Positions 1 to 64,000 of a DNA stretch of 64,000 bases are shown here, piece after piece. The position numbers were made by a program, and so were the translations under genes. Origin of the DNA: an unicellular cyanobacterium SU2 (GTDB lineage: Bacteria > Cyanobacteriota > Cyanobacteriia > Cyanobacteriales > Microcystaceae); contig NEED01000002.1 of assembly GCA_002110465.1 (NCBI GenBank), forward strand, positions 62,001 to 126,000, given 5' to 3'. The notes under the pieces are model-generated. The model saw only the letters and a program-made list of their open reading frames with translations, was not told the DNA's origin and ran no database searches. The stretch's first letter is position 1; each line of letters opens with the position of its first letter.

Positions 1-1
1 T

Positions 2-1687
2 CCCAATAATCATCAAACGACTTCTGATAAAATTTTTTTAATCGGGACAGCGTCTTCGGAAGGGAAACTATTTATTAATGGTCAAGAAATAAACCGCAAT
101 CAAGCTGGACATTTTGCTCCTAGTTTTCCGTTAAACGTTGGCAAAAATCATTTTATTATACGCTACAAAAAAGAAGAAATAAAACTAACAATTAATCGAA
201 TTTCTCTTATTCCAGAAATTCCTCAAGGGGTAACTTTTGCTTCTCAATCTTTAACCCCTAAGAAAAATATTGCTAGATTACCAGGTGAAAAAGTTTGTTT
301 TAGTGCGATCGCTCCTAAAGATGCTACAGTTTTGGTGAAAATAAGTAATCAAGTTGTGTCTTTAATTCCTGAAAAAAATAGTCTTGATTTACCGCCGAAT
401 TCTGGTGTTTTAATTGACCAAAACTTACCTATTTTAACGAATACGAATAAGTACAAAGGATGTACCGTCTTTTCGGAATTTGGGCAACAAGGAACGCCAC
501 TTTTTGAATTGAGCTTAAACAATCAAACTATGACAAAGTCTGGAGTGGGTACAGTTGAAATTCTATCACCTTATCAAACTAAAATAGTTGAAATCACTGC
601 CAACCAAGGAGTAGCAAGAACCGGACCTAGCACAAACTATTCTAGAATGACTCCATTGCCAAAAGGAACCATTGCAGCCATAACAGGAAAGGAAGGAGAA
701 TGGTTTCGTCTTGATTATGGAGCTTGGATTAAACGTGATGAAACAAGGGTTTTAGGGATTTCTAGTCCTCCCAAAACTTTGATCAAAAGTATTAAATCCG
801 AGGTCACCGAACAAGGAACAAAAATTATTTTTCCCTTACAAATTCCAGTTCCTCTTACTGTTCACCAAGAATCGAATAAAATCGTTCTAAGCTTATATAA
901 TACTATCGCTCAAACCGATATCATTAAATTTCCTCTTACTTCTTTCATAAATAACTTTACTTGGCAACAAGTGACTCCAACTCAAACCGAATACACTTTT
1001 GAATTAACTTCAAATCAACAATGGGGATATGATCTTCAATATGAAGGAACAAATTTAATTTTTTTATTACGAAATCCGCCAAAAATTGAACTAGCAAATA
1101 ATCGACCCCTAGTCGGAATTAAAATTTTGCTAGACCCTGGTCATGGAGGAGAAGAGTTAGGCGCAAAAGGACCCAATGGTTATCCAGAAAAGTCTGTTAA
1201 TCTTACTATTTCTAAGTTACTAAAAAATGAATTAATTAAACGGGGAGCAACAGTTTACACCACCAGAGAAACCGATAAATTTGTCTCTTTACAAGAGCGA
1301 GTTAATTTGATTAATCAGTTAAAACCAACTTTATCTTTATCAATCCATTATAATGCTTTACCTGATGGTGGTGATGCTCTTAATACTGCTGGAATAGGGA
1401 TGTTTTGGTATCATCCCCAAGCTCAAAATTTATCAGTCTTTTTGCATAATTATTTAACCCAGAAATTGAACCGCCCATCTTATGGTGTGTTTTGGAATAA
1501 TTTGGCTTTAACTCGTCCCCATATCACCCCTTCTATCCTACTAGAATTAGGGTTTATGATTAATCCTGATGAATTTGAATGGATAATAAATCCCACAGAA
1601 CAAGAAAAACTTGCTCAAACGTTAGCTGATGGAATAACTGAGTGGTTTCGTCACCTTTACTCTAGGGAAAAAATGGTTATTGAGTAA
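2..1687 (+). CDS. N-acetylmuramoyl-L-alanine amidase, 5' end outside window
   Basis: Zinc-dependent Amidase_3 enzyme that cuts the amide bond between N-acetylmuramic acid and the stem peptide of peptidoglycan, acting in the periplasm. The frame is open from the window edge to the stop, so the first in-frame start inside (TTG at 332) is not the real start; 561 residues are visible. An SH3-like wall-binding segment (GVARTGPSTNYSRM, about 598-740) comes first, and the catalytic domain lies near 1110-1660. Zn ligands are visible as DPGHGG, the Glu of YPEKSVNL and the His of SIHYNA, with the catalytic Glu in LLELGF. Family assignment is firm; the N-terminal part is not recognised. Confidence 0.9.
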   Translation, partial: PNNHQTTSDKIFLIGTASSEGKLFINGQEINRNQAGHFAPSFPLNVGKNHFIIRYKKEEIKLTINRISLIPEIPQGVTFASQSLTPKKNIARLPGEKVCFSAIAPKDATVLVKISNQVVSLIPEKNSLDLPPNSGVLIDQNLPILTNTNKYKGCTVFSEFGQQGTPLFELSLNNQTMTKSGVGTVEILSPYQTKIVEITANQGVARTGPSTNYSRMTPLPKGTIAAITGKEGEWFRLDYGAWIKRDETRVLGISSPPKTLIKSIKSEVTEQGTKIIFPLQIPVPLTVHQESNKIVLSLYNTIAQTDIIKFPLTSFINNFTWQQVTPTQTEYTFELTSNQQWGYDLQYEGTNLIFLLRNPPKIELANNRPLVGIKILLDPGHGGEELGAKGPNGYPEKSVNLTISKLLKNELIKRGATVYTTRETDKFVSLQERVNLINQLKPTLSLSIHYNALPDGGDALNTAGIGMFWYHPQAQNLSVFLHNYLTQKLNRPSYGVFWNNLALTRPHITPSILLELGFMINPDEFEWIINPTEQEKLAQTLADGITEWFRHLYSREKMVIE

Positions 1688-2267
1688 CCCTTAAACTTAT
1701 TTGGGTCTACCGAACTTGCCATACAAAATGAATAAATTAATACAGGCTAAAGTCTTATTCTACAAAGACAAAGGCTGTCTACACAGCCTAATTATAAGCC
1801 GGGGTCGCACCCGCTTTGTTCGTATCGCTTAACTCCTGTCGGGTTTAAAACTGTAATTTTCACTTATTTATAGGTGTAATTAAACGTAAAATATAAAAGT
1901 TCGTACTGAGCGAAGCCGCAGTACCCAGTCGTAAGGGTTTGAGCATGGCATTATAAAAAGCTTTCTCGCCCTAAAGGAAACCTACTACAAACTTATCTGT
2001 ATTTTTGCCCACCTACTTAGAAGAATTAACCTCACGCGTCTTACTTGATTTTTATAGGCTTAAGTAGTTAATATCTCTATCAAAAGAGAATATTTATGAT
2101 GTTTTGTCCGTTTATTTTAGAGATTCTATTAATTTTATTGATAAATCTATCTTGAGATAGATTACTATTTTTTAATTAATATAATTTAACTAAATCTTGA
2201 CTTTTTTCGATTAGATTAATAATCAAGATAACTAGACATGAGTGATTTATAAGATAAAGAGAAGATC
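1688..2267. other. intergenic region with dispersed repeat and hairpin
   Basis: No convincing gene. A 7-bp-stem hairpin lies at 1772-1789 (AGGCTGT/ACAGCCT) and a GC-rich patch follows near 1800-1850. A MITE-like repeat copy occupies about 1871-2021. The last 240 bases are very AT-rich and probably carry the promoter of the fasciclin gene, but I see no clear -35/-10 pair. Confidence 0.5.
1871..2021 (+). repeat. MITE-like intergenic repeat, copy A
   Basis: It begins GGTGTAATTAAACGTAAAA, nearly the same as the start of copy B at 9711 (GGCATAGTTAAACGTAAAA). It ends with CTACTACAAACTTAT and TTTTTGCCCACCTACTTAG. The imperfect terminal inverted repeats contain TAGGTG/CACCTA. The middle of this copy has diverged from the others. 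There is no coding capacity. Confidence 0.65.
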
Positions 2268-2969
2268 ATGAGTAAAAGCCTTAAATTTAGCTTATTATTG
2301 CTTCAATCTCTTGCCTTGATGATTGGGATGTTAGGAGTAGGATTAACCACTATTCCCAGTTTTGCACAGATAAGAACTAAGCCCGCTACTATTGATAATT
2401 CCGAATCGACAACTGAACCTAAACAGTCAGATTCTACAGTAAAACCTCAACAATCTGAGGAGGAATCAACTGAAGCTGACACTTCTGATTCAAACCAGTC
2501 TTTGATAATAATAGCTACTGAAACCGAACAATTACAAACATTTATGGAAGCTTTAGAAGCTGCCCAATTGCAAGAGACTCTTGCCCAAGAAGGACCCTAT
2601 ACAATTTTTGCTCCTACCGATGCGGCGTTTAAACAGTTACCAAAAGGAATGTTTGAAAAATTACTTCAACCTAAAAATAAAGAAGTTCTCAAACAAGTTT
2701 TGATGTATCATATTGTTGGGAAAAAGCTGATGGTTAAGGACTTACAAACAGGAACAGTTGATGCCCTTGGCGGTGGATTAGCGATACAAGAAGGTGATTA
2801 TGGCATAATTGTTAACAATGCCTCTATCATCAAAAAAGATCTTGAATCTAGTAATGGTGTCATCCACTTAGTTAATCGCGTCTTGCTACCCGAAAATATT
2901 ACGACCAGTTTAGGAGAAGCATCACCAGAGGAAACCTCCCCAGAAGACACCCCATCAGAGACTAAATAG
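2268..2969 (+). CDS. secreted fasciclin (FAS1) domain protein
   Basis: A 233-residue exported protein with one FAS1 domain, a fold used for adhesion and extracellular matrix contacts. Residues 1-33 form a signal peptide ending SFA|Q. A Ser/Thr/Glu/Gln-rich low-complexity linker runs to about residue 75. The FAS1 domain (75-210) shows the H1 motif TIFAPTDAAF, the central YHIV and the H2 motif NGVIHLVNRVLLP. A short acidic tail follows. The ATG is preceded by AAGAGAAGATC, a weak Shine-Dalgarno. It stands alone between intergenic stretches. The family is clear; the partner or substrate is unknown. Confidence 0.88.
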   Translation: MSKSLKFSLLLLQSLALMIGMLGVGLTTIPSFAQIRTKPATIDNSESTTEPKQSDSTVKPQQSEEESTEADTSDSNQSLIIIATETEQLQTFMEALEAAQLQETLAQEGPYTIFAPTDAAFKQLPKGMFEKLLQPKNKEVLKQVLMYHIVGKKLMVKDLQTGTVDALGGGLAIQEGDYGIIVNNASIIKKDLESSNGVIHLVNRVLLPENITTSLGEASPEETSPEDTPSETK

Positions 2970-3177
2970 GTAATGAGAAGAGATTATTTGTTAATACAAT
3001 ATTAAGCTAATTAGTCTAGAATTTGTAGGTTTTCATACGGTTCTTTTTGGAGAGAATAAAGAAGGCTACAGCCTTTACTACAAACTGATTATTATCTTAA
3101 TACTCACCTGAGATAACACTTGGCAAGTAGTTTCTAAAAGAAGCAAAGGTTAGTGGTGAGTTACCATCTCCCACTAA

Positions 3178-3789
3178 TCATTGAATTGTTTGAACAAATT
3201 GTTGAAGAATAGTTAGAGCGGAGGGAGGAATTTCATGACCTCCACTAAATTCATGGTATTCAACGGTTGCACCTATAGAGATTAAGGCCTCTTTAGCTTG
3301 ATGGGCAGCTTGAAGAGGAACCACCATATCTTGTATCCCATGAATGATAAGAATAGGGGATAAAGGGAATTTGGGGGCTTGAGGTTGAAAATGCAAATAA
3401 CCACTTAAACTACAAATGCCAGCCAAGGGCAATTTTAAACCCAAATCAAGGGACATCGCTCCTCCTTGGGAAAAGCCACTCAGAATTGTTCGAGATAAGG
3501 GAACCCCCGTCTGATTTTCTAAGGATAATAACCAATCATGTAAAAGATTTTGACTGTCTGATAATCCCTGATAGTCTTGAGTTTCTAGGGCGTACCAAGC
3601 TCTTCCTCCAGGCACTTGAGGATGAGGAAAAGGTGCATTAGGAAAAATAAACTGATAGTCACTCAAAGACAACATCGAAGCTAATGGGGCTAAATCTTCA
3701 GCATTCGCTCCCCAACCATGCAACATAATCAAAAGATACTGGGGAACTTTATTATTCGGGGGCGAAATAGAAATAGGGTTTAAAGACAC
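3178..3789 (-). CDS. carboxylesterase / phospholipase-like alpha/beta hydrolase
   Basis: A 203-residue cytosolic serine hydrolase of the Abhydrolase_2 (carboxylesterase/lysophospholipase) type. Visible are the oxyanion-region motif LHGWGANAEDL, the nucleophile elbow GFSQGG (Ser near residue 108), the acid in HGIQDMVVP and the catalytic His in GGHEI, so the triad is complete. Length is normal for the family. The start is GTG at 3789 with AGGAG upstream (accaggagttcatctta). It diverges from ndk. The true substrate cannot be read from sequence. Confidence 0.88.
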   Translation of the reverse strand: MSLNPISISPPNNKVPQYLLIMLHGWGANAEDLAPLASMLSLSDYQFIFPNAPFPHPQVPGGRAWYALETQDYQGLSDSQNLLHDWLLSLENQTGVPLSRTILSGFSQGGAMSLDLGLKLPLAGICSLSGYLHFQPQAPKFPLSPILIIHGIQDMVVPLQAAHQAKEALISIGATVEYHEFSGGHEIPPSALTILQQFVQTIQ

Positions 3790-3921
3790 TAAGATGAACT
3801 CCTGGTCGAAAAGAGACTGTGAGACTGTCTATCTAATTATTGATCGTTGTTGACCCACAAAGGTAAACTGATGAGGGTGTTTCACAGACATTCTCAACAG
3901 GCAAGCAAAAAGGAGTTAGCC

Positions 3922-4371
3922 TTGGAACAGACATTTATAATGGTTAAACCCGATGGGGTACAGCGTGGCTTAGTTGGCGAAGTCATCAGTCGTTTGGAAG
4001 CTAAAGGGTTTACCCTTGTAGGACTCAAACTTGTGCAAGTCTCTAAGGAGTTAGCAGAAGAACATTATGATGTTCACAAAGAACGACCTTTTTTTAGCAG
4101 TTTAGTCCAATTTATCTGTTCCTCTCCCGTGGTGGCTATGGTGTGGCAGGGAGAAGGGGTAGTCGCTTCGGCTAGAACCCTGATTGGAGCAACTAATCCC
4201 CTAACGGCTTCACCAGGAACTATTCGCGGTGATTATGGTGTTAGTATTGGTCGGAACCTCATTCATGGTTCTGATGCTATTGAAACGGCTCAAAAAGAAA
4301 TTGGTCTTTGGTTTAGTGATAAAGAATTAGCCAGTTGGGAACCCACCATGACCCCTTGGTTATATGAATAG
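3922..4371 (+). CDS. ndk: nucleoside diphosphate kinase
   Basis: Transfers the gamma-phosphate between nucleoside tri- and diphosphates through a phosphohistidine. Motifs are [19 protein letters not shown] at the N-terminus, ERPFF, and the active-site His in RNLIHGSDA. The frame is open back to a TTG at 3847, but I place the start at TTG 3922: AAAGGAG sits 7 bases upstream, the protein then begins [12 protein letters not shown] as the family does, and the length becomes 149 residues, the usual size. A strong terminator follows at 4413. Confidence 0.95.
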
Positions 4372-4412
4372 GTGAAAAATTCACTCACCCTTGTTTTGAT
4401 TTATTTACAATC

Positions 4413-4446
4413 AACCCTCTTGGTAGCCAAGGGGGTTCATTTTTTG
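4413..4446 (+). terminator. rho-independent terminator of ndk
   Basis: Stem AACCCTCTTGG / CCAAGGGGGTT (one G-U pair) with a TA loop, followed by CATTTTTT, 41 bases after the ndk stop. Confidence 0.85.
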
Positions 4447-4825
4447 GAGAAAGTAGCTATAAATTGAGAAAAACCTAAAAATTATGGCAAAATTTAGGAT
4501 TTAGAATGCAGAATTTAGAAGGAACAACCTTGTTGTCGGTAAGTTTGAGAGATTCGAGTTGTTCTAACCTTAATGCGTAGTGCTATATAGGCTATTCCAG
4601 AGCAATAATTTTTCAACTCCATCAAAATTTTAAGAGCTTTTTGTTGAGAATGTTAGTTCGACGAAGATTTTGAGAAGTCTAGAGGTATGGTGTAAGTGTA
4701 AGCAAAATTAGGCATTTTATATTAAATTCTATTTAATCGTTTTATCGGTGAAATTACGGTTATCACTGCCCCAAACTACATAGTACAGTATGAAATATCA
4801 TATGTGATGGGAGAGAAAAACCCCT
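4447..4825. other. intergenic region with second dispersed-repeat family
   Basis: No gene. Bases 4498-4583 (GAATGCAGAATTTAGAAG, ACAACCTTGTTG, TCTAACCTTAATGCGTAGT) resemble the reverse complement of 54795-54858. The rest is AT-rich upstream sequence of the next gene. Confidence 0.45.
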
Positions 4826-5866
4826 ATGACTGAAATCACTAAGGTTGACACAGAATCTACCAATCAAGATCAAGCAATATCAGTGTGGCAGCGACCAGTA
4901 TTTGGAGAAAATAGTCTTGTACAAGACTTACTAGGAAAATTTCAGAAACTAGAAGTCTCTGAGAATTCTGTATCGTTGCATAATAAGCAATTGTTAGATA
5001 TTCGAGTTTTTGCTAAAACAGCAGAAGCGATTGACAATGATAAGTTTGGTAACCAAGAATTTTTGTTGTTCGTTAAAATTAAATATATGCTACTCAAAGG
5101 AGTCAATGAATATGCTGGACTCTATGAGAGTATGACACTATTAAGAGTGGCGATTGAAGCTAAAGAAAGTTTCTTTGCGATCGCTCAAACTGAATTACGC
5201 TTTCGGGGATCAAAACAACAACAATTTTATCGTTTTGTTGAACAGTTATTGGTTGACCACGCCAATCATACGTCTTTTCGACAGAATATACAGGTGCAAT
5301 TATCAGAGATGATTCCCCAAGTTAAAACTGAAGAGGGAAAAAAGGCTTTAAATTCCTATATAAAACATCTAGAAAAAGTTTCAGAACGGGAGCTAGGACT
5401 AAAGCTTCTTTCCTTATTTAAAAACTATCAATTAGCAGACTATTCAATCTTACAAGTCATTGCAGACATGATCCAAAGCCTCGATAAAAAAGATATTCGG
5501 GACTTCAAAAGTCTATTATCGCTGGTTATGGCTAACTATAATGTTTTCCAACAAATCAGAAAGATTATTGATCTTCCTGATTATCGTAACACCCCTGAAA
5601 CCTATGCCCTGATGATTCAATATTTGGCACTTTCTCATAAACACGGACTTGTGTACCTCAAATTCGATAAATTAGTCAGAGTTCTTCGCAAATGGTTTAA
5701 ACCCTATCAAGCTGCTATGGCAATTCGTCAAGAATATCCTCCCAAAGAGTATCACCAACCTAAAGAATTTACTGAACCCATTCCAGGGGTAGAAGTCTAT
5801 GAAAAGTATAAAAAATGGCTCACGGATAAAAAATCAGGGATGACCTATATTGATTTTGGTGAATAA
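4826..5866 (+). CDS. conserved-looking helical protein of unknown function
   Basis: A 346-residue soluble protein that I do not recognise. It has no signal peptide or membrane segment and no cysteine-rich or nucleotide-binding motif. Nearly the whole length is predicted helical, with many Leu/Lys/Glu heptad-like stretches (residues 50-290), and it ends in a proline-rich segment (PPKEYHQPKEFTEPIPGVEVYEKYKKW). ATG is preceded by GGGAGAGAAAAACCCCT. It lies upstream of rplU-rpmA in the same direction, but a 176-base gap with its own promoter separates them, so a shared role in ribosome biology is only a guess. Confidence 0.75.
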   Translation: MTEITKVDTESTNQDQAISVWQRPVFGENSLVQDLLGKFQKLEVSENSVSLHNKQLLDIRVFAKTAEAIDNDKFGNQEFLLFVKIKYMLLKGVNEYAGLYESMTLLRVAIEAKESFFAIAQTELRFRGSKQQQFYRFVEQLLVDHANHTSFRQNIQVQLSEMIPQVKTEEGKKALNSYIKHLEKVSERELGLKLLSLFKNYQLADYSILQVIADMIQSLDKKDIRDFKSLLSLVMANYNVFQQIRKIIDLPDYRNTPETYALMIQYLALSHKHGLVYLKFDKLVRVLRKWFKPYQAAMAIRQEYPPKEYHQPKEFTEPIPGVEVYEKYKKWLTDKKSGMTYIDFGE

Positions 5867-5883
5867 ATTTTTCCCCCGAAATC

Positions 5884-5913
5884 TTGACATAAATAATTAA
5901 CATCACAGATAAT
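5884..5913 (+). promoter_or_regulatory. probable sigma-70-type promoter of rplU-rpmA
   Basis: TTGACA at 5884-5889, 18-base spacer, GATAAT at 5908-5913, about 130 bases before the rplU start. The long leader could carry control of ribosomal protein synthesis, but I see no defined structure. Confidence 0.55.
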
Positions 5914-6042
5914 AGTAGATTGTATGTCTAATTTATCCCCGCTCGGATCAGGTTAGGACATCTTAAAAAAAAGCAGACGTAAATTAATAGGGATAATCTA
6001 TATCTGCTACCTGTACGGCAACTGACAAAGGACAATTTAAGT

Positions 6043-6450
6043 ATGAGTTACGCCATTATTGAAGCAGGCGGTCAACAGCTTCGTGTTGAACCAGGTCGTT
6101 TTTATGATCTCAACTATCTTGGAGTTGACCCCGATAGTTCTTATACCATTGACAAGGTTTTATTAGTCAACAATGAGGACGAAATAACCATAGGACAGCC
6201 CTTTATTGAAGGGGCAACCGTTGAAGGAACTATCCTAGAACATCGGCGAGGACGTAAAATTATTGTTTATAAGATGCGTCCTAAGAAAAAAACCCGTAAG
6301 AAACGAGGACATCGCCAAGAATTATCTCGCTTGATGATTAAGGCAATTAAAATTAATGGGAAGGTCATCGGAGAAAGTTCAGAAGATACGCCAGTGGCTG
6401 CAACAGAAGTTGTTACTCCCGAACCAGCAACCACCACAGAAGAAGAATAA
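6043..6450 (+). CDS. rplU: 50S ribosomal protein L21
   Basis: A 135-residue L21 that binds 23S rRNA in the large subunit. It begins [19 protein letters not shown], contains DKVLLVNNE and a basic segment [17 protein letters not shown] typical of the RNA-binding loop. The last 25 residues are an Ala/Thr/Glu-rich tail ([18 protein letters not shown]) longer than in most bacterial L21. rpmA follows after 46 bases and is probably cotranscribed, as in most bacteria. Confidence 0.97.
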
Positions 6451-6496
6451 ACTTCTAAAATAGAAATAACGTGACATAAACGGAGAAAAAACAGAA

Positions 6497-6760
6497 ATGG
6501 CTCACAAGAAGGGAACCGGTAGTACCCGAAATGGTCGTGATTCGAGGGCGCAGAGACTTGGGGTTAAACGATATGGTGGCGAAGTCGTTAGAGCGGGAAA
6601 CATCCTAATTCGTCAACGGGGAACTAGGGTTTATCCTGGTAATAATGTTGGTCGTGGTAGTGATGATACGCTCTTTGCTTTAATTGACGGAATTGTTACC
6701 TTTGAACATAAAACCCGTAGTCAAAAAAAGGTCAGTGTTTACCCTGTAACTGCTGAATAA
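6497..6760 (+). CDS. rpmA: 50S ribosomal protein L27
   Basis: An 87-residue L27 whose N-terminus reaches the peptidyl-transferase centre. [16 protein letters not shown] starts directly with the mature family N-terminus, without the cleaved extension found in Firmicutes. The motifs [10 protein letters not shown] and [10 protein letters not shown] are present. CGGAGAAAAAACAGAA precedes the ATG. Second gene of the rplU operon, ended by the terminator at 6774. Confidence 0.97.
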
Positions 6761-6773
6761 ATGATTTTTGAGC

Positions 6774-6813
6774 AAAAACCCCAACTTAGCTTAGGTTATA
6801 GTTGGGGTTTTTG
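6774..6813. terminator. bidirectional rho-independent terminator between rpmA and aroA
   Basis: Perfect inverted repeat AAAAACCCCAACT / AGTTGGGGTTTTT with a 13-base loop. T-runs on both strands serve the convergent rpmA and aroA genes. Confidence 0.9.
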
Positions 6814-6821
6814 TACTTAGA

Positions 6822-8171
6822 TTATTGGACAGTTAATTGTTGCAGGGTGGTCACAAATTCAGGATAGGAAACCGCCGCCGCTTCTGCACGATGAATAGTA
6901 GTTTGTCCCTTAGCCATCAAAGCAGCGATCGCTAAACTCATGGCAATACGATGATCGGTATAGCTATCTAATTCATCTCCTGTTAAGGGCGTTCCTCCCA
7001 CAATTTCTAAGCCATCGGGTAATTCTGTAATTTTAGCTCCCATGCGATTTAATTGGGAGGCCATCACCGCCAGGCGATCGCTTTCTTTAACTCGCAATTC
7101 TGCTGCATCTTTAATAATGGTGGTTCCTCGAGCAAAAACTGCCGCTACCGCTAAAATAGGAACCTCATCAATTAAACGGGGAATTAACTCCCCTTCAATG
7201 GTGCAAGCTTTTAGAGAACTTGATTTGACTCGTATATCCGCCACCGGTTCTCCTGTCACTACCCGTTGATTTTCTAGGGTAATATCAGCCTCCATCATAG
7301 CCAATGCTTCTAAAATGCCGGTTCGGGTTGGGTTTACCCCTACGTTTTCAATCACCAATTCTGACCTCGGAACAATAGCCCCAGCAACTAACCAAAAGGC
7401 CGCAGAACTAATATCCCCAGGAACCACGACTTTTTGTCCCGTTAAGAGAGTTCCTCCGGTGATGGTGACACTATGAGTTGACGGATCAATGTCTAAGGTT
7501 GCTCCAAACGCCCGTAACATTCGTTCGCTATGATCCCTTGATAAAGCGGGTTCAGTGACTGTGGTTTTTCCTTCAGTCATCAGTCCCGCCAAGAGAATAC
7601 AAGATTTAACTTGGGCTGATGCAATGGGGGAATGGTAGTGAATAGGGGTTAGATTTTGTCCTTGAATGGCCAGAGGGGCTAGAGAATTGTTCTTTCTTCC
7701 CCAAATTTGCGCCCCCATTTGTTGCAGAGGGTTAACCACACGGGACATAGGACGCGATCGCAAGGAATTATCCCCCGTCACACAAAAAAAGCGACCTGGA
7801 TGGGAAGCCAATAACCCTAACATTAATCGCATGGTGGTTCCTGAATTTCCAGCATCGAGGACATCTAGGGGTTCTTTGAGGTTTCCTAGCCCCACTCCTT
7901 TAACGGTAATACTTTGATTATTGAGAGGAGAAATTTCTGCTCCCATCCCTCGAAAACAAGCGGCAGTGCTACGGGGATCTTCTCCTAATAGTAACCCCTC
8001 TATCGTTGTTTCTCCTTGCGCGATCGCCCCCAACATTAAGGCCCGATGGGAAATCGATTTATCCCCCGGAATTGTCAGGGTTCCCTGTAAGGCCAATTCT
8101 GAGGATGGAGGATCAATCATTAAATCTTGCTGATTACCAATAGAGTTGAGGGTGATTATAGAAGATTCCAT
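6822..8171 (-). CDS. aroA: 3-phosphoshikimate 1-carboxyvinyltransferase (EPSP synthase)
   Basis: Sixth step of the shikimate pathway: joins phosphoenolpyruvate to shikimate-3-phosphate, in the cytosol. 449 residues. Signatures visible: [59 protein letters not shown] and LRVKESDRL. An N-terminal segment of about 30 residues precedes the first beta strand; the internal Met at residue 18 (MIDPPSS) is an alternative start and no clear Shine-Dalgarno decides between them. Single-gene unit convergent with rpmA. Confidence 0.96.
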
Positions 8172-8661
8172 AGGCTTTCAAGAAAAGGTGAAGGGCAACG
8201 CAGAGTTTAACGCAACTATCATCTTAGCCCTTTAAGGAAATAAACCCTATAGGTTTCACCGCTTCTTTCCCTTGGCTTGCATTATTGCCATTGACAATTA
8301 GGAACCTCCTTCAAGTTCCCTATTTCATCGTTTTTAGCCTAGTTTACCGAAAATTTTGATTTTATTGAAAAAATTCATTGAGTTTATCAACTAATTGATA
8401 AATACTTTTAACTAGGAAATCCATCCTCTCTATAATTCTTAACTGTTTTGCAAGAGATTCTTAGTTAACTCAAAAATATTATGAGGCATAAAGAAATTAA
8501 ATTGCGCTTATAGTAAGGATTTAAGCCTAAGTCTGGTTGCTAGAGTATTCATTAGTAGCCAATTAATTAAAAATATTTTATTGATAATCTTTGCAATAAA
8601 TAGCAAGAGTGGTTTAGAATAAGCTGACATAAATTTTTAATAACTGACAGCTATCAAGACA
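8172..8661. other. intergenic region upstream of exbB
   Basis: 490 bases without a gene between divergent aroA and exbB. A small hairpin GGAAC/GTTCC lies at 8301-8319. The right-hand 300 bases are strongly AT-rich and should hold the exbB promoter, but I find no unambiguous promoter or iron box. Confidence 0.4.
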
Positions 8662-9315
8662 ATGTCGATGACAAACTTTTTTACAGCAGGGGGCATAGTC
8701 GCTTGGCCGTTACTGGCCTTTTCTTTGTTAGGGGTTGCCCTAATTATCGAAAGGATTAGTTTTTGGTATCGCATCAAATCTCGTCAGCATCAAGTTATCA
8801 CGTCGGTGTTAAGACTCTATCAAGGAGATGAATTAACAGGGGCGATCGCTAAACTTAAACAAAATGCTGATTTACCCGTGTGTCGTATTTTTTTAGACGT
8901 TTTGGGGTTACACGGTGCCACACCGACAGAATTTCGTTTAGCGTTGGAAACATCTACTCAAGCGGAATTACCCCTTTTTAAGCGATTTAATAATTTATTT
9001 CAGACAATTATTGCTGTTGCTCCTTTATTAGGTCTATTAGGGACAATTTTAGGCTTAATGCGCTCTTTTGCCTCTTTAGAAATTGGGAATGCTGCTGGAA
9101 CGAATGCCACGGCAGTTACCGGAGGAATCTCAGAGGCCTTAACTTCTACGGTTATGGGGTTAGTTTTGGCGATCTTTACCCTCTTATTTGCTAACTCATT
9201 TCGTTCTTTGTATCTCAGAGAACTGGCTTTAATCCAAGAATATGGAGGTCAATTAGAACTTTTATACCGTCGTTTTCACGAAACAGGAGAAAAAACCTAT
9301 GCGTCTTCCCGATGA
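8662..9315 (+). CDS. exbB: ExbB/TolQ-type proton channel subunit
   Basis: Inner-membrane subunit of the ExbB-ExbD motor, which turns proton-motive force into TonB movement. 217 residues with three membrane segments: about 10-30, 110-135 (TIIAVAPLLGLLGTILGLM) and 150-178 (ALTSTVMGLVLAIFTLLF), the usual MotA/TolQ/ExbB fold. Start at the first ATG of ATGTCGATG. The end overlaps exbD by 17 bases, a coupled pair. It leads the iron-uptake region, and the receptor 10169 lies downstream, which favours an ExbB rather than TolQ role. Confidence 0.88.
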   Translation: MSMTNFFTAGGIVAWPLLAFSLLGVALIIERISFWYRIKSRQHQVITSVLRLYQGDELTGAIAKLKQNADLPVCRIFLDVLGLHGATPTEFRLALETSTQAELPLFKRFNNLFQTIIAVAPLLGLLGTILGLMRSFASLEIGNAAGTNATAVTGGISEALTSTVMGLVLAIFTLLFANSFRSLYLRELALIQEYGGQLELLYRRFHETGEKTYASSR

Positions 9316-9703
9316 AATGGAAACGGCAGCAGAAATTAATATTGTGCCAATGATTGACATTATTTTCTCAATTTTGGCTTTCGTTATTATTTCTACCCTG
9401 TTTTTGACCCGTTCTGAGGGTTTACCCATTAATTTGCCCTCCGCGAAAACAGCCGAACCACAACAAACCAAACAGATTAATGTGACTATTGAGCCTGATG
9501 GCGATATTTTTGTTGATCGTCAGCCCACAGAAGTTAATAACTTAAAAAGTTTAATAACTGGTTTAATTGGCGAAAATCAGCAAGGTTTAGTGATTATTAA
9601 CGCCGACAAGCAAGTGGATCACGGTCGTGTTGTTACGGTTATGGATCTGGTTCGCCAAGTTCCAGAGGCCAAATTAGCGATCGCTGCTAAAAAGTCAAAT
9701 TAA
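9299..9703 (+). CDS. exbD: ExbD/TolR-type biopolymer transport protein
   Basis: Partner of ExbB in the TonB energising complex. 134 residues: short cytosolic N-terminus (MRLPDEMETAAEINIVPMID), one membrane segment about 20-42 with the essential proton-carrying Asp in PMIDIIFSIL, then a periplasmic domain (INVTIEPDGDIFVDRQP, VINADKQVDHGRVVTVMDLV). AGGAG upstream lies inside exbB. The overlap with exbB implies a fixed translation ratio. Confidence 0.9.
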   Translation: MRLPDEMETAAEINIVPMIDIIFSILAFVIISTLFLTRSEGLPINLPSAKTAEPQQTKQINVTIEPDGDIFVDRQPTEVNNLKSLITGLIGENQQGLVIINADKQVDHGRVVTVMDLVRQVPEAKLAIAAKKSN

Positions 9704-10168
9704 CCTCCATTAAGTAAGTAGGCATAGTTAAACGTAAAACATAAAAGTTGGTAGTTGGGGCTTTAGCCCTCTTTAAATAAGGATTTTGAGCCTTAAAAGA
9801 CTTACTACAAACTTGTACTTATTTTTGCCTATCTACTGATCTCTCGAAAGCTAAAAACCTTTAGGCTTTTGGGAGATTCTTGGAAATTTTTAGAAGCTTA
9901 TTAAAAAATAAAATCAATAAATTAGGATTTTAAATTCGTTTGCTTATCAATAAACACTAGATAATTCCCAAAAAAAAGATTTAAAAAACTCTCTTATAGA
10001 CTATTTTTGAGAGCTACTTTTCTAATGGAAAATAAATTTCAGTTTATTCTCAATTAATCTTACAAATTTACTTGACAAATATTATCAATATAATCTAGGT
10101 TATTTAATTAGTAAAAATTGTCAATAACTGATTAGAACTTAAGTCCTAATCTTGTGGTGTGAGAAACA
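9704..10168. other. intergenic region between exbD and the TonB-dependent receptor
   Basis: Holds MITE-like copy B (9711-9839) and then about 330 AT-rich bases. A possible but weak promoter, TTGACA at 10072 with no good -10, and an AT-rich stretch TTTATTCTCAATTAAT (10043-10058) loosely like a cyanobacterial iron box lie before the receptor. Neither is strong enough to call alone. Confidence 0.4.
9711..9839 (+). repeat. MITE-like intergenic repeat, copy B
   Basis: Begins AAGTAAGTAGGCATAGTTAA and ends TTTTTGCCTATCTACTGA, so the ends are imperfect inverted repeats (AGTAGGCA / TGCCTATCTACT). Inside, AAGTTGGTAGTTGGGGCTTT pairs with TACTACAAACTT, so a transcript would fold into a long imperfect hairpin. 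Confidence 0.75.
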
Positions 10169-12682
10169 ATGAATTTAGATAGACAAAACTTAGTACCTGG
10201 ATTATTAACTACTGCGATCGCAGTATGTATTGCGCCTTCAGTACAAGCACAAATCAGTATTACCAATATCCAAATCAACCCAACAGATAGAGGGATAGAG
10301 ATCATCTTAGAAACTCCACCAGGAGTCGATCCCCCTATTTTTTCAGGAAGTTTCGGGACGACTTTTTTTGCTGAAATATCCAACGCCCAATTGAACTTGT
10401 TGACAGAGGGAGACTTTCTCCAAGAGAACCCCGCAGAAGGGATTGAAAGTATTAGGGTGACTCAACAACCGAATAACGTGGTTGAAATCACCGTTATTGG
10501 TAGCGAAACCGTACCAGTGGTAAATCTCAATCAAGAAGAGGGACGACTGGTATTGAGTTTAGATACCATCGAACAACCTCCAGACACTGAAACCGAACAA
10601 ACCCCAACCGAAGAAACGACAGAAGGGGAGGATGACGAAGCGATCGAACTGGTAGTGACTGACGAAGCAGAGGGAAGTCGCTATTTTAACCCCAATGCAC
10701 CTGGATCTGGTCGTACCGCCGTAGGAACTGATACACCCTTAAGGGATATTCCTTTTTCAGTTCAGACAGTTCCCGAAGAAGTGATACGAGATCAACAGGT
10801 GATCCGTCTTGATGATGCACTCAGGAATGTTAGTGGGGTACAACAAAACCAAGCCGATCCCAGGGGTCAACGGTTTCAAATACGGGGTTTTGACAGTTCT
10901 AGTATCGTACGAGATGGATTTCGGCAAACCTTTGGAAGAACTGGAAATAGCGGGTTTCAGGACTTAACTAATGTAGAAAGCGTGACTGTTTTAAAAGGTC
11001 CGGCCTCTATTTTGTACGGTGCATCAGAACCTGGGGGGGTGATTAACATTGTTACCAAACAACCTCAAGAAGAACCCTTTTATGAAGTACAATTTCAGGC
11101 TGGAAATCGAGGCTTTTTGAGTCCTACCATTGACTTCAATAGTCCTCTCAATGCTGATAAAACCTTACTCTATCGTATCAATTTTTCCTATCGCAACGAA
11201 GAGAGTTTCCGAGATTTTGATACTTATGTAGAGCGAAAATTTGTTGCTCCTAGTTTGACATGGAAACCGTTAGAAAATACAAAATTAACCCTCAATGTAG
11301 AGTATTCTGACGATGATCGCCCTGGTGATTTTGGGGTACTTGCCTTTGGCGATCGTGTAGTAGACACGCCTAATGCTCGTGTTTTTGGAGAACCTCAAGA
11401 CTTTTTAAGAGCAGAAACCTTAAGGGTTGGCTATAAATTTGAACACGAATTCAGTGATAACTTTAAGTTTGAAAATGCCTTTACCTATTTACGTTACGAT
11501 ACAAAGTTTGTTACAGCTTTTGCTCTAAATGTTGATGAACCAACGACCACTCTGTTTCGAGGTTTTACCGAAGCCGATCAACCCAGTACCAACTACGAAA
11601 TGCAAAGCAAATTAATCAGCAATTTTAATACTTGGTCAGTGAAACATAAAGTTTTATTGGGAGTGGATCTTAACCGCAGAGAACAATTAGGTAATTTAGT
11701 CAGAGCAGATTTCAATCCTCGTTCTTTGATTCCTCTCAATATTTTTGATCCGGTTTATGGACTGGTTCCTTTTCCCCCTGATTTTAATCAATTCCCTCGC
11801 ATTAGTTCAAGTGATAATCAATGGGATCGACTGGGGATTTCTTTTCAAGATCAGATTGAATTTTTTGATAATCTTAAGGTGGTTGCAGGGTTTCGTTACG
11901 ACAGTGTAGAACAAGAAATTGACAATTTTATCACTGGAACAGAAACAGTACAGTATGATGATGCTGTTTCTCCGAGGGTAGGGGTTGTTTATCAACCCAT
12001 AGAAGAAGTATCTCTTTATGGTAGTTATGCGGAATCTTTCTTTCCTGGTTCGGGGTTAGTTGAAGACGGTCAATTTGCAGAACCGGAAACCTCTGAACAG
12101 TATGAAGTCGGTATTCGGGCGGAACTTTTTAACCAAAGACTGTCTTTTAATTTGGCTTATTTCGATATTACCAAAAATAATGTTTCCACCAGTAACCCTC
12201 TTTTTCCTAACTTTGTCCTTCCCATCGGTGAACAAAATAGTCGCGGTGTTGAATTGGATATTATTGGGGAAATTATTCCTGGTTTAAACGTTGTTTTTAA
12301 CTATGCCAATATTACTGCAGAAATCACCGACGATACTGATGTTAGTCTCATCGGAAATCGTCTGTTTAATGTTCCTGAACACAGTGCGAATTTATGGTTA
12401 ACTTATCGAATTCAAGACGGCTTTTTTGAGGGGTTAGGATTTGGTGGTGGTTTTAACTATGTTGATGATCGTTTCGGAGACAACGATAATACTTTTCGTC
12501 TCGAAGGTTATACCTTAGGGAATGCAGCTATCTTTTACGAAAGAGATAATTGGCGGTTAGCTTTGAATATCAGAAATGTTTTCGATAGAAACTATATTCA
12601 AGGAACTGATAACACCAGAGTTAGAGAAGTTTATCCAGGGGAACCGTTTACAGCTATTGGCTCTTTGTCCATTACATTTTAA
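10169..12682 (+). CDS. TonB-dependent siderophore receptor with AMIN domain
   Basis: Outer-membrane gated channel for ferric siderophores, energised by TonB-ExbBD. 837 residues. Signal peptide 1-27 (ending SVQAQ), AMIN domain about 28-130 (ITNIQINPTDRGIEIILETP), an acidic Thr/Glu linker, plug domain about 185-300 (VPEEVIRDQQVIRLDDALRN; GFDSSSIVRDG; VLKGPASILYG), then a 22-strand-type barrel ending in the C-terminal aromatic SITF expected for outer-membrane insertion. The AMIN domain at the front is common in cyanobacterial receptors. Two FecB lipoproteins follow. The FhuA/FpvA-like class is likely; the ligand is unknown. Confidence 0.93.
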   Translation: MNLDRQNLVPGLLTTAIAVCIAPSVQAQISITNIQINPTDRGIEIILETPPGVDPPIFSGSFGTTFFAEISNAQLNLLTEGDFLQENPAEGIESIRVTQQPNNVVEITVIGSETVPVVNLNQEEGRLVLSLDTIEQPPDTETEQTPTEETTEGEDDEAIELVVTDEAEGSRYFNPNAPGSGRTAVGTDTPLRDIPFSVQTVPEEVIRDQQVIRLDDALRNVSGVQQNQADPRGQRFQIRGFDSSSIVRDGFRQTFGRTGNSGFQDLTNVESVTVLKGPASILYGASEPGGVINIVTKQPQEEPFYEVQFQAGNRGFLSPTIDFNSPLNADKTLLYRINFSYRNEESFRDFDTYVERKFVAPSLTWKPLENTKLTLNVEYSDDDRPGDFGVLAFGDRVVDTPNARVFGEPQDFLRAETLRVGYKFEHEFSDNFKFENAFTYLRYDTKFVTAFALNVDEPTTTLFRGFTEADQPSTNYEMQSKLISNFNTWSVKHKVLLGVDLNRREQLGNLVRADFNPRSLIPLNIFDPVYGLVPFPPDFNQFPRISSSDNQWDRLGISFQDQIEFFDNLKVVAGFRYDSVEQEIDNFITGTETVQYDDAVSPRVGVVYQPIEEVSLYGSYAESFFPGSGLVEDGQFAEPETSEQYEVGIRAELFNQRLSFNLAYFDITKNNVSTSNPLFPNFVLPIGEQNSRGVELDIIGEIIPGLNVVFNYANITAEITDDTDVSLIGNRLFNVPEHSANLWLTYRIQDGFFEGLGFGGGFNYVDDRFGDNDNTFRLEGYTLGNAAIFYERDNWRLALNIRNVFDRNYIQGTDNTRVREVYPGEPFTAIGSLSITF

Positions 12683-12698
12683 TTAGTTTTAAGTCGTA

Positions 12699-12720
12699 GG
12701 GGCTAATCATTGTTAGCCCC
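12699..12720. terminator. hairpin after the receptor gene
   Basis: Perfect GGGGCTAA / TTAGCCCC stem with a 6-base loop, 16 bases past the receptor stop. The following bases are AAAAA, not T, so on the plus strand this is a weak terminator or an RNA-stability/attenuation hairpin between receptor and binding-protein genes. Confidence 0.5.
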
Positions 12721-12754
12721 AAAAATAATGCAATGACTCATTCTAAATTCGTTT

Positions 12755-13840
12755 ATGTTTACTTTAATTAAAACCATAAAATGGATATTTTTGACAACGA
12801 TTACTGCTTTAGTGATTATTGCTTGTAGTCCTTCTAATCCTACCTCTCAACAGACGGCTAATCCTCCTTCTAATTCTACAGATTGCCGAATGATTGAACA
12901 CCCTGGGGGTAACACTGAAATTTGTGGTCAACCTGAAAAAATTGTCGTTTTAGGACCTTATCCTTTAAATTTATTATTGTCTATAGATTATCAACCAGCA
13001 GCTTATGCTGATCCAGTCAGACTCAATTCAAAAGATATTTTTGATCAGCCTGCTCAACAAATTCCTTATCTCGGCACTCATATTACAACTCAACCGATCA
13101 ATTTAGGCACATCATCAAATCCATCCCTAGAAAAATTAACTCAACTTAAACCAGATATTATTTTTGGGCAAATTGGAAATAAAGAGAACTACAACTTATT
13201 AACACAAATTGCTCCAACTATAATTATTGAGAATCGCCCAGGAAATCGCCAATGGGCGCAAACCCTTAGACAAATGGCAAAAGCCCTCGGAGATGAGGAA
13301 AGGGCAGAAAAAGTTATTTCAGCCAATCAACAATTAATAGACTCAGCCCGTCAAGATTTAGCTTCTATAGTGGAAAAACACCCTAAAATTTTAATCTTAG
13401 GAACCAATGACTTACAAGATAGAATGATTTTAATTAATTCTGACACTTATTTAGGTCAACTTATGGAAGAAATTGGCTTTAAAATAGTTTCTTTACCCTC
13501 TACAAAAGCCAATTTGCCAACTGTTCCCATTTCTATTGAAGCATTACCTCAACTTAATGAGGCTGATATTATTATGATTTTAGGATTCAACCTCAAAATT
13601 AGTGAAGAAGACGTTCAACAAGCTTCAGACAAAAAATCCCTTGAGTCTTTACTGGAAACAAATCAGCTAAAAGAAACAAAAAAAAGCTGGCAAGAAAATA
13701 AAATTGCTCAATCTCTTACTGCCAGTCAAGAGAAACAAGTCTATTTTACAAGTTATTATGCTTGGCATGGATTAGCTGGTCCTTATGGGACAAAATTAGT
13801 TCTGCAACAACTAAGAGACTTTTTACTAACTGATTCCTAA
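12755..13840 (+). CDS. iron-siderophore ABC transporter substrate-binding lipoprotein (FecB/FepB-like), copy 1
   Basis: Periplasmic, membrane-tethered binding protein that hands ferric siderophore to the FecCD permease. 361 residues; lipoprotein signal with lipobox VIIAC (Cys24). The TroA/Fhu-type fold shows EKIVVLGPYPLNLLLS near residue 65, the LEKLTQLKPDIIFG strand and the C-terminal YYAWHGLAGPYGTKLVLQQL. It shares DCR-IEH, EICGQP and ISIEALPQLNEADII with the next gene, so the two are a tandem duplication. The permease genes lie about 8 kb downstream. Confidence 0.9.
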   Translation: MFTLIKTIKWIFLTTITALVIIACSPSNPTSQQTANPPSNSTDCRMIEHPGGNTEICGQPEKIVVLGPYPLNLLLSIDYQPAAYADPVRLNSKDIFDQPAQQIPYLGTHITTQPINLGTSSNPSLEKLTQLKPDIIFGQIGNKENYNLLTQIAPTIIIENRPGNRQWAQTLRQMAKALGDEERAEKVISANQQLIDSARQDLASIVEKHPKILILGTNDLQDRMILINSDTYLGQLMEEIGFKIVSLPSTKANLPTVPISIEALPQLNEADIIMILGFNLKISEEDVQQASDKKSLESLLETNQLKETKKSWQENKIAQSLTASQEKQVYFTSYYAWHGLAGPYGTKLVLQQLRDFLLTDS

Positions 13841-13898
13841 CCAAAACTGAAAAAAATTATTAATCAATCAACCTTTATATCTACTGAAAAAATCAATT

Positions 13899-14981
13899 AT
13901 GTTCACCTTTATTAAAGCCTTAAAGTTTACAATCATAGCAATTTTTACCTCCTTGGTAATTATTGCTTGTAGTTCTTCTGATACAACAGTTCAACAAACC
14001 CCTAATAACAATCAATCTAATAACGATTGTCGAACCATTGAACACGCTTTAGATACCACAGAAATTTGTGGTCAACCTGATAAAATTGTCGTCCTTAGTC
14101 CTCATCATCTCGACTTACTCTTATCTTTGGGTTATCAACCGGCAGCTTATGGTTTTCCCTTCGCCACGCCGGGAAGTCCTCAACCTGGAGATAAATTTGA
14201 TAATCCCTCTCAACAAATTCCCTATTTAGGGGAACAAGTAACCACACAACCTGTTAATTTGGGTTTAGGGAGTAAACCCTCTTTAGAAAAATTAGCAGCC
14301 CTAAAACCGGACGTAATTTTTGGGGAAATAAGAAATCAAGAAAGTTATGATCTTCTCAAACAAATTGCCCCTACTTTTATTTGGAATGTTCGTACGGTTG
14401 GGGGACAATGGCAAGAAACCATCAAAGATATGGCCAACATTTTAGGGGATGAAGAAAGAGCAGAAAAAGCGATCGCTATTCATCAAAAAGCTATTGATTC
14501 GGCCCGTAAAGAGTTAGCTTCTGTAACGGAAAAATACCCGAAATTGTTGCTTTTAGGGATGAGTAATTTACAAGACCAAGTGCTTGTTATTCAACCAGAT
14601 ACTTATCTAGGAGAAGTAATGCAAGGTGTGGGTTTTGAGATGGTTTCTTTACCCTCTGTCGAGGCAAAAAGCCCGACTTTTCCCATTTCTATTGAAGCAT
14701 TACCCCAATTAAATGAAGCCGATATTATTATCGTTTTGGGTTACAATCCAAACTCAGAAGAAACCATAGAAAGTTCATCAGAAAAGTCTCTTGATTCTTT
14801 TGTTCAAAATAGTCAGTCAAAATCGGCTCAAACAGCTTGGCAAAATAATAAAATTGCCAACTCTCTAAAAGCCAGTCAAAATGAACAAGTTTACTTTACA
14901 ACTTATTATCTTTGGAATGGATTAAATGGACCGAATGGCACTCAATTGATTCTAGATGAATTACGAGAATTTTTACTATAA
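13899..14981 (+). CDS. iron-siderophore ABC transporter substrate-binding lipoprotein (FecB/FepB-like), copy 2
   Basis: Paralogue of the gene just upstream (58-base gap), 360 residues, also with lipobox VIIAC at Cys24. It has DKIVVLSPHHLDLLLSLGYQP, LEKLAALKPDVIFG and the C-terminal YYLWNGLNGPNGTQLILDEL. Differences from copy 1 concentrate in the segment after the first strand (FPFATPGSPQPGDKF) and in binding-cleft loops, as expected if the two bind different ligands. The MFS gene starts 2 bases after its stop, so the three form one operon. Confidence 0.9.
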   Translation: MFTFIKALKFTIIAIFTSLVIIACSSSDTTVQQTPNNNQSNNDCRTIEHALDTTEICGQPDKIVVLSPHHLDLLLSLGYQPAAYGFPFATPGSPQPGDKFDNPSQQIPYLGEQVTTQPVNLGLGSKPSLEKLAALKPDVIFGEIRNQESYDLLKQIAPTFIWNVRTVGGQWQETIKDMANILGDEERAEKAIAIHQKAIDSARKELASVTEKYPKLLLLGMSNLQDQVLVIQPDTYLGEVMQGVGFEMVSLPSVEAKSPTFPISIEALPQLNEADIIIVLGYNPNSEETIESSSEKSLDSFVQNSQSKSAQTAWQNNKIANSLKASQNEQVYFTTYYLWNGLNGPNGTQLILDELREFLL

Positions 14982-14983
14982 TT

Positions 14984-16291
14984 ATGGTCACTTTTTTTAT
15001 AATTTGGTTGGGTCAACTGGCTTCTTTAGTGGGGTCAGAAATGACCAATTTTGCTGTCACCATTTGGGCTTGGGAAACCACAGGACAAGCAACCCCTTTA
15101 TCTCTGCTTCTCTTCTTTTCTCAAACCCCTAAAATTGTGGCTGCTTTGTTTGCTGGTGTTATTGTTGACCGATTTGATCGCAAACAATTGTTACTCATTG
15201 GTGATGCTGTCGCAGGACTGTCTACTATTGTCATTTTATTACTTTTTTTGACTAATAATTTACAAATTTGGCACTTATATTTAACGGGTGCAATTAATGG
15301 ATTATTTAGCCAAATTCAAACCCTAGCTTTTCTTCCATTAATCTCTTTAATGGTTCCTAAAAAACACTACACAAGAGCGAGTGCTATGAATGGGGTACAG
15401 CAAGGAATCGCTTATACAGTTGCTCCCATGTCAGCCGGATTTCTCTATGCTTATATTGGATTTTCAGGGGTTCTTGTTGCTGATTTAATGACGTTTACTA
15501 TTGCCATTGGAACAATTATTTACGTTACAATTCCTCAAGGTTCTGCTCCTGTAAATAAAACTAAAAAACTTCCTAACTGGAAAACCTTTTCTCAAGAGTT
15601 AACTTTTGGTTTTCATTATTTAAGTCAAAGACCGAATTTACTCGCTATTCTTTGTGTTTTTTTGATTCATCTTTTTATTTTAAATACCAATACATCTATT
15701 GTAGCCCCGATGATTTTAGCAAGGAGTGGAACTCAAGAAGAAATCTTAGGAACGGTTATGATGACGTTTGGTATTGGCAATATGTTGAGTGCTGTTTTTA
15801 TGACCATTTGGGGAGGCACAAAAAACCGTGTTAATAATCTCTTATTGGGACGAGGATTACAATTAGGTAGTTTAATGATGTTAGGGTTAGTTAACCATCA
15901 CATTTTTTGGATTGTTTTTGCTTTTAGTGGTGGTTTTTTTGCTCTTTTCCCAGGTAGTTTTTATCAAAGTATTTGGTTATCTAAAGTAGAAACCTCTGTA
16001 CAAGGAAAAGTATTTGCTACTCGATCTTTAATTAGTCAAATTGTGTTAACCTTAGCTTTAGTAATTAGTGGTCCAATGGCCGATTATATTTTTGAACCAG
16101 CTATGGAGAAAGGAAGCATTTTTGCTAACCTATTGGGTGGTATTTTTGGCACAGGAGAAGGTGCAGGAATGGCTTTACAATGTGCTTTATTCTCAGCCAT
16201 TGGTGTGCTAGTTTGTTTATTGGGTTATCGTCTCCCTCTTTTACAAAATTTAGAGAAGAATTTACCTGATTATGATTATAATTCCTTTTAG
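14984..16291 (+). CDS. MFS transporter, EntS-like, possibly siderophore export
   Basis: A 435-residue major facilitator protein with about 12 membrane segments. It begins FFIIWLGQLASLVGSEMTNF, the N-terminus shared by the EntS/MFS_3 subgroup, and has VDRFDRKQLLLIGD as the loop 2-3 motif. It starts 2 bases after the second binding-protein gene, so it is cotranscribed with iron-uptake genes. EntS exports enterobactin in enterobacteria. By analogy this may export a siderophore or recycle one after iron removal, but no biosynthesis gene is in the window and drug export is also possible. Confidence 0.85.
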   Translation: MVTFFIIWLGQLASLVGSEMTNFAVTIWAWETTGQATPLSLLLFFSQTPKIVAALFAGVIVDRFDRKQLLLIGDAVAGLSTIVILLLFLTNNLQIWHLYLTGAINGLFSQIQTLAFLPLISLMVPKKHYTRASAMNGVQQGIAYTVAPMSAGFLYAYIGFSGVLVADLMTFTIAIGTIIYVTIPQGSAPVNKTKKLPNWKTFSQELTFGFHYLSQRPNLLAILCVFLIHLFILNTNTSIVAPMILARSGTQEEILGTVMMTFGIGNMLSAVFMTIWGGTKNRVNNLLLGRGLQLGSLMMLGLVNHHIFWIVFAFSGGFFALFPGSFYQSIWLSKVETSVQGKVFATRSLISQIVLTLALVISGPMADYIFEPAMEKGSIFANLLGGIFGTGEGAGMALQCALFSAIGVLVCLLGYRLPLLQNLEKNLPDYDYNSF

Positions 16292-16331
16292 CTGTATCAG
16301 TAGCAAAAGCACCAAAATTAACGGATCTTGG

Positions 16332-16353
16332 TGTATTAGCATAGCGTAATACA
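16332..16353. other. hairpin between convergent MFS and sucrase/ferredoxin-like genes
   Basis: TGTATTA / TAATACA stem with an 8-base loop in the 110-base gap between the two gene ends. No T-run; probably a repeat remnant or weak terminator. Confidence 0.35.
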
Positions 16354-16401
16354 TCCTACCATTATCTTAAGATTAACTTTATCAACAGTCTCTTAATATT
16401 A

Positions 16402-17445
16402 TTAAGCCTGTATATTTTTAATCATTTCCTTACATTGTGAAACACGATATTGTTTAACTAAAGTTGATTTTTCTCCAGAACTTTTTACCGTTTCTATTTC
16501 TCCAGAAACCTCTACCGTTGCGTGATAAATATATTTAACTTTATTATCGGGTGGAATCGCTTCTAATGTCAGTTTTATCCATTCAACATCGTCTATATTA
16601 TTATTAGGATATTGTTCTATAATTTGTTCAGATTTTTTGTAATCTAGCCAGGGCCAACCCCATTTCAGCCATAGTTCTCGTTCAACTATTTGACCAAATT
16701 TACTTAATCCCGTCCAACCTCGATAAAAAGAACGCAATTTGCTGACATTTCCTTCTCTATAAATCAAATCATCTAAAATTTCTGCTTCTAGATGTCCCCA
16801 AACTTGACCAATGGGAAAGTCAATTAAGGTAGGGGCAAACTGATGACCTCCAAAATGAGAACAACGCCAAACACGAAGATTATTATTATTAAGTGTATAT
16901 TGTTTTGTCAGGCGATTATAAATAGGAAAACCAAAGCGAGAACAAGCTAAATCAACGTTTCCATGAGTACAAACCAATATATCTCGAATATTATTAGTTG
17001 CCTGTTTGTAAGCATCAAAGTGAGATAACTTATCAGGTTCTACAATTAAAGCTTTTATTAAAGAAATAATTTGTTTTTTAGGTGACAAAAATTCTTGTTT
17101 TGTGTAAGCAGCAAATGGTATTTTATTAGCACTTTCCTTTGCTTTTTCCCTATCATCCGCACGTTGATAATACAAAATGCGAGTTTGATGATCAACAGAA
17201 TAGTGACGCTCAGGAGCAATTAAAACAGGTTGTATATTAATTCCTTTTTCTTGTTCGCATTGTTGAATTAAAGGGAAGATTTTTATGATCAATGGATCAC
17301 TCATTAAATGATCTATAATCCAAGGCTGCGGCCATTCTATCACTAACCATCCATCACAGGTTTTTGCTGATCCAATGGGATCTACTCCATTCCTTTTAGA
17401 AACAACAGAACACAATTGAGAATCGGCTAAATCTTTAAGATTCAT
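16402..17445 (-). CDS. sucrase/ferredoxin-like (thioredoxin-fold) family protein
   Basis: A 347-residue cytosolic protein of the sucrase/ferredoxin-like family, which has a thioredoxin-like [2Fe-2S] ferredoxin fold. Visible: N-terminal LCSVVSKRNGVDPIGSAKTC, the central ILVCTHGNVDLACSRFG whose two Cys are candidate cluster ligands, and WRCSHFGGHQFAPT followed by LIDFPIGQVWGHLE. The C-terminal third (about 240-347) is less conserved. It sits convergent to the siderophore MFS gene and 66 bases downstream of dps. The setting suggests reductive iron release from siderophores, which is inference. Confidence 0.8.
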   Translation of the reverse strand: MNLKDLADSQLCSVVSKRNGVDPIGSAKTCDGWLVIEWPQPWIIDHLMSDPLIIKIFPLIQQCEQEKGINIQPVLIAPERHYSVDHQTRILYYQRADDREKAKESANKIPFAAYTKQEFLSPKKQIISLIKALIVEPDKLSHFDAYKQATNNIRDILVCTHGNVDLACSRFGFPIYNRLTKQYTLNNNNLRVWRCSHFGGHQFAPTLIDFPIGQVWGHLEAEILDDLIYREGNVSKLRSFYRGWTGLSKFGQIVERELWLKWGWPWLDYKKSEQIIEQYPNNNIDDVEWIKLTLEAIPPDNKVKYIYHATVEVSGEIETVKSSGEKSTLVKQYRVSQCKEMIKNIQA

Positions 17446-17482
17446 GGATTAATTATTCTTAACTAAATTTTCTAAAGTTATC

Positions 17483-17501
17483 GGGTGGACAATGCCCACC
17501 C
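17483..17501. repeat. GGTGGGC-type palindromic element, copy 1
   Basis: GGGTGGACAATGCCCACCC hairpin in the gap between dps and the sucrase/ferredoxin-like gene. A near copy is at 63329. It may also weaken read-through between the two genes. Confidence 0.5.
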
Positions 17502-17511
17502 AAATTATTAA

Positions 17512-18051
17512 TTACGATTGAACAAATGCTAATGTGAGACTATCTTCAGCTAAAAAGTGATCGAGTTCTACGGCTCTTTCTTCAGTTTCTAATAGAATTT
17601 GTTCATAAAGGTAACGAGTAGCGCGATCGCCGATACTCTCTGCTTGAGCAGCTTGACGACGTAATACTGCGATCATAGACTGTTCTGCGGCTAAGTCATG
17701 GTTGATCATGTGACGAATAGAGAAAAGACCATCTGATTCGGGAGAAAAACAACACAATTGCGCTAATTTATCAAAACTAGCTGCAGGAATTCCACCAATT
17801 CCATTTAAGCGTTCTCCAAGTTCATGAACATGATTTTGTACCTCACCATAACTTTCTTCAAAAAAATCATGTAAGGGATAAAATTGTGATCCCTTCACCA
17901 CAAAATGATGTTTTTGATATTGCAAATATAGTCCTTGAAAACTGGCTAAAGCAATATTTAATCCATCACCAATCGGAATCAGTAACTTTCGTTCTAATCC
18001 AATGGGGTTATCACTAATTTCTCCAAAGGAACGTAGTAGGGTTTGACTCAT
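17512..18051 (-). CDS. dps: Dps-family ferritin-like DNA-binding/iron storage protein
   Basis: Dodecameric mini-ferritin that oxidises and stores iron and protects DNA from Fenton chemistry. I start it at ATG 18051 ([12 protein letters not shown]; 179 residues); an upstream in-frame TTG at 18072 lacks support. The ferroxidase signature is complete: [20 protein letters not shown] supplies His, Asp and Glu, and [16 protein letters not shown] follows. A Cys pair (LCCF) near residue 105 is unusual. It is divergent from tonB across a 720-base gap and next to iron-uptake genes, so Fur-type or oxidative control is likely though no operator is certain. Confidence 0.92.
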
Positions 18052-18771
18052 AAGTTTAGGGGGAAATAACAAGAAAAAACAACAGGTTTTGGAAAATATG
18101 AGAATTTATGGCCAGTTGTACCCATATTCTGTTTGCTTTGCTGGAAACCATAACTGACACAATAATTTGTCTTTTGCCATATCCACAGCAAATCACTTCT
18201 TGCTAAACTTTAGCATTTGAGTTCTTAGACTCTAAATAAAGTTAATTAATAATACCCTCAACTTTTCTAAAGGGGAATTACTGCCCATTATAATGGGCTT
18301 AATCTTTTTTTAAGGGGTAGGGGGACGATTATTTAAGATCAACTTGATTCAATGAAGGTTGGTAGTAAGCTATGCAAGAGCTTGAAAGTATTGCATTATC
18401 GATGCTCAAGTCCTTACTAGAAGTTTTTTAATAATTGTGTACAACATCTTGACATTAAGTTAATTATATTATTTCAGACACGCTGTTATTAAAAAGGACT
18501 AAAATCTTAAAATAAGTAGCTTTTTTTCAAAAATTTGATGAATAAACTGAGTTGAGCTTAGCTGTCGCTGCACTTCATCGGATGGCATTAAAGGCCATTT
18601 AATTAAAAATATTTTTTAATAAGCCTTGCATTTAATCAAAAATTAGATTAAATTCTATTGCATATCTTTATCAGTAATCTTAACGAGAAGCTGAGAGCTT
18701 GCTTGTGTTAATTAAGTGATGGAGACAGAATCAAAGACCAGAGATAACTTGGGCGAGGATTTTTTGCAACT
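18052..18771. other. long intergenic region between divergent dps and tonB
   Basis: 720 bases with no gene. It contains a perfect 16-bp palindrome GCCCATTATAATGGGC (18283-18298) followed by TTAATCTTTTTTT, a terminator-like element oriented on the plus strand with no plus-strand gene nearby. A small ATGGC/GCCAT hairpin lies near 18582. The flanks should hold both promoters. Confidence 0.45.
18283..18311 (+). terminator. orphan terminator-like palindrome upstream of tonB
   Basis: Perfect palindrome GCCCATTATAATGGGC followed within four bases by a T7 run. The nearest plus-strand gene ends 2 kb upstream, so it may end a small RNA or leader transcript, or be an operator. Confidence 0.45.
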
Positions 18772-20376
18772 ATGAGTCTTTCTAATTTTTGTGTTGAACA
18801 GCGTCACCAAGAAAAAGAAACCCTCAAAAAAATAGTCCTTTATGGGCTAGGAGGTTCTGTTATTCTGCATTTTGGGCTAATTGTGGCTTTAAGCTTCTTA
18901 CCTGAAACAGAACAAGTCACCGCAGAACCCATTGAACTGATTTTTGTTGAAGAACCCGAACCCGAACCCGAACCTAAACCCGAACCTGAACCCGAATTAG
19001 AAACAAAATTAACCCCCGAACCCGAATCCGAACCTAAACCCGAACCTAAAGAAATCCAAGAACTGGCACAATCATTACAAAGCTCTCAACTATCATCAAA
19101 GCCAGTTCAACAGCCCCTGCCTCCCATACCCAATCAACCCGAAGTCGCCCCAACTCCCCCTTCTCCCGTATCACAAAATACCGCAGCCCCCGAACCAGAA
19201 CCAGCCCCCGAACCAGCCCCAACTATTCCTCAACCCTTAGCTAATTTACCTTCTACGCCCTTTCAACAACCTGTAGAACAAGAAATTCAACCAGAAGTAG
19301 AAACCCCCAAGCCGACTGAAACTATATCAGAACCCCTTGTTAGTCGCTCTGTTCCCGATCGCCCTACCGTAAGCTCTAATCCTCTAAGCAATACCTCTGA
19401 ATCTATGACAGAATTAAGCGATCGCGTGCGCGGCAATCCATCATCGTCTTCTTCTCCAGAAAGTAGCAATGTCTCAGGAAACCCGTCTTCTCCTGGTTCT
19501 GTTACCGCCAATCGTTCTAAACCCTCTGGTAGCGGTACGACCACTCAAGCTCTCAACTCATCCTCTTCTGGAGGAGTGGGACAACTCAGACAAGGGTTAA
19601 GCGGTGGCAATAACAGTTCAGCCCCAGGTAGTAGCAGCAGTGGCAATAATCCTGCAAGCCCTGGCAGTGGTGGGGCATCTGCTGCTAATCGTGGAGTTCC
19701 CACAAAACCCCAAGGAAATTCATCAGGGGAAAGCACCTCCGGCTCAGGTTGTACTCCCCCAGGAAAACCCGATTTTCCTTCCTCTTTAGCTAATCAAGGC
19801 ATTGAAGCGCGGCCTGTGGTCGAAGTAGTAACTAATGCTAGTGGCAGCGTCGTTAGTGCCAATATTAAGTCATCGAGTGGCTATCCAGCTTTGGATAAAC
19901 TTGCTATCAATACTGCCAGAAATGTTCGCTGTCCTGCCGGTAACAGAAGAAGATTACAGTTAGCTATTAGTTTTGCTCAAGAGGGTAGTAATTTTGCAGA
20001 AGAAGCCAGACACAGACAAGAAGAATTAGAACGACAGCGACAAGAAAAAGAACGTAAAGCCGAACTTGAGAGACAACGTCAAGAAGAAGCTAAACGCCAA
20101 GCTGAACTTGAGCAACAACGCCAAGAAGAAGAAGCTAAACGCCAAGCTGAACTTGAGCAACAACGCCAAGAAGAAGAAGCTAAACGCCAAGCTGAACTTG
20201 AGCAACAACGCCAAGAAGAAGAAGCTAAACGCCAAGCTGAACTTGAACGACAACGCCAAGAAGAAGAAGCTAAACGCCAAGCTGAACTTGAGCAACAACG
20301 CCAAGAAGAAGAACCTAAACCAGAACCTTCGACTAATGAACTGTCACCCTTAGAAACCCTGCCTCAAGCAGAATAA
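18772..20376 (+). CDS. tonB: TonB-like energy transducer with extra C-terminal coiled coil
   Basis: Links the ExbBD motor to outer-membrane receptors. 534 residues: cytosolic start, one membrane anchor about 25-43 (GGSVILHFGLIVALSFLP), a Glu-Pro/Lys-Pro periplasm-spanning region (55-100), a Pro/Ser/Gly-rich stretch to about 325, then a TonB_C-type domain about 325-405 (ARPVVEVVTNASGSVVSANI; SSSGYPALDKLAINTARNV). Oddly, some 130 residues follow, mostly tandem RQEEEAKRQAELEQQ repeats forming a charged coiled coil; TonB_C normally ends the protein. The MORN gene follows after 36 bases. The family is firm, the tail's role unknown. Confidence 0.85.
   Translation: MSLSNFCVEQRHQEKETLKKIVLYGLGGSVILHFGLIVALSFLPETEQVTAEPIELIFVEEPEPEPEPKPEPEPELETKLTPEPESEPKPEPKEIQELAQSLQSSQLSSKPVQQPLPPIPNQPEVAPTPPSPVSQNTAAPEPEPAPEPAPTIPQPLANLPSTPFQQPVEQEIQPEVETPKPTETISEPLVSRSVPDRPTVSSNPLSNTSESMTELSDRVRGNPSSSSSPESSNVSGNPSSPGSVTANRSKPSGSGTTTQALNSSSSGGVGQLRQGLSGGNNSSAPGSSSSGNNPASPGSGGASAANRGVPTKPQGNSSGESTSGSGCTPPGKPDFPSSLANQGIEARPVVEVVTNASGSVVSANIKSSSGYPALDKLAINTARNVRCPAGNRRRLQLAISFAQEGSNFAEEARHRQEELERQRQEKERKAELERQRQEEAKRQAELEQQRQEEEAKRQAELEQQRQEEEAKRQAELEQQRQEEEAKRQAELERQRQEEEAKRQAELEQQRQEEEPKPEPSTNELSPLETLPQAE
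20080..20310 (+). repeat. 45-base in-frame tandem repeat inside tonB
   Basis: About five units of 45 bases (the first is 42) encode RQEEEAKRQAELEQQ. Units are almost identical at DNA level, including third positions, which points to recent expansion or ongoing homogenisation. Confidence 0.9.
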
Positions 20377-20412
20377 TCTTTAGAAAATCAATTGAATGTA
20401 GGAGATTGAATC

Positions 20413-21474
20413 ATGAAAAAACAAACCTTTAGAAAAATTATTTTTGCCATTTTAACCACAGCCAGTTTTGAAGTTATTAGTCATTTTAATCATTTATTGA
20501 TAGCCCAAGCAGCCGTTATAACCTTACCCGATGGTGGTCGTTGTGAAGGAGAAATAAAGGAAGGAAGTCTCAATGGTGAAGTTGTTTGTAACTATACCAA
20601 TGGTGATAAATATGAAGGGAATTTCACTAATGGCAAAAAAGACGGACAAGGACAATATACCTTTGCTGATGGTGGCACTTATAAAGGAGAATTTAGTAAC
20701 GGGAATATCAGTGGTCAAGGAATAAGAATATTTCCTAATGGAGATAAATATGAGGGAGAGTTTGTTGACGGGAAACCTCACGGTCAAGGAGTATATAGTT
20801 TAAGTGATGGGGCTAGTTATAAAGGGGAATTTATTGAAGGAAATCCTCAAGGAGAAGGAACCTTTATTTTTGCGAATGGAAATCAATGTTCTGGGGAAGT
20901 AAGTAACGGGAGTGTTAATGGACAAGGAAAGTGTCAGTATCAAAATGGAAATAGTTATGAAGGAGAATTAAAAGATGGTCAACCTCACGGAAAAGGAAAA
21001 TATACTTTCGCTGAAGGGGGAAGTTATGAAGGGGAATTTCAAGACGGTAAATTTCATGGCCAAGGAATAAGAACTTACGATAATGGAAATAAGTATCAAG
21101 GGCAATTTAGTCAAGGAAAACCAAATGGAAAAGGAGAATTAGTCTTTGCCAATGGAAATCGTTATAAGGGAGAATTTCAAGACGGTAAATTCAATGGACA
21201 AGGGGTTTATGCTTTCGCCAACGGAAATCGTTATGAAGGGGGATTTCAAGACGGTAAATTCAATGGACAAGGGGTTTATGCTTTTGCCAATGGCGATCGC
21301 TGTGAGGGAGAATTTCAAGCAGGTCAATTAAACGGTAAAGGAATCTGTAAATATTCTGACGGCGATCAATATAAAGGACAATTTAAAAATGGAGAACAAC
21401 ATGGAGAAGGACTTTATATATTTGCTGATGGCACACAAGTAGAGGGAACTTGGGAAAATGGAAAAATGAAATAA
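20413..21474 (+). CDS. exported MORN-repeat protein
   Basis: 353 residues with a signal peptide (about 1-33, ending IAQA|A), then 13 full and one partial MORN units of 23 residues (pattern YEGEFQDGKFNGQGVYAFANG) filling the rest. MORN repeats form an elongated beta sheet that binds lipids or proteins; in bacteria the role is rarely known. GTAGGAGATTGAATC precedes the ATG. It lies 36 bases after tonB and 62 before fecD, so it is probably part of the iron operon. There is no catalytic domain. Function here is unknown; a periplasmic scaffold is one guess. Confidence 0.88.
   Translation: MKKQTFRKIIFAILTTASFEVISHFNHLLIAQAAVITLPDGGRCEGEIKEGSLNGEVVCNYTNGDKYEGNFTNGKKDGQGQYTFADGGTYKGEFSNGNISGQGIRIFPNGDKYEGEFVDGKPHGQGVYSLSDGASYKGEFIEGNPQGEGTFIFANGNQCSGEVSNGSVNGQGKCQYQNGNSYEGELKDGQPHGKGKYTFAEGGSYEGEFQDGKFHGQGIRTYDNGNKYQGQFSQGKPNGKGELVFANGNRYKGEFQDGKFNGQGVYAFANGNRYEGGFQDGKFNGQGVYAFANGDRCEGEFQAGQLNGKGICKYSDGDQYKGQFKNGEQHGEGLYIFADGTQVEGTWENGKMK
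21171..21308 (+). repeat. 69-base tandem duplication inside the MORN gene
   Basis: Two adjacent MORN units (21171-21239 and 21240-21308) are nearly identical in DNA (GAATTTCAAGACGGTAAATT and GGGGTTTATGCTTT in both), unlike the other diverged units. A recent single-repeat gain is likely. Confidence 0.8.
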
Positions 21475-21536
21475 TAACTTGATAAATAATACAAGGTAAC
21501 GTTTGTCGTCAAGGCTTTGGCTTTAATTAATAATCT

Positions 21537-22541
21537 ATGAAAAAAAGACAGCGATCACAGAAGTTATTATTTTCTGGCTTAATTATTGGTTTCTGTTTAT
21601 TAGTAATTTTTTTTGCCATTAATATTATAGTTGGTGTTGCTAATATCTCATTAAATGATATTTATCAATCCTTATTTAATTTTGATGGCTCAACAGAACA
21701 TTTAATTATTCGGACAGTCAGATTACCGCGATCGCTAATTGCTTTATTTGTGGGAGCAGCCCTAGCAGTTTCAGGAAGCTTAATGCAAGGTATTACAGGC
21801 AATCCTTTGGCTTCTCCAAGTATTTTAGGAATTAATGCAGGGGCTTCTTTTGCTGTTGTTTTATCCACTTTTATAATGAGTAATAACTCATCAAATTTCC
21901 ACACAGGATTTGCCTTTTTAGGAGCAGCCATTACTGCAATTGTCGTTTATAGCATTGCTTCACTAGGTAGGGGAGGGATAACCCCCTTAAACCTAACCCT
22001 TGCTGGAGCCGCATTAAGTGCTTTTATGGGTTCTTTAACCAGTGGTATTTTAATTGTTAATCAGCGAACTTTAAGCGAAATTCGTTTTTGGTTAGCTGGC
22101 TCATTAGGAGGTAGAGACACGGAACTATTTTTGCAAATTTTGCCCTATTTAATCTTGGGATTATTGTTAGCATTTACCCTAGGAAAACAGATTACAATTC
22201 TTAGTTTCGGGGATGATATTGCCCTAGGATTAGGACAAGAAACTATTTGGATAAAAGTTCTGGCTGCTGTTAGTGTTGTCTTATTAGCAGGAGCCAGTGT
22301 TTCCCTAGCCGGTCCTATTGGCTTTATTGGCTTAATTATTCCTCATATGATCCGCTTTTTAATCAGTGTTGATTATCGTTGGATTGTTCCCTACAGTGCT
22401 ATTTTAGGGGCAATTTTATTGCTAATTACTGATACCATTGCGCGTGTCATTATTCAACCTCAAGAAATTCCTGTTGGCTTAATTATGCCACTAATAGGAA
22501 GTCCTTTTTTTATTTTTTTAATTCGTAAGAAAATCCAATAA
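21537..22541 (+). CDS. iron-siderophore ABC transporter permease (FecCD family), subunit 1
   Basis: 334 residues, about nine or ten membrane segments, BtuC/FecCD fold. Motifs: TVRLPRSLIALFVGAALAVS, GNPLASPSILGINAGASFAV and the cytosolic coupling region GPIGFIGLIIPHMIRFLI. First of three genes permease-permease-ATPase, with gaps of 33 bases. Works with the FecB lipoproteins at 12755/13899 to pass ferric siderophore into the cytosol. The pair forms a heterodimer in related systems. Confidence 0.93.
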   Translation: MKKRQRSQKLLFSGLIIGFCLLVIFFAINIIVGVANISLNDIYQSLFNFDGSTEHLIIRTVRLPRSLIALFVGAALAVSGSLMQGITGNPLASPSILGINAGASFAVVLSTFIMSNNSSNFHTGFAFLGAAITAIVVYSIASLGRGGITPLNLTLAGAALSAFMGSLTSGILIVNQRTLSEIRFWLAGSLGGRDTELFLQILPYLILGLLLAFTLGKQITILSFGDDIALGLGQETIWIKVLAAVSVVLLAGASVSLAGPIGFIGLIIPHMIRFLISVDYRWIVPYSAILGAILLLITDTIARVIIQPQEIPVGLIMPLIGSPFFIFLIRKKIQ

Positions 22542-22574
22542 ACTTCATAAAAAAGCTCAATAATTATTAATCCA

Positions 22575-23615
22575 ATGAATAATAGCTGGTTAACTTTTCG
22601 ATTTTCCAAAGTTCCCTTATCATTTCGATTAGAGCGGAACGTTCCCATGGTTTTGGGAAGTTTATTGATATTAACTTTTATCGTCATTATTTTTAGTGTG
22701 TCTCAAGGAGAAAAGTTTATTGAGCCAGTTGATACTTTAAAAATACTTGTGGGATTAGATGTTAATAATTTAGAAGATGCTTTTATTATTAAGACTTTAC
22801 GAATTCCTAGGACATTAGTTGCATGGTTAGTCGGTGTAGGATTAGCGATCGCAGGTACTATTATCCAAGCTATTACTCGAAATCCTTTAGCGGCTCCTGG
22901 TATTATTGGAGTCAATGCAGGAGCGGTATTAACATCTGTAATATTCTTAATTCTTTTCCCCTCTTTTTCTATAGTAATGCTTCCATTTACTGCCTTTTTA
23001 GGCGGGTTAATTGTATCTATTTTAATTTATTTATTAGCTTGGCAAAAAGGAACCTCCCCCATCCGTTTAATTTTGGTTGGAATAAGCTTTAACTTAATAG
23101 CAAGTTCCTTAACCAATTTGATGACAACATTTGGAGAAATCAATCGCGTTTCTCAGGCATTAGTCTGGTTAACCGGAAGTGTTTATGGACGTAGTTGGGA
23201 ACATTGTCTGACTCTATTTCCCTGGATTTTAATGGGTAGTATCATCGCTTTTTTAATGGCTTCTGAGTTAAACACCCTACACTTAGGAGATGATATTGCT
23301 AAAGGGTTAGGAAGTCCTGTGGAATGGCAACGAGGAGCATTGTTATTAGTCTGTGTGGCGTTAGCGGGGGCTTCAGTCGCAACGGCAGGGGCGATCGGGT
23401 TTGTTGGTTTTATGACACCCCATTTAGCGCGTCGGTTGGTAGGTGTGTCTCATCAAGGATTATTGCCCACTGCTGCCATAATGGGTGGATTAATAGTGGT
23501 TTTGGCGGATTTATTGGGTCGATTATTATTTGCCCCCATTGAAATCCCTTGCGGCATTATTACTGCTATAATTGGCGCACCCTACTTTATTTATCTTCTT
23601 ATTGTTAATCGTTAA
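22575..23615 (+). CDS. iron-siderophore ABC transporter permease (FecCD family), subunit 2
   Basis: 346 residues; second half of the permease pair. Motifs: TLRIPRTLVAWLVGVGLAIA, RNPLAAPGIIGVNAGAVL and GAIGFVGFMTPHLARRLVG. It has a hydrophilic N-terminus of about 30 residues (NNSWLTFRFSKVPLSFRLER) before the first membrane segment. 33 bases after subunit 1 and 33 before the ATPase gene, so one operon. Confidence 0.93.
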   Translation: MNNSWLTFRFSKVPLSFRLERNVPMVLGSLLILTFIVIIFSVSQGEKFIEPVDTLKILVGLDVNNLEDAFIIKTLRIPRTLVAWLVGVGLAIAGTIIQAITRNPLAAPGIIGVNAGAVLTSVIFLILFPSFSIVMLPFTAFLGGLIVSILIYLLAWQKGTSPIRLILVGISFNLIASSLTNLMTTFGEINRVSQALVWLTGSVYGRSWEHCLTLFPWILMGSIIAFLMASELNTLHLGDDIAKGLGSPVEWQRGALLLVCVALAGASVATAGAIGFVGFMTPHLARRLVGVSHQGLLPTAAIMGGLIVVLADLLGRLLFAPIEIPCGIITAIIGAPYFIYLLIVNR

Positions 23616-23648
23616 AACTTTAAAAAATCTTGAAACTAAACTAAAATC

Positions 23649-24455
23649 ATGAATTATAAATCTCTAATAAAAAGTCAATTAGAAGCCAACAAAATAACTA
23701 TCGGTTATGATAATAAAAAAATTATTGTCGATCTTAATTTAGTTATTCCTCATCAAAAAATCACCATTCTTGTTGGCTCTAATGGCTGTGGAAAATCTAC
23801 CTTATTAAAAGGACTTGCTAGAATCTTAAAACCACAGCAAGGAACAATTTATTTAGATGGCAAAGCAATTTCTAAATTACCAACCAAAGATGTAGCCAAA
23901 CGATTAGGAATACTGCCACAAAATCCTAAATTTCCTGAAGGGTTAACGGTAAAAGATTTAGTAGCTCAAGGACGGTATCCTTATCAAAATTGGTTTCAGC
24001 AATGGTCAAAATATGATGAGGAGTTAGTGACAAAAGCATTAATTAATACAGACTTATTATCTTTAGCTGATCGTCCCTTAGACAGCCTCTCAGGAGGACA
24101 AAGACAACGCGCTTGGATAGGGATGTCTTTAGCTCAAGATACAGATATTTTATTATTAGATGAACCGACTACTTTTCTAGACTTAGCTCATCAAATTGAA
24201 ATTTTAGACTTACTTTACGAACTCAATCGGAGTCGCAAGAAAACGTTAATAATGGTGTTACATGATCTTAACTTAGCCAGTCGTTATGCTGATTATTTAG
24301 TAGCAATGCGAGAAGGAAACATTTATGCTCAAGGTAAACCGGACGAGATCATGACAGAAACGATTATTCAAGAAGTATTCAACTTAGAATGTCACATTAT
24401 CCGTGATCCCGTAACCCAAACACCCATGTGTATTCCTATTAAGAAAAAAAGTTAA
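23649..24455 (+). CDS. iron-siderophore ABC transporter ATP-binding protein (FecE-like)
   Basis: 268 residues, complete ATPase: Walker [10 protein letters not shown] (about 43-51), Q-loop around LPQNP, signature [10 protein letters not shown], Walker [16 protein letters not shown] and switch His in MVLHDLN. Last gene of the importer operon; powers the FecCD pair. Its end is 3 bases from the end of the convergent SLC13 gene, leaving no room for a separate terminator. Confidence 0.95.
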
Positions 24456-24458
24456 CTT

Positions 24459-26249
24459 TTAAATACCATATAACCACATAATTAAAATCGGGACAATAAT
24501 AACCATTAATAAATTAAGGGGTGCGCCAACCCGAACAAAATCTAAAAATCGATAGCCCCCTGGACTATATACCATCGTATTTGTTTGATAGCCAATGGGG
24601 GTTGTAAAACTATTAGACGCAGCAAAAGTAACAGCAAACATAAAAGCATAGGGATTCAAATTTAGGGTTTGGGCAACTTGAACTGCCACAGGAAGCATTA
24701 GCACAACAGAAGCATTATTTGATAAAATTTCTGTAAGTATTGAGGTAATTAAAAAGAAGAATGTTAATACCCAATAGCCTGATAAATTGCCCCCTAAGTT
24801 AACTAAATTTTCGGCTAACCATTGAGTCGTTCCTGATTTATTCATAGCCGTTCCCAGGGGAAGTAATCCTGCTAGAAGAAAAATAACATCCCAGCGTACT
24901 GAACCATAAATTTCTCCAGGTTTTAAACAGCGAGTTATAATCATCATCAAAACCCCTAATAAGCTACTCACTAAAATAGGTAATATATTAGCAGCAGTTA
25001 AAGCAATTACGCCGATAATAATGGCTAACGCACTCCAAGCTTTATCTTGTCTGATTGTTTCTATATCTCGCTCTTCTAAAACTAACATTTCCCGTGTTGT
25101 TTGTAACCCAATAAAACTTTGTTTGGGTCCTTGAACTAATAATAAATCCCCGAACCTCAAAGGAACTTTACCTAACCTTTCTCGAACTAACTCTTGTCCT
25201 CGACGAATAGCTAAAACCGTTACGTTATAACGTTGTCGAAATCTTAAATCCTTTAAAGTAGAGCCAATTAAACGAGAGTTAGAAAGAATTAATATTTCGG
25301 CGGTTTTTTCTTGACCTGTATTAATTTCTTCTTCAATATTTTCTCCATTAAATTTAACATCAGCTAAAATTTCTATTCCTTTTTCATCTTTGATCTTTAG
25401 TAAGTCATCTTTATTTCCTCTCACCAACAAAATATCCCCAACCGAGATGATTTTGTCCGCTAAAGGTTGGGGAAAATGGGTATCATTATGAATAATTTCA
25501 AGCACATCTAAATCAAATTTACGCTGAATCCCACTTTGACGCAACGTTTGTCCGACTAAACTTGAACGGGGGGTTATAATCACTTCACTAACGTAATCTT
25601 TTAGTTCATAATCTTCTCCTAATGAGCCACTGGCGCGGGGTTTACGATTAGGTAAAAGTTGAGGGGCAATAATCACAAGATAACTTAAACCGATGAGAAA
25701 AGTTATTATTCCTAACTTGCTAAATTCAAATAACCCAAATTCTTTGTATCCTAATTGTTGAGAAAGTCCACTAGCTAAAACATTCGTTGATGTTCCAACC
25801 AAGGTTAGCATTCCCCCTAAAATTGTCGAATAAGATAAAGGAATTAGTAACTTAGATGAAGATATATTTTGCTTTTTACTCCACTCTTCAACCATGGGTA
25901 AAAACATAGCAACCACAGCCGTATTATTAATAATAGCCGTAATCGGACCGACAATAATCCCTATCACAAAAATTTGTTGATTAGGGGTTTTCCCTCCCCA
26001 TTTCATTAGCCAATCTCGCATCAGCTGAAGTGCGCCCGTTCGAGTGATTCCAGCACTTAGAATAAACATCGCCATGACAGTAATAGTCGCCGAATTCCCA
26101 AAACCCGCAATACCCTCTTCGGGAGTGACTAATCCTGAAATCATCAAAATGACAGCGATAATAATGGCTGTTGTATCAGGGGGAAAACACTCAGCAATAA
26201 AAAGAATCAATGCCAGAACAACAATACTTAACGTAAAAACAATTTCCAT
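24459..26249 (-). CDS. SLC13/DASS-family transporter with two RCK_C (TrkA-C) domains
   Basis: 596 residues: an N-terminal membrane half (about 1-195), two cytosolic TrkA-C-like domains (roughly 210-300 and 305-390), then a C-terminal membrane half ending at the stop. Segments NNTAVVAMFLPMV and SNNASVVLMLPVAVQV are the paired re-entrant motifs of DASS carriers; TPIGYQTNTMVYSPGGYRF is near the end. Such proteins carry sulfate, phosphate or dicarboxylates with Na+; in algae and cyanobacteria sulfate is common. The substrate here is not readable. It is convergent with fecE and probably independent. Confidence 0.88.
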   Translation of the reverse strand: MEIVFTLSIVVLALILFIAECFPPDTTAIIIAVILMISGLVTPEEGIAGFGNSATITVMAMFILSAGITRTGALQLMRDWLMKWGGKTPNQQIFVIGIIVGPITAIINNTAVVAMFLPMVEEWSKKQNISSSKLLIPLSYSTILGGMLTLVGTSTNVLASGLSQQLGYKEFGLFEFSKLGIITFLIGLSYLVIIAPQLLPNRKPRASGSLGEDYELKDYVSEVIITPRSSLVGQTLRQSGIQRKFDLDVLEIIHNDTHFPQPLADKIISVGDILLVRGNKDDLLKIKDEKGIEILADVKFNGENIEEEINTGQEKTAEILILSNSRLIGSTLKDLRFRQRYNVTVLAIRRGQELVRERLGKVPLRFGDLLLVQGPKQSFIGLQTTREMLVLEERDIETIRQDKAWSALAIIIGVIALTAANILPILVSSLLGVLMMIITRCLKPGEIYGSVRWDVIFLLAGLLPLGTAMNKSGTTQWLAENLVNLGGNLSGYWVLTFFFLITSILTEILSNNASVVLMLPVAVQVAQTLNLNPYAFMFAVTFAASNSFTTPIGYQTNTMVYSPGGYRFLDFVRVGAPLNLLMVIIVPILIMWLYGI

Positions 26250-26723
26250 AGTATTTAATGATTAAAAAGAGAGATTAATCAAAGATGCTAAAATTTTAGG
26301 GTTAATCAGTAGTTTTTGTCGAGAAATTACAAGGAATTCAGTCAATTGCACCATTTAATCATCTCTCTTGTGTTACCCATCATTGATTTTTAAGTCAAAG
26401 GTGTTGAGTTAGTCCTCAAATCTTTAAATTTTTTAGCAAGCTTTCTTATCATATAAGAAAAATAGGAAAAATCCGATCACTTTATAGTTGTTTCAGGAAA
26501 GGGAAAACAGGTGATTAACTTACCTGGGTTTGTGGGAGCTATAAGTCCTGCGCCATAGCAGATCTCAGATTAAAAGTGGTTTTCTTGATAAATGAGTTGT
26601 ATTCCCTAGTTATTTGAATATTAGGTCAATCCTTAAAAAATAATGTGATGAACACGATTGATTAAGAATGAGACAATAAGATCGCTGAGTTAACTTTAAT
26701 ATTATTTACACAAAACTTGAATC
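26250..26723. other. intergenic region upstream of the broken PEP-CTERM gene
   Basis: 474 bases between divergent genes. A small AGGT/ACCT hairpin is near 26511. Otherwise AT-rich with no feature I can support. Confidence 0.4.
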
Positions 26724-27335
26724 GTGAAAATTTCAAAAAGACTACAATTTCTATCATTTCTAGCAATATTTTCTTCGGTGATAACCACAATTATTTCAAA
26801 TCCAGCTTAAGCCATTTCTTTGCGATGGGATTTAGTTGATGTTAACTTGCAAGGAGGTGGTATGGTTAATGGTTCCTTCCTATACGACCAAGATACTAAT
26901 CAGATTACTGATGTTAATATCAATACCCCTAGAGCAGAATATATAAAAAACACGGTTTTATCAAGTAATGAGCATGGAAATGTTCAAATCAAGTTCGAGG
27001 GTCCCTTTACTTTGACTTACCAGGGCTATAGCAGAAGGGGACTCAATTTATATTTAGAGTTAGAAGATACATTAGCTAACAAAAACGCTGGAGATGTAGT
27101 AAATTTACTAACTTACCTTGACCCCAATTATCGATGTTATTCTTATTATCACAGTGATAGTGGCAGCTGTGAGCTATATTACGATAACGATGATCCCTCT
27201 ACAGGAGGGGATGATATCGCTATAGCCCAATTTCTCACAACAGGTAGTCTTCGGGCTGTACCAGAACCTCTCACTTTGTTAGGTGCTAGTGCAGCATTGG
27301 GTTTTGGTGCATTCTTTAAGCGTAAACTAAAGTAG
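26724..27335 (+). pseudogene. PEP-CTERM secreted protein, interrupted by an in-frame stop
   Basis: Reading from GTG 26724 gives a signal peptide (MKISKRLQFLSFLAIFSSVI, then TTIISNPA), then TAA at 26808-26810, then the same frame continues AISLRWDLVDVNLQGGG for 175 residues to a normal end. The C-terminus VPEPLTLLGASAALGFGAF then FKRKLK is a textbook PEP-CTERM sorting tail (VPEP, membrane span, basic end). A CAA to TAA change would restore NPAQAIS, an ideal signal-peptidase site. So the gene is a recent pseudogene, or stop readthrough or a sequencing error is involved. The body is of unknown fold. Confidence 0.8.
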
Positions 27336-27671
27336 TCAATCAACTATCGTGACTTGTTACAAAAAAGTTGGGTTTTCTAAATACCTCAAGCTTTTCTTAT
27401 TTTGATGGGACTGTTGTCCCTTCTTTTATATTTTAAATTTTCAACCCTAAATTGATTAAATTAACACCATCATTTTAATTTACCCACTGATTTCTGACAC
27501 TTTTCTTAAACTATTTGAGTTGAGTTCGGTTATTGTTAAAATAAGTTGCAAACAAAATTTTGATCAAGTTAGTCCTTGTTTGTGATATTCTGTATAAAAA
27601 TAGGTGTTTTATCTGAAATCAAAGCCTAGAATTTATAAAAGTTTTGTGTTAATAGTTTAGTCTCAAAGATT
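27336..27671. other. intergenic region with terminator
   Basis: 336 bases. Contains the terminator at 27407 and then AT-rich sequence upstream of the lectin-like gene; no further feature. Confidence 0.5.
27407..27431 (+). terminator. terminator of the PEP-CTERM gene
   Basis: GGGAC / GTCCC stem, TGTT loop, followed by TTCTTTTATATTTT. Confidence 0.7.
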
Positions 27672-28277
27672 ATGAATGTAGATTTTGAGTGGATTAAATT
27701 AATAGTCCCAATTCTTGGAAGTATAGTAATTCTAATTATAATTCCTGGTATTGTCTATACTATTATCTCAATCGCAACTCTTAAAACAGATGTTGGCAAT
27801 ATTAAAGAAGCAATAAGAGAAGACAATATCAAGAATCTGAGGAAAGAGATAGAAGAAAAAGAGAAAAAGTTATTAACTGATCGTGAGCAATTTATAGACA
27901 AACTAAAGGAATCGTTACCCTCTAGTGATAATAAATTAATTATAGAAACAGGAATAGTAGAATTTCCCAACATCAAAGGACAAGAATGTGATATTTTTGG
28001 AGGAAACGATGGTGCAAAGAAAGTATCCTGGGATGATCCTATAAAATCTGAACCAATTACATTAGATGGCTTTAAAGAAATAAAAGGTGTTCATTTAAGC
28101 ATTGTTCGTCTAGATGTAGAAAATAATATTAGAAACAAAATCACTAGAAACACACGTATTCATATTTGGTCTGAGGTTAAAGGAAATAGTTTTAAAATAT
28201 GTGTCACAACCTGGTCTGATACCTATATTCATTCTCCACTCAAAATCTCATGGATTGCTTTTGGTGATAAAGAATAA
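27672..28277 (+). CDS. membrane-anchored protein with H-type lectin-like domain
   Basis: 201 residues. One N-terminal membrane segment (about 8-36, KLIVPILGSIVILIIIPG), a Lys/Glu-rich coiled coil (about 45-85, NLRKEIEEKEKKLLTDREQF), then a domain (about 105-198) whose end, FKICVTTWSDTYIHSPLKIS followed by WIAFGD, matches the end of H-type lectin (PF09458) domains, and whose start KGVHLSIVRLDVENN fits the first strands. H-type lectins bind GalNAc-like sugars in animals. I did not confirm sugar-binding residues. Flanked by a broken PEP-CTERM gene and a Uma2 nuclease. Confidence 0.65.
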   Translation: MNVDFEWIKLIVPILGSIVILIIIPGIVYTIISIATLKTDVGNIKEAIREDNIKNLRKEIEEKEKKLLTDREQFIDKLKESLPSSDNKLIIETGIVEFPNIKGQECDIFGGNDGAKKVSWDDPIKSEPITLDGFKEIKGVHLSIVRLDVENNIRNKITRNTRIHIWSEVKGNSFKICVTTWSDTYIHSPLKISWIAFGDKE

Positions 28278-28353
28278 AGACTAAGCTGAAATGAATGTTT
28301 ATTAAACACTAATTTTTATCTTAATTAATGCTTCCTTTATAGTCTTCTCAAGG

Positions 28354-28998
28354 TTACTTATTTTCTCTCACCCATTGGCGTAAATTTTTCTCGGCTTCAA
28401 TTTCATCTTCTTTTGCTTGTGACAAAAACTCGTATAATTTTGTTTTAGAAACAAAAGGAAACGTCGGACTAACATTTACTTCTTGATAGCCATTTTCTTG
28501 CAATTGATAAATTCTTAAAAATTGACCATCGTAACGCCAAAATTCAGGAATACCTAAACTCGCATACAAACTTAACTTATCGATATCAGTATGAGTAATA
28601 TCAACTTCAACGACTAAATCAGGCGGTGGATCATTTTGCAAATCAACTGTTTTACCCGCAACTTTATCATGATTTTGAATATAATAAGCCTTATCAGGTT
28701 CTGCACCCCTATCTAAATCTTCTCTTGCTAAGGTTGTTGACCCCATCGTTTTGATTTTGCCACCAATTTCTGATACTAAAAAATAGATAAACCGCCCAAT
28801 TAATTCACTAAAAAACTCATGTTCTTCTAACGGCATGGTAATCTCTAAAATTCCCCGATCATAAATTAACCGTGTCCCGCGATTTTCTCCCACTGCTTGT
28901 AAAATTTGTTGATACGCTGACCAATTGAGATGACGAAAAATTACCCGTTGTTCACCTATCTGATGGGATGGTTTGCTAGAAAAAGGAGCAATAATCAT
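28354..28998 (-). CDS. Uma2-family (DUF820) endonuclease-like protein
   Basis: 214 residues with the PD-(D/E)XK-type fold of the Uma2 family, which is greatly expanded in cyanobacteria and often linked to mobile DNA. Motifs: IYDRGILEITMPLEEHEFF with SELIGRFIYFL, then EPDKAYYIQN and the core PPPDLVVEVDITHTD, followed by LYASLGIPEFWRYDG. Length is usual. It ends in a charged coiled segment. Cellular function of the family is not established. Confidence 0.88.
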   Translation of the reverse strand: MIIAPFSSKPSHQIGEQRVIFRHLNWSAYQQILQAVGENRGTRLIYDRGILEITMPLEEHEFFSELIGRFIYFLVSEIGGKIKTMGSTTLAREDLDRGAEPDKAYYIQNHDKVAGKTVDLQNDPPPDLVVEVDITHTDIDKLSLYASLGIPEFWRYDGQFLRIYQLQENGYQEVNVSPTFPFVSKTKLYEFLSQAKEDEIEAEKNLRQWVRENK

Positions 28999-29154
28999 AA
29001 CTTAAATTGAGCAATTTTTAGAGTATTACTTAATCAATTTTAGCAAACTCTCAAATATTTCATTGTTTAAACTTTGATGCTGAAAACCGTCACCATTCAG
29101 GTAGAATAGCCTCACTCCTGAAGTTTAGATAATATTAAGATTCCTAAAATTACT

Positions 29155-30282
29155 ATGAGTATTCCCACTCCTCCCCAACCCCAACCTTTAACGCTTCCCC
29201 CCCGTCTTTTATTGGGCCCTGGCCCCTCCAATGCTAACCCCCGCGTCCTTGCAGCCATGAGTCTTCCTCCCATCGGTCATCTCGACCCCTTTTATCTGCA
29301 ATTAATGGACGAAATACAAGTCCTATTGCGCTATGTATGGCAAACCAATAACCCCTTAACTATCTCTGTTAGCGGGACAGGAAGCGCAGGAATGGAAGCA
29401 ACCTTAGCCAATGTGGTTGAACCTGGGGATAAGGTATTAGTCGGGGTGATGGGATATTTTGGCCATCGCTTAGTAGATATGGCTAGTCGCTACGGGGGAG
29501 AGGTTCACAAACTCACTAAACCTTGGGGACAAGTCTTTAGTTTAGACGAATTAAAACAGGGGTTAGAAACCCATCGTCCTGCGGTTTTAGCCTTAGTCAA
29601 TGCAGAAACCTCTACCGGTGCGCGTCAACCCTTAGAAGGAGTGGGAGAATTATGTCGAGAATATGGTTGTTTATTATTAGTTGATACCGTAACCAGTTTG
29701 GGAGGAGTTCCCCTTTATTTAGACGAATGGGGGGTAGACTTAGCTTATAGTTGCAGTCAGAAAGGGTTAGGGTGTCCCCCTGGACTATCTCCGTTTACCA
29801 TGAGTCCCCGCGCTTGGGAAAAATTACAAAATCGTAAAACCCCTGTGGCGAATTGGTATTTAGATATGAACTTATTGAGTCGCTATTGGGGAGAACCTCG
29901 AACCTATCACCATACCGCCCCCTGTAATATGAATTATGGGTTCCGCGAAGCATTAGGATTAATTGTAGAAGAAGGGTTAGAAGATTGTTGGCAACGACAT
30001 CAAAAAAATGCAGAATTCTTGTGGGAAGGATTAGCAGAATTAGGGTTAGTTTGTCATGTAGAAAAAGAATTTCGTTTACCCACATTAACCACCGTTCGTA
30101 TTCCTGAAGGGGTCGATGGAAAAGCTATTTCTCGTCAACTTTTAACTGACTATAATATTGAAATTGGTGGCGGTTTAGGAGAATTAGCCGGTCAAGTATG
30201 GCGTATTGGATTAATGGGTTATAATTCCCGTCCTGAAAATGTTTTATTGCTTTTACAAGCCCTTAAACAAGTATTAGGCTAA
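29155..30282 (+). CDS. alanine/serine-glyoxylate aminotransferase, class V
   Basis: 375-residue PLP enzyme of fold type I class V. LLLGPGPSNANPRVLAAM opens the fold; GTGSAGMEA binds the PLP phosphate, LLVDTVTSLGGVPLYLDEWG carries the cofactor-facing Asp, and the Schiff-base Lys is in YSCSQKGLGCPPG. IGGGLGELAGQVWRIGLMG is the conserved C-terminal region. Likely returns photorespiratory glyoxylate to glycine with alanine or serine as donor. Donor choice cannot be told from sequence. Stands alone. Confidence 0.92.
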   Translation: MSIPTPPQPQPLTLPPRLLLGPGPSNANPRVLAAMSLPPIGHLDPFYLQLMDEIQVLLRYVWQTNNPLTISVSGTGSAGMEATLANVVEPGDKVLVGVMGYFGHRLVDMASRYGGEVHKLTKPWGQVFSLDELKQGLETHRPAVLALVNAETSTGARQPLEGVGELCREYGCLLLVDTVTSLGGVPLYLDEWGVDLAYSCSQKGLGCPPGLSPFTMSPRAWEKLQNRKTPVANWYLDMNLLSRYWGEPRTYHHTAPCNMNYGFREALGLIVEEGLEDCWQRHQKNAEFLWEGLAELGLVCHVEKEFRLPTLTTVRIPEGVDGKAISRQLLTDYNIEIGGGLGELAGQVWRIGLMGYNSRPENVLLLLQALKQVLG

Positions 30283-30582
30283 ATTTTAGAAGGGTTTCGT
30301 TATGGGTAGGGTAGGTTAGATATGGGGTCAATTTTAAGAAGAAACTAATAAATTTTTATCCATGCCACAATCTACCCGATTATAAGGAGCTTTCAATTCT
30401 CTTTTTTCCAAATGTTACAGGGGTTCTCCATTTAATTTATTTTTGAAAAAGTCATTAAATAGTGACTCCTAAAAACGGTATAATAAAAGGTTGGGAATGC
30501 AAAAATAAAAAATACCCAATCACTTACTCAGGTTTTGATCTTTTGATTACGCCTCACACACCAATTTGGAGGATATAAGACT
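30283..30582. other. intergenic region upstream of putA
   Basis: 300 AT-rich bases. GGAGG lies just before the putA start; no terminator or operator is clear. Confidence 0.4.
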
Positions 30583-33561
30583 TTGGTAGCACAAATTGAT
30601 TCTAATTCGACTTATGAAACCAAAACCCAGTCAATAGCACGGGAATTACTCGCCCAAACCCGTGAAAAACGTTCCCTCTGGGACAAACTAGGGGATCAAA
30701 TGCGTCTCGATGATAAACTCATGGGATGGGCCATGGCTAACCCAGGGTTACGGGTACAATTATTCCATTTTATTGATACCTTACCAGCGTTACATAGCAA
30801 GGCTGAAATTGCCCATCATTTACAACAATATTTAGGGGTTGAATCCGTTGAATTACCCTCAGCATTAAAAAGTATTCTGAACTTTACAGATTATAATTCT
30901 CCCCCCGCACAATTAGCGGCTGCAACTGTTAGTAAATCAGTTGAAACATTGGCTTTTAAATATATTTCTGGAGAAACGATACAACAAGTTATTAAAGCGG
31001 TTGAACGACTTCGTAAGGAAAAAATGGCTTTTACCATTGATTTACTTGGAGAAGCTGTTATTACCGAAACTGAAGCCAAAGCCTACTTAGAAAAGTACCT
31101 TGACTTGATGGAACAATTGTCCCAAAAAAGTCAAAAATGGTCAACGGTTCCCCAAATAGATGAAGCAGACGGGGAAGCATTGCCAAAAGTTCAAGTTTCC
31201 GTTAAACTAACGGCATTTTACTCTCAATTTGATCCCATTGATCCCCAAGGAAGTAAAGAGAAAGTCTGCGATCGCATTCGTATTCTCTTACGTCGCGCTA
31301 AAGAATTAGGGGTGGCGGTTCATTTTGATATGGAACAATATATCTATAAAGACTTAACTTTGTCCATTCTCAAAGAATTATTATTAGAAGAGGAATTCCG
31401 AACTCGGACTGATATTGGGGTAACACTACAAGCCTATTTACGAGACTCGAAACAAGACTTAAAAGACTTAATTGAATGGGCAAAAAAACGGGAATATCCC
31501 ATTACAATTAGATTAGTAAAAGGGGCTTATTGGGATCAAGAAACCATTAAAGCCAGTCAAAATCATTGGCCACAACCAGTGTTCAATGAAAAAGCAGCAA
31601 CAGATGTAAATTTTGAGCAGATGACTCAATTATTATTGGAAAATCATCAATATTTATACGCTGCTATTGGGTCCCATAATGTTCGTTCCCAAGGAAAAGC
31701 GATCGCCATTGCAGAAAGTCTCAATGTCCCCCGTCGCGCCTTCGAGATGCAAGTTTTGTATGGAATGGGTGATCAACTGGCCAAAGCATTGGTAAAAAAA
31801 GGTTATCGGGTTCGAGTCTACGCCCCCTATGGGAACTTATTACCGGGGATGGCCTATCTCATTCGTCGTTTACTAGAAAATACAGCAAATAGTTCTTTCT
31901 TACGGCAAAATTTAGAAGAAAAACCCATAGACAACCTAATTGCCCCTCCTGAAATTCAAGGAAATGATCACAGAATAGAACCAGGTAACGCTACGTTTGT
32001 CAATGCTCCTGACACTGATTATTCTAGGGAAGTATTACGCCAAAAAGCAGAACAAGCATTAGTCAAAGTCAAAAATTACCTTGGTAAAACCTATTTGCCT
32101 TTAATTAATGGTGAATATGAGCAAACTGATCTAATTATTGACTCAGTTAACCCGTCTAACTCCTCAGAAATTGTCGGACACATTGGTTTAATGTCTGTAA
32201 CTCAAGCAGAAAAAGCCTTAAATGCAGCTAAGGAAGCCTTTCCTGGTTGGAAAAAGACTCCTGCTAGTGAAAGGGCTAAAATACTTCGTAAAGCGGCTGA
32301 TTTAATGGAAGAACGCCGTCATGAACTCTCCGCCTGGGTATGTTTAGAAGTGGGTAAAGTCCTGCAACAAGCGGATGCAGAAGTCTCCGAAGCGATCGAC
32401 TTTTGTCGTTATTACGCCGCAGAAATGGAACGGTTAGACGCAGGCCACATCTACGATGTCCCTGGAGAAACCAACCGCTATCATTATCAACCCAGAGGTA
32501 TCGCCCTAGTGATCTCTCCCTGGAATTTCCCCATGGCTATTGCCACCGGAATGACTGTCGCCGCCTTAGTGACCGGAAACTGTACCTTACTGAAACCTGC
32601 GGAAACCTCTACCGTTATTGCTGCTAAAATCGTCGAAATTCTGGTAGAAGCGGGTATTCCTAAAGGAGTCATTCAATATGTCCCAGGAAAAGGATCGCAA
32701 GTGGGGGCTTACATGGTGAAGCATCCCGACGTACATTTGATCGCCTTTACTGGATCACGGGAAGTGGGTTGTCGCATCTATGCAGACGCGGCTATCTTGC
32801 AACCGAGACAAAAACATCTCAAGCGGGTTATTGCAGAGATGGGGGGTAAAAACGCCATTATCGTCGATGAAAGTGCCGATCTCGATCAAGCGGTAGCAGG
32901 GGCAGTATTTTCCGCTTTTGGCTATTCAGGTCAAAAATGTTCTGCGGCATCGCGGATCATCGTGTTAGACCCCGTTCACGATACATTTGTTGAACGGTTT
33001 GTTGAGGCAACGCGATCGCTCAATGTGGGGGCTGCTGATCAACCCTCAACGCAAGTCGGTCCTGTTATCGATGCAACCGCCCAGTCTCGTATTCGAGAAT
33101 ACATTGAGACAGGGAAACAACAGTCAACCTTGGCGTTAGAAATGGAGTCCCCCGACAACGGCTATTTTGTCGGTCCTACGGTCTTCAGTAATGTTTCTCC
33201 CACGGATACCATCGCCCAAGAGGAAATTTTTGGTCCGGTCGTAGCCATCATACGGGTGAAGGACTTTGATGAGGCGTTACAGGTGGCTAACGGAACAGAC
33301 TATGCCTTAACAGGAGGTTTATATTCCCGTAGTCCCGAACATATTGAACGCGCCCAAAATGAGTTTGAAGTAGGGAATTTATACATTAACCGTACCATTA
33401 CGGGGGCGATAGTTGCTCGTCAACCCTTTGGTGGTTTCAAGTTATCTGGGGTAGGTTCCAAAGCAGGAGGACCAGACTACTTACTACAATTCCTCGAACC
33501 CCGTCACATCAGCGAGAATATTCAGCGTCAAGGGTTTGCACCTATCGAAGGCAATGAGTAA
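30583..33561 (+). CDS. putA: bifunctional proline dehydrogenase / P5C dehydrogenase (PutA)
   Basis: Oxidises proline to glutamate in two steps. 992 residues: helical arm (1-120), FAD-dependent PRODH barrel (about 130-460: VSVKLTAFYSQFDPID, VHFDMEQYIYKDL, IRLVKGAYWDQE, YGNLLPGMAYLIRRLLEN), then aldehyde dehydrogenase (about 500-985) with Glu in VIAEMGGKNA and catalytic Cys in GYSGQKCSAASR. There is no DNA-binding ribbon-helix-helix at the N-terminus, so it is the non-repressor short form. Start TTG 30583, GGAGG 10 bases upstream. Converges with the PIN gene. Confidence 0.95.
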   Translation: MVAQIDSNSTYETKTQSIARELLAQTREKRSLWDKLGDQMRLDDKLMGWAMANPGLRVQLFHFIDTLPALHSKAEIAHHLQQYLGVESVELPSALKSILNFTDYNSPPAQLAAATVSKSVETLAFKYISGETIQQVIKAVERLRKEKMAFTIDLLGEAVITETEAKAYLEKYLDLMEQLSQKSQKWSTVPQIDEADGEALPKVQVSVKLTAFYSQFDPIDPQGSKEKVCDRIRILLRRAKELGVAVHFDMEQYIYKDLTLSILKELLLEEEFRTRTDIGVTLQAYLRDSKQDLKDLIEWAKKREYPITIRLVKGAYWDQETIKASQNHWPQPVFNEKAATDVNFEQMTQLLLENHQYLYAAIGSHNVRSQGKAIAIAESLNVPRRAFEMQVLYGMGDQLAKALVKKGYRVRVYAPYGNLLPGMAYLIRRLLENTANSSFLRQNLEEKPIDNLIAPPEIQGNDHRIEPGNATFVNAPDTDYSREVLRQKAEQALVKVKNYLGKTYLPLINGEYEQTDLIIDSVNPSNSSEIVGHIGLMSVTQAEKALNAAKEAFPGWKKTPASERAKILRKAADLMEERRHELSAWVCLEVGKVLQQADAEVSEAIDFCRYYAAEMERLDAGHIYDVPGETNRYHYQPRGIALVISPWNFPMAIATGMTVAALVTGNCTLLKPAETSTVIAAKIVEILVEAGIPKGVIQYVPGKGSQVGAYMVKHPDVHLIAFTGSREVGCRIYADAAILQPRQKHLKRVIAEMGGKNAIIVDESADLDQAVAGAVFSAFGYSGQKCSAASRIIVLDPVHDTFVERFVEATRSLNVGAADQPSTQVGPVIDATAQSRIREYIETGKQQSTLALEMESPDNGYFVGPTVFSNVSPTDTIAQEEIFGPVVAIIRVKDFDEALQVANGTDYALTGGLYSRSPEHIERAQNEFEVGNLYINRTITGAIVARQPFGGFKLSGVGSKAGGPDYLLQFLEPRHISENIQRQGFAPIEGNE

Positions 33562-33569
33562 ATTATAAG

Positions 33570-34437
33570 TTAAATGTAAGGGCTTAATATTATTAGGCCC
33601 TTACTAACAAAGTTCTGAAGTTTTTTTAAATGTTGACAAGAAAGATTATGTCTTAAGATTGAATTACAATTTCCATCAATTATTGTTCCTTCTTCATAAT
33701 GACTAACTGTAACTGTTTTATGAGATAAAAATAATTCATAGTTTTTTCCTTTAAGGAATTTATTATTGTCGTGATCTTGCCGTCCAAATTTAAAGAGAAT
33801 ATATTTAAGATCTTTTATAATTTCAACACAATAGTAATCAGCAATAATTTTGCTTACAAACTTAGTAACCTTTCCTTTCTCCAATCTTTCTAATAAATCC
33901 ATAACTCTATGTTCATTGTCTTTAGCTTGCTGTTCTAATAGACTAAATAATAAAGAAGAATCATAAATATTGACTAACTTTAGGAGAAAATCATCAGGAG
34001 AGATAGCGACAACATTATGCTTAGCTAATATATCATTAGGGAAATCTTTAAGATTATGAGTGACGATTAAAATTACACGATGAAATCCAGCATCAAGCGT
34101 AATTTCTTGAGCTTCTATAGCTGCGGCTAAAACATGGCGATCTTTTGAATCATTTTCAAGGGTTGAAATTAGACTATCTGAGGGATACACTAAAGATTCT
34201 GGAAAAGCTTTTTGGATCGCATCTATTTTTTTTTTAGCTTTTTGATCGGCTACATTTGAATCTAAATTACGCTTTTTCTCAAAAATCTTTGTTAAATTTC
34301 TGGAAGTTTCTTCTAGTATTTTTGGAGAGGTATAAAACCTATACATATCTTGCTCAGCGGCTCTCTCTAAGAAGGGTATCACAGAGCGGCATCGGTATAA
34401 GCACACAAGCATCAAGAATGACAATAGGTTTTTCCAC
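33570..34437 (-). pseudogene. PIN-domain toxin, N-terminus separated by a frameshift
   Basis: From GTG 34437, six bases after the antitoxin stop, the frame reads VEKPIVILDACVLIPMPLCD then TLLRESR and a stop. The main frame then gives ERAAEQDMYRFYTSPKILEE to the end at 33570. Together they make a normal PIN start: VILDACVL holds the first catalytic Asp, PKILEE the Glu, DSKDRHVLAAA the next Asp, THNLKDFP the last. The break lies in AGAGAGAG (34361-34368, CT on plus strand). The main frame alone lacks the first Asp and should be inactive. The C-terminal 130 residues exceed the usual PIN length and are not recognised. Confidence 0.82.
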
Positions 34438-34445
34438 TGAAATCG

Positions 34446-34913
34446 TTAATCTTCATTGATGATTTGACTAATTGATTCATAGTCTAATTCATCCAATCCA
34501 TCCTCGTAAATACTCGCTGAAAATTCACGAATAACTTGACGGCGTTCTGCATCTCTTTGTTCTTTATATGCCAGTACATCTTTGACTAATACCCTTCTAC
34601 GATTTCCGACTTTAGTGAAAGGAATTTCATGATTTTCTAGAAGCTTTACAAAGTAAGGTCGTGAAACATTAAGAACATCTGCTGCTTGTTGAGTCGTCAT
34701 ATAAGTTTCATCAGGAACAACAGTAACAGAGTTGCCTTGTCGCAAAGCTGTTAGCATCTTCAACATAGTTTCATACTCATATTCCGATAGGGGAATTTGG
34801 TGTCCTTTGCCTAACAGAGAATAATCAGTATCTTTCGTAGATAAACCGCTATTCCCCCTTAGATCATTTCTGAGGGACTCTCTTGAATGTTTCAGTATAC
34901 GAGTGGTAGACAT
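34446..34913 (-). CDS. antitoxin with excisionase-type helix-turn-helix
   Basis: 155 residues. A central HTH_17/MerR-like motif at about 68-118 (TTQQAADVLNVSRPYFVKLL, FTKVGNRRRVLVKDVLAYK) binds DNA; the C-terminal SASIYEDGLDELDYESI is acidic and probably wraps the toxin. CAGGAATTTGTC gives a good Shine-Dalgarno before ATG. Its stop is 8 bases before the PIN toxin GTG, the classical antitoxin-first order with autoregulation expected. The 63-residue N-terminal part has no clear domain. Confidence 0.8.
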   Translation of the reverse strand: MSTTRILKHSRESLRNDLRGNSGLSTKDTDYSLLGKGHQIPLSEYEYETMLKMLTALRQGNSVTVVPDETYMTTQQAADVLNVSRPYFVKLLENHEIPFTKVGNRRRVLVKDVLAYKEQRDAERRQVIREFSASIYEDGLDELDYESISQIINED

Positions 34914-35283
34914 GACAAATTCCTGTTGGTCAAACGATAATAAAAACTTTCCGTACCCTAATGGAACGGCTAATGATACAGGTTGAACTGGTTCGCTTAG
35001 ATTAGTTAGTTAGATTAGTTAGATCGATGCTTTGTATATCTTTTATCCGAAATATTCGCAATATCTGAAATACAAAGTTTTATTTGTTAGTACATAAAAA
35101 CTATATTTTAGGAAGTGAGCCAGCATCGGTATACTATCAAAAAGTTGTTTATACATTAAAATTAACCCTGTTGAATAATTAAAATAAGCAAGTTTTTGTT
35201 CTGTTATTTGCCACCTTAACCAAAAGATAAAATAACCATCAAGAGTTAAGATATAAAAAACCCTAATTATCCTGGAATAACCC
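34914..35283. other. intergenic region between TA pair and histidine phosphatase
   Basis: 370 bases between divergent genes. TTAGATTAGTTAG/TTAGATTAGTTAG is a direct repeat at 34997-35024, a possible autoregulatory site of the antitoxin, but unproven. The 80-codon minus-strand frame at 35043-35285 has no ribosome site or family resemblance and I do not call it. Confidence 0.4.
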
Positions 35284-35922
35284 ATGAGTTTAACCCTATA
35301 TTTTCTCCGTCATGGTGAAACGACTTACAGCCTTAAAGGTGGTTACTGTGGTACTTTAGATCCAGATTTGACCGATGAAGGAAAAAAAATGGCTGAAGCG
35401 TTTGCCCAAGCCTACCAATCTCTACCTTGGTCTGCTATTTATGTTAGCCCAATGAAACGGACTATCGCTACGGCTAAACCACTTTGTGACACAGTGGGAA
35501 TGTCTATGAAAATAAAAGATGGACTAAAAGAGATGAATTTCGGACAGTGGGAAGATAAATCCCCAGAATGGGTTAAAGAAAATCATTTAGACGATTATAT
35601 TAATTGGATGACTGAACCTGCTTGGAACCCTCCAACTGGAGGAGAAACGGCGGTAGAAGTAGCTAGTCGTGCCATGTTAGTCATCTCTGAAATTGAAGGC
35701 AAACATTTAGAGGGAAATGTCTTAGTTGTTTCTCATAAAACCACTATTCGGATTATTTTATGTAATTTATTAGGAATTGATTTAGGAAGATATCGCGATC
35801 GCATTGATATGTTAGCCGCCTCCGTAAGCCAGGTTAAATTTGGAATTCATGGACCTTTGTTACAACAATTAGGTGATCGCTCTTATTTAAGCCCTGAATT
35901 AGAGTCTAGAAAGGGGAATTAA
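35284..35922 (+). CDS. histidine phosphatase family protein
   Basis: 212-residue phosphoglycerate mutase-like phosphatase. The RHG motif LYFLRHGETTYSLKG carries the phosphorylated His; YVSPMKRTIATAKPL, LKEMNFGQWEDKSPEWV and VVSHKTTIRIILCNLLG supply the second Arg, Glu and His. Possible substrates include alpha-ribazole-5-phosphate, 2-phosphoglycolate-like sugars or 3-PGA; nothing here decides. A HIP1 octamer lies inside. Confidence 0.9.
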   Translation: MSLTLYFLRHGETTYSLKGGYCGTLDPDLTDEGKKMAEAFAQAYQSLPWSAIYVSPMKRTIATAKPLCDTVGMSMKIKDGLKEMNFGQWEDKSPEWVKENHLDDYINWMTEPAWNPPTGGETAVEVASRAMLVISEIEGKHLEGNVLVVSHKTTIRIILCNLLGIDLGRYRDRIDMLAASVSQVKFGIHGPLLQQLGDRSYLSPELESRKGN

Positions 35923-35984
35923 GCTGGTTTTAAATTCACTAGAAAATCCTTAAACTAAAAAATAGTCAACCTTCACCCCTCTGA

Positions 35985-36491
35985 TTAAGTTAAAATTTCT
36001 TGGACAATAGAATTCATAACTTGATGAGAGCCATTGGCTACCAAAAGACTCGGATAAATAGCCGTTTTTTGGAAAGGATGACGTAATATTTTACAACCAT
36101 CTTTGGTATGAGAAAAACTCAACCCTAACAACTCATGGACAACCGCGACAATATCAAATGTTATTTCTCCTGAAGCAGAATTAATTGGCTTTCCATCTTG
36201 AGGATTTATAACCTCAACTAAGCATTTTTTTCGGCGACCAACTGCTTGGATTTTTTGACCTAATTTTAAGAATTCATCTTTTAATCGTGTTTTCTCATCT
36301 TGAATTTGCTGAGTAACTTGCTCCAAAGCAAACTGAGAGTGTAATAAAACAATGATAATAGTCCGAGGACACAATAACCACTCTGGTAATAATTTAGGGT
36401 AATTTCCTCTCAAAAACTGGGTTGGTGGTTGAATATAAATTTCAATGGGGATTTTTATTTTTTCCTGATAAGTCATAATAGGTAAACCCAT
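35985..36491 (-). CDS. MMADHC-like (methylmalonic aciduria/homocystinuria type D) protein
   Basis: 168 residues from ATG 36491 (MGLPIMTYQEK), one base after the EF-hand stop; ATG 36476 (MTYQEK) is equally possible. IEIYIQPPTQFLRGNYPKLL, LCPRTIIIVLLHSQFAL, and CKILRHPFQKTAIYPSLLVA match my memory of cyanobacterial proteins annotated as type D homologues. In animals MMADHC routes cobalamin cargo between two enzymes; the fold is a nitroreductase-like one. The bacterial role is unknown. Likely cotranscribed and translationally coupled with the EF-hand gene. Confidence 0.65.
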   Translation of the reverse strand: MGLPIMTYQEKIKIPIEIYIQPPTQFLRGNYPKLLPEWLLCPRTIIIVLLHSQFALEQVTQQIQDEKTRLKDEFLKLGQKIQAVGRRKKCLVEVINPQDGKPINSASGEITFDIVAVVHELLGLSFSHTKDGCKILRHPFQKTAIYPSLLVANGSHQVMNSIVQEILT

Positions 36492-36492
36492 T

Positions 36493-36729
36493 TTAACTAG
36501 CCAAAGAAATAAATTCTTCAAAGGTGATAAAACCATCTTTATTTAAGTCACATTTGTCAAAAGTTGATTGAACAGCTTTTGTGAGATCAACCTCAGCATT
36601 TTGTCCCCAAATAGTTTCTAATAGTTGTTTTAATTCTTCCTTGTCAATTTTTCCATTATGATCTTGATCCACTTCCTGAAAAAATTTTCTTAGATCTTCA
36701 ATTTGGTTTTGGTTTAAGGGAATTTTCAT
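36493..36729 (-). CDS. EF-hand calcium-binding protein
   Basis: 78-residue two-EF-hand protein, calmodulin-half size. Loops DQDHNGKIDKEE (about 22-33) and DLNKDGFITFEE (about 61-72) have every canonical Ca ligand at positions 1, 3, 5, 7, 9 and 12. No signal peptide or membrane segment, so cytosolic. It precedes the MMADHC-like gene with a 1-base gap to its first possible start. Probably a small Ca2+ sensor or buffer; the partner is unknown. Confidence 0.9.
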   Translation of the reverse strand: MKIPLNQNQIEDLRKFFQEVDQDHNGKIDKEELKQLLETIWGQNAEVDLTKAVQSTFDKCDLNKDGFITFEEFISLAS

Positions 36730-37057
36730 GTTTTTATTAGCTCGAAGTTTTTTAAAATTTATATAAATAAGGGTTGCTTACGTATCTGTGTTAATTTAGT
36801 CTGGGAAGACTAACTTTTTTCTGAATAAGTAAGTAGGCATCATTAAAGGAAGAACATCAACGTTGGTAGTAGGGGCTTTAGCCTTTATACAACAATAATT
36901 TTAAGCTCTTTAGAGCTTACTACAAACTTATACTTTTTCTTATCTAAGGGCAAGCATAGATAATCCGCTATCAAAATTCCAAAATCATCGCAAGAAAACG
37001 CAATATAAATTAAAATTATTAGGAAGATTGTAATAAAAAGCAATATAACAAAAAGCC
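36730..37057. other. intergenic region with MITE-like copy C
   Basis: 328 bases between the divergent EF-hand and adaptor genes, with the repeat at 36827-36947 in the middle. Both promoters must lie here; none is clear. Confidence 0.45.
36827..36947 (+). repeat. MITE-like intergenic repeat, copy C
   Basis: Begins AAGTAAGTAGGCATCATTAA, contains GTTGGTAGTAGGGGCTTTAG and CTTACTACAAACTTATACTT, and ends TTTTTCTTATCTAAG. Same layout as copies A and B. Confidence 0.75.
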
Positions 37058-38629
37058 ATGAAATCCACTGAAAACATACCTAAGGAATTCTCAGAGTCAG
37101 AGCCTCAGTTTGACCAAGAAAAGTCAAGAATAAGAATTGGATCTGCTCAGAAAAGCTTAAAAAAGCTTAAATTACTGAGATGGTTGGTCGCCATTGGAAT
37201 TTTAGGTGGAGGGGTCGGTATCTGGCAAATATTGACTCCTTCCTCAGTGCCAACAGCCCAAACCATCAGCCAAAGCCCACCCCCTAGACCGGTTGAAACG
37301 ACAAAATTAGCCCTGGGGACAAACAAGAGAGAGGTTAGACTATTAGGACAGATAGAAGCTGAAGGACAAGCCACCTTAAGTCCTCAAATTGACGGGACAG
37401 TTCAACAAATTTTAGTCAAAGAAGGCGATCGCGTCACCCCAGGAATGACCGTAGCCATCCTTGATGATGCAGACGCTAAAATTGCCCTAGCCCAAGCCAA
37501 AGCGAGATTAGTCCAAGAAAAAAGTAATTTAGCCAAATTACAAGTAGGAACTCGCCTGGAAATTATTGAGCAACGACAAGCCGAATTACAAGCAGCCCAA
37601 GCCAGAGAAAAAGAAGCACAAGAAAATCTTCAGAGTTTAATAGCCCTACAACCCGACTTAATTGCCCAACGTAGTGCCGAACTCGAAGCCGCCATCGCAC
37701 GGGAAAAAGAAGCATTAGATAACCTCAGAAGAATTGAAGGGTTAAGTCTAGAAGGGGCTTTGTCAGAGAGGGCATTAGTTGAAGCTAGATCGGTTGCTGA
37801 TACTGCCCGTAGTGAGCGATCGCGGGCTGAAGCTGCCCTAACAGCCCAAGAAACAGAAAGCCTTCAAGATATTGCTCAAGCCAGAACCCGTCTTGATAAT
37901 GCCAAAAGCGATCGCCTGCGTATTACGGCGGTGTTAGCAGAAGCTAAAGCAGGTCCTAGACCAGAAGAAATTGAAGCCCAAAAAGGTGTCGTCAGTGCTA
38001 CTCAAGCTGCTGTAGAACAAGCTGAATTAGCCATGAAACGCGCCAAAATTACAGCCACCTTTGGGGGAATTGTTCAATCACGGGAGGTTGATCCTGGAGA
38101 CTATGTCGAAGTCAATGATCCGATATTAACGTTAGTCAGCGATCGCTCTTTGGATATCTTTTTAGAAATTCCTGAAACCCTAAGCGGACAAGTGAGTAGA
38201 GGAATGACGGTCAATTTATTTGCCCGCGCCCTACCTAATTGGCAAAAAACAACAGAAATTACCGCAGTTATTCCCACAGCTAATACTGCTTCTCGCCGAC
38301 AATTAGTTAGAGTAACCTTAGATAATCCTCCCCAAGAATTATTACCAGGCATGGCAATTCAAGCAGATTTAATGATGCCAATAACGGATACTAATACCTT
38401 TACTGTACCGCGAGATGCTTTAACCCGACGGGGAGATAAATGGTTATTATTTACCGTTGATAATAATCAAGCCCAACAAGTAGAAGTAGAAATGGTTGGG
38501 GATTTTGGTAAAGAAGTTTTGATTACTAATCCTTTGTTAGAAAAAGGTCAATCCATTGTTATTAAAGGAGGAGATGGACTTCAAGATCAAACGACTGTAA
38601 AAGTTGTGAATAGTGTAATTGATAGTTAA
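37058..38629 (+). CDS. RND efflux periplasmic adaptor (HlyD/AcrA family)
   Basis: 523 residues. Anchor segment about 37-58 (LLRWLVAIGILGGGVGIWQI), first half of the lipoyl domain GQATLSPQIDGTVQQILVKE, a very long alpha-helical hairpin of about 170 residues (Ala/Gln/Glu repeats with two arms), second lipoyl half KITATFGGIVQSREVDPGDYV, then beta-barrel and membrane-proximal domains. It is longer than AcrA (about 400) because of the hairpin. First gene of an adaptor-DoxX-pump operon; no outer-membrane channel gene follows. Confidence 0.92.
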   Translation: MKSTENIPKEFSESEPQFDQEKSRIRIGSAQKSLKKLKLLRWLVAIGILGGGVGIWQILTPSSVPTAQTISQSPPPRPVETTKLALGTNKREVRLLGQIEAEGQATLSPQIDGTVQQILVKEGDRVTPGMTVAILDDADAKIALAQAKARLVQEKSNLAKLQVGTRLEIIEQRQAELQAAQAREKEAQENLQSLIALQPDLIAQRSAELEAAIAREKEALDNLRRIEGLSLEGALSERALVEARSVADTARSERSRAEAALTAQETESLQDIAQARTRLDNAKSDRLRITAVLAEAKAGPRPEEIEAQKGVVSATQAAVEQAELAMKRAKITATFGGIVQSREVDPGDYVEVNDPILTLVSDRSLDIFLEIPETLSGQVSRGMTVNLFARALPNWQKTTEITAVIPTANTASRRQLVRVTLDNPPQELLPGMAIQADLMMPITDTNTFTVPRDALTRRGDKWLLFTVDNNQAQQVEVEMVGDFGKEVLITNPLLEKGQSIVIKGGDGLQDQTTVKVVNSVIDS

Positions 38630-38674
38630 TAGTTAATAGTTGATAGTTAATAGTTGATAGTTGATAGTTAATTA
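38621..38674. repeat. heptamer tandem repeat (STRR type)
   Basis: TAGTTAA/TAGTTGA heptamers repeated about seven times right after and including the adaptor stop. Such short tandem repeats are common between cyanobacterial genes and may vary in copy number. Confidence 0.8.
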
Positions 38675-38710
38675 ATTTAGTCTGATCCAAAACACGAACA
38701 AATTTAGATT

Positions 38711-39193
38711 ATGCTTGATAGTCAACCGAATCTGAAAAATAGCAATTCTATCATCCTAAGAAATCAAGATATTATTGCTGCTTACACTCTACTCCGAATT
38801 GTGGTCGGTATTAATTACTTTAATCATGGAGCAACCAGAATTTTTAATATTCCTGGTTTCATTGATTCAATGGTAACAACCATGCAAGAATCTTGGATTC
38901 CTGAATTTTTAGTCAGAATTAACGCAGGGTTAGTTCCACCAGTAGAATTAATTGTTGGTGTATTAATTACCATTGGTTTTTTGACACGGGGAGCTTTAAT
39001 TGCTTGTTTTATTCTGATGATTATCCTGATGTATGGTATCACGATTATCCAAAACTGGAGCGGGGCAAGTAGCCAACTTATTTATAATATTGTTCTGTTT
39101 ATTTTATTGGCTGGACTCAACTTTAATCGAATTTCTGTAGATTATTGGTTGAAAAGTAAACGCGATCGCAATTCTAAATTAAGTAGCGGTTAA
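38711..39193 (+). CDS. DoxX-family membrane protein
   Basis: 160 residues with four membrane segments (about 25-45, 75-95, 98-118, 125-143). LLRIVVGINYFNHGATRIFN is the DoxX N-terminal signature and PPVELIVGVLITIGFLTRGA the second. DoxX proteins are linked to thiosulfate:quinone or redox functions in some bacteria, but most have no proven role. Placement between an efflux adaptor and its pump is unusual and suggests a shared transcript. Confidence 0.85.
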   Translation: MLDSQPNLKNSNSIILRNQDIIAAYTLLRIVVGINYFNHGATRIFNIPGFIDSMVTTMQESWIPEFLVRINAGLVPPVELIVGVLITIGFLTRGALIACFILMIILMYGITIIQNWSGASSQLIYNIVLFILLAGLNFNRISVDYWLKSKRDRNSKLSSG

Positions 39194-39230
39194 AAAATAA
39201 AAAAAAGGATAATTTCATTTTTAATGAAAA

Positions 39231-39357
39231 CTAGATAGCCAAAAATAAACTAAGGTTTGTAATCTTCTCTTGAGAAAAAGAAAGTTTTGCCCCATACAGG
39301 CTAAAGCCCTGACTACAAACTTTTTCATTTTAGCTTTAATTACACCTAACTTACTAG
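39231..39357 (-). repeat. MITE-like intergenic repeat, copy D (reverse orientation)
   Basis: Read on the minus strand: GTTAGGTGTAATTAAAGCTA, AAGTTTGTAGTCAGGGCTTT, GATTACAAACCTTAG and TTTTTGGCTATCTAGT, the same order as copies A to C. It fills most of the gap between doxX and the RND pump. Confidence 0.75.
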
Positions 39358-39412
39358 CAGCTAAAAAAAGAAACAGTTAATTACTAACAAGAAATAACCA
39401 AGGAATCAAGAA

Positions 39413-42400
39413 ATGAGTTTAATAAAAACAGCCGTTCGTTGGCGACATGGAACAGGGGTTTTATTTGCATTACTAGCCCTATTTGGAACCTTAGCCTTAT
39501 TTCAATTACCCCTAGAACTACAACCAGGAGGCGATCGCCCTGAAATTAGTATTACCACACCTTATCTTGGCGCAAGTCCCGCAGAAGTAGAAGATCTCGT
39601 TACCCGTCCCATCGAAGAAAGGCTAGAAGAAGTCCCAGGCATTCAGGAAATTACCAGTACCAGCAGCGCAGGGACGAGTCAAATTAATGTTGAGTTTGAC
39701 TGGGATAGAGATATTGATCGCAGTTTAATTGATGTTCTTAATAAATTGCAGCAAGTAGAAGCTTTACCAAACGAAGCCGATGAATCTAACGTAGAAGTCG
39801 TAAGCGGTAGCAGCAGCCCCATGATGTGGGTGATTTTAATTCCTAAAGAAGGTTTTACCCCCGACGACTATCACTATCGGGACTTAGTTGATGATGTAGT
39901 GGTTCCTCGCTTACGTCAGGTTCAAGGAGTAGGACAGTTTTTAATTTCTGGGGGAAGAGAAAGGGAAGTTGAGGTGATTGTTGATCCCAAAGCGTTAGCC
40001 GATCGCAACCTTACCATCGGGGATGTAGTGAATAGCCTGCGTAGCAATAACCGAGATATTCGAGGAGGTCCCTTAGTGTTGGGACGGCGAGAGTATCGGG
40101 TAAGAACCTTAAGCAGAATTAATGATGTTCAACAATTAGAAGGGTTCGTCTTGCGTCGAGATGACTCAGGAACAGTATATCTAGGAGATGTCGCCCAAGC
40201 CCGTTTTGGTCGTGCCATTCAAGACCGCGCTTTAGTCCGTAACGATGAACCTGCCGTCGGAATTGGAATTATCAGGCAAGTTGGGGGCAATGTTCCTCAA
40301 ATTTCTGCCGGAATTCGAGAAGGGTTAGCAGAACTCGAAACTCGATTTGATCGCGAAGGAGAAGGAATTACCTTTGATATTACTTACGATGAAAATGACT
40401 ATATTAATGATTCTATTTCCTTTGTCCAGGGAAATCTAATTATCGGGGCAGTGTTAGCGGCTTTAATCCTACTGCTATTCCTCGGTTCGTTAAGGACGGT
40501 GGGTGTTATTGCTATTGCTATTCCAACCACATTAATCACCGTTTTTATCGTTTTCTTTTTGTTAGGTCGTACCCTCAATGTTATTAGTTTAGCGGGGTTA
40601 GCTTTTGCGGTAGGGATGGTAGTCGATAACGCCATCGTGGTGTTAGAAAACATTTTCACCCATATGCAACAGGGAAAAACCCCCATGAAAGCGGCGATCG
40701 ACGGAACCCAGGAAGTCGGGGGGGCGATGTTGGCTTCTACCTTAACCACCGTGGCGGTTTTTGCACCGATTATTTTAGTAACCGGAGAAGCAGGTCAATT
40801 ATTCTTCGATATTGGGGTAGCCCTTTCTGCTTCTGTTTTATTCTCCCTTTTTGCTGCATTAACCTTGGTTCCCATGTTAGCGGGATTGTTTTTGAAACGA
40901 ACCGAAGCCGAACAAATGTTAGCAGAGGTGAACTATCAAGGAGGAAGTTGGTTAGAACGCAAAGTTGCTCAAACTTCTCGGACTTTCCGCATAGGACAAG
41001 GAAAATTAGAGGGTTTTCTGCTTAAAACTGTCAGGTGGTCTTTGGGACGGGGTAGGGTTAAACGTCGTTTACTTATTTTAGCCATTCCTTTGGCCTTAAT
41101 CTTTATCAGTGTTCAACTGTTACCCCCGGCGGACTATTTACCCGAAGGAAACCGCAACCTGATTTTATGGTTAGCCGAACCGTTCCCAGGAACCAGTATT
41201 CCTGAAGCCATTGAATTATCAGACGCACCCAGAAAATTTGTGAGGGAACAACCAGAAGTAATGCGAACGCTTTATGTTCATCGTCCTGGAAGACGGTTAA
41301 TTGCTGCCTTTGTTCACCCCGATCAAGCCACCGGAAATAACCTTGATGGGTTAGTTAACCGACTCCGTAGCAAAAGTCTTGAATTTCCTGGTTATCGCTT
41401 TCTTGTCCCCATCAGAATTTCTATTTTTAAAGACCCTGGAAAAGAATTTGAAGTTCAAATTATTGGAGAAAATCTAGATCAACTTAATGACGTTCAACAA
41501 CAAATTTCCCAAAAGATGAAGCAACTACCAGGCATCCAAAATGTGCGGTCTGATTTTGTGACAGGTGCGCCAGAATTACAGGTTATTCCTAACCGTGTTC
41601 GTTTAGCAGAAGCCGGGTTATCAGAATCAGAAATTGGGGCAATGGTACAGAGTGCTTTAGGTGGTTTACGAGCATCAGAATTTGTCGATGGCAAACGAGA
41701 ATTAAATGTTAGTGTTGAACTTAAAGATACTTTTGTAGAAACCCCTGAACAACTCCGCCAACTGGCAATTTATAACGGAAGAGGTCAAATATTACAATTA
41801 ACAGATGTGGCTGAAGTGGTTGAAACAACCGGCGCAAATGCCATCAATCATGTAGACTTGGAACGGTCAATTACTTTAAAAGCAAATGTTGCTAGGGAAG
41901 CTCCTTTAGGGGCATTAATTAACCAAACTGAACAACAAATTTTAGAGCCTTTAAGGGATAGTTTACCCCCTGGTGTTCGGTTAGAATTAGGGGGTTCTGC
42001 CGATGTTTTAGGGGAAACGTTGTTTCAGTTAGGAGCAACTTTTCTACTTTCTTTAGTGATTACTTATTTGTTGTTGGTTGCTTTATATCGCTCCTTTGTT
42101 TATCCTTTATTAATTATGGCAACCGTTCCTATGGGAATGACCGGAGCTTTATTAAGTTTAGTCCTTGCTAATATGATTCCTGGTGTCGTGGTTCCTTTGG
42201 ATATGATTACGGGTTTAGGATTTGTTATTCTGACCGGAGTTGTCGTTAATAATGCAATTCTTTTAGTCGATCGCGCCTTACAACTTCAAGGAGAAGGAAT
42301 GGACTATGATGCCTCTTTATATTACGCTGTGAGCGATCGCCTCCGTCCCATTTTCATGTCTGCCGGAACCAGTGTTTTAGGGATGTTACCTTTAGCCATT

Positions 42401-42619
42401 ATTCCAGGGAAAGGGGCTGAACTTTATCAAGGCTTAGGAATTGCGTTAACCGGTGGTTTGGTGCTATCAACTTTCCTAACTCCCACCGTTATTCCTGCTT
42501 TAATGGGATTATTAGAAGATGTTAAATATGGCCAAAGTCCTAAACAACAAGTAGATAAATTTCAAAAATCTCTTGATTTTGAACAAGAGAAAATCGATAA
42601 ACCAAAGATTAATCAATAA
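39413..42619 (+). CDS. RND efflux pump, AcrB/HAE1 family
   Basis: 1068-residue inner-membrane pump with 12 membrane segments and two large periplasmic loops (about 30-330 and 560-870). LPLELQPGGDRPEISITTPY starts the porter domain; TM4 reads GMVVDNAIVVLENI, TM10 GVVVNNAILLVDRA. In AcrB the proton relay uses two Asp in TM4 and a Lys in TM10; here one Asp is kept and the other two are Asn, a pattern of one HAE1 subgroup. Last gene of the adaptor-DoxX-pump unit, about 220 bases after doxX. Substrates unknown. Confidence 0.94.
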   Translation: MSLIKTAVRWRHGTGVLFALLALFGTLALFQLPLELQPGGDRPEISITTPYLGASPAEVEDLVTRPIEERLEEVPGIQEITSTSSAGTSQINVEFDWDRDIDRSLIDVLNKLQQVEALPNEADESNVEVVSGSSSPMMWVILIPKEGFTPDDYHYRDLVDDVVVPRLRQVQGVGQFLISGGREREVEVIVDPKALADRNLTIGDVVNSLRSNNRDIRGGPLVLGRREYRVRTLSRINDVQQLEGFVLRRDDSGTVYLGDVAQARFGRAIQDRALVRNDEPAVGIGIIRQVGGNVPQISAGIREGLAELETRFDREGEGITFDITYDENDYINDSISFVQGNLIIGAVLAALILLLFLGSLRTVGVIAIAIPTTLITVFIVFFLLGRTLNVISLAGLAFAVGMVVDNAIVVLENIFTHMQQGKTPMKAAIDGTQEVGGAMLASTLTTVAVFAPIILVTGEAGQLFFDIGVALSASVLFSLFAALTLVPMLAGLFLKRTEAEQMLAEVNYQGGSWLERKVAQTSRTFRIGQGKLEGFLLKTVRWSLGRGRVKRRLLILAIPLALIFISVQLLPPADYLPEGNRNLILWLAEPFPGTSIPEAIELSDAPRKFVREQPEVMRTLYVHRPGRRLIAAFVHPDQATGNNLDGLVNRLRSKSLEFPGYRFLVPIRISIFKDPGKEFEVQIIGENLDQLNDVQQQISQKMKQLPGIQNVRSDFVTGAPELQVIPNRVRLAEAGLSESEIGAMVQSALGGLRASEFVDGKRELNVSVELKDTFVETPEQLRQLAIYNGRGQILQLTDVAEVVETTGANAINHVDLERSITLKANVAREAPLGALINQTEQQILEPLRDSLPPGVRLELGGSADVLGETLFQLGATFLLSLVITYLLLVALYRSFVYPLLIMATVPMGMTGALLSLVLANMIPGVVVPLDMITGLGFVILTGVVVNNAILLVDRALQLQGEGMDYDASLYYAVSDRLRPIFMSAGTSVLGMLPLAIIPGKGAELYQGLGIALTGGLVLSTFLTPTVIPALMGLLEDVKYGQSPKQQVDKFQKSLDFEQEKIDKPKINQ

Positions 42620-42676
42620 AATACTGGAGACAAGCTTAGGAACAGGGGGGTAGGGGATAAGGTGTCAGGAAAAATT

Positions 42677-42710
42677 CCCCATTCCCGATTTCCCATTGCC
42701 CATTCCCGAC
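42677..42710. repeat. short degenerate tandem repeat CCCATTCCCGA
   Basis: CCCATTCCCGATTTCCCATT and then GCCCATTCCCGA between the convergent pump and ctpA ends; STRR-like. Confidence 0.6.
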
Positions 42711-42713
42711 CCT

Positions 42714-44135
42714 TTACTGATCAGTGACACTTTGATTCATTCTTTCCCAACGAGGGTTTTCATCCTGTACTGCTTCTCGTAAATTTTCCCAACGAAGACC
42801 TACGGGTTCAGGAGTATTGGGAACCTTAATGGGGGACGCATGACTTTTTAAAACATTAATCGCCCGTTCATATTGAGGGTCAGCATGAGTTCCCATCAAG
42901 TTAGGATCATTTCTGAGTTGTATTTGCTGCTCCATGCTTAAATCGAGATAAACATCAGGGTTAATTCCCTTATGATTAATATCCGTGCCACTAGGAGGAT
43001 AATAACGGGCAATAGTTACCGCTAATCCAGAGCCATCGGAAAGTGAATGAACTGACTGTACTGTTCCTTTCCCGTAAGTGTTGGTTCCCACCACCGTTGC
43101 TCGTCCATGTTCTTTCAAAGCTCCTGCTAGAATTTCACTAGCACTAGCTGACCTTTCATTGACTAAAATCACCAGAGGTAGATCGGTGAGTGCGGTTCCG
43201 TTAGCTGAAAAATGGCGATCGCCTCCACGACGATCAATTGTTTTGACAATTTCTCCTTTTTTCAACCAAAGACGAGCAATATCTACACTAGCGAAGAGTA
43301 ATCCCCCTGGATTTCCCCGTAGATCTAGCACATAACCCGATACTTTCTGTTCACCTAAATCTTGTATGGCCTTTCTCATTTGCTCAGCCGCATGGGAGCT
43401 AAATTCATCGAGGCGAATGTAACCCACCCGAAGTTTATCTTCTTGTTTTAGGGTATAGTCTACTGACGCAATTTCAATCTGTGCGCGAGTCAAGGTTACT
43501 TGAAACACCCCTTTATCCTTACGGGATAGCTGGAGACTCACCTGGGTTCCTAATTCTCCTTTAATTTCATCTCTGGCTTGTTCAAGACTCATTAACGCCG
43601 TTGGTTTACCGTTGATGCGAATAATGCGATCGCCCCGTTTAAGGCCTGCTTTCGCCGCCGGAGAACTTCTCACCGCTTCAACGACGTACAATTGGCTAGT
43701 GCGCTTGTCTAACGTTAACCTAACGCCTACCCCTGATAACTCTCCAGATGTTTGACTGGTGAGGGTAGCAAAATCATCAGGCGTCAGAAAACGGGTGTAA
43801 GGATCACCTAAATCCTTCAAGGTTTTTTGAATTGCTTTGTAGGCCTGTTTATGATTAGCATAATCTTGACTGAGTAATTCTTGCCGTTTTTCTAGCCAAT
43901 CAGCCCGATCAAAATCATAATCAACAAACTCATTATTAACAATTTGCCACATCTCATCGATAACTGCTTTAGGGTTATTTTCTAAAACGTCTATCTCTGA
44001 TTTAGGAGAACTCAACACAGGTGTGATCATCGATTGGAGAGTTACTGCGGCTATTGCTCCCCCCCAAATACAAAGTTGCTCAAACCAAATGGATTTTATC
44101 GAACTATTCATGGATATTTTGTCTGGATTAATCAA
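42714..44135 (-). CDS. ctpA: carboxyl-terminal processing protease (S41)
   Basis: 473 residues. Signal/anchor segment about 15-40, helical region, PDZ domain about 125-215 (LSGVGVRLTLDKRTSQLYVV, GLKRGDRIIRINGKP), then S41 protease: catalytic Ser in LVNERSASASEIL, Lys in VVGTNTYGKGTVQS. In cyanobacteria CtpA matures the D1 protein of photosystem II in the lumen; paralogues (CtpB, CtpC) exist, so the exact member is uncertain. Convergent with the pump. Confidence 0.88.
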   Translation of the reverse strand: MINPDKISMNSSIKSIWFEQLCIWGGAIAAVTLQSMITPVLSSPKSEIDVLENNPKAVIDEMWQIVNNEFVDYDFDRADWLEKRQELLSQDYANHKQAYKAIQKTLKDLGDPYTRFLTPDDFATLTSQTSGELSGVGVRLTLDKRTSQLYVVEAVRSSPAAKAGLKRGDRIIRINGKPTALMSLEQARDEIKGELGTQVSLQLSRKDKGVFQVTLTRAQIEIASVDYTLKQEDKLRVGYIRLDEFSSHAAEQMRKAIQDLGEQKVSGYVLDLRGNPGGLLFASVDIARLWLKKGEIVKTIDRRGGDRHFSANGTALTDLPLVILVNERSASASEILAGALKEHGRATVVGTNTYGKGTVQSVHSLSDGSGLAVTIARYYPPSGTDINHKGINPDVYLDLSMEQQIQLRNDPNLMGTHADPQYERAINVLKSHASPIKVPNTPEPVGLRWENLREAVQDENPRWERMNQSVTDQ

Positions 44136-44277
44136 TAATGACGATATAAAATAGTTTTGAGTGACTTAACAGAAGCAGGGCTTAGACCCAACCTTTTTTT
44201 CACCTCAGTGGCTTTCGTTTAATAACTACCATCAGATAATCAAGGCTCAGCAATGATGATCATGGCTGTTCTTGTGT

Positions 44278-44724
44278 CTACTGTAAGTCAGACTCGAAAA
44301 AATCGAGTAATATTTTTTGATGAATTTGGCCAATGGGGTGGAATTCCTCCGTTTTCGGACAATAGCATTGCCCTTGTCGAATCGTATCAAGAGGCACTAG
44401 AGCTAAATCTGCTCCTTCTTGCAGCACTAATTGCTCCATCTTAACAGTTAAAGGAGTGTAATAAAGATAGCGGATAATGTTTGATTCATGATCAATCCGA
44501 AACTCAGTCGGGTTAGCCACTTGATAGTTAATTTCTTCAAGTAGCTCTCGCTTGAGTGCTTGTTCTGGGGTTTCATCTAGCTCTAAATGGCCGCCAAATA
44601 AACCCCAATGATTAGGATAGGCAATCGTGGGAATATTATCGCGTAATTGGAGTAAAAAACTATCTCCTTGATAAATAATCGCCAAAGCAACCTTTACTGG
44701 GGAAGTCAGTTCCATAGTGACCAC
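44278..44724 (-). CDS. Nudix hydrolase
   Basis: 148 residues. The Nudix box is intact: GGHLELDETPEQALKRELLE then EINY fits GX5EX7REUXEEXGU except for the glycine before the last residue (Asn here). N-terminus MELTSPVKVALAIIYQGD carries the first strand. It hydrolyses a nucleoside diphosphate linked to another moiety; the substrate is not predictable. Upstream of it, same strand, is the OB-fold lipoprotein, 23 bases away. Confidence 0.87.
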   Translation of the reverse strand: MVTMELTSPVKVALAIIYQGDSFLLQLRDNIPTIAYPNHWGLFGGHLELDETPEQALKRELLEEINYQVANPTEFRIDHESNIIRYLYYTPLTVKMEQLVLQEGADLALVPLDTIRQGQCYCPKTEEFHPIGQIHQKILLDFFESDLQ

Positions 44725-44747
44725 AATTTACTTAGTGAGATTTAACT

Positions 44748-45269
44748 TTATTTTGAGTTACTTTTATGAGGCAGTAAGAGGTCATTAATATCCAAATCCG
44801 GTTTAGGTTTAGATTGGGTTTCAGTTTGGGGAGAAGACACCGGTTGTGCCTGCTGATTGGGGGGTTGAGGTTGAGTGTCAAGTTGTTCTACTTCTACAAT
44901 ATACAACTCTCCTAAATCTTGGTCACCAATGGAAATTGACTGATATTCCACCTGTCCTTTAATAGTGATAGCATCTCCTGGTTTGGGGAGGGTTCCATTG
45001 GTCAGAACCCAAACTGTCCCCGTCTCGTCTTGGAGTTGATAAGAACCATTATCCATAAAAGGCGCACTATCAACTACGGTTCCTTGGAGATAAATCCCGT
45101 CCTCGGTTTGAGTGTCTTGATCTGGTTGCTGATACTGGCTTAGTTGATTGATAGGTGTTACTGGTGTTTGAGCTAATCCAAGGGAATTGATTCGATTACA
45201 ACCGAGAATTCCCCCTAGAAGTAGGAACAAAAGTCCACCATGGCAAATTCTAATGTTTAAAACTTTCAT
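44748..45269 (-). CDS. OB-fold lipoprotein of unknown function
   Basis: 173 residues. Lipoprotein signal with lipobox LGGILGC (Cys24). After a Gln/Pro/Asp-rich linker, residues 60-130 look like an OB fold: YLQGTVVDSAPFMDNGSYQL, TVWVLTNGTLPKPGDAITIK and GELYIVEVEQL. The tail is Gln/Pro/Ser-rich. It resembles periplasmic OB-fold proteins of the YgiW type loosely, but I cannot name the family. Divergent from folD; possibly cotranscribed with the Nudix gene. Confidence 0.72.
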   Translation of the reverse strand: MKVLNIRICHGGLLFLLLGGILGCNRINSLGLAQTPVTPINQLSQYQQPDQDTQTEDGIYLQGTVVDSAPFMDNGSYQLQDETGTVWVLTNGTLPKPGDAITIKGQVEYQSISIGDQDLGELYIVEVEQLDTQPQPPNQQAQPVSSPQTETQSKPKPDLDINDLLLPHKSNSK

Positions 45270-45361
45270 GATGAGTGGGAGCAGCTTCGCTTAACTGAGA
45301 TATGTTAACTAATAGGACACCTTAAAATTTTTCCTAGTTCCAAATTCATCAACCATTGTCG

Positions 45362-46240
45362 ATGTCTTCTTCAACTTGTTCTGTCTTAAATGGTAAAGCC
45401 TTAGCCCAAAAAATTCAGGGTGAACTTAAAGAATCGATTCAACAACTACAACCTAAGATTGGCCGTCCCCCAGGATTAGCCGTTTTAATGGTAGGAGATG
45501 ACCCCGCTAGTGCTGTTTATGTTCGCAATAAAGAGCGGGCTTGCGCTAAAGTCGGAATTGCGTCTTTTGGTCATCATTTTCCTGCGAATACTTCTCAAGA
45601 CGAATTAGAAACCGTTATTCAACAACTCAATCTTGATCCGCGAGTGGATGGGATTTTGGTCCAGTTGCCCTTACCTGCTCATTTAGACGCGGTAGGGTTG
45701 TTATTAACCATTGACCCTGAAAAAGATGCGGACGGTCTCCATCCAATGAATTTGGGGCGGTTAGTACGCGGGGAACCAGGGTTACGCAGTTGTACCCCTG
45801 CCGGCGTAATGGGCCTGTTAGAAGAATATCAGCTTGACATAGCTGGTAAACAAGCGGTGGTAGTCGGACGAAGTATTTTAGTTGGAAAACCGTTAGGGTT
45901 GATGTTACTTGAAAAAAACGCCACAGTAACTATGGCCCATTCTCGCACCCAAGATTTAGCAAGTGTGACCCGTCAAGGGGATATTTTGGTGGCTGCGGTG
46001 GGTAAACCGGAATTTATTACCGCAGAGATGGTTAAACCTGGGGCGATCGTCATCGATGTGGGAATTAATCGTGTTGTTCGACCTGATGGAACTTCCCAAC
46101 TGGTGGGGGATGTAGATTTTAACTCTGTGGCTAATCTAGCTCAATATATTACGCCAGTTCCTGGGGGAATCGGTCCAATGACTGTGGCAATGTTATTAAG
46201 TAATACCGTATTAAGTTACCGTCAACGGGAGACAAAATGA
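45362..46240 (+). CDS. folD: methylenetetrahydrofolate dehydrogenase / cyclohydrolase
   Basis: Interconverts 5,10-methylene-, methenyl- and 10-formyl-tetrahydrofolate in one-carbon metabolism. 292 residues from ATG 45362; TTG at 45356 is in frame but less likely. Motifs: [14 protein letters not shown] with the catalytic Lys, [28 protein letters not shown], and the NADP site [17 protein letters not shown], then [14 protein letters not shown]. The stop overlaps the start of the next gene (ATGA). Confidence 0.97.
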
Positions 46241-46755
46241 GCGAATTTTCCCAAACTTATACTTGTGAGTTACCCCACGGAAAAACCTGGCGGGTTTCGG
46301 TAATTCCTGAACGAGACAATGTAGATTTTGATTTAGTCATTGAAGATCCTGGGGGTAATCTTATTGCCCAAGATGATAGTCCTAATGCTGATGCTTATTG
46401 TACCTTTACGAGTTTGGTTAGTGGGACTTATCTATTAAAGGTGACATCGGTTAAAGGAAGTTGTAAATTTGCTATTGATGTTACCCCCGTAACCATTCTT
46501 TTTTCTCGTAATTATTACCGTCATTTAGATAGTGGTTTGACGTGGAAAGTTGCGGTAATTCCAACGGCTAAGAATGTAGATTTTAATCTTTATATTGAAG
46601 ATCCTAATGGGAAAGCAATCATTCAAGATAGTAGTCCCGATCCCTCAGCAACTTGTTTGTTTACTAGCACCATTGAAGGTAACTATTGTTTTCGGGTTGA
46701 ATCTCTTAAAGGAATGAGCGATTTTGATTTTCAAATTGAGGGATTAATTGAATAA
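46237..46755 (+). CDS. two tandem PPC-like beta domains, unknown function
   Basis: 172 residues built from two copies of an 80-residue unit: [20 protein letters not shown]...[29 protein letters not shown] in the first and [40 protein letters not shown] in the second. The pattern resembles bacterial pre-peptidase C-terminal (PPC) jelly-roll domains, which bind carbohydrate or polymer outside the cell, but there is no signal peptide. ATG overlaps the folD stop, so translation is coupled. I do not know the function. Confidence 0.7.
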
Positions 46756-46819
46756 TTGAATTCAATACTTTTTTGGCACAGGGTTTTTTTAGCAGATCTT
46801 TATGGAGAAATGCTATCAG

Positions 46820-47641
46820 TTAATTATTACTAGGTAATAAGCCTTTTGGTAAAACGCGATCGCAGACAAATAATGTACCGCCTCCAACACAAAAAGGAAT
46901 GGTTAATAAATTCACTAAAGGAATACTAATTAACAACAAACAAACTAAAGCAAATCCCGCACTTCCTGGTAAACTTTTTCCAATAATTCCTAATTTTTGA
47001 CGAAACTTTAACCGTCGTCTTTCTAAGGTTGCATCAAAAAAATCAAGACAAATGATAGTCGCGGTTAACGTAACTCCTCCGATAGTAGATAACAGAGTTC
47101 CTACAACAGGAATAAAATTAAGTAAAAATAACGGCAATGCCATCACAATTATTAACCCTAACTTTTTAAATTCAAAAAGTATTGCTCGCCAAATATCCCT
47201 AATAATACCAACGTCTACTATATCGACTGTTCCTGTCCGCAACTTCTCCAATTTTTCTGAAAGTTGTCCATACCAAGGCGCACCTAAAATTCCTCCAAAT
47301 TGAACCAAAAGAAATCCTGTTAAAATCAATAAAATAATTCCCAACAAAAATCTTAGAATAAAAATAATTCCAATCAATATATAATCTAACCCTTCTAACC
47401 AGCCAGGAAGATTAGCTAAAACTGCATCTAAACGAGTAATTAAATTCTCCATAATGGCTTGACTAATTTGCCAACCAAAAAATAATAAGCCTAGATAGAG
47501 AACAATGCCTAAAACAATATTAACGAGAATAGGAACAATAATATAAGATAAAAGACGAGGATGGGACTTAAAAATTCCTAATAACCGAAACGGATAAGTT
47601 GCCCCTGAAAAAAAGCCAAATCCACTAAAGATGGTTTTCAT
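46820..47641 (-). CDS. EI24-domain (CysZ-like) membrane protein
   Basis: 273 residues from ATG 47641 (MKTIFSGFGFFSGATYPFRL); TTG at 47653 adds four residues without support. Five or six hydrophobic segments, including IIVPILVNIVLGIVLYLGLL, then FEFKKLGLIIVMALPLFLLN, TATIICLDFFDATLERRRLK and GFALVCLLLISIPLVNLLTI. The EI24/CysZ family is linked to sulfate uptake in E. coli, with little evidence elsewhere. Single gene; convergent with the PPC-like gene. Confidence 0.8.
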   Translation of the reverse strand: MKTIFSGFGFFSGATYPFRLLGIFKSHPRLLSYIIVPILVNIVLGIVLYLGLLFFGWQISQAIMENLITRLDAVLANLPGWLEGLDYILIGIIFILRFLLGIILLILTGFLLVQFGGILGAPWYGQLSEKLEKLRTGTVDIVDVGIIRDIWRAILFEFKKLGLIIVMALPLFLLNFIPVVGTLLSTIGGVTLTATIICLDFFDATLERRRLKFRQKLGIIGKSLPGSAGFALVCLLLISIPLVNLLTIPFCVGGGTLFVCDRVLPKGLLPSNN

Positions 47642-47775
47642 ATAATAAAACAAGTGAGTTTTTTTTAGAAGGATAATGATTAGTCATAGTTTCTATGTCC
47701 ACGATAATAATATCAAAAAAAAGAGAATGATCCTAGAACCATTCCCTACACCCTATCTAAATATTGACGATTTCT

Positions 47776-49008
47776 TTACTGAGTTGGTAACACACCTACC
47801 TTAACGCTTAAATTGAGGGGTTTTCCATTCCTTTCAATTTGTAGCGGTAAACTTTCTCCCACGGCAGTTTTTTCCACAGCTTGTTGAACTTCCCCAGGAT
47901 TATTAAGAAGTTTTCTATCAACCCCTTGGAGAATATCTCCTGCTTTGATTCCTGCTTGTTCTGCGGGAGAATTAGGCATTACTTTAACAATTAATACCCC
48001 TTGATCTGTGGTTAAATTTAATCCTTGACTTTCTTCTAATTTCTTTTTAATTTCAGGGGTTATTTCCACCATTTGAATTCCTAAAAATGGGTGTTCTACT
48101 TTACCATTAGCAATTAATTGTTCAGCAATTTTTTCGGCTCTATTAATCGGAATAGCAAAGCCAATTCCTTGAGCATTTTGAATGATAGCGGTATTCATGC
48201 CGATGACTTGCCCATTAGCATTAAGTAAAGGACCTCCAGAATTGCCAGGGTTAATTGCCGCATCCGTTTGAATAAATTCAACCCGTTTATCTCCGACTCC
48301 AACTTGGGAACTTAACCGTCCTGTTGCACTAATAATTCCTGTGGTAACTGTATTATCTAATCCTAAAGGATTACCAATAGCGATCGCCCATTCTCCTACC
48401 TGAAGATCATCAGAATTTCCCTGTTTAACAGTGGGTAAATTATTGGCTTCAATTTTAATAACACCCACATCTGTTAAGGGATCAGTTCCTAACACTTTTC
48501 CTTCAAATGTACGACCATCTTTTAAGGTGACAGTTACCTCTTTTGTTCCAGCAACAACATGGGCATTAGTAAGAATTTGTCCATCCTTACTTAATATAAA
48601 TCCCGATCCTGTTCCCCGTTGAATTTGTTCCTGGGGAATTTCAGGAATTTGGGAACCAAAAAAGCGGCGGAAAAAGGGATCATTAAACATTGGAGGAACC
48701 TCCGTGCTAACAGTCCGAGAGGCATCAATTCGCACCACAGCCGGTCCTACTTTATTAACAACATCCGTGACAAAATTTCCAGTGGTGGGGGCAAATGCTA
48801 ATTCTTCTGGTGAATCAATAATCTGAGATTGTTTGAGAGATTCACTGGTTTCCGCTAACAGTTGAGACTGGCTAAAGGTATAAGCTCCCCCAATGCCTAC
48901 TCCTACCCCGAATAAGAGCAAAGAAACGTAGGTTAAGGGAGTTTTCCAAATAGAGGATTGAGAGTTGCTAGATTGAGAATAATTGAGATTTAGTGTATTG
49001 TTTTTCAT
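47776..49008 (-). CDS. HtrA/DegP-type serine protease
   Basis: 410 residues: short cytosolic start, anchor or signal segment about 24-46 ([20 protein letters not shown]), trypsin-like domain with His in TNAHVV, Asp in LTDVGVIK and Ser in GNSGGPL, then one PDZ domain (about 300-400; [20 protein letters not shown]). Periplasmic or thylakoid quality-control protease; cyanobacteria have three paralogues (HtrA, HhoA, HhoB) and I cannot assign which. An inverted repeat upstream (49061-49106) may be its control site. Confidence 0.93.
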
Positions 49009-49475
49009 TGTGAATTTGATGCTTAATAACTTTTAGATTGCAAAAAATAGAGTAGGGCAAGTCAGCTCTGTGTGAGGAGTTATTAAGGAAAATGGCTTGA
49101 GCTGACATTATCAATATAGAGTGGGGATATGACGTGATTGTGTCGTCTCTATGACATTTCCGTGTCAATTTGAGCAATTCTTTGATCTTTAGACTCTGAA
49201 AATTGAACTACACCCACAGAGAATGAACTCTCGTCAGACTCAAGATGAGAATTTGATGTATAGTGCTAGAAGTAACTGTCTTAGCAAAAATTTTAGAAAT
49301 TTAATATCTCTCATTTCTATTTTTATCAATTACTAAATCCCTCACTAATTTTTAATAATGGTATACTTGTCAATAATATAAATAAGTCACTTCTAAAATT
49401 TTGAACACCTTATCTTTTTAGCTAGAGCTAATTTCAAAACTTTATTGTACCATTAACGATATTGAATCTAAAATC
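49009..49475. other. intergenic region between divergent htrA and pentapeptide gene
   Basis: 467 bases. An 8-bp inverted repeat GTCAGCTC / GAGCTGAC (49061-49068 and 49099-49106) lies 53 to 98 bases upstream of htrA. The rest is AT-rich. A minus-strand 69-codon frame overlapping the htrA start lacks support. Confidence 0.45.
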
Positions 49476-52400
49476 ATGAATGCTGAAGAATTTTTACGGA
49501 GATATTTAGCTGGAGAAAGAGATTTTTCTGGTGCTAATTTACAAGGAATTAACTTAGAGGGTTCTCGTCCTATTAGAATTCCTCCTGTAAGTCCTCCCAA
49601 TACTTTAGATAATAATGAAAACCCACCTATAAGAAGACGAAGAAAACGGGGAAGTACCAATCAGGCAACTCAAGTCATTAAACTCTCAAGAAACGAAAGA
49701 TATGAGTTAAAAAATCTGAATTTAGCAGGTGCTAATTTACAAGGTGCTCATTTAGCTTGGATTGATTTAGCAAATGCTAACTTAACGGAAGCTAATCTTA
49801 AAAATACAACCTTGAGATATGTTAATCTGAATCATGCTAATCTAGCTCAAGCTGTTTTAAGTAATTCTTCTTTATATTCGTGTGATTTACAAAAAGTAAA
49901 CTGTCGAGATTCTATCATAAATGATTGTCATTTAGAAAATGTAAACTTAACAAAAACCATTTTCAAGAATGCTAATTTAGCAAAAACAAAAATTCAACGT
50001 TGCACCTTATACAACACTAATTTTGAACAGAGTAATCTGCAAGAAAGTTTATTATTATGGGGGGACAAAAGTCAGCAACTCAATTTCAATAATGCTGATT
50101 GCCAATTGATGAGAATTGAACAGGAGATAGCTGATACAACATTTATCAATTCCAATTTAAAAGAAGCTATTTTTTATTATTCCTCTTCATCAAAACTGAC
50201 TAGAATTAATTTTACTAATGCTAATTTAGAAAAAGTTATTTTTCAAGGTAATAATCGCAGTCTTACTTTAGAAGATATTGATTTTACAAACGCTAATCTA
50301 AAAGACATTAAAATCAATGGAGTTATCTTTAATCAAATAATATTTGATGGAGCTAATTTGAAAGAAATTAACTACCAAAATTGTTTATTCAATAAATTAT
50401 CTTTTGATGATGCTAGTCAACTCAATGAAACTTGGCAAATTGTTAAAGATTTATTAGAAGAGAGGAACAAAAATAAAGACTTAAAAGGGATTAATTTAAA
50501 CGGACTTGACTTGTCAGGAGTTAATCTTGATAATGTTAATTTAAGTAAGGCTAAATTAGGAGAAACTAATTTAAGTAATGCTAGTTTAGTTAATGCTAAT
50601 TTAGAAGGTGCAAACTGTCGGAAAGTTAATTTTGAAAAGGCTAATTTAAGCAAGGTTGATTTTAGCCATAATAACTTAATAGAAGCTAATTTTAAAGATG
50701 CAACTCTTGATCAAGCAAGTTTTGAAATTTGTCCCGGATTGTCTCAAGTTAACTTTGAAAATGCTAGTTTAATCCAAGTTCAATTTAAAGGATATCAGAA
50801 AGTTAAAGGAAGTTTCTACCAAGTAAATTTACAAAATGCCGATTTAACAGAAGCAGTTTTTGATGATATTTCGATGAAGGATATTGATTTAAGAGGTGCT
50901 AATTTAACAGATGTTACGTTTAAAAGAATTAATTTTGCTGAAGTAATGATCGACGAAAATACCAAAATTGATAGTAAATGGCGTAACATTTGGCGATTTT
51001 ATCATAATCAATTAGACACCAAAGACTTAAGTAATCTAGACTTAACTTTTACTGATTTAGCTAATTTAGATCTAAGTAACGTTAATTTAAGTAATTCTGA
51101 TTTACAACAAGCAAATCTAAGTGATTCCAATTTAGAGAATGCTAATCTTGAAAGAACCAATCTACTCAATGCTCAATTAAAAAGAGCAAAATTAAGAGGG
51201 GCAAAAATTAATAATAAAACAAGATTTAGTGCTAGAGATTTAAAAAGATGGAACGCAGAGAATATCAGCAATGAAACTATTGAAAGCTTAGAAGATTTGA
51301 AAAATTATTTTTTACAAAATGCTCAATTACCAGGAGTTAATTTAGAAGGAAAAGATTTAAGTAATGCCAATTTAGAAAATGCTAACCTTAACGGTGCGAA
51401 TCTTAGAAATGCTAACTTAGAAAATGCTAATTTATTAGGGACTAATCTAGAAAATGCTAACTTAGAAAATGCCAACATTAAAAGAGGTAAATTAGAAGCT
51501 ACTAATTTCATTAATGCTAATTTAATTAATGCTAATTTAAGTCAGGTTTCATGCCAATATGAAACGAACTTTAGTAATGCCAATTTGACACAAGTCAACT
51601 TTAGTAATAGCAATCTCAGTCATGTTGTAATGTGCCACACTAATCTGAAAAAAGCTGATTTTACTAATGCCTATATTGGTTATGATGTAGATGCAGGAGT
51701 GGGTTTTGAATGTGAGGATGATTTAAGTCAATGTATTGAATCAGATTTTACCCAAGCTAACTTTACCAATGCCACATTTCAAGGAGTAGTTTTTAATCAT
51801 TCTGATTTTACTGACGCTAATTTTAAAAATACTAAATTTCTTGAATATATTAATTTAGAAGGGGCTAATTTAACTAATTGCAATTTTAATGAATGTAATT
51901 TCAATCTTGAAAGTTTTGAATATTTTGATTATCTTAATTTAAAAAATGCAAATTTAAGTAATTGCAATTTATCTAACTTTGAATTTCCTCAAGAGTCAAT
52001 CTTAATTAATATTATCATTAATAAAAACACCATTATCACTGAGAAATGGCGTATAGTGGATGAAATTGTTAATAAAAACCGTCGAGAAAATTTAGCGAAT
52101 AAAGACTTATCTGGTGTTTATTTAAAAGATATTGATTTGAGTCATACTAACTTGAGAGGAATTAATTTTTCTAATGCCGAGTTATATAATATTAATTTTT
52201 CTGGTACGGATTTGACGGGTGCTAAGCTAGTTAACATCAGAATTGATGCAAAACGAATACAAATACCTGAGACAAAACTATATACAATTAAATCATCAAC
52301 AAACTTTAGTAATGCTAATTTAACCAATGCTGATTTATCCGGTACTAGCTTATCTGGTGTTAACTTACAAGGGGCTAATCTTACGGGTGCTAACTTAACT

Positions 52401-53237
52401 CATACTAAATTTTCTTATACTAATTTACAAGGGGCGAATTTAAGCAATACAGACTTAAAAGATGCTGACTTAACCGATGCTTTTTTAAAAGACGTACAAT
52501 TAGAAAATAATTCATCTTTGTCTATTTCAGAAATTATTAGAGAAAATATCAAAAAAATCATTCAAAAAATAAAAAAACAAAACTCTCAATCATCATTCAA
52601 ACAATTAATTAATAAATTAGAATCAGTTGGTTATAATCCTAAAAGTGATTTAGTGGGATTTGATTTAAGTGGGATGAACTTTTCCGATTTAGATTTGTCA
52701 GGATATAATTTACAAGACACTATTCTTAGTCAAGTTAAATTTAGTAATGTTAATCTCAGTCAAACGAATTTTACTAATGCTAATTTAGCTAAAGTCAACA
52801 TATCTGATTGCTATCTTAATGAAACAAACTTTACTAATGCGAATCTAAGTCATGCTTGGTTACTTTATTCTAAAAATTATGATCAACCTTTAACCAAAAC
52901 GAATTTTACTAAAACTAATTTAACTAATTGTAAATTTCAATGGGTTGAATTTGATCAATGTAATTTTCATCAAGCTAATTGTACAAAAACTATTTTTTCT
53001 GAGATCAAATCAATGGATAATTGTGATTTTAGTTATGCTAATCTAAAACAAGCAACATTGCAACTGGTTAGCTTAAAAAAATGTAATTTTTCCCATGCTA
53101 ACTTACAAGGAACAAATTTGCACAATCAAGTGAATATTACTGATGTTAAATTGACAGGAATTGTTTTTGATAAAAAGACTAATTTTTCTCCCCAATGGAA
53201 AGAGCTTTTGAATCCCAAAAATTCAAATAATAATTAG
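49476..53237 (+). CDS. giant pentapeptide-repeat protein
   Basis: 1253 residues made almost wholly of A(D/N)LXX pentapeptides, which coil into a right-handed quadrilateral beta helix. Starts MNAEEFLRRYLAGERDFSGA as many cyanobacterial members do. A basic, disordered insert (residues 30-70, RRRRKRGS) follows. The helix is broken by at least five similar helical linkers, e.g. NETWQIVKDLLEERNKNKDL, DSKWRNIWRFYHNQLDTKDL, TEKWRIVDEIVNKNRRENLA and SISEIIRENIKKIIQKIKKQ, dividing it into blocks. No signal peptide or catalytic domain. Role unknown. Confidence 0.92.
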   Translation: MNAEEFLRRYLAGERDFSGANLQGINLEGSRPIRIPPVSPPNTLDNNENPPIRRRRKRGSTNQATQVIKLSRNERYELKNLNLAGANLQGAHLAWIDLANANLTEANLKNTTLRYVNLNHANLAQAVLSNSSLYSCDLQKVNCRDSIINDCHLENVNLTKTIFKNANLAKTKIQRCTLYNTNFEQSNLQESLLLWGDKSQQLNFNNADCQLMRIEQEIADTTFINSNLKEAIFYYSSSSKLTRINFTNANLEKVIFQGNNRSLTLEDIDFTNANLKDIKINGVIFNQIIFDGANLKEINYQNCLFNKLSFDDASQLNETWQIVKDLLEERNKNKDLKGINLNGLDLSGVNLDNVNLSKAKLGETNLSNASLVNANLEGANCRKVNFEKANLSKVDFSHNNLIEANFKDATLDQASFEICPGLSQVNFENASLIQVQFKGYQKVKGSFYQVNLQNADLTEAVFDDISMKDIDLRGANLTDVTFKRINFAEVMIDENTKIDSKWRNIWRFYHNQLDTKDLSNLDLTFTDLANLDLSNVNLSNSDLQQANLSDSNLENANLERTNLLNAQLKRAKLRGAKINNKTRFSARDLKRWNAENISNETIESLEDLKNYFLQNAQLPGVNLEGKDLSNANLENANLNGANLRNANLENANLLGTNLENANLENANIKRGKLEATNFINANLINANLSQVSCQYETNFSNANLTQVNFSNSNLSHVVMCHTNLKKADFTNAYIGYDVDAGVGFECEDDLSQCIESDFTQANFTNATFQGVVFNHSDFTDANFKNTKFLEYINLEGANLTNCNFNECNFNLESFEYFDYLNLKNANLSNCNLSNFEFPQESILINIIINKNTIITEKWRIVDEIVNKNRRENLANKDLSGVYLKDIDLSHTNLRGINFSNAELYNINFSGTDLTGAKLVNIRIDAKRIQIPETKLYTIKSSTNFSNANLTNADLSGTSLSGVNLQGANLTGANLTHTKFSYTNLQGANLSNTDLKDADLTDAFLKDVQLENNSSLSISEIIRENIKKIIQKIKKQNSQSSFKQLINKLESVGYNPKSDLVGFDLSGMNFSDLDLSGYNLQDTILSQVKFSNVNLSQTNFTNANLAKVNISDCYLNETNFTNANLSHAWLLYSKNYDQPLTKTNFTKTNLTNCKFQWVEFDQCNFHQANCTKTIFSEIKSMDNCDFSYANLKQATLQLVSLKKCNFSHANLQGTNLHNQVNITDVKLTGIVFDKKTNFSPQWKELLNPKNSNNN

Positions 53238-53264
53238 GAATTAGTATCGTGTCAAAATTTAACT

Positions 53265-53293
53265 GTGTCAAGGGGGTTCAACTCCCGTATAAT
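53265..53293 (+). promoter_or_regulatory. probable glgA promoter
   Basis: GTGTCA (53265-53270), 17-base spacer, perfect TATAAT (53288-53293), 37 bases before the glgA ATG. Confidence 0.6.
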
Positions 53294-53330
53294 CGACTAC
53301 AGAGCTAACGCCAGGAAACACGGAGCAAAG

Positions 53331-54764
53331 ATGCGGATTTTATTTGTTGCGGCAGAAGTCGCCCCCCTCGCAAAAGCCGGAGGTATGGGGGATGTGGTCG
53401 GTGCTTTACCGAAAGTTTTACATAAATTGGGATACGATGTACGGGTTTTTATGCCCTATTATGGCTTCCTGGCTGATAAATTAGAAATTCCCCCCACTCC
53501 AATCTGGCAAGGGTTTGCCATGTTTCAAGATTTTGCTGTTTATGAAACCACCCTCCCTGACAGTGATGTTCCCCTCTATTTGTTCGGCCATCCTGTTTTT
53601 ACTCCTCGTCGTATCTATCAAGGAGAGGATGAATTTTGGCGATTTACTCTCTTTGCCAATGGAGCGGCTGAATTTGCTTGGAATTACTGGAAACCGAATA
53701 TAATCCATTGTCATGACTGGCATACGGCCATGATTCCTGTTTGGATGCACCAATCTCCTGATATTAATACGGTATTTACCATTCATAATCTCGCTTATCA
53801 AGGTCCTTGGCGTGGCTATTTAGAACAAGTCACATGGTGTCCTTGGTATATGCAAGGAGATAATGTTATGGCTTCAGCGTTGCAATTTGCTGGACGAGTA
53901 ACGACCGTTTCTCCCACTTATGCCCAACAAATTCAAACAACAGAATATGGCGAAAAGTTAGAAGGTTTGCTTTCCTACATTCATGAAAATATGGTGGGAA
54001 TTCTTAACGGGATTGATATGGAAAGTTATAATCCTGCTACTGATAAATTCCTTCATCAAACCTTTACCAAAGATACCTTAGAAAAACGGGCGGCTAATAA
54101 AATTGGTCTACAAGAAGAAACAGGATTAGAAGTTAATAAAAGTGCTTTGTTAATGGGAATGGTCACTCGTCTAGTCGAACAAAAAGGGATTGACCTCATT
54201 ATGCAAATTTTGGATCGCTTTATGGCCTATACCGATGCTCAATTAGTCATTGTAGGAACTGGCGATCGCTATTACGAAACCCAATTATGGCAATTGGCTT
54301 CCCGTTTCCGAGGTCGGATGTCGGTGCAACTGCTTTATAATGATGCCCTTTCTAGACGAATCTATGCCGGTTCAGATGTATTCTTGATGCCCTCTCGTTT
54401 TGAACCTTGTGGCATCAGTCAATTGTTAGCCATGCGTTACGGTTGTGTTCCCATTGTTCGCCGCACAGGAGGGCTAGTGGATACGGTATCCTTTTATGAT
54501 CCTGTTAATCAAGCAGGAACCGGATACTGCTTTGACCGCTATGAACCCTTAGACCTTTTAACCTGTATGATACGAGCGTGGGAAGGTTTCCGCTTTAAAC
54601 AAGACTGGCACAAACTTCAACAACGATGTATGTCCCAAAACTTTAGTTGGTATAATTCGGCGGCTGAATATATCAAAGTTTATAAATCGGTTCTTGGAGA
54701 AGGGGATCAATTGAGTGAAGAGGAACAGGACAAACTCAACTTTTTACGTCAATCTACCACTTAA
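53331..54764 (+). CDS. glgA: glycogen (starch) synthase, GT5
   Basis: Adds glucose from ADP-glucose to the growing alpha-1,4-glucan. 477 residues from ATG 53331 ([20 protein letters not shown]), chosen because AGCAAAG/GGAG precedes it, the family starts here and the upstream frame contains the promoter. Signature [14 protein letters not shown] binds ADP-glucose; [27 protein letters not shown] and [10 protein letters not shown] are the C-terminal GT-B motifs. Length is normal. Cyanobacteria often have two glgA copies. Confidence 0.97.
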
Positions 54765-54794
54765 AATTTAACGGCAAAAAATCAACTCTCAACA

Positions 54795-54858
54795 ATAGAA
54801 CTAAGCATGAAGGTTAGGATTTACGATAAGGTTGTTCATTCTACATTCTGCTAGATCT
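54795..54858 (-). repeat. second dispersed repeat, copy 2 (copy 1 near 4498-4583)
   Basis: Minus strand reads GCAGAATGTAGAATGAACAA, CCTTATCG and CCTAACCTTCATGCTTAGT; copy 1 reads GCAGAATTTAGAAGGAACAA, ACCTTGTTG and CTAACCTTAATGCGTAGT with about 20 extra bases between. Lies just downstream of glgA. Confidence 0.5.
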
Positions 54859-55174
54859 AGATGAGAATTTGTAAATGTTGAATCAGTTGGGACGCTTGGA
54901 CTACTCCTTCAATGCGCTCGACTGGCTTACCTTTTTTGAATAAAACTAAAGTAGGGAGAGCTTGAATTCCATATTGAGAGGCTATCCCTGGATATTTATC
55001 GCTATCAATTTTGATAATTTGTAGACGACCTCTCAGATGAGTTCCTACCTGTTCTAAGATGGGACTCATCATCTGACAAGGGCCACACCAAGTTGCATAG
55101 AAATCGACTAATACAGGAACATTAGAACTAGCTAGTAGCTCTTGAAAACTAGAAAATTGTTTCTTAATCACCAT
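54857..55174 (-). CDS. thioredoxin
   Basis: 105-residue classical thioredoxin: DFYATWCGPCQMMSP contains the redox WCGPC, IKIDSDKYPGIASQYGIQAL the central segment and ALPTLVLFKKGK the cis-Pro loop (QALPTL). Reduces disulfides of target proteins, using ferredoxin- or NADPH-thioredoxin reductase. Cyanobacteria have several classes; I cannot say m, x, y or other. Convergent with glgA. Confidence 0.93.
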   Translation of the reverse strand: MVIKKQFSSFQELLASSNVPVLVDFYATWCGPCQMMSPILEQVGTHLRGRLQIIKIDSDKYPGIASQYGIQALPTLVLFKKGKPVERIEGVVQASQLIQHLQILI

Positions 55175-55921
55175 AACTTTTCTTAATTACCACCCCTGTT
55201 GGGGGAAACCTATGAGGGAATTTAAACCCAGTCCATTTAACGGATTATCATAGAAGAATTCTTCATAATTTTCTTAATTCTTTACAGTCTATTAACTTTC
55301 AATCCCTGATCAATCATAGGTAAGGGATGCAGTCAATCCCTAATATTGTGAATTTATGTTAATATACACAACGTGAACCCATAAAAACAAAATAGATGAA
55401 CAAGTTAGGATAAGTCCCTTCTTATGCCAATTTATTCAAAATTAAGGTAAAAAACCCCTCACAGGAGAATCTCCTTGCGTAAATTTATTGAGTAAGTACA
55501 CCCTAATTTGACCATCAGTCATTGACTTGGCGGTGGTAACTTTGCTGTTAACCCTAAAGTTTAAGATGAAGAACAAAGACTCTTTACAAAACCTGAAAAA
55601 AGCGTTTGTATTAGAGATAAATTCCAAAAGTATTGCACGAGTAAATCTCTTTAGTCACACTGATCAGCAAAAGCCAGACAACTGAGACAATTTAATCAAA
55701 CCAATATGTCAAATAGGAAACCTATAATGACAGAGGTAGCGTCAAATGATAAGCTTTAAGCCAAATGTATGCTGGAGATCAAAAAACTCTAGCGATAATA
55801 TAAGGAGGCACCATCTATTCTAACTTGAATCTTGCCTTAGCCAGACAAATCTCAGCGAGTATTTGTTAAAAGTTTAGCAAGTTAACAACCACAATAAACA
55901 TCAACTAACAAAGACTAAATT
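55175..55921. other. long upstream region of ggpS
   Basis: 747 bases with only one short candidate gene (55566-55685). A hairpin AGGAG-AAT-CTCCT lies at 55462-55474, and a strong orphan Shine-Dalgarno AAGGAGG at 55802-55808 that is not followed by a usable start. The length fits a salt-regulated leader, but no operator can be named. Confidence 0.45.
55566..55685 (+). CDS. candidate 39-residue peptide upstream of ggpS
   Basis: ATG to TGA reads MKNKDSLQNLKKAFVLEINS, then KSIARVNLFSHTDQQKPDN. Basic N-terminal half, no membrane segment, no strong Shine-Dalgarno. It lies on the same strand, 236 bases before ggpS. In Synechocystis PCC 6803 the small protein GgpR, encoded directly upstream of ggpS, mediates salt control. 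Position is the only link here; I did not compare sequences, and chance is possible. Confidence 0.3.
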   Translation: MKNKDSLQNLKKAFVLEINSKSIARVNLFSHTDQQKPDN

Positions 55922-57430
55922 ATGAAATCATCTCTCGTTATCTTATACCACCGCGAACCCTATGATGAAGTCGTAGAAAATGGAAAGATTCACTACCGAC
56001 CTAAGAAAAGTCCTAACGGGATTGTACCAACCCTAAAAAGCTTTTTTGCTGATGTTAGTCAAGGAACGTGGATTGCTTGGAAACAAGTCAATGAGGAACA
56101 AAAGAAGGATTTCACTGAACGGGTGACCGTAGAAGATGAAGGGAACTACAATGTTTACCGTATCCCCCTCAGTGCCGATCAAGTTAAGCATTTTTATCAT
56201 ATCACGTCCAAAGAAGCGTTTTGGCCAATTCTGCACTCTTTCCCTTACCATTTCACCAGTGAATCATCTGACTGGGAAAACTTCAAAGAAATTAACCGCC
56301 TCTTTGCCGAAGCCGCCTGTGAAGAAGCAGCCGATGATGCTTTAATTTGGGTTCATGACTATAACCTCTGGTTAGCTCCCTATTATATCCGCCAGAAAAT
56401 GCCCAATGCTCGCATCGCTTTCTTCCACCATACCCCCTTCCCTTCGGTAGATATCTTTAATATTCTACCCTGGCGTGAGGCTATTGTAGATAGTTTACTG
56501 TGCTGTGATGTGGTCGGGTTCCACATCCCTCGCTACTCAGAAAACTTTGTCAACGTGGCTCGTAGTTTACGACCAGTGGAAATTGTTAAGACAGAAAAAG
56601 TGGCTGGACACATGACCTCGGTGGGAATTGCTCTAGCTGAACCTGACCGAACCACAAAGCTCTTGTATAAAGGTCAAATTGTCAATATTGATGCCTTTCC
56701 AGTAGGAACTAATCCCAAAAATATCCTAGAGGTTCTAGCTAAACCAAAAACCCAAACCAGACTTGAGCAAATTAAAGAGGAACTCCACGGACGTAAGCTG
56801 CTAGTTGCCGCAGGTCGGGTAGACTACGTTAAGGGAAATAGCGAAAAATTAGAAGCCTTTGGCCGTTTATTAGAACGTCGTCCCGATCTTCATGGCAAGA
56901 TTAACTTTGTCATGACTTGTGTTCAACCAGCCAGTGGAATGCGGGTATATGAAACGGCTCAAAAGCAAATTGAGCAACTGGTTGGGAATATTAATGGACA
57001 GTATGCCAAATTTAATTGGACTCCCATTCGGTTATTTACCCAACCCCTGTCTTTAGAAGAACTCTTCTGCTACTATCGCGCTGCCGATGTCTGCTGGACA
57101 ACCCCGCTACGGGATGGATTAAACCTGGTTGCTAAAGAATATATTGTCGCTCACGAAGGCCAAGACGGCGTGTTAATTCTCTCAGAGTTTGTTGGGGCTG
57201 CTATTGAACTTCCGCAAGCCATTTTAACTAATCCCTATTCGATTGATCGGATGGATGAAGCAATAGAACAAGCCTTAGCCATGACCCCTGAAGAACAAAA
57301 AGAACGGATGGCTAAAATGTATGAAACCGTAACCACCTACGATGTCAGCTATTGGGCTGATCGCCTCTTCAAGTTCTTTAAGGACATGAAACACGAAACT
57401 GTATCAGACAAAGAACCTGTTTTAAGTTAA
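55922..57430 (+). CDS. ggpS: glucosylglycerol-phosphate synthase
   Basis: Makes glucosylglycerol phosphate from ADP-glucose and glycerol-3-phosphate, first step of the main osmolyte of moderately salt-tolerant cyanobacteria. 502 residues, GT20 (trehalose-phosphate synthase-like) fold, with VILYHREPYDEVVENGKIHY, WVHDYNLWLAPYYIRQKMPN, AAGRVDYVKGNSEKLEAFGR and VCWTTPLRDGLNLVAKEY. The GgpS-type N-terminus, no trehalose-phosphatase domain, and length near 499 support GgpS rather than OtsA. The glpD neighbour supplies or competes for its substrate. The pathway's phosphatase gene is not in the window. Confidence 0.93.
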   Translation: MKSSLVILYHREPYDEVVENGKIHYRPKKSPNGIVPTLKSFFADVSQGTWIAWKQVNEEQKKDFTERVTVEDEGNYNVYRIPLSADQVKHFYHITSKEAFWPILHSFPYHFTSESSDWENFKEINRLFAEAACEEAADDALIWVHDYNLWLAPYYIRQKMPNARIAFFHHTPFPSVDIFNILPWREAIVDSLLCCDVVGFHIPRYSENFVNVARSLRPVEIVKTEKVAGHMTSVGIALAEPDRTTKLLYKGQIVNIDAFPVGTNPKNILEVLAKPKTQTRLEQIKEELHGRKLLVAAGRVDYVKGNSEKLEAFGRLLERRPDLHGKINFVMTCVQPASGMRVYETAQKQIEQLVGNINGQYAKFNWTPIRLFTQPLSLEELFCYYRAADVCWTTPLRDGLNLVAKEYIVAHEGQDGVLILSEFVGAAIELPQAILTNPYSIDRMDEAIEQALAMTPEEQKERMAKMYETVTTYDVSYWADRLFKFFKDMKHETVSDKEPVLS

Positions 57431-57451
57431 GGCTAAGGAGGGAAAGGCAAC

Positions 57452-57475
57452 CCAGTTCAATCTGGGGAGTCTTTT
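57452..57475 (+). terminator. weak hairpin after ggpS
   Basis: CCCAG / CTGGG stem, 6-base loop, then GAGTCTTTTATCT. Partial termination before glpD is possible. Confidence 0.45.
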
Positions 57476-57557
57476 ATCTGTTTCAAAAGCTTAAAAAACC
57501 CCTTTAGTCTCTATTGGAAAGTAACCCTGCTCCTGGTAACTGTAAAAACAAGAAATA

Positions 57558-59255
57558 ATGATCGTGCGAGATTTCAACAATATTCAACAAACAACCTACG
57601 ACCTGATCGTCATCGGTGGCGGTGTGAATGGTGCTGGCGTGGCGCGAGATGCTGCTTTACGAGGATTAAAAACGATTCTCATTGAAAAAGGGGATTTTGC
57701 CTGTGGAACCTCTAGCTGGTCAACTCGTTTGATTCATGGCGGGTTACGTTACCTCGAATACTTTGAATTTCCCCTAGTGCGCGAGTCCCTCAGAGAGCGA
57801 GAAATTCTCCTTCGCACAGCCCCCCATTTGGTTAGACCGTTACTCTTAACCATTCCTATCTACCGCGATCGTTCCCGTCCCTATTGGAAAATTTGGGCAG
57901 GAATGGTACTTTACGATATTTTGAGTGCCGACAAAACCCTCCCTGCTCATCGGATGTTACCCCCTGCTCAATTTCAACAACTTTTCCCTTCTATTGATCC
58001 TGATGGGTTAGCAGGAGGAGCGCAATATTATGATGGTCAAGTAACCTATGCAGAAAGATTGTGTTTAGAAAATATTCTCTCAGCGAAAGCGGCTGGGGCA
58101 ACGGTTCTCAGTTACGTTAAAGTAACTCATTTACACCGTCAAGGGAATAGAATTACCTCCTTAACCTGTAAAGATGCTTGGACAGACCAGGAATTTACCG
58201 TTAAGGGTCATGATAAGTCTATGGTGATTAATACGGCAGGGCCTTGGGTTGATCACGTTTGTCAACTAGGAATGACAAATAACCAAGAAGCTCCCATCGG
58301 TAAAACTAAGAAAATTGGAGGAACCAAAGGTAGCCATATTGTGGTTGCTCCCTTTCCTGGAGCTCCCAATACCAGCCTTTATGTAGAAGCTAAGTCCGAT
58401 GGCCGTCCCTTCTTTATTGTGCCTTGGGACCGAATGTATTTAATTGGAACCACCGATCACAAGTTTACCGGAAGTCCTGACCAATTAAAGGCTGATGACG
58501 ATGAAATTGATTATTTGTTGAGGGAAACTAACTACATTATCCCTAACGCTCAACTTTCGCGCCAAGATGTCAAGTTTACCTATTCAGGAGTCCGCCCTCT
58601 CCCTAATGCTGAAGGGAAAAGACCAGGAAGTATTACCCGTAAACATATCCTCTTTGATCATACGAAAGAAGGGGTAACCAATCTGGTTTCTCTTATTGGA
58701 GGTAAGTTGACCACTTATCGCCAAGTCGGGGAAGAAATGGTCGATTTGGTCTTTAAGCGACAAGGAAAACCCGTTCCCCCTTGTCCAACTGAGAATAAAC
58801 CCCTTCCAGGGTGTATTTTACCCAGTGATCCCCGTGTGCAACAGGTGTTAACAGAATACCGCGATCGCATCTCTAGCCAGACCATTAATCATTTATTCTC
58901 AATGTATGGGTCAAAAACCCTAGAAATCTTAGGGTTAACTGACTCAGAACCAGATTTAGCCACACCGATTACCCCTGAACTTCCCGATATTAAAGCCCAA
59001 ATTGTTTATGCAGTTCGCCAGGAGTTAGCCTACACCTTAGTAGACATTATGCGTCGCCGCACCACCCTAGCCATGCACTCTCACTATGGAATGAATTTAC
59101 TGCCAAGTCTGACGGACACTCTCCGTCAATATTGTGGTTGGGATGAACATAAATGTAATCAAGAACGGGAGCGATACATTAACTACATGAATAACAATTG
59201 TCTTCCTGATTTTGATTCTTTAAATACGTCCCAAGAACTGAGCTTTTCGTCTTAA
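57558..59255 (+). CDS. glpD: FAD-dependent glycerol-3-phosphate dehydrogenase
   Basis: 565 residues. N-terminal FAD dinucleotide fold DLIVIGGGVNGAGVARDAAL, then FACGTSSWSTRLIHGGLRYL; TDHKFTGSPDQLKADDDEID and FTYSGVRPLPNAEGKR in the substrate domain, and LVSLIGGKLTTYRQVGEE before the C-terminal helical domain. Oxidises glycerol-3-phosphate to dihydroxyacetone phosphate and feeds electrons to quinone. It follows ggpS by 127 bases on the same strand. This pairing links G3P level to osmolyte synthesis or its recycling. Confidence 0.95.
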   Translation: MIVRDFNNIQQTTYDLIVIGGGVNGAGVARDAALRGLKTILIEKGDFACGTSSWSTRLIHGGLRYLEYFEFPLVRESLREREILLRTAPHLVRPLLLTIPIYRDRSRPYWKIWAGMVLYDILSADKTLPAHRMLPPAQFQQLFPSIDPDGLAGGAQYYDGQVTYAERLCLENILSAKAAGATVLSYVKVTHLHRQGNRITSLTCKDAWTDQEFTVKGHDKSMVINTAGPWVDHVCQLGMTNNQEAPIGKTKKIGGTKGSHIVVAPFPGAPNTSLYVEAKSDGRPFFIVPWDRMYLIGTTDHKFTGSPDQLKADDDEIDYLLRETNYIIPNAQLSRQDVKFTYSGVRPLPNAEGKRPGSITRKHILFDHTKEGVTNLVSLIGGKLTTYRQVGEEMVDLVFKRQGKPVPPCPTENKPLPGCILPSDPRVQQVLTEYRDRISSQTINHLFSMYGSKTLEILGLTDSEPDLATPITPELPDIKAQIVYAVRQELAYTLVDIMRRRTTLAMHSHYGMNLLPSLTDTLRQYCGWDEHKCNQERERYINYMNNNCLPDFDSLNTSQELSFSS

Positions 59256-59301
59256 AAAAGGGAGAAATTCCCCAAAAAGTTAGCCATAAAACTAGACTAC
59301 A

Positions 59302-59324
59302 TTGGTGGGGTCTCTCCCCATCAA
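59302..59324. other. hairpin after glpD
   Basis: TTGGTGGGG / CCCCATCAA stem (one G-T pair), 5-base loop, 46 bases past the glpD stop. No T-run, so a stability hairpin or part of a repeat. Confidence 0.45.
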
Positions 59325-59345
59325 TCATTATGGTAAACGGCGTAA

Positions 59346-59537
59346 CTAAGATAAATCAGGTTCAGATACGATAAAATTCGTCTGTGTTGTCTGAGGGTTT
59401 GATATTGGCGAACCCTCAACCGTTATATACCCAAGAGGCTGATTTGTTCGGGTTGGATTTACCGAAGATTGACCTACTTGAACAGAAAAGTATAGCAAAC
59501 ACGTTACTGTGCTAGCTAATAATAAACGCTCTAACAT
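59346..59537 (-). CDS. small exported or membrane-anchored peptide, hypothetical
   Basis: 63 residues: MLERLLLASTVTCLLYFSVQ is a hydrophobic signal or anchor, followed by a Thr/Asn/Pro-rich mature part (TRTNQPLGYITVEGSPISNP). AGGTGG stands 6 bases before the ATG. These two signs support a real gene, but it is short and I recognise no family. Convergent with glpD. Confidence 0.4.
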   Translation of the reverse strand: MLERLLLASTVTCLLYFSVQVGQSSVNPTRTNQPLGYITVEGSPISNPQTTQTNFIVSEPDLS

Positions 59538-59983
59538 CTCACACCACCTAAAATCAATCGATCTTTAACACTTGATTCTATTTTTTAATTCTTCTCGTTG
59601 GAACAAGAATGTTCCTGAAACTAAGAATAGATCATAGACCAAGATGATTTTATTATAAAGGCTTCGGTTGAAAATAGAGTTGAAAATAATAGAGTTTTGT
59701 GACAATTTTTTGGGTGTCCCGCGTTTTTAGAGTAGTTAGATAACAGTAAATCTTTGTTAATTCTTGCAGCTGTCATCTTGACTTTAGAACAAGAGGTGAT
59801 GACAGGGGTTATTTTAGTGTCAAAAAGGGTCAAAAATTAGACAAATATGAATCAAATAAGGGATAATGTTTCCTGGGAAAATCGAAATTTTTAAGGTTCA
59901 CTCTGAGAATACTTTCAGATTAGCTACTTTTTCCCCTAAACTATTTACTTGGCTATCTTTAGTAAAAAACGAGTGATCGATTT
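59538..59983. other. intergenic region upstream of argB
   Basis: 446 bases, AT-rich. I see no clear promoter, NtcA site (GTA-N8-TAC) or gene; a 70-codon minus-strand frame at 59621 has no support. Confidence 0.4.
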
Positions 59984-60871
59984 ATGAGTATCGAAAGTGA
60001 GTATATTGGAGAAGTAGAAGCCACTCGTGTACGAGTCCTTAGCGAAGCTCTCCCCTATATCCAACAATTTGCCGGACGGACTGTCGTCGTTAAATATGGT
60101 GGCGCGGCGATGAAAGACAGTTCCCTCAAAGATAAAGTCATCCGCGATATTGTCTTTTTAGCTTGCGTTGGCGTTCGTCCTGTCGTTGTCCATGGCGGAG
60201 GACCTGAAATCAATACTTGGTTAGGAAAACTAGGGATTGAACCCCAGTTTAAAGACGGGTTACGAGTGACAGATGCAGCTACCATGGATGTGGTAGAAAT
60301 GGTCTTAGTGGGTCGGGTTAATAAAGAATTAGTTGCCCTCATTAACCAAGCGGGTGGCCAAGCCGTTGGACTGTGTGGGAAAGATGGTAACTTAATTAAA
60401 GCCCGTCACGTGGGGACAGAAGGTGTCGGATTTGTGGGGGAAGTCAATCAAGTCGATACGAGAATTGTTAATGCTTTGATCAATAGTGGTTATATTCCGG
60501 TGATTTCGAGTGTGGCCGCTGATGAAAAAGGACAAGCTCATAATATTAATGCCGATACAGTCGCTGGAGAAATTGCGGCATCTTTAGGAGCAGAAAAACT
60601 AATTTTACTCACTGATACCCCAGGAATTCTCCGAGATTATAAAGATCCTTCCACTTTGTTAACTAAATTGGATATTCAACAGGCGAGGGAATTGATTAGT
60701 CAAGGCATTGTCGCAGGGGGTATGATTCCCAAGGTGAATTGTTGTGTGCGATCGCTCGCTCAAGGGGTACGGGCGGCTCACATTATTGACGGCCGACTCC
60801 CTCACGCCCTATTATTAGAGATATTCACCGATGAAGGGATTGGGTCGATGTTAGTCGCATCGAAACGCTAA
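59984..60871 (+). CDS. argB: N-acetylglutamate kinase
   Basis: Second step of arginine synthesis, and the target of PII (GlnB) control in cyanobacteria. 295 residues; amino-acid kinase fold with [58 protein letters not shown] and [20 protein letters not shown]. An extended N-terminal helix (residues 1-25) and C-terminal domain fit the arginine-inhibited, PII-binding hexamer type. Single gene. Confidence 0.96.
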
Positions 60872-61104
60872 AATTAGGTCTAGTTTGGGCTAATGAGTCT
60901 TGAGAATGGTAGTAATTCCCGTACCTTAGCCCCTAAACCCTTGCAAAAATTGAAGAGATAAGTTACAAATAAGAATATCAAGATTGCTTCTTTATGAATC
61001 TGTTATCTAAATCTATACAGCAACGTTAATTTACAATCACACACGCAAGAAGCATCGCTCAACGAGCATTTGTACAATTTAGTAAACGCAAGTTAATTGA
61101 GTCT

Positions 61105-61323
61105 ATGACGCAACAAGTAGCCCATCCCATGGTGAAGTTTCAGCGTAAAGTCGCTTCACTCGTAGAGTCCAAAGTGCTTAAACCAAACGATAGTCTATGG
61201 AAACTAGCCCTTCTCTATGGCGATCAGTGGGATTATTGGAAAGGAGAACTGATAGAGTTTGAATTTACCATGCAAGATCCAGTTAGTGAAGTCCTGCAAG
61301 TAGAAGCTTGGGATGAAGAATAA
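61105..61323 (+). CDS. DUF4327 family protein
   Basis: 72-residue soluble protein. HPMVKFQRKVASLVESKVLK and SLWKLALLYGDQWDYWKGEL look like the cyanobacteria-restricted DUF4327 family from memory. Basic N-terminal half and acidic C-terminus. No known function. Followed after 42 bases by the ABC-F gene, so possibly cotranscribed. Confidence 0.75.
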   Translation: MTQQVAHPMVKFQRKVASLVESKVLKPNDSLWKLALLYGDQWDYWKGELIEFEFTMQDPVSEVLQVEAWDEE

Positions 61324-61365
61324 TCATGAGTGGGGATATTTAAACCCTGTTAAAACATTGTTTCC

Positions 61366-63294
61366 ATGACCATTTTTACCCTGCGATCGCTTAAAAAAGA
61401 CTTTGGGATCAAAGAAATTCTCAAAGATGCCAGCTTTAGCCTCAATGAAAAGGATAAAGTGGGGTTGATTGGGACAAATGGCTCTGGTAAGTCCACGTTA
61501 CTCAAAATCATTGCTCAATTAGAGCCAGCCGATGGAGGTGACCTCTGGATCAATGCTGGAGCCAAAATTATCTATTTACCTCAACAACCTGACCTAGATG
61601 AAAACCTCACTGTACTAGAGCAAGTCTTTGCTGACTGTGGGGAACAAATGGCATTAGTTCGGGAGTATGAACAACTCTCCCATCAACTAGCTCACCAACC
61701 AGAAGCAACAGAAATTCTGATGGCGCAATTATCAACTGTCACCCAACGCATTGATGCAGTGGGGGCTTGGGAGCTAGAAACCAATGCTAAAATTATCTTA
61801 AGTCAACTGGGCATTGAGGATTTTGAGGACAAAATTGGTAATTTATCAGGGGGTTATCGCAAGCGTATTGCCCTAGCATCAGCTTTATTATCCGAACCTG
61901 ATGTGTTACTGATGGATGAACCGACCAACCATCTTGATGCTTTGTCGGTAGAATGGTTGCAAAGTTATTTGAATCGCTATCAAGGAGCTTTATTGCTGAT
62001 TACCCATGATCGCTATTTTCTAGATCGGGTAACCAATCGTATCTTAGAAATTGATCGGGGTGATCTTTATAGTTATTCTGGCAATTATGGCTATTATCTG
62101 CAAAAAAAAGCAGAAGCCCAAGTATCGGAATTGAGTAGTCAGCGCAAACAAGCAGGGGTCTTGCGACGGGAATTAGAATGGCTCAAGCGAGGTCCAAAAG
62201 CCAGAAGTACTAAGCAAAAAGCCAGGATTGACCGCATCGGAGAGATGCAGGAGAAAGAATATAAACAAGCCCAAGGTAAGGTAGAAATTTCCACAGCCAG
62301 TCGTCGAATTGGCAAAAAAGTTATTGAACTAAAAGAGATTAGTAAATCCTACGGTGAACGCACTTTAATTAAGGATTTTACTTATATTTTTAGTCCAGAT
62401 GATCGGGTGGGGATTATTGGACCCAATGGGGCAGGAAAATCGACTCTAATGAATATTATTATGGGTCAAGTTGCTCCTGATGCGGGGACAGTAGAGATTG
62501 GATCAACGATTCATATTGGGTATTTTGATCAACATTCTGAGGATTTAATTGTTAATGAAAATCAACGGGTGATTGATTATCTTAAAGATGTGGCTGAATT
62601 AGTTAAAACCGCCGATGGAAGTGTGATTACTGCTTCTCAAATGCTGGAGCGATTTTTATTTCCACCGGATCAACAATATGCACCCATTCATAAACTGTCT
62701 GGAGGAGAGAGACGGCGATTATTTTTGCTACAAGTCTTGATGAGTGCGCCCAATGTTTTGATTTTGGATGAACCCACCAATGATCTTGATGTACAAACCT
62801 TAGGTGTTTTAGAAGAATATTTAGAGGAATTTAATGGTTGTGTCATTGTAGTGTCCCATGATCGCTATTTTCTTGACCGTACTGTTGGCACTATTTTTGC
62901 CCTAGAACCTGGAGGAAATATTCGTCAGTATCCAGGAAATTATTCTATTTATCTAGATTATAAAAAAGCTCAAGAAGAACAAGAAAAAGAAGAAGACAGA
63001 GAAAACAAAAAACAAGAAGCTAGGACACAAAACAAGGAGGTTTCCAGTCCTAAAAAGTATAAGTCTAGTCAATCTAACAAGCTGTCTTTTAAAGAAAAAT
63101 ATGAATATAAAGAACTCGAAGAAAAAATTCCAGAACTAGAAGCTAAAAAAGAAAAACTTGAGCAAATACTTTATGATAATCCTCCTACTGATTTTACTGA
63201 AATGCAAGAGTTAACAGAGGAATTAGCGAGATTAATTGAGTCTATTGATACAGCGACTGAAAGATGGTTAAACTTAGCAGAACGAGATAGTTAA
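61366..63294 (+). CDS. ABC-F family ATPase (Uup-like)
   Basis: 642 residues, soluble, no membrane segment: two ABC domains with Walker A GTNGSGKST and GPNGAGKST, signatures LSGGYRKR and LSGGERRR, Walker B LLMDEPTNHLD and LILDEPTNDLD, and the linker between them. A Lys/Glu-rich C-terminal coiled coil (about 545-642, ELEEKIPELEAKKEKLEQIL) resembles Uup. ABC-F proteins act on the ribosome E-site or on DNA structure. Exact role is not known. Confidence 0.92.
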   Translation: MTIFTLRSLKKDFGIKEILKDASFSLNEKDKVGLIGTNGSGKSTLLKIIAQLEPADGGDLWINAGAKIIYLPQQPDLDENLTVLEQVFADCGEQMALVREYEQLSHQLAHQPEATEILMAQLSTVTQRIDAVGAWELETNAKIILSQLGIEDFEDKIGNLSGGYRKRIALASALLSEPDVLLMDEPTNHLDALSVEWLQSYLNRYQGALLLITHDRYFLDRVTNRILEIDRGDLYSYSGNYGYYLQKKAEAQVSELSSQRKQAGVLRRELEWLKRGPKARSTKQKARIDRIGEMQEKEYKQAQGKVEISTASRRIGKKVIELKEISKSYGERTLIKDFTYIFSPDDRVGIIGPNGAGKSTLMNIIMGQVAPDAGTVEIGSTIHIGYFDQHSEDLIVNENQRVIDYLKDVAELVKTADGSVITASQMLERFLFPPDQQYAPIHKLSGGERRRLFLLQVLMSAPNVLILDEPTNDLDVQTLGVLEEYLEEFNGCVIVVSHDRYFLDRTVGTIFALEPGGNIRQYPGNYSIYLDYKKAQEEQEKEEDRENKKQEARTQNKEVSSPKKYKSSQSNKLSFKEKYEYKELEEKIPELEAKKEKLEQILYDNPPTDFTEMQELTEELARLIESIDTATERWLNLAERDS

Positions 63295-63328
63295 ATATTC
63301 AACCTAATGTCGAAAATAACTAATTGAA

Positions 63329-63345
63329 GGTGGGCATTGCCCACC
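63329..63345. repeat. GGTGGGC-type palindromic element, copy 2
   Basis: GGTGGGCATTGCCCACC, nearly perfect 8-bp stem with 1-base centre, between the convergent ABC-F and msrB genes. Related to 17483. May terminate both genes. Confidence 0.55.
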
Positions 63346-63390
63346 CCACTCCTCAGCCGATATTGTTTAAAAAAACACTATTAAAGTAGT

Positions 63391-63807
63391 TTAACTATCT
63401 TCCTTGGGAACAAACTTAAGAGATACCCCATTCATACAGTAGCGTTGTCCGGTAGGCGCAGGACCATCCCCGAAAACATGGCCCAAATGACCGCCACAGC
63501 GACTGCAATGAACTTCAGTACGGGTCATAAATAGAGACCGATCAATTGTGGTTGCGATCGCCCCTTCAATGGGAGCATAAAAACTCGGCCAACCTGTGCC
63601 ACTATTGTATTTAGTGTCCGAGGTGAATAGGGGTTGTCCACAGCCACCACAGACGTAGGTTCCTTCCTCATATTGTTTATCGAGGGGACTGGTTCCGGCA
63701 CGTTCGGTTCCGTGTTTGCGTAAGACATTAAACTGTTCTGGGGTTAGAATTTCTTGCCATTCTTGGTCAGATTTGACAATTTCAAAGTTTTCTTTTGAGG
63801 TCTTCAT
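63391..63807 (-). CDS. msrB: peptide-methionine (R)-S-oxide reductase
   Basis: 138 residues. Repairs R-methionine sulfoxide in proteins using thioredoxin. Zn site from GGCGQ and CSRCGG; FTSDTKYNSGTGWPSFYAPI is the family hallmark, and the catalytic Cys is in GQRYCMNGVSLKF (usually RYCINS). Short N-terminal extension, cytosolic. Convergent with ABC-F. Confidence 0.95.
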   Translation of the reverse strand: MKTSKENFEIVKSDQEWQEILTPEQFNVLRKHGTERAGTSPLDKQYEEGTYVCGGCGQPLFTSDTKYNSGTGWPSFYAPIEGAIATTIDRSLFMTRTEVHCSRCGGHLGHVFGDGPAPTGQRYCMNGVSLKFVPKEDS

Positions 63808-63828
63808 AAGTCTATAATTAAGTTCAGT

Positions 63829-63998
63829 TAATCTATATTGATCTGTGTGGGGTTACTTTCCTCTCTACTGGTTGCCATTTTGGGTTTACGGTAATCCATA
63901 TAAAGGCGATCGCGCCACAAGAAAAACGCATCATAGGTGGTGTTATCAGCTAACCCAGGAATTCCTTTCCCTTTTAATTGGTTAGGAATATCAAGGTA
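63829..63998 (-). CDS. C-terminal fragment of an unidentified protein
   Basis: The minus strand is open from the window edge to a TAA at 63829-63831, giving 56 residues: YLDIPNQLKGKGIPGLADNT, TYDAFFLWRDRLYMDYRK, then PKMATSREESNPTQINID. A HIP1 site lies inside. The coding pattern looks real but I do not recognise the family. msrB starts 22 bases after its stop, so the two are probably cotranscribed. Confidence 0.5.
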
Positions 63999-64000
63999 GT

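Follow-up and report, generated by a model that had tools for sequence, protein, structure and literature searches.

A cyanobacterial TonB that continues past its receptor-docking domain into a tail with a conserved start and a predicted charged helix

A TonB protein of the unicellular cyanobacterium SU2 continues for 128 residues after a Gly-Ser junction (residues 405-406) that lies behind its C-terminal domain, and most TonB_C proteins in the cyanobacteria sampled likewise continue past the receptor-gripping domain, with which TonB is usually pictured as ending. The first part of the tail is conserved among related proteins, and in the sequences compared nothing points to a function more strongly than this start, of which the TonB described here is not the best example. 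We put it at an even chance that this is a siderophore-uptake TonB whose tail, we infer, steadies or positions the docked domain. All positions below refer to the window, that is, the whole stretch of 64,000 nucleotides that was analysed (assembly GCA_002110465.1, contig NEED01000002.1, positions 62,001 to 126,000 of the forward strand).

The tonB open reading frame runs from 18772 to 20376 on the forward strand (ATG start, 534 aa, from the ORF list of the window), and the encoded protein is laid out as follows:

18832..18900, forward strand: N-terminal hydrophobic anchor, residues 21-43 (read from sequence)
18922..19746, forward strand: Pro/Ser/Glu-rich periplasmic linker, residues 51-325 (composition)
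19765..19944, forward strand: TonB_C domain match, residues 332-391 (Pfam, NCBIfam, AlphaFold2 model, Foldseek)
19948-19965, forward strand: last TonB strand, residues 393-398 (AlphaFold2 model)
19984..20052, forward strand: junction, Gly-Ser (405-406) and first 21 tail residues (conservation in charged tails)
19993..20307, forward strand: single predicted alpha-helix, residues 408-512 (AlphaFold2, charge pairing)
20081..20320, forward strand: 45-bp tandem array (15-aa unit), 5.3 copies, 97% matches (Tandem Repeats Finder)
20308..20373, forward strand: Pro/Glu-rich C-terminal end, residues 513-534 (pLDDT <50 at model residues 195-215)

By profile and modelled fold the frame is that of a TonB. 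Pfam TonB_C matches residues 332-391 (profile positions 2-61 of 79) with 33.1 bits against a cut-off of 24.6, and NCBIfam tonB_Cterm scores 34.7 against 27.1. When the model was compared with solved structures using Foldseek, the top 17 matches were the C-terminal domains of TonB or of TonB homologues, three of them at E <= 0.001; the best was 9dc4_T (E 1.8e-05, TM 0.81 of the target), with 9ddz, 8rd6 and 1u07 next, and the matches included the receptor complexes BtuB:TonB (2gsk, E 4.7e-03) and FhuA:TonB (2grx, E 7.1e-03). Sequence alone gave a weak PDB match (9ddz, E 0.033). The earlier note, made from the letters of the DNA, had assigned the TonB_C domain and had allowed that the reading would fall if profile searches failed, or if orthologues lacked the tail and the gene proved non-functional; both curated cut-offs were exceeded, the fold resembles solved TonB domains, and most of the orthologues examined keep a tail. 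A frame artefact or pseudogene was ruled out by the intact frame and the conserved orthologues, and the tail can be taken as coding because close relatives carry an in-frame tail of other length and repeat unit. The linker (residues 51-325) is 19% Pro, 19% Ser and 11% Glu. As read from the sequence, the anchor holds S29, H33 and L40 in what is presumably the S-H-L-S spacing of E. coli TonB, with Pro at the fourth place. S-H-L-S is named as the motor-binding motif of TonB in the available part of PMC12204202.

The genes around tonB, all on the forward strand, are the following:

8662..9315, forward strand: exbB (Pfam MotA_ExbB)
9299..9703, forward strand: exbD (Pfam ExbD)
10169..12682, forward strand: TonB-dependent receptor; N-terminal AMIN domain (33-130), then plug and barrel (Pfam)
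12755-13840, forward strand: periplasmic binding protein gene 1 (Pfam Peripla_BP_2)
13899-14981, forward strand: periplasmic binding protein gene 2 (read from sequence)
20413..21474, forward strand: MORN-repeat protein, 353 aa (ORF and Pfam)
21537-22541, forward strand: ABC importer permease 1 (Pfam FecCD)
22575-23615, forward strand: ABC importer permease 2 (read from sequence)
23649-24455, forward strand: ABC importer ATPase (Pfam ABC_tran)

Since exbB, exbD, a receptor, binding proteins and a FecCD-type importer stand in one cluster, which also holds a gene for an MFS protein, it looks like an ordinary uptake cluster of the siderophore-iron type, and the earlier placing of this TonB in an iron-uptake cluster is thereby supported. 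AMIN is a peptidoglycan- or envelope-targeting domain. A search of the whole window for a canonical Fur box (three mismatches allowed) gave no match, which says little because such sites vary. Elsewhere in the window, a 1253-aa ORF at 49476-53237 carries 15-bp tandem repeats (consensus AATGCTAATTTAGAA) and resembles pentapeptide-repeat proteins, and a heptanucleotide ATAGTTA array of about 7 copies (38619-38672) starts at the extreme end of the ORF at 37058-38629.

E. coli TonB resembles the window TonB in the fold of its C-terminal domain (1u07, 1xx3, 2gsk, 2grx), in its Pro-rich linker and in its association with ExbB-ExbD; it terminates with the C-terminal domain, whereas the window TonB has 128 residues after the junction. 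TolA, a force transducer homologous to TonB, is described as having a helical and/or Pro-rich periplasmic stretch (PMC12204202, available part). That stretch sits between anchor and C-terminal domain and belongs to a tol-pal context, whereas in the window TonB the helix (408-512) comes later than the domain, and the genes scanned nearby are those for ExbB-ExbD, a receptor, a binding protein, an MFS protein and a FecCD-type importer; identity with TolA was ruled out by this domain order, with its Pro/Ser-rich linker and helix after the domain, and by the neighbours.

The tail of the window TonB is made largely of 15-residue units encoded by the 45-bp array, 45 bp being 15 codons (Tandem Repeats Finder score 459). 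AlphaFold2, run on the C-terminal part alone with an alignment of the window TonB and 24 rows from loci of the MORN-side search described below, returned the structure prediction that the earlier note had proposed: a TonB_C fold, then one helix spanning residues 408-512, then a low-confidence end (mean pLDDT 87.2 and pTM 0.53 overall; block means of 91-99 across model residues 91-190). The predicted helix has 105 residues and would be some 16 nm long at 0.15 nm per residue. Such a confident helix is support and not proof, because AlphaFold2 tends to make helices from charged repeats. The order of charges in the tail points the same way: opposite-minus-like charge pairs at i+3/i+4 amount to 59, where 400 shuffles give a mean of -1.0 (z 7.2). 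Long charged helix was the wording of the earlier note, and as a prediction it is borne out. Dense E/R/K with opposite charges at i+3/i+4 is what single alpha-helix (ER/K) domains display, and the E/R/K/Q-rich window tail has it as well, although its helix is only predicted; known domains of this kind are mostly eukaryotic and cytoplasmic.

Tails behind the TonB domain are frequent in cyanobacteria. A TonB_C match was found in 43 of 50 genomes of the window's family, and 47 of the 50 complete proteins other than the window's have at least 30 residues past the match (54 such matches were listed, of which four run off a contig). At the level of the order, an alignment termed A1 matched 262 of 388 genomes, a figure that favours tailed forms because A1 includes the first tail residues. 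A plainer sample, searched with TonB_C, gave a match in 167 of 195 genomes; among the matches listed, 69 proteins were chosen by hand (29 from earlier samples and 40 added), and 46 of these have at least 30 residues past the match and 23 have fewer, some of the counted residues belonging to the domain because the count starts at the profile's end. In other orders of the cyanobacterial class a tail was seen in 21 of 24 A1-type matches, to which the bias of A1 applies, and in other classes of the phylum all eight TonB_C proteins examined, out of many more matches there, have only 1 to 17 residues past the match. On these counts the tail appears characteristic of the cyanobacterial class, some members having lost it, and the search that the earlier note had suggested for other proteins of this order turned up many. 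Its statement that no TonB of this order had been described did not hold: in Anabaena sp. PCC 7120, TonB2, TonB3 and TonB4 have the same order, with an extension after the TonB-box-binding region, noted as ‘a C-terminal extension’ in the legend of Fig. 1, and TonB3 (all5036) is assigned to ferric schizokinen transport (PMC8597729, available part). A TonB with a post-domain extension is therefore a frequent architecture and, as far as the available text of that paper goes, one already partly in print; no description of the extension's sequence, structure or role was found in that text. In open-licence papers, no account was found of the charged helix, of the conserved start behind the docking strand, of the division of tails into charged, Arg-rich and Pro-rich kinds or of a TonB-MORN pair independent of the tail, nor any experiment on a TonB tail.

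The window's genome also encodes a second TonB_C protein (locus L045, 6140-7933 of contig C9) with a 238-aa tail of Pro/Thr-rich 25-residue repeats. Among the eight neighbouring ORFs scanned, the Pfam matches were of housekeeping type and none was an iron-uptake gene; TonBs like that of L045 recur across the window's family. Five genomes of the window's genus (G037-G041), four of them single-contig genomes of 2.5-3.1 Mb, appear to be without a siderophore-type TonB, because their A1 matches are weak (best E 2.6e-7) and their listed TonB_C protein is of this second class. At two loci (L154, 8404-9567; L162, 8102-8752) a partial second TonB-domain ORF lies right after tonB, like a local duplication.

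The tails were compared in 96 sampled TonB ORFs whose domain scored at least 55; of these, 91 have complete tails of at least 28 residues, four have shorter ones and one is cut by its contig. Tails in which REQKAL residues make up at least 0.70 of the first 60 were termed charged and the rest basic, these being mostly Arg/Ser-rich; across cyanobacterial TonBs the kinds of tail are charged, Arg/Ser-rich and Pro-rich. In a tree of 110 TonB domains over 87 columns (few for so many rows, so that many forks stay open; built without exact copies and without the cut row L139), the charged tails fall into one supported group of 46 rows, comprising 44 charged and two tail-less proteins (SH-aLRT 98), and one charged tail (L165) lies outside it. 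Conservation was measured against 200 shuffles in 35 charged tails, a set thinned so that the domains of its members are less than 85% alike. Of the 40 tail positions printed, 15 exceed all 200 shuffles, and 14 of those lie within positions 1-21. The mean frequency of the top residue is 0.67 over positions 1-10, 0.50 over 11-20, 0.37 over 21-40 and 0.33 over 41-60. The junction consensus reads GS-[DE]-F-[DE]-R-x-A-R, with F2 in 27, R4 in 32, A6 in 31, R7 in 28 and E14 in 31 of the 35 tails, and the G and S of the junction are invariant across the 13 rows of alignment A1. The short tails of 28-38 aa (L105, L121, L125) retain this conserved first part. The window tail, which starts NFAEEARHRQ, has the consensus residues F2, A6, R7, R9 and Q10 and keeps E14 and R15, and it has E in place of R at position 4, which is among the strongest positions. 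Basic tails (n=50, not thinned) have a start of their own, with R2 in 48, R4 in 46, E8 in 39 and R9 in 39 of 50.

Beyond the start, the picture is one of rapid change. The leading repeat periods of the rod vary by lineage (8, 11, 13, 15 or 17 residues), and two proteins with identical domains (L046 and L047) have tails of 124 and 86 aa. Judged from these sequences, the rod turns over fast in sequence and length, and past about 21 residues it is mainly composition that is kept. In charge order for helix pairing, every one of 45 charged tails exceeds its shuffled mean (z >2 in 22; median 1.99), as do 35 of 42 basic tails (z >2 in five; median z 0.89).

In solved TonB-receptor complexes, the TonB C-terminal domain docks the receptor TonB box with its last strand. 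By analogy, the window protein would be the energy-transducing TonB of a siderophore-iron system that docks in the same way. Its helix is predicted to start about 10 residues past the last strand, with a first part that is conserved among charged-tail TonBs, and to continue as a charged single alpha-helix of about 105 residues before a short Pro/Glu-rich end. Because the tail exits close to the docking edge, it would, when TonB is docked, lie close to the outer membrane on its periplasmic side. From its position, the conserved first part may make a specific contact there, be it with the receptor, the outer membrane or peptidoglycan. The variable rod may be a hydrophilic spacer in which charge and stiffness count more than sequence, so that the tail would steady or orient the docked domain within the peptidoglycan mesh while TonB pulls. 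Points against this reading are the E of the window tail at position 4 and the fast turnover of the rod. Nor is the tail needed for TonB function generally, because TonBs in the same gene context can be tail-less (11 of 24, see below).

A neutral low-complexity extension, whereby slippage lengthens a tolerated C-terminus of which only the short junction, or nothing, matters, is the alternative that fares best, and we regard it as possible without being probable. It would account for the 97% alikeness of the 45-bp array, which signals recent expansion, for the differences in repeat unit and length among close relatives, for tail types of very unlike composition in related clades, and for the short ends found in 4 of the 96 TonBs (<28 aa) and in 23 of the 69 plainer-sample proteins (<30 post-match residues, among the matches listed). 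It sits less well with the persistence of at least 30 post-match residues in 47 of 50 complete family proteins, with tail positions that beat every shuffle and cluster in the first 21, and with a charge order that stays above the shuffled mean in every charged tail, even if z exceeds 2 in only 22 of the 45.

The tail could also be a binding arm for the secreted MORN protein encoded next to it, the two forming a TonB-MORN complex; contact with this neighbour was an idea of the earlier note, and we now judge such an arm improbable. The N-terminal segment of the MORN protein reads as a signal peptide, its model is all-beta (mean pLDDT 90.0; residues 1-31 <50), and all 11 MORN matches of the genome (E <=0.001) fall in this one gene beside tonB, which would suit a dedicated partner. 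Of 41 charged-tail TonBs, 25 are followed on the same strand by a MORN gene no more than 1 kb downstream, as against none of 44 basic-tail TonBs (six more had too little sequence), in a sample drawn mostly with alignment A1, which contains the first tail residues. However, the other 16 of the 41 charged-tail TonBs are without one, and the contrast between tail types tracks clades: on a tree set with 29 charged rows accompanied by MORN, four of them from the MORN-side search, the supported branches yielded five independent pairs, a number too small to settle the matter (sign test p 1). The MORN-side search used a query (A2) built from MORN genes adjoining tonB, and the best 80 of 482 loci were scanned, 27 of them cyanobacterial by title and 53 from other bacteria. 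TonB stood directly upstream in 24 of these 27 cyanobacterial loci, with a charged tail in 13 and tail-less in 11; given how A2 was built, these 24 loci say nothing on MORN genes generally. The tail-less TonBs come from few lineages, mostly Oscillatoria/Laspinema and Microcoleus/Tychonema/Lyngbya relatives. With the cyanobacterial TonB model, no TonB domain was found at the other three of the 27 loci, which comprise a contig starting at the MORN gene, a case with a cut TonB-like ORF elsewhere and one with an upstream ORF that has a TonB-like start; nor was a TonB found with that model, which distant TonBs could escape, at the 53 loci of other bacteria among the best 80. The 11 tail-less TonBs rule out an exclusive link between MORN and charged tail as a functional rule and, because MORN also adjoins tail-less TonBs, the MORN protein is not established as the partner of the tail. 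Going by gene order, tonB and a MORN gene pair up repeatedly in cyanobacteria, whether or not the TonB has a tail.

Published expression data, which bear on a binding arm in that the two genes change alike, concern two strains. On plasmid pAQ7 of Picosynechococcus sp. PCC 7002, tonB is followed in turn by the genes for MORN, two permeases and an ATPase. The TonB encoded there (SYNPCC7002_G0090) has a charged tail as in the window; it differs in its junction (GT vs GS), and the PCC 7002-like tail of L127 has periods of 8 and 16 residues vs 15. Upstream of tonB on pAQ7 (L257, 8466-12000), receptor and binding protein are annotated in pieces, as if broken. In 5 mM acrylate, G0090 changed -4.08-fold and the MORN gene G0089 -4.02-fold, as did isiA and genes for flavodoxin, siderophore and FecCD-type functions by amounts of their own, a response that the authors discuss in terms of oxidative stress (PMC3788122); the iron reading of these changes is our own and not that of the source. 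In Synechocystis PCC 6803 without iron, slr1484 (tonB) and slr1485 rose 2.56-fold and 2.53-fold, and the two appear among the candidate targets of IutR1 (PMC11221513, in part); a parallel rise of the two during iron deprivation is also recorded in the accessible text of PMC3516471. This pair counts on the same side if slr1485 is the MORN gene, as we infer; its annotation is phosphatidylinositol phosphate kinase or salt-induced periplasmic protein in the source text available, and it is named among proteins accumulating under salt (PMC6584798, in part). These TonBs are listed in PMC2771747, in the portion available.

A two-stranded coiled coil that dimerises TonB via the tail is very improbable: long helical repeats are often coiled coils, and stripes were obtained for ILMVFYW only (at 95.6 degrees per residue, with 12 of 300 shuffles doing as well) and for Ala only (at 95.0 degrees, with 4 of 300), but these are not independent evidence, because any 15-residue repeat gives a 15/4 stripe (96 degrees) for a residue type, and all hydrophobics combined show no stripe (0.30, with 0.33 as the mean of the shuffles, of which 197 of 300 do as well). 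The best hydrophobic vector at any angle of 90-108 degrees was 0.30, vs 0.90 at 103 degrees in an ideal heptad control, and ILMVFYW make up 7% of the PG-free core. On the combined test a heptad coiled coil was rejected despite the two single-type stripes, and the coiled coil of the earlier note was not upheld. A charged single alpha-helix fits the window tail better, because the charge order is strong (z 7.2) and the combined hydrophobic stripe is lacking.

More broadly, and with considerable doubt on our part, cyanobacterial Ton machines may have an extra mechanical part unknown from proteobacteria: a conserved charged junction helix, just past the strand that docks the receptor, that would grip outer membrane, receptor or peptidoglycan during the pull. 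It would be prolonged by a rod whose kind differs between clades (charged single helix, Arg-rich or Pro-rich) and be joined, in many lineages, by a dedicated secreted MORN protein encoded within the same unit for iron uptake. A conserved element behind the docking strand may bear on how TonB force crosses thick peptidoglycan, and the tail can be removed cleanly in tractable laboratory strains. The TonB-MORN pair, which changes together with siderophore genes in PCC 7002, gives a clue to what a bacterial MORN protein may do. Should the tail prove dispensable, it would still be a clean case of a repeat-driven charged helix that is tolerated on a working machine.
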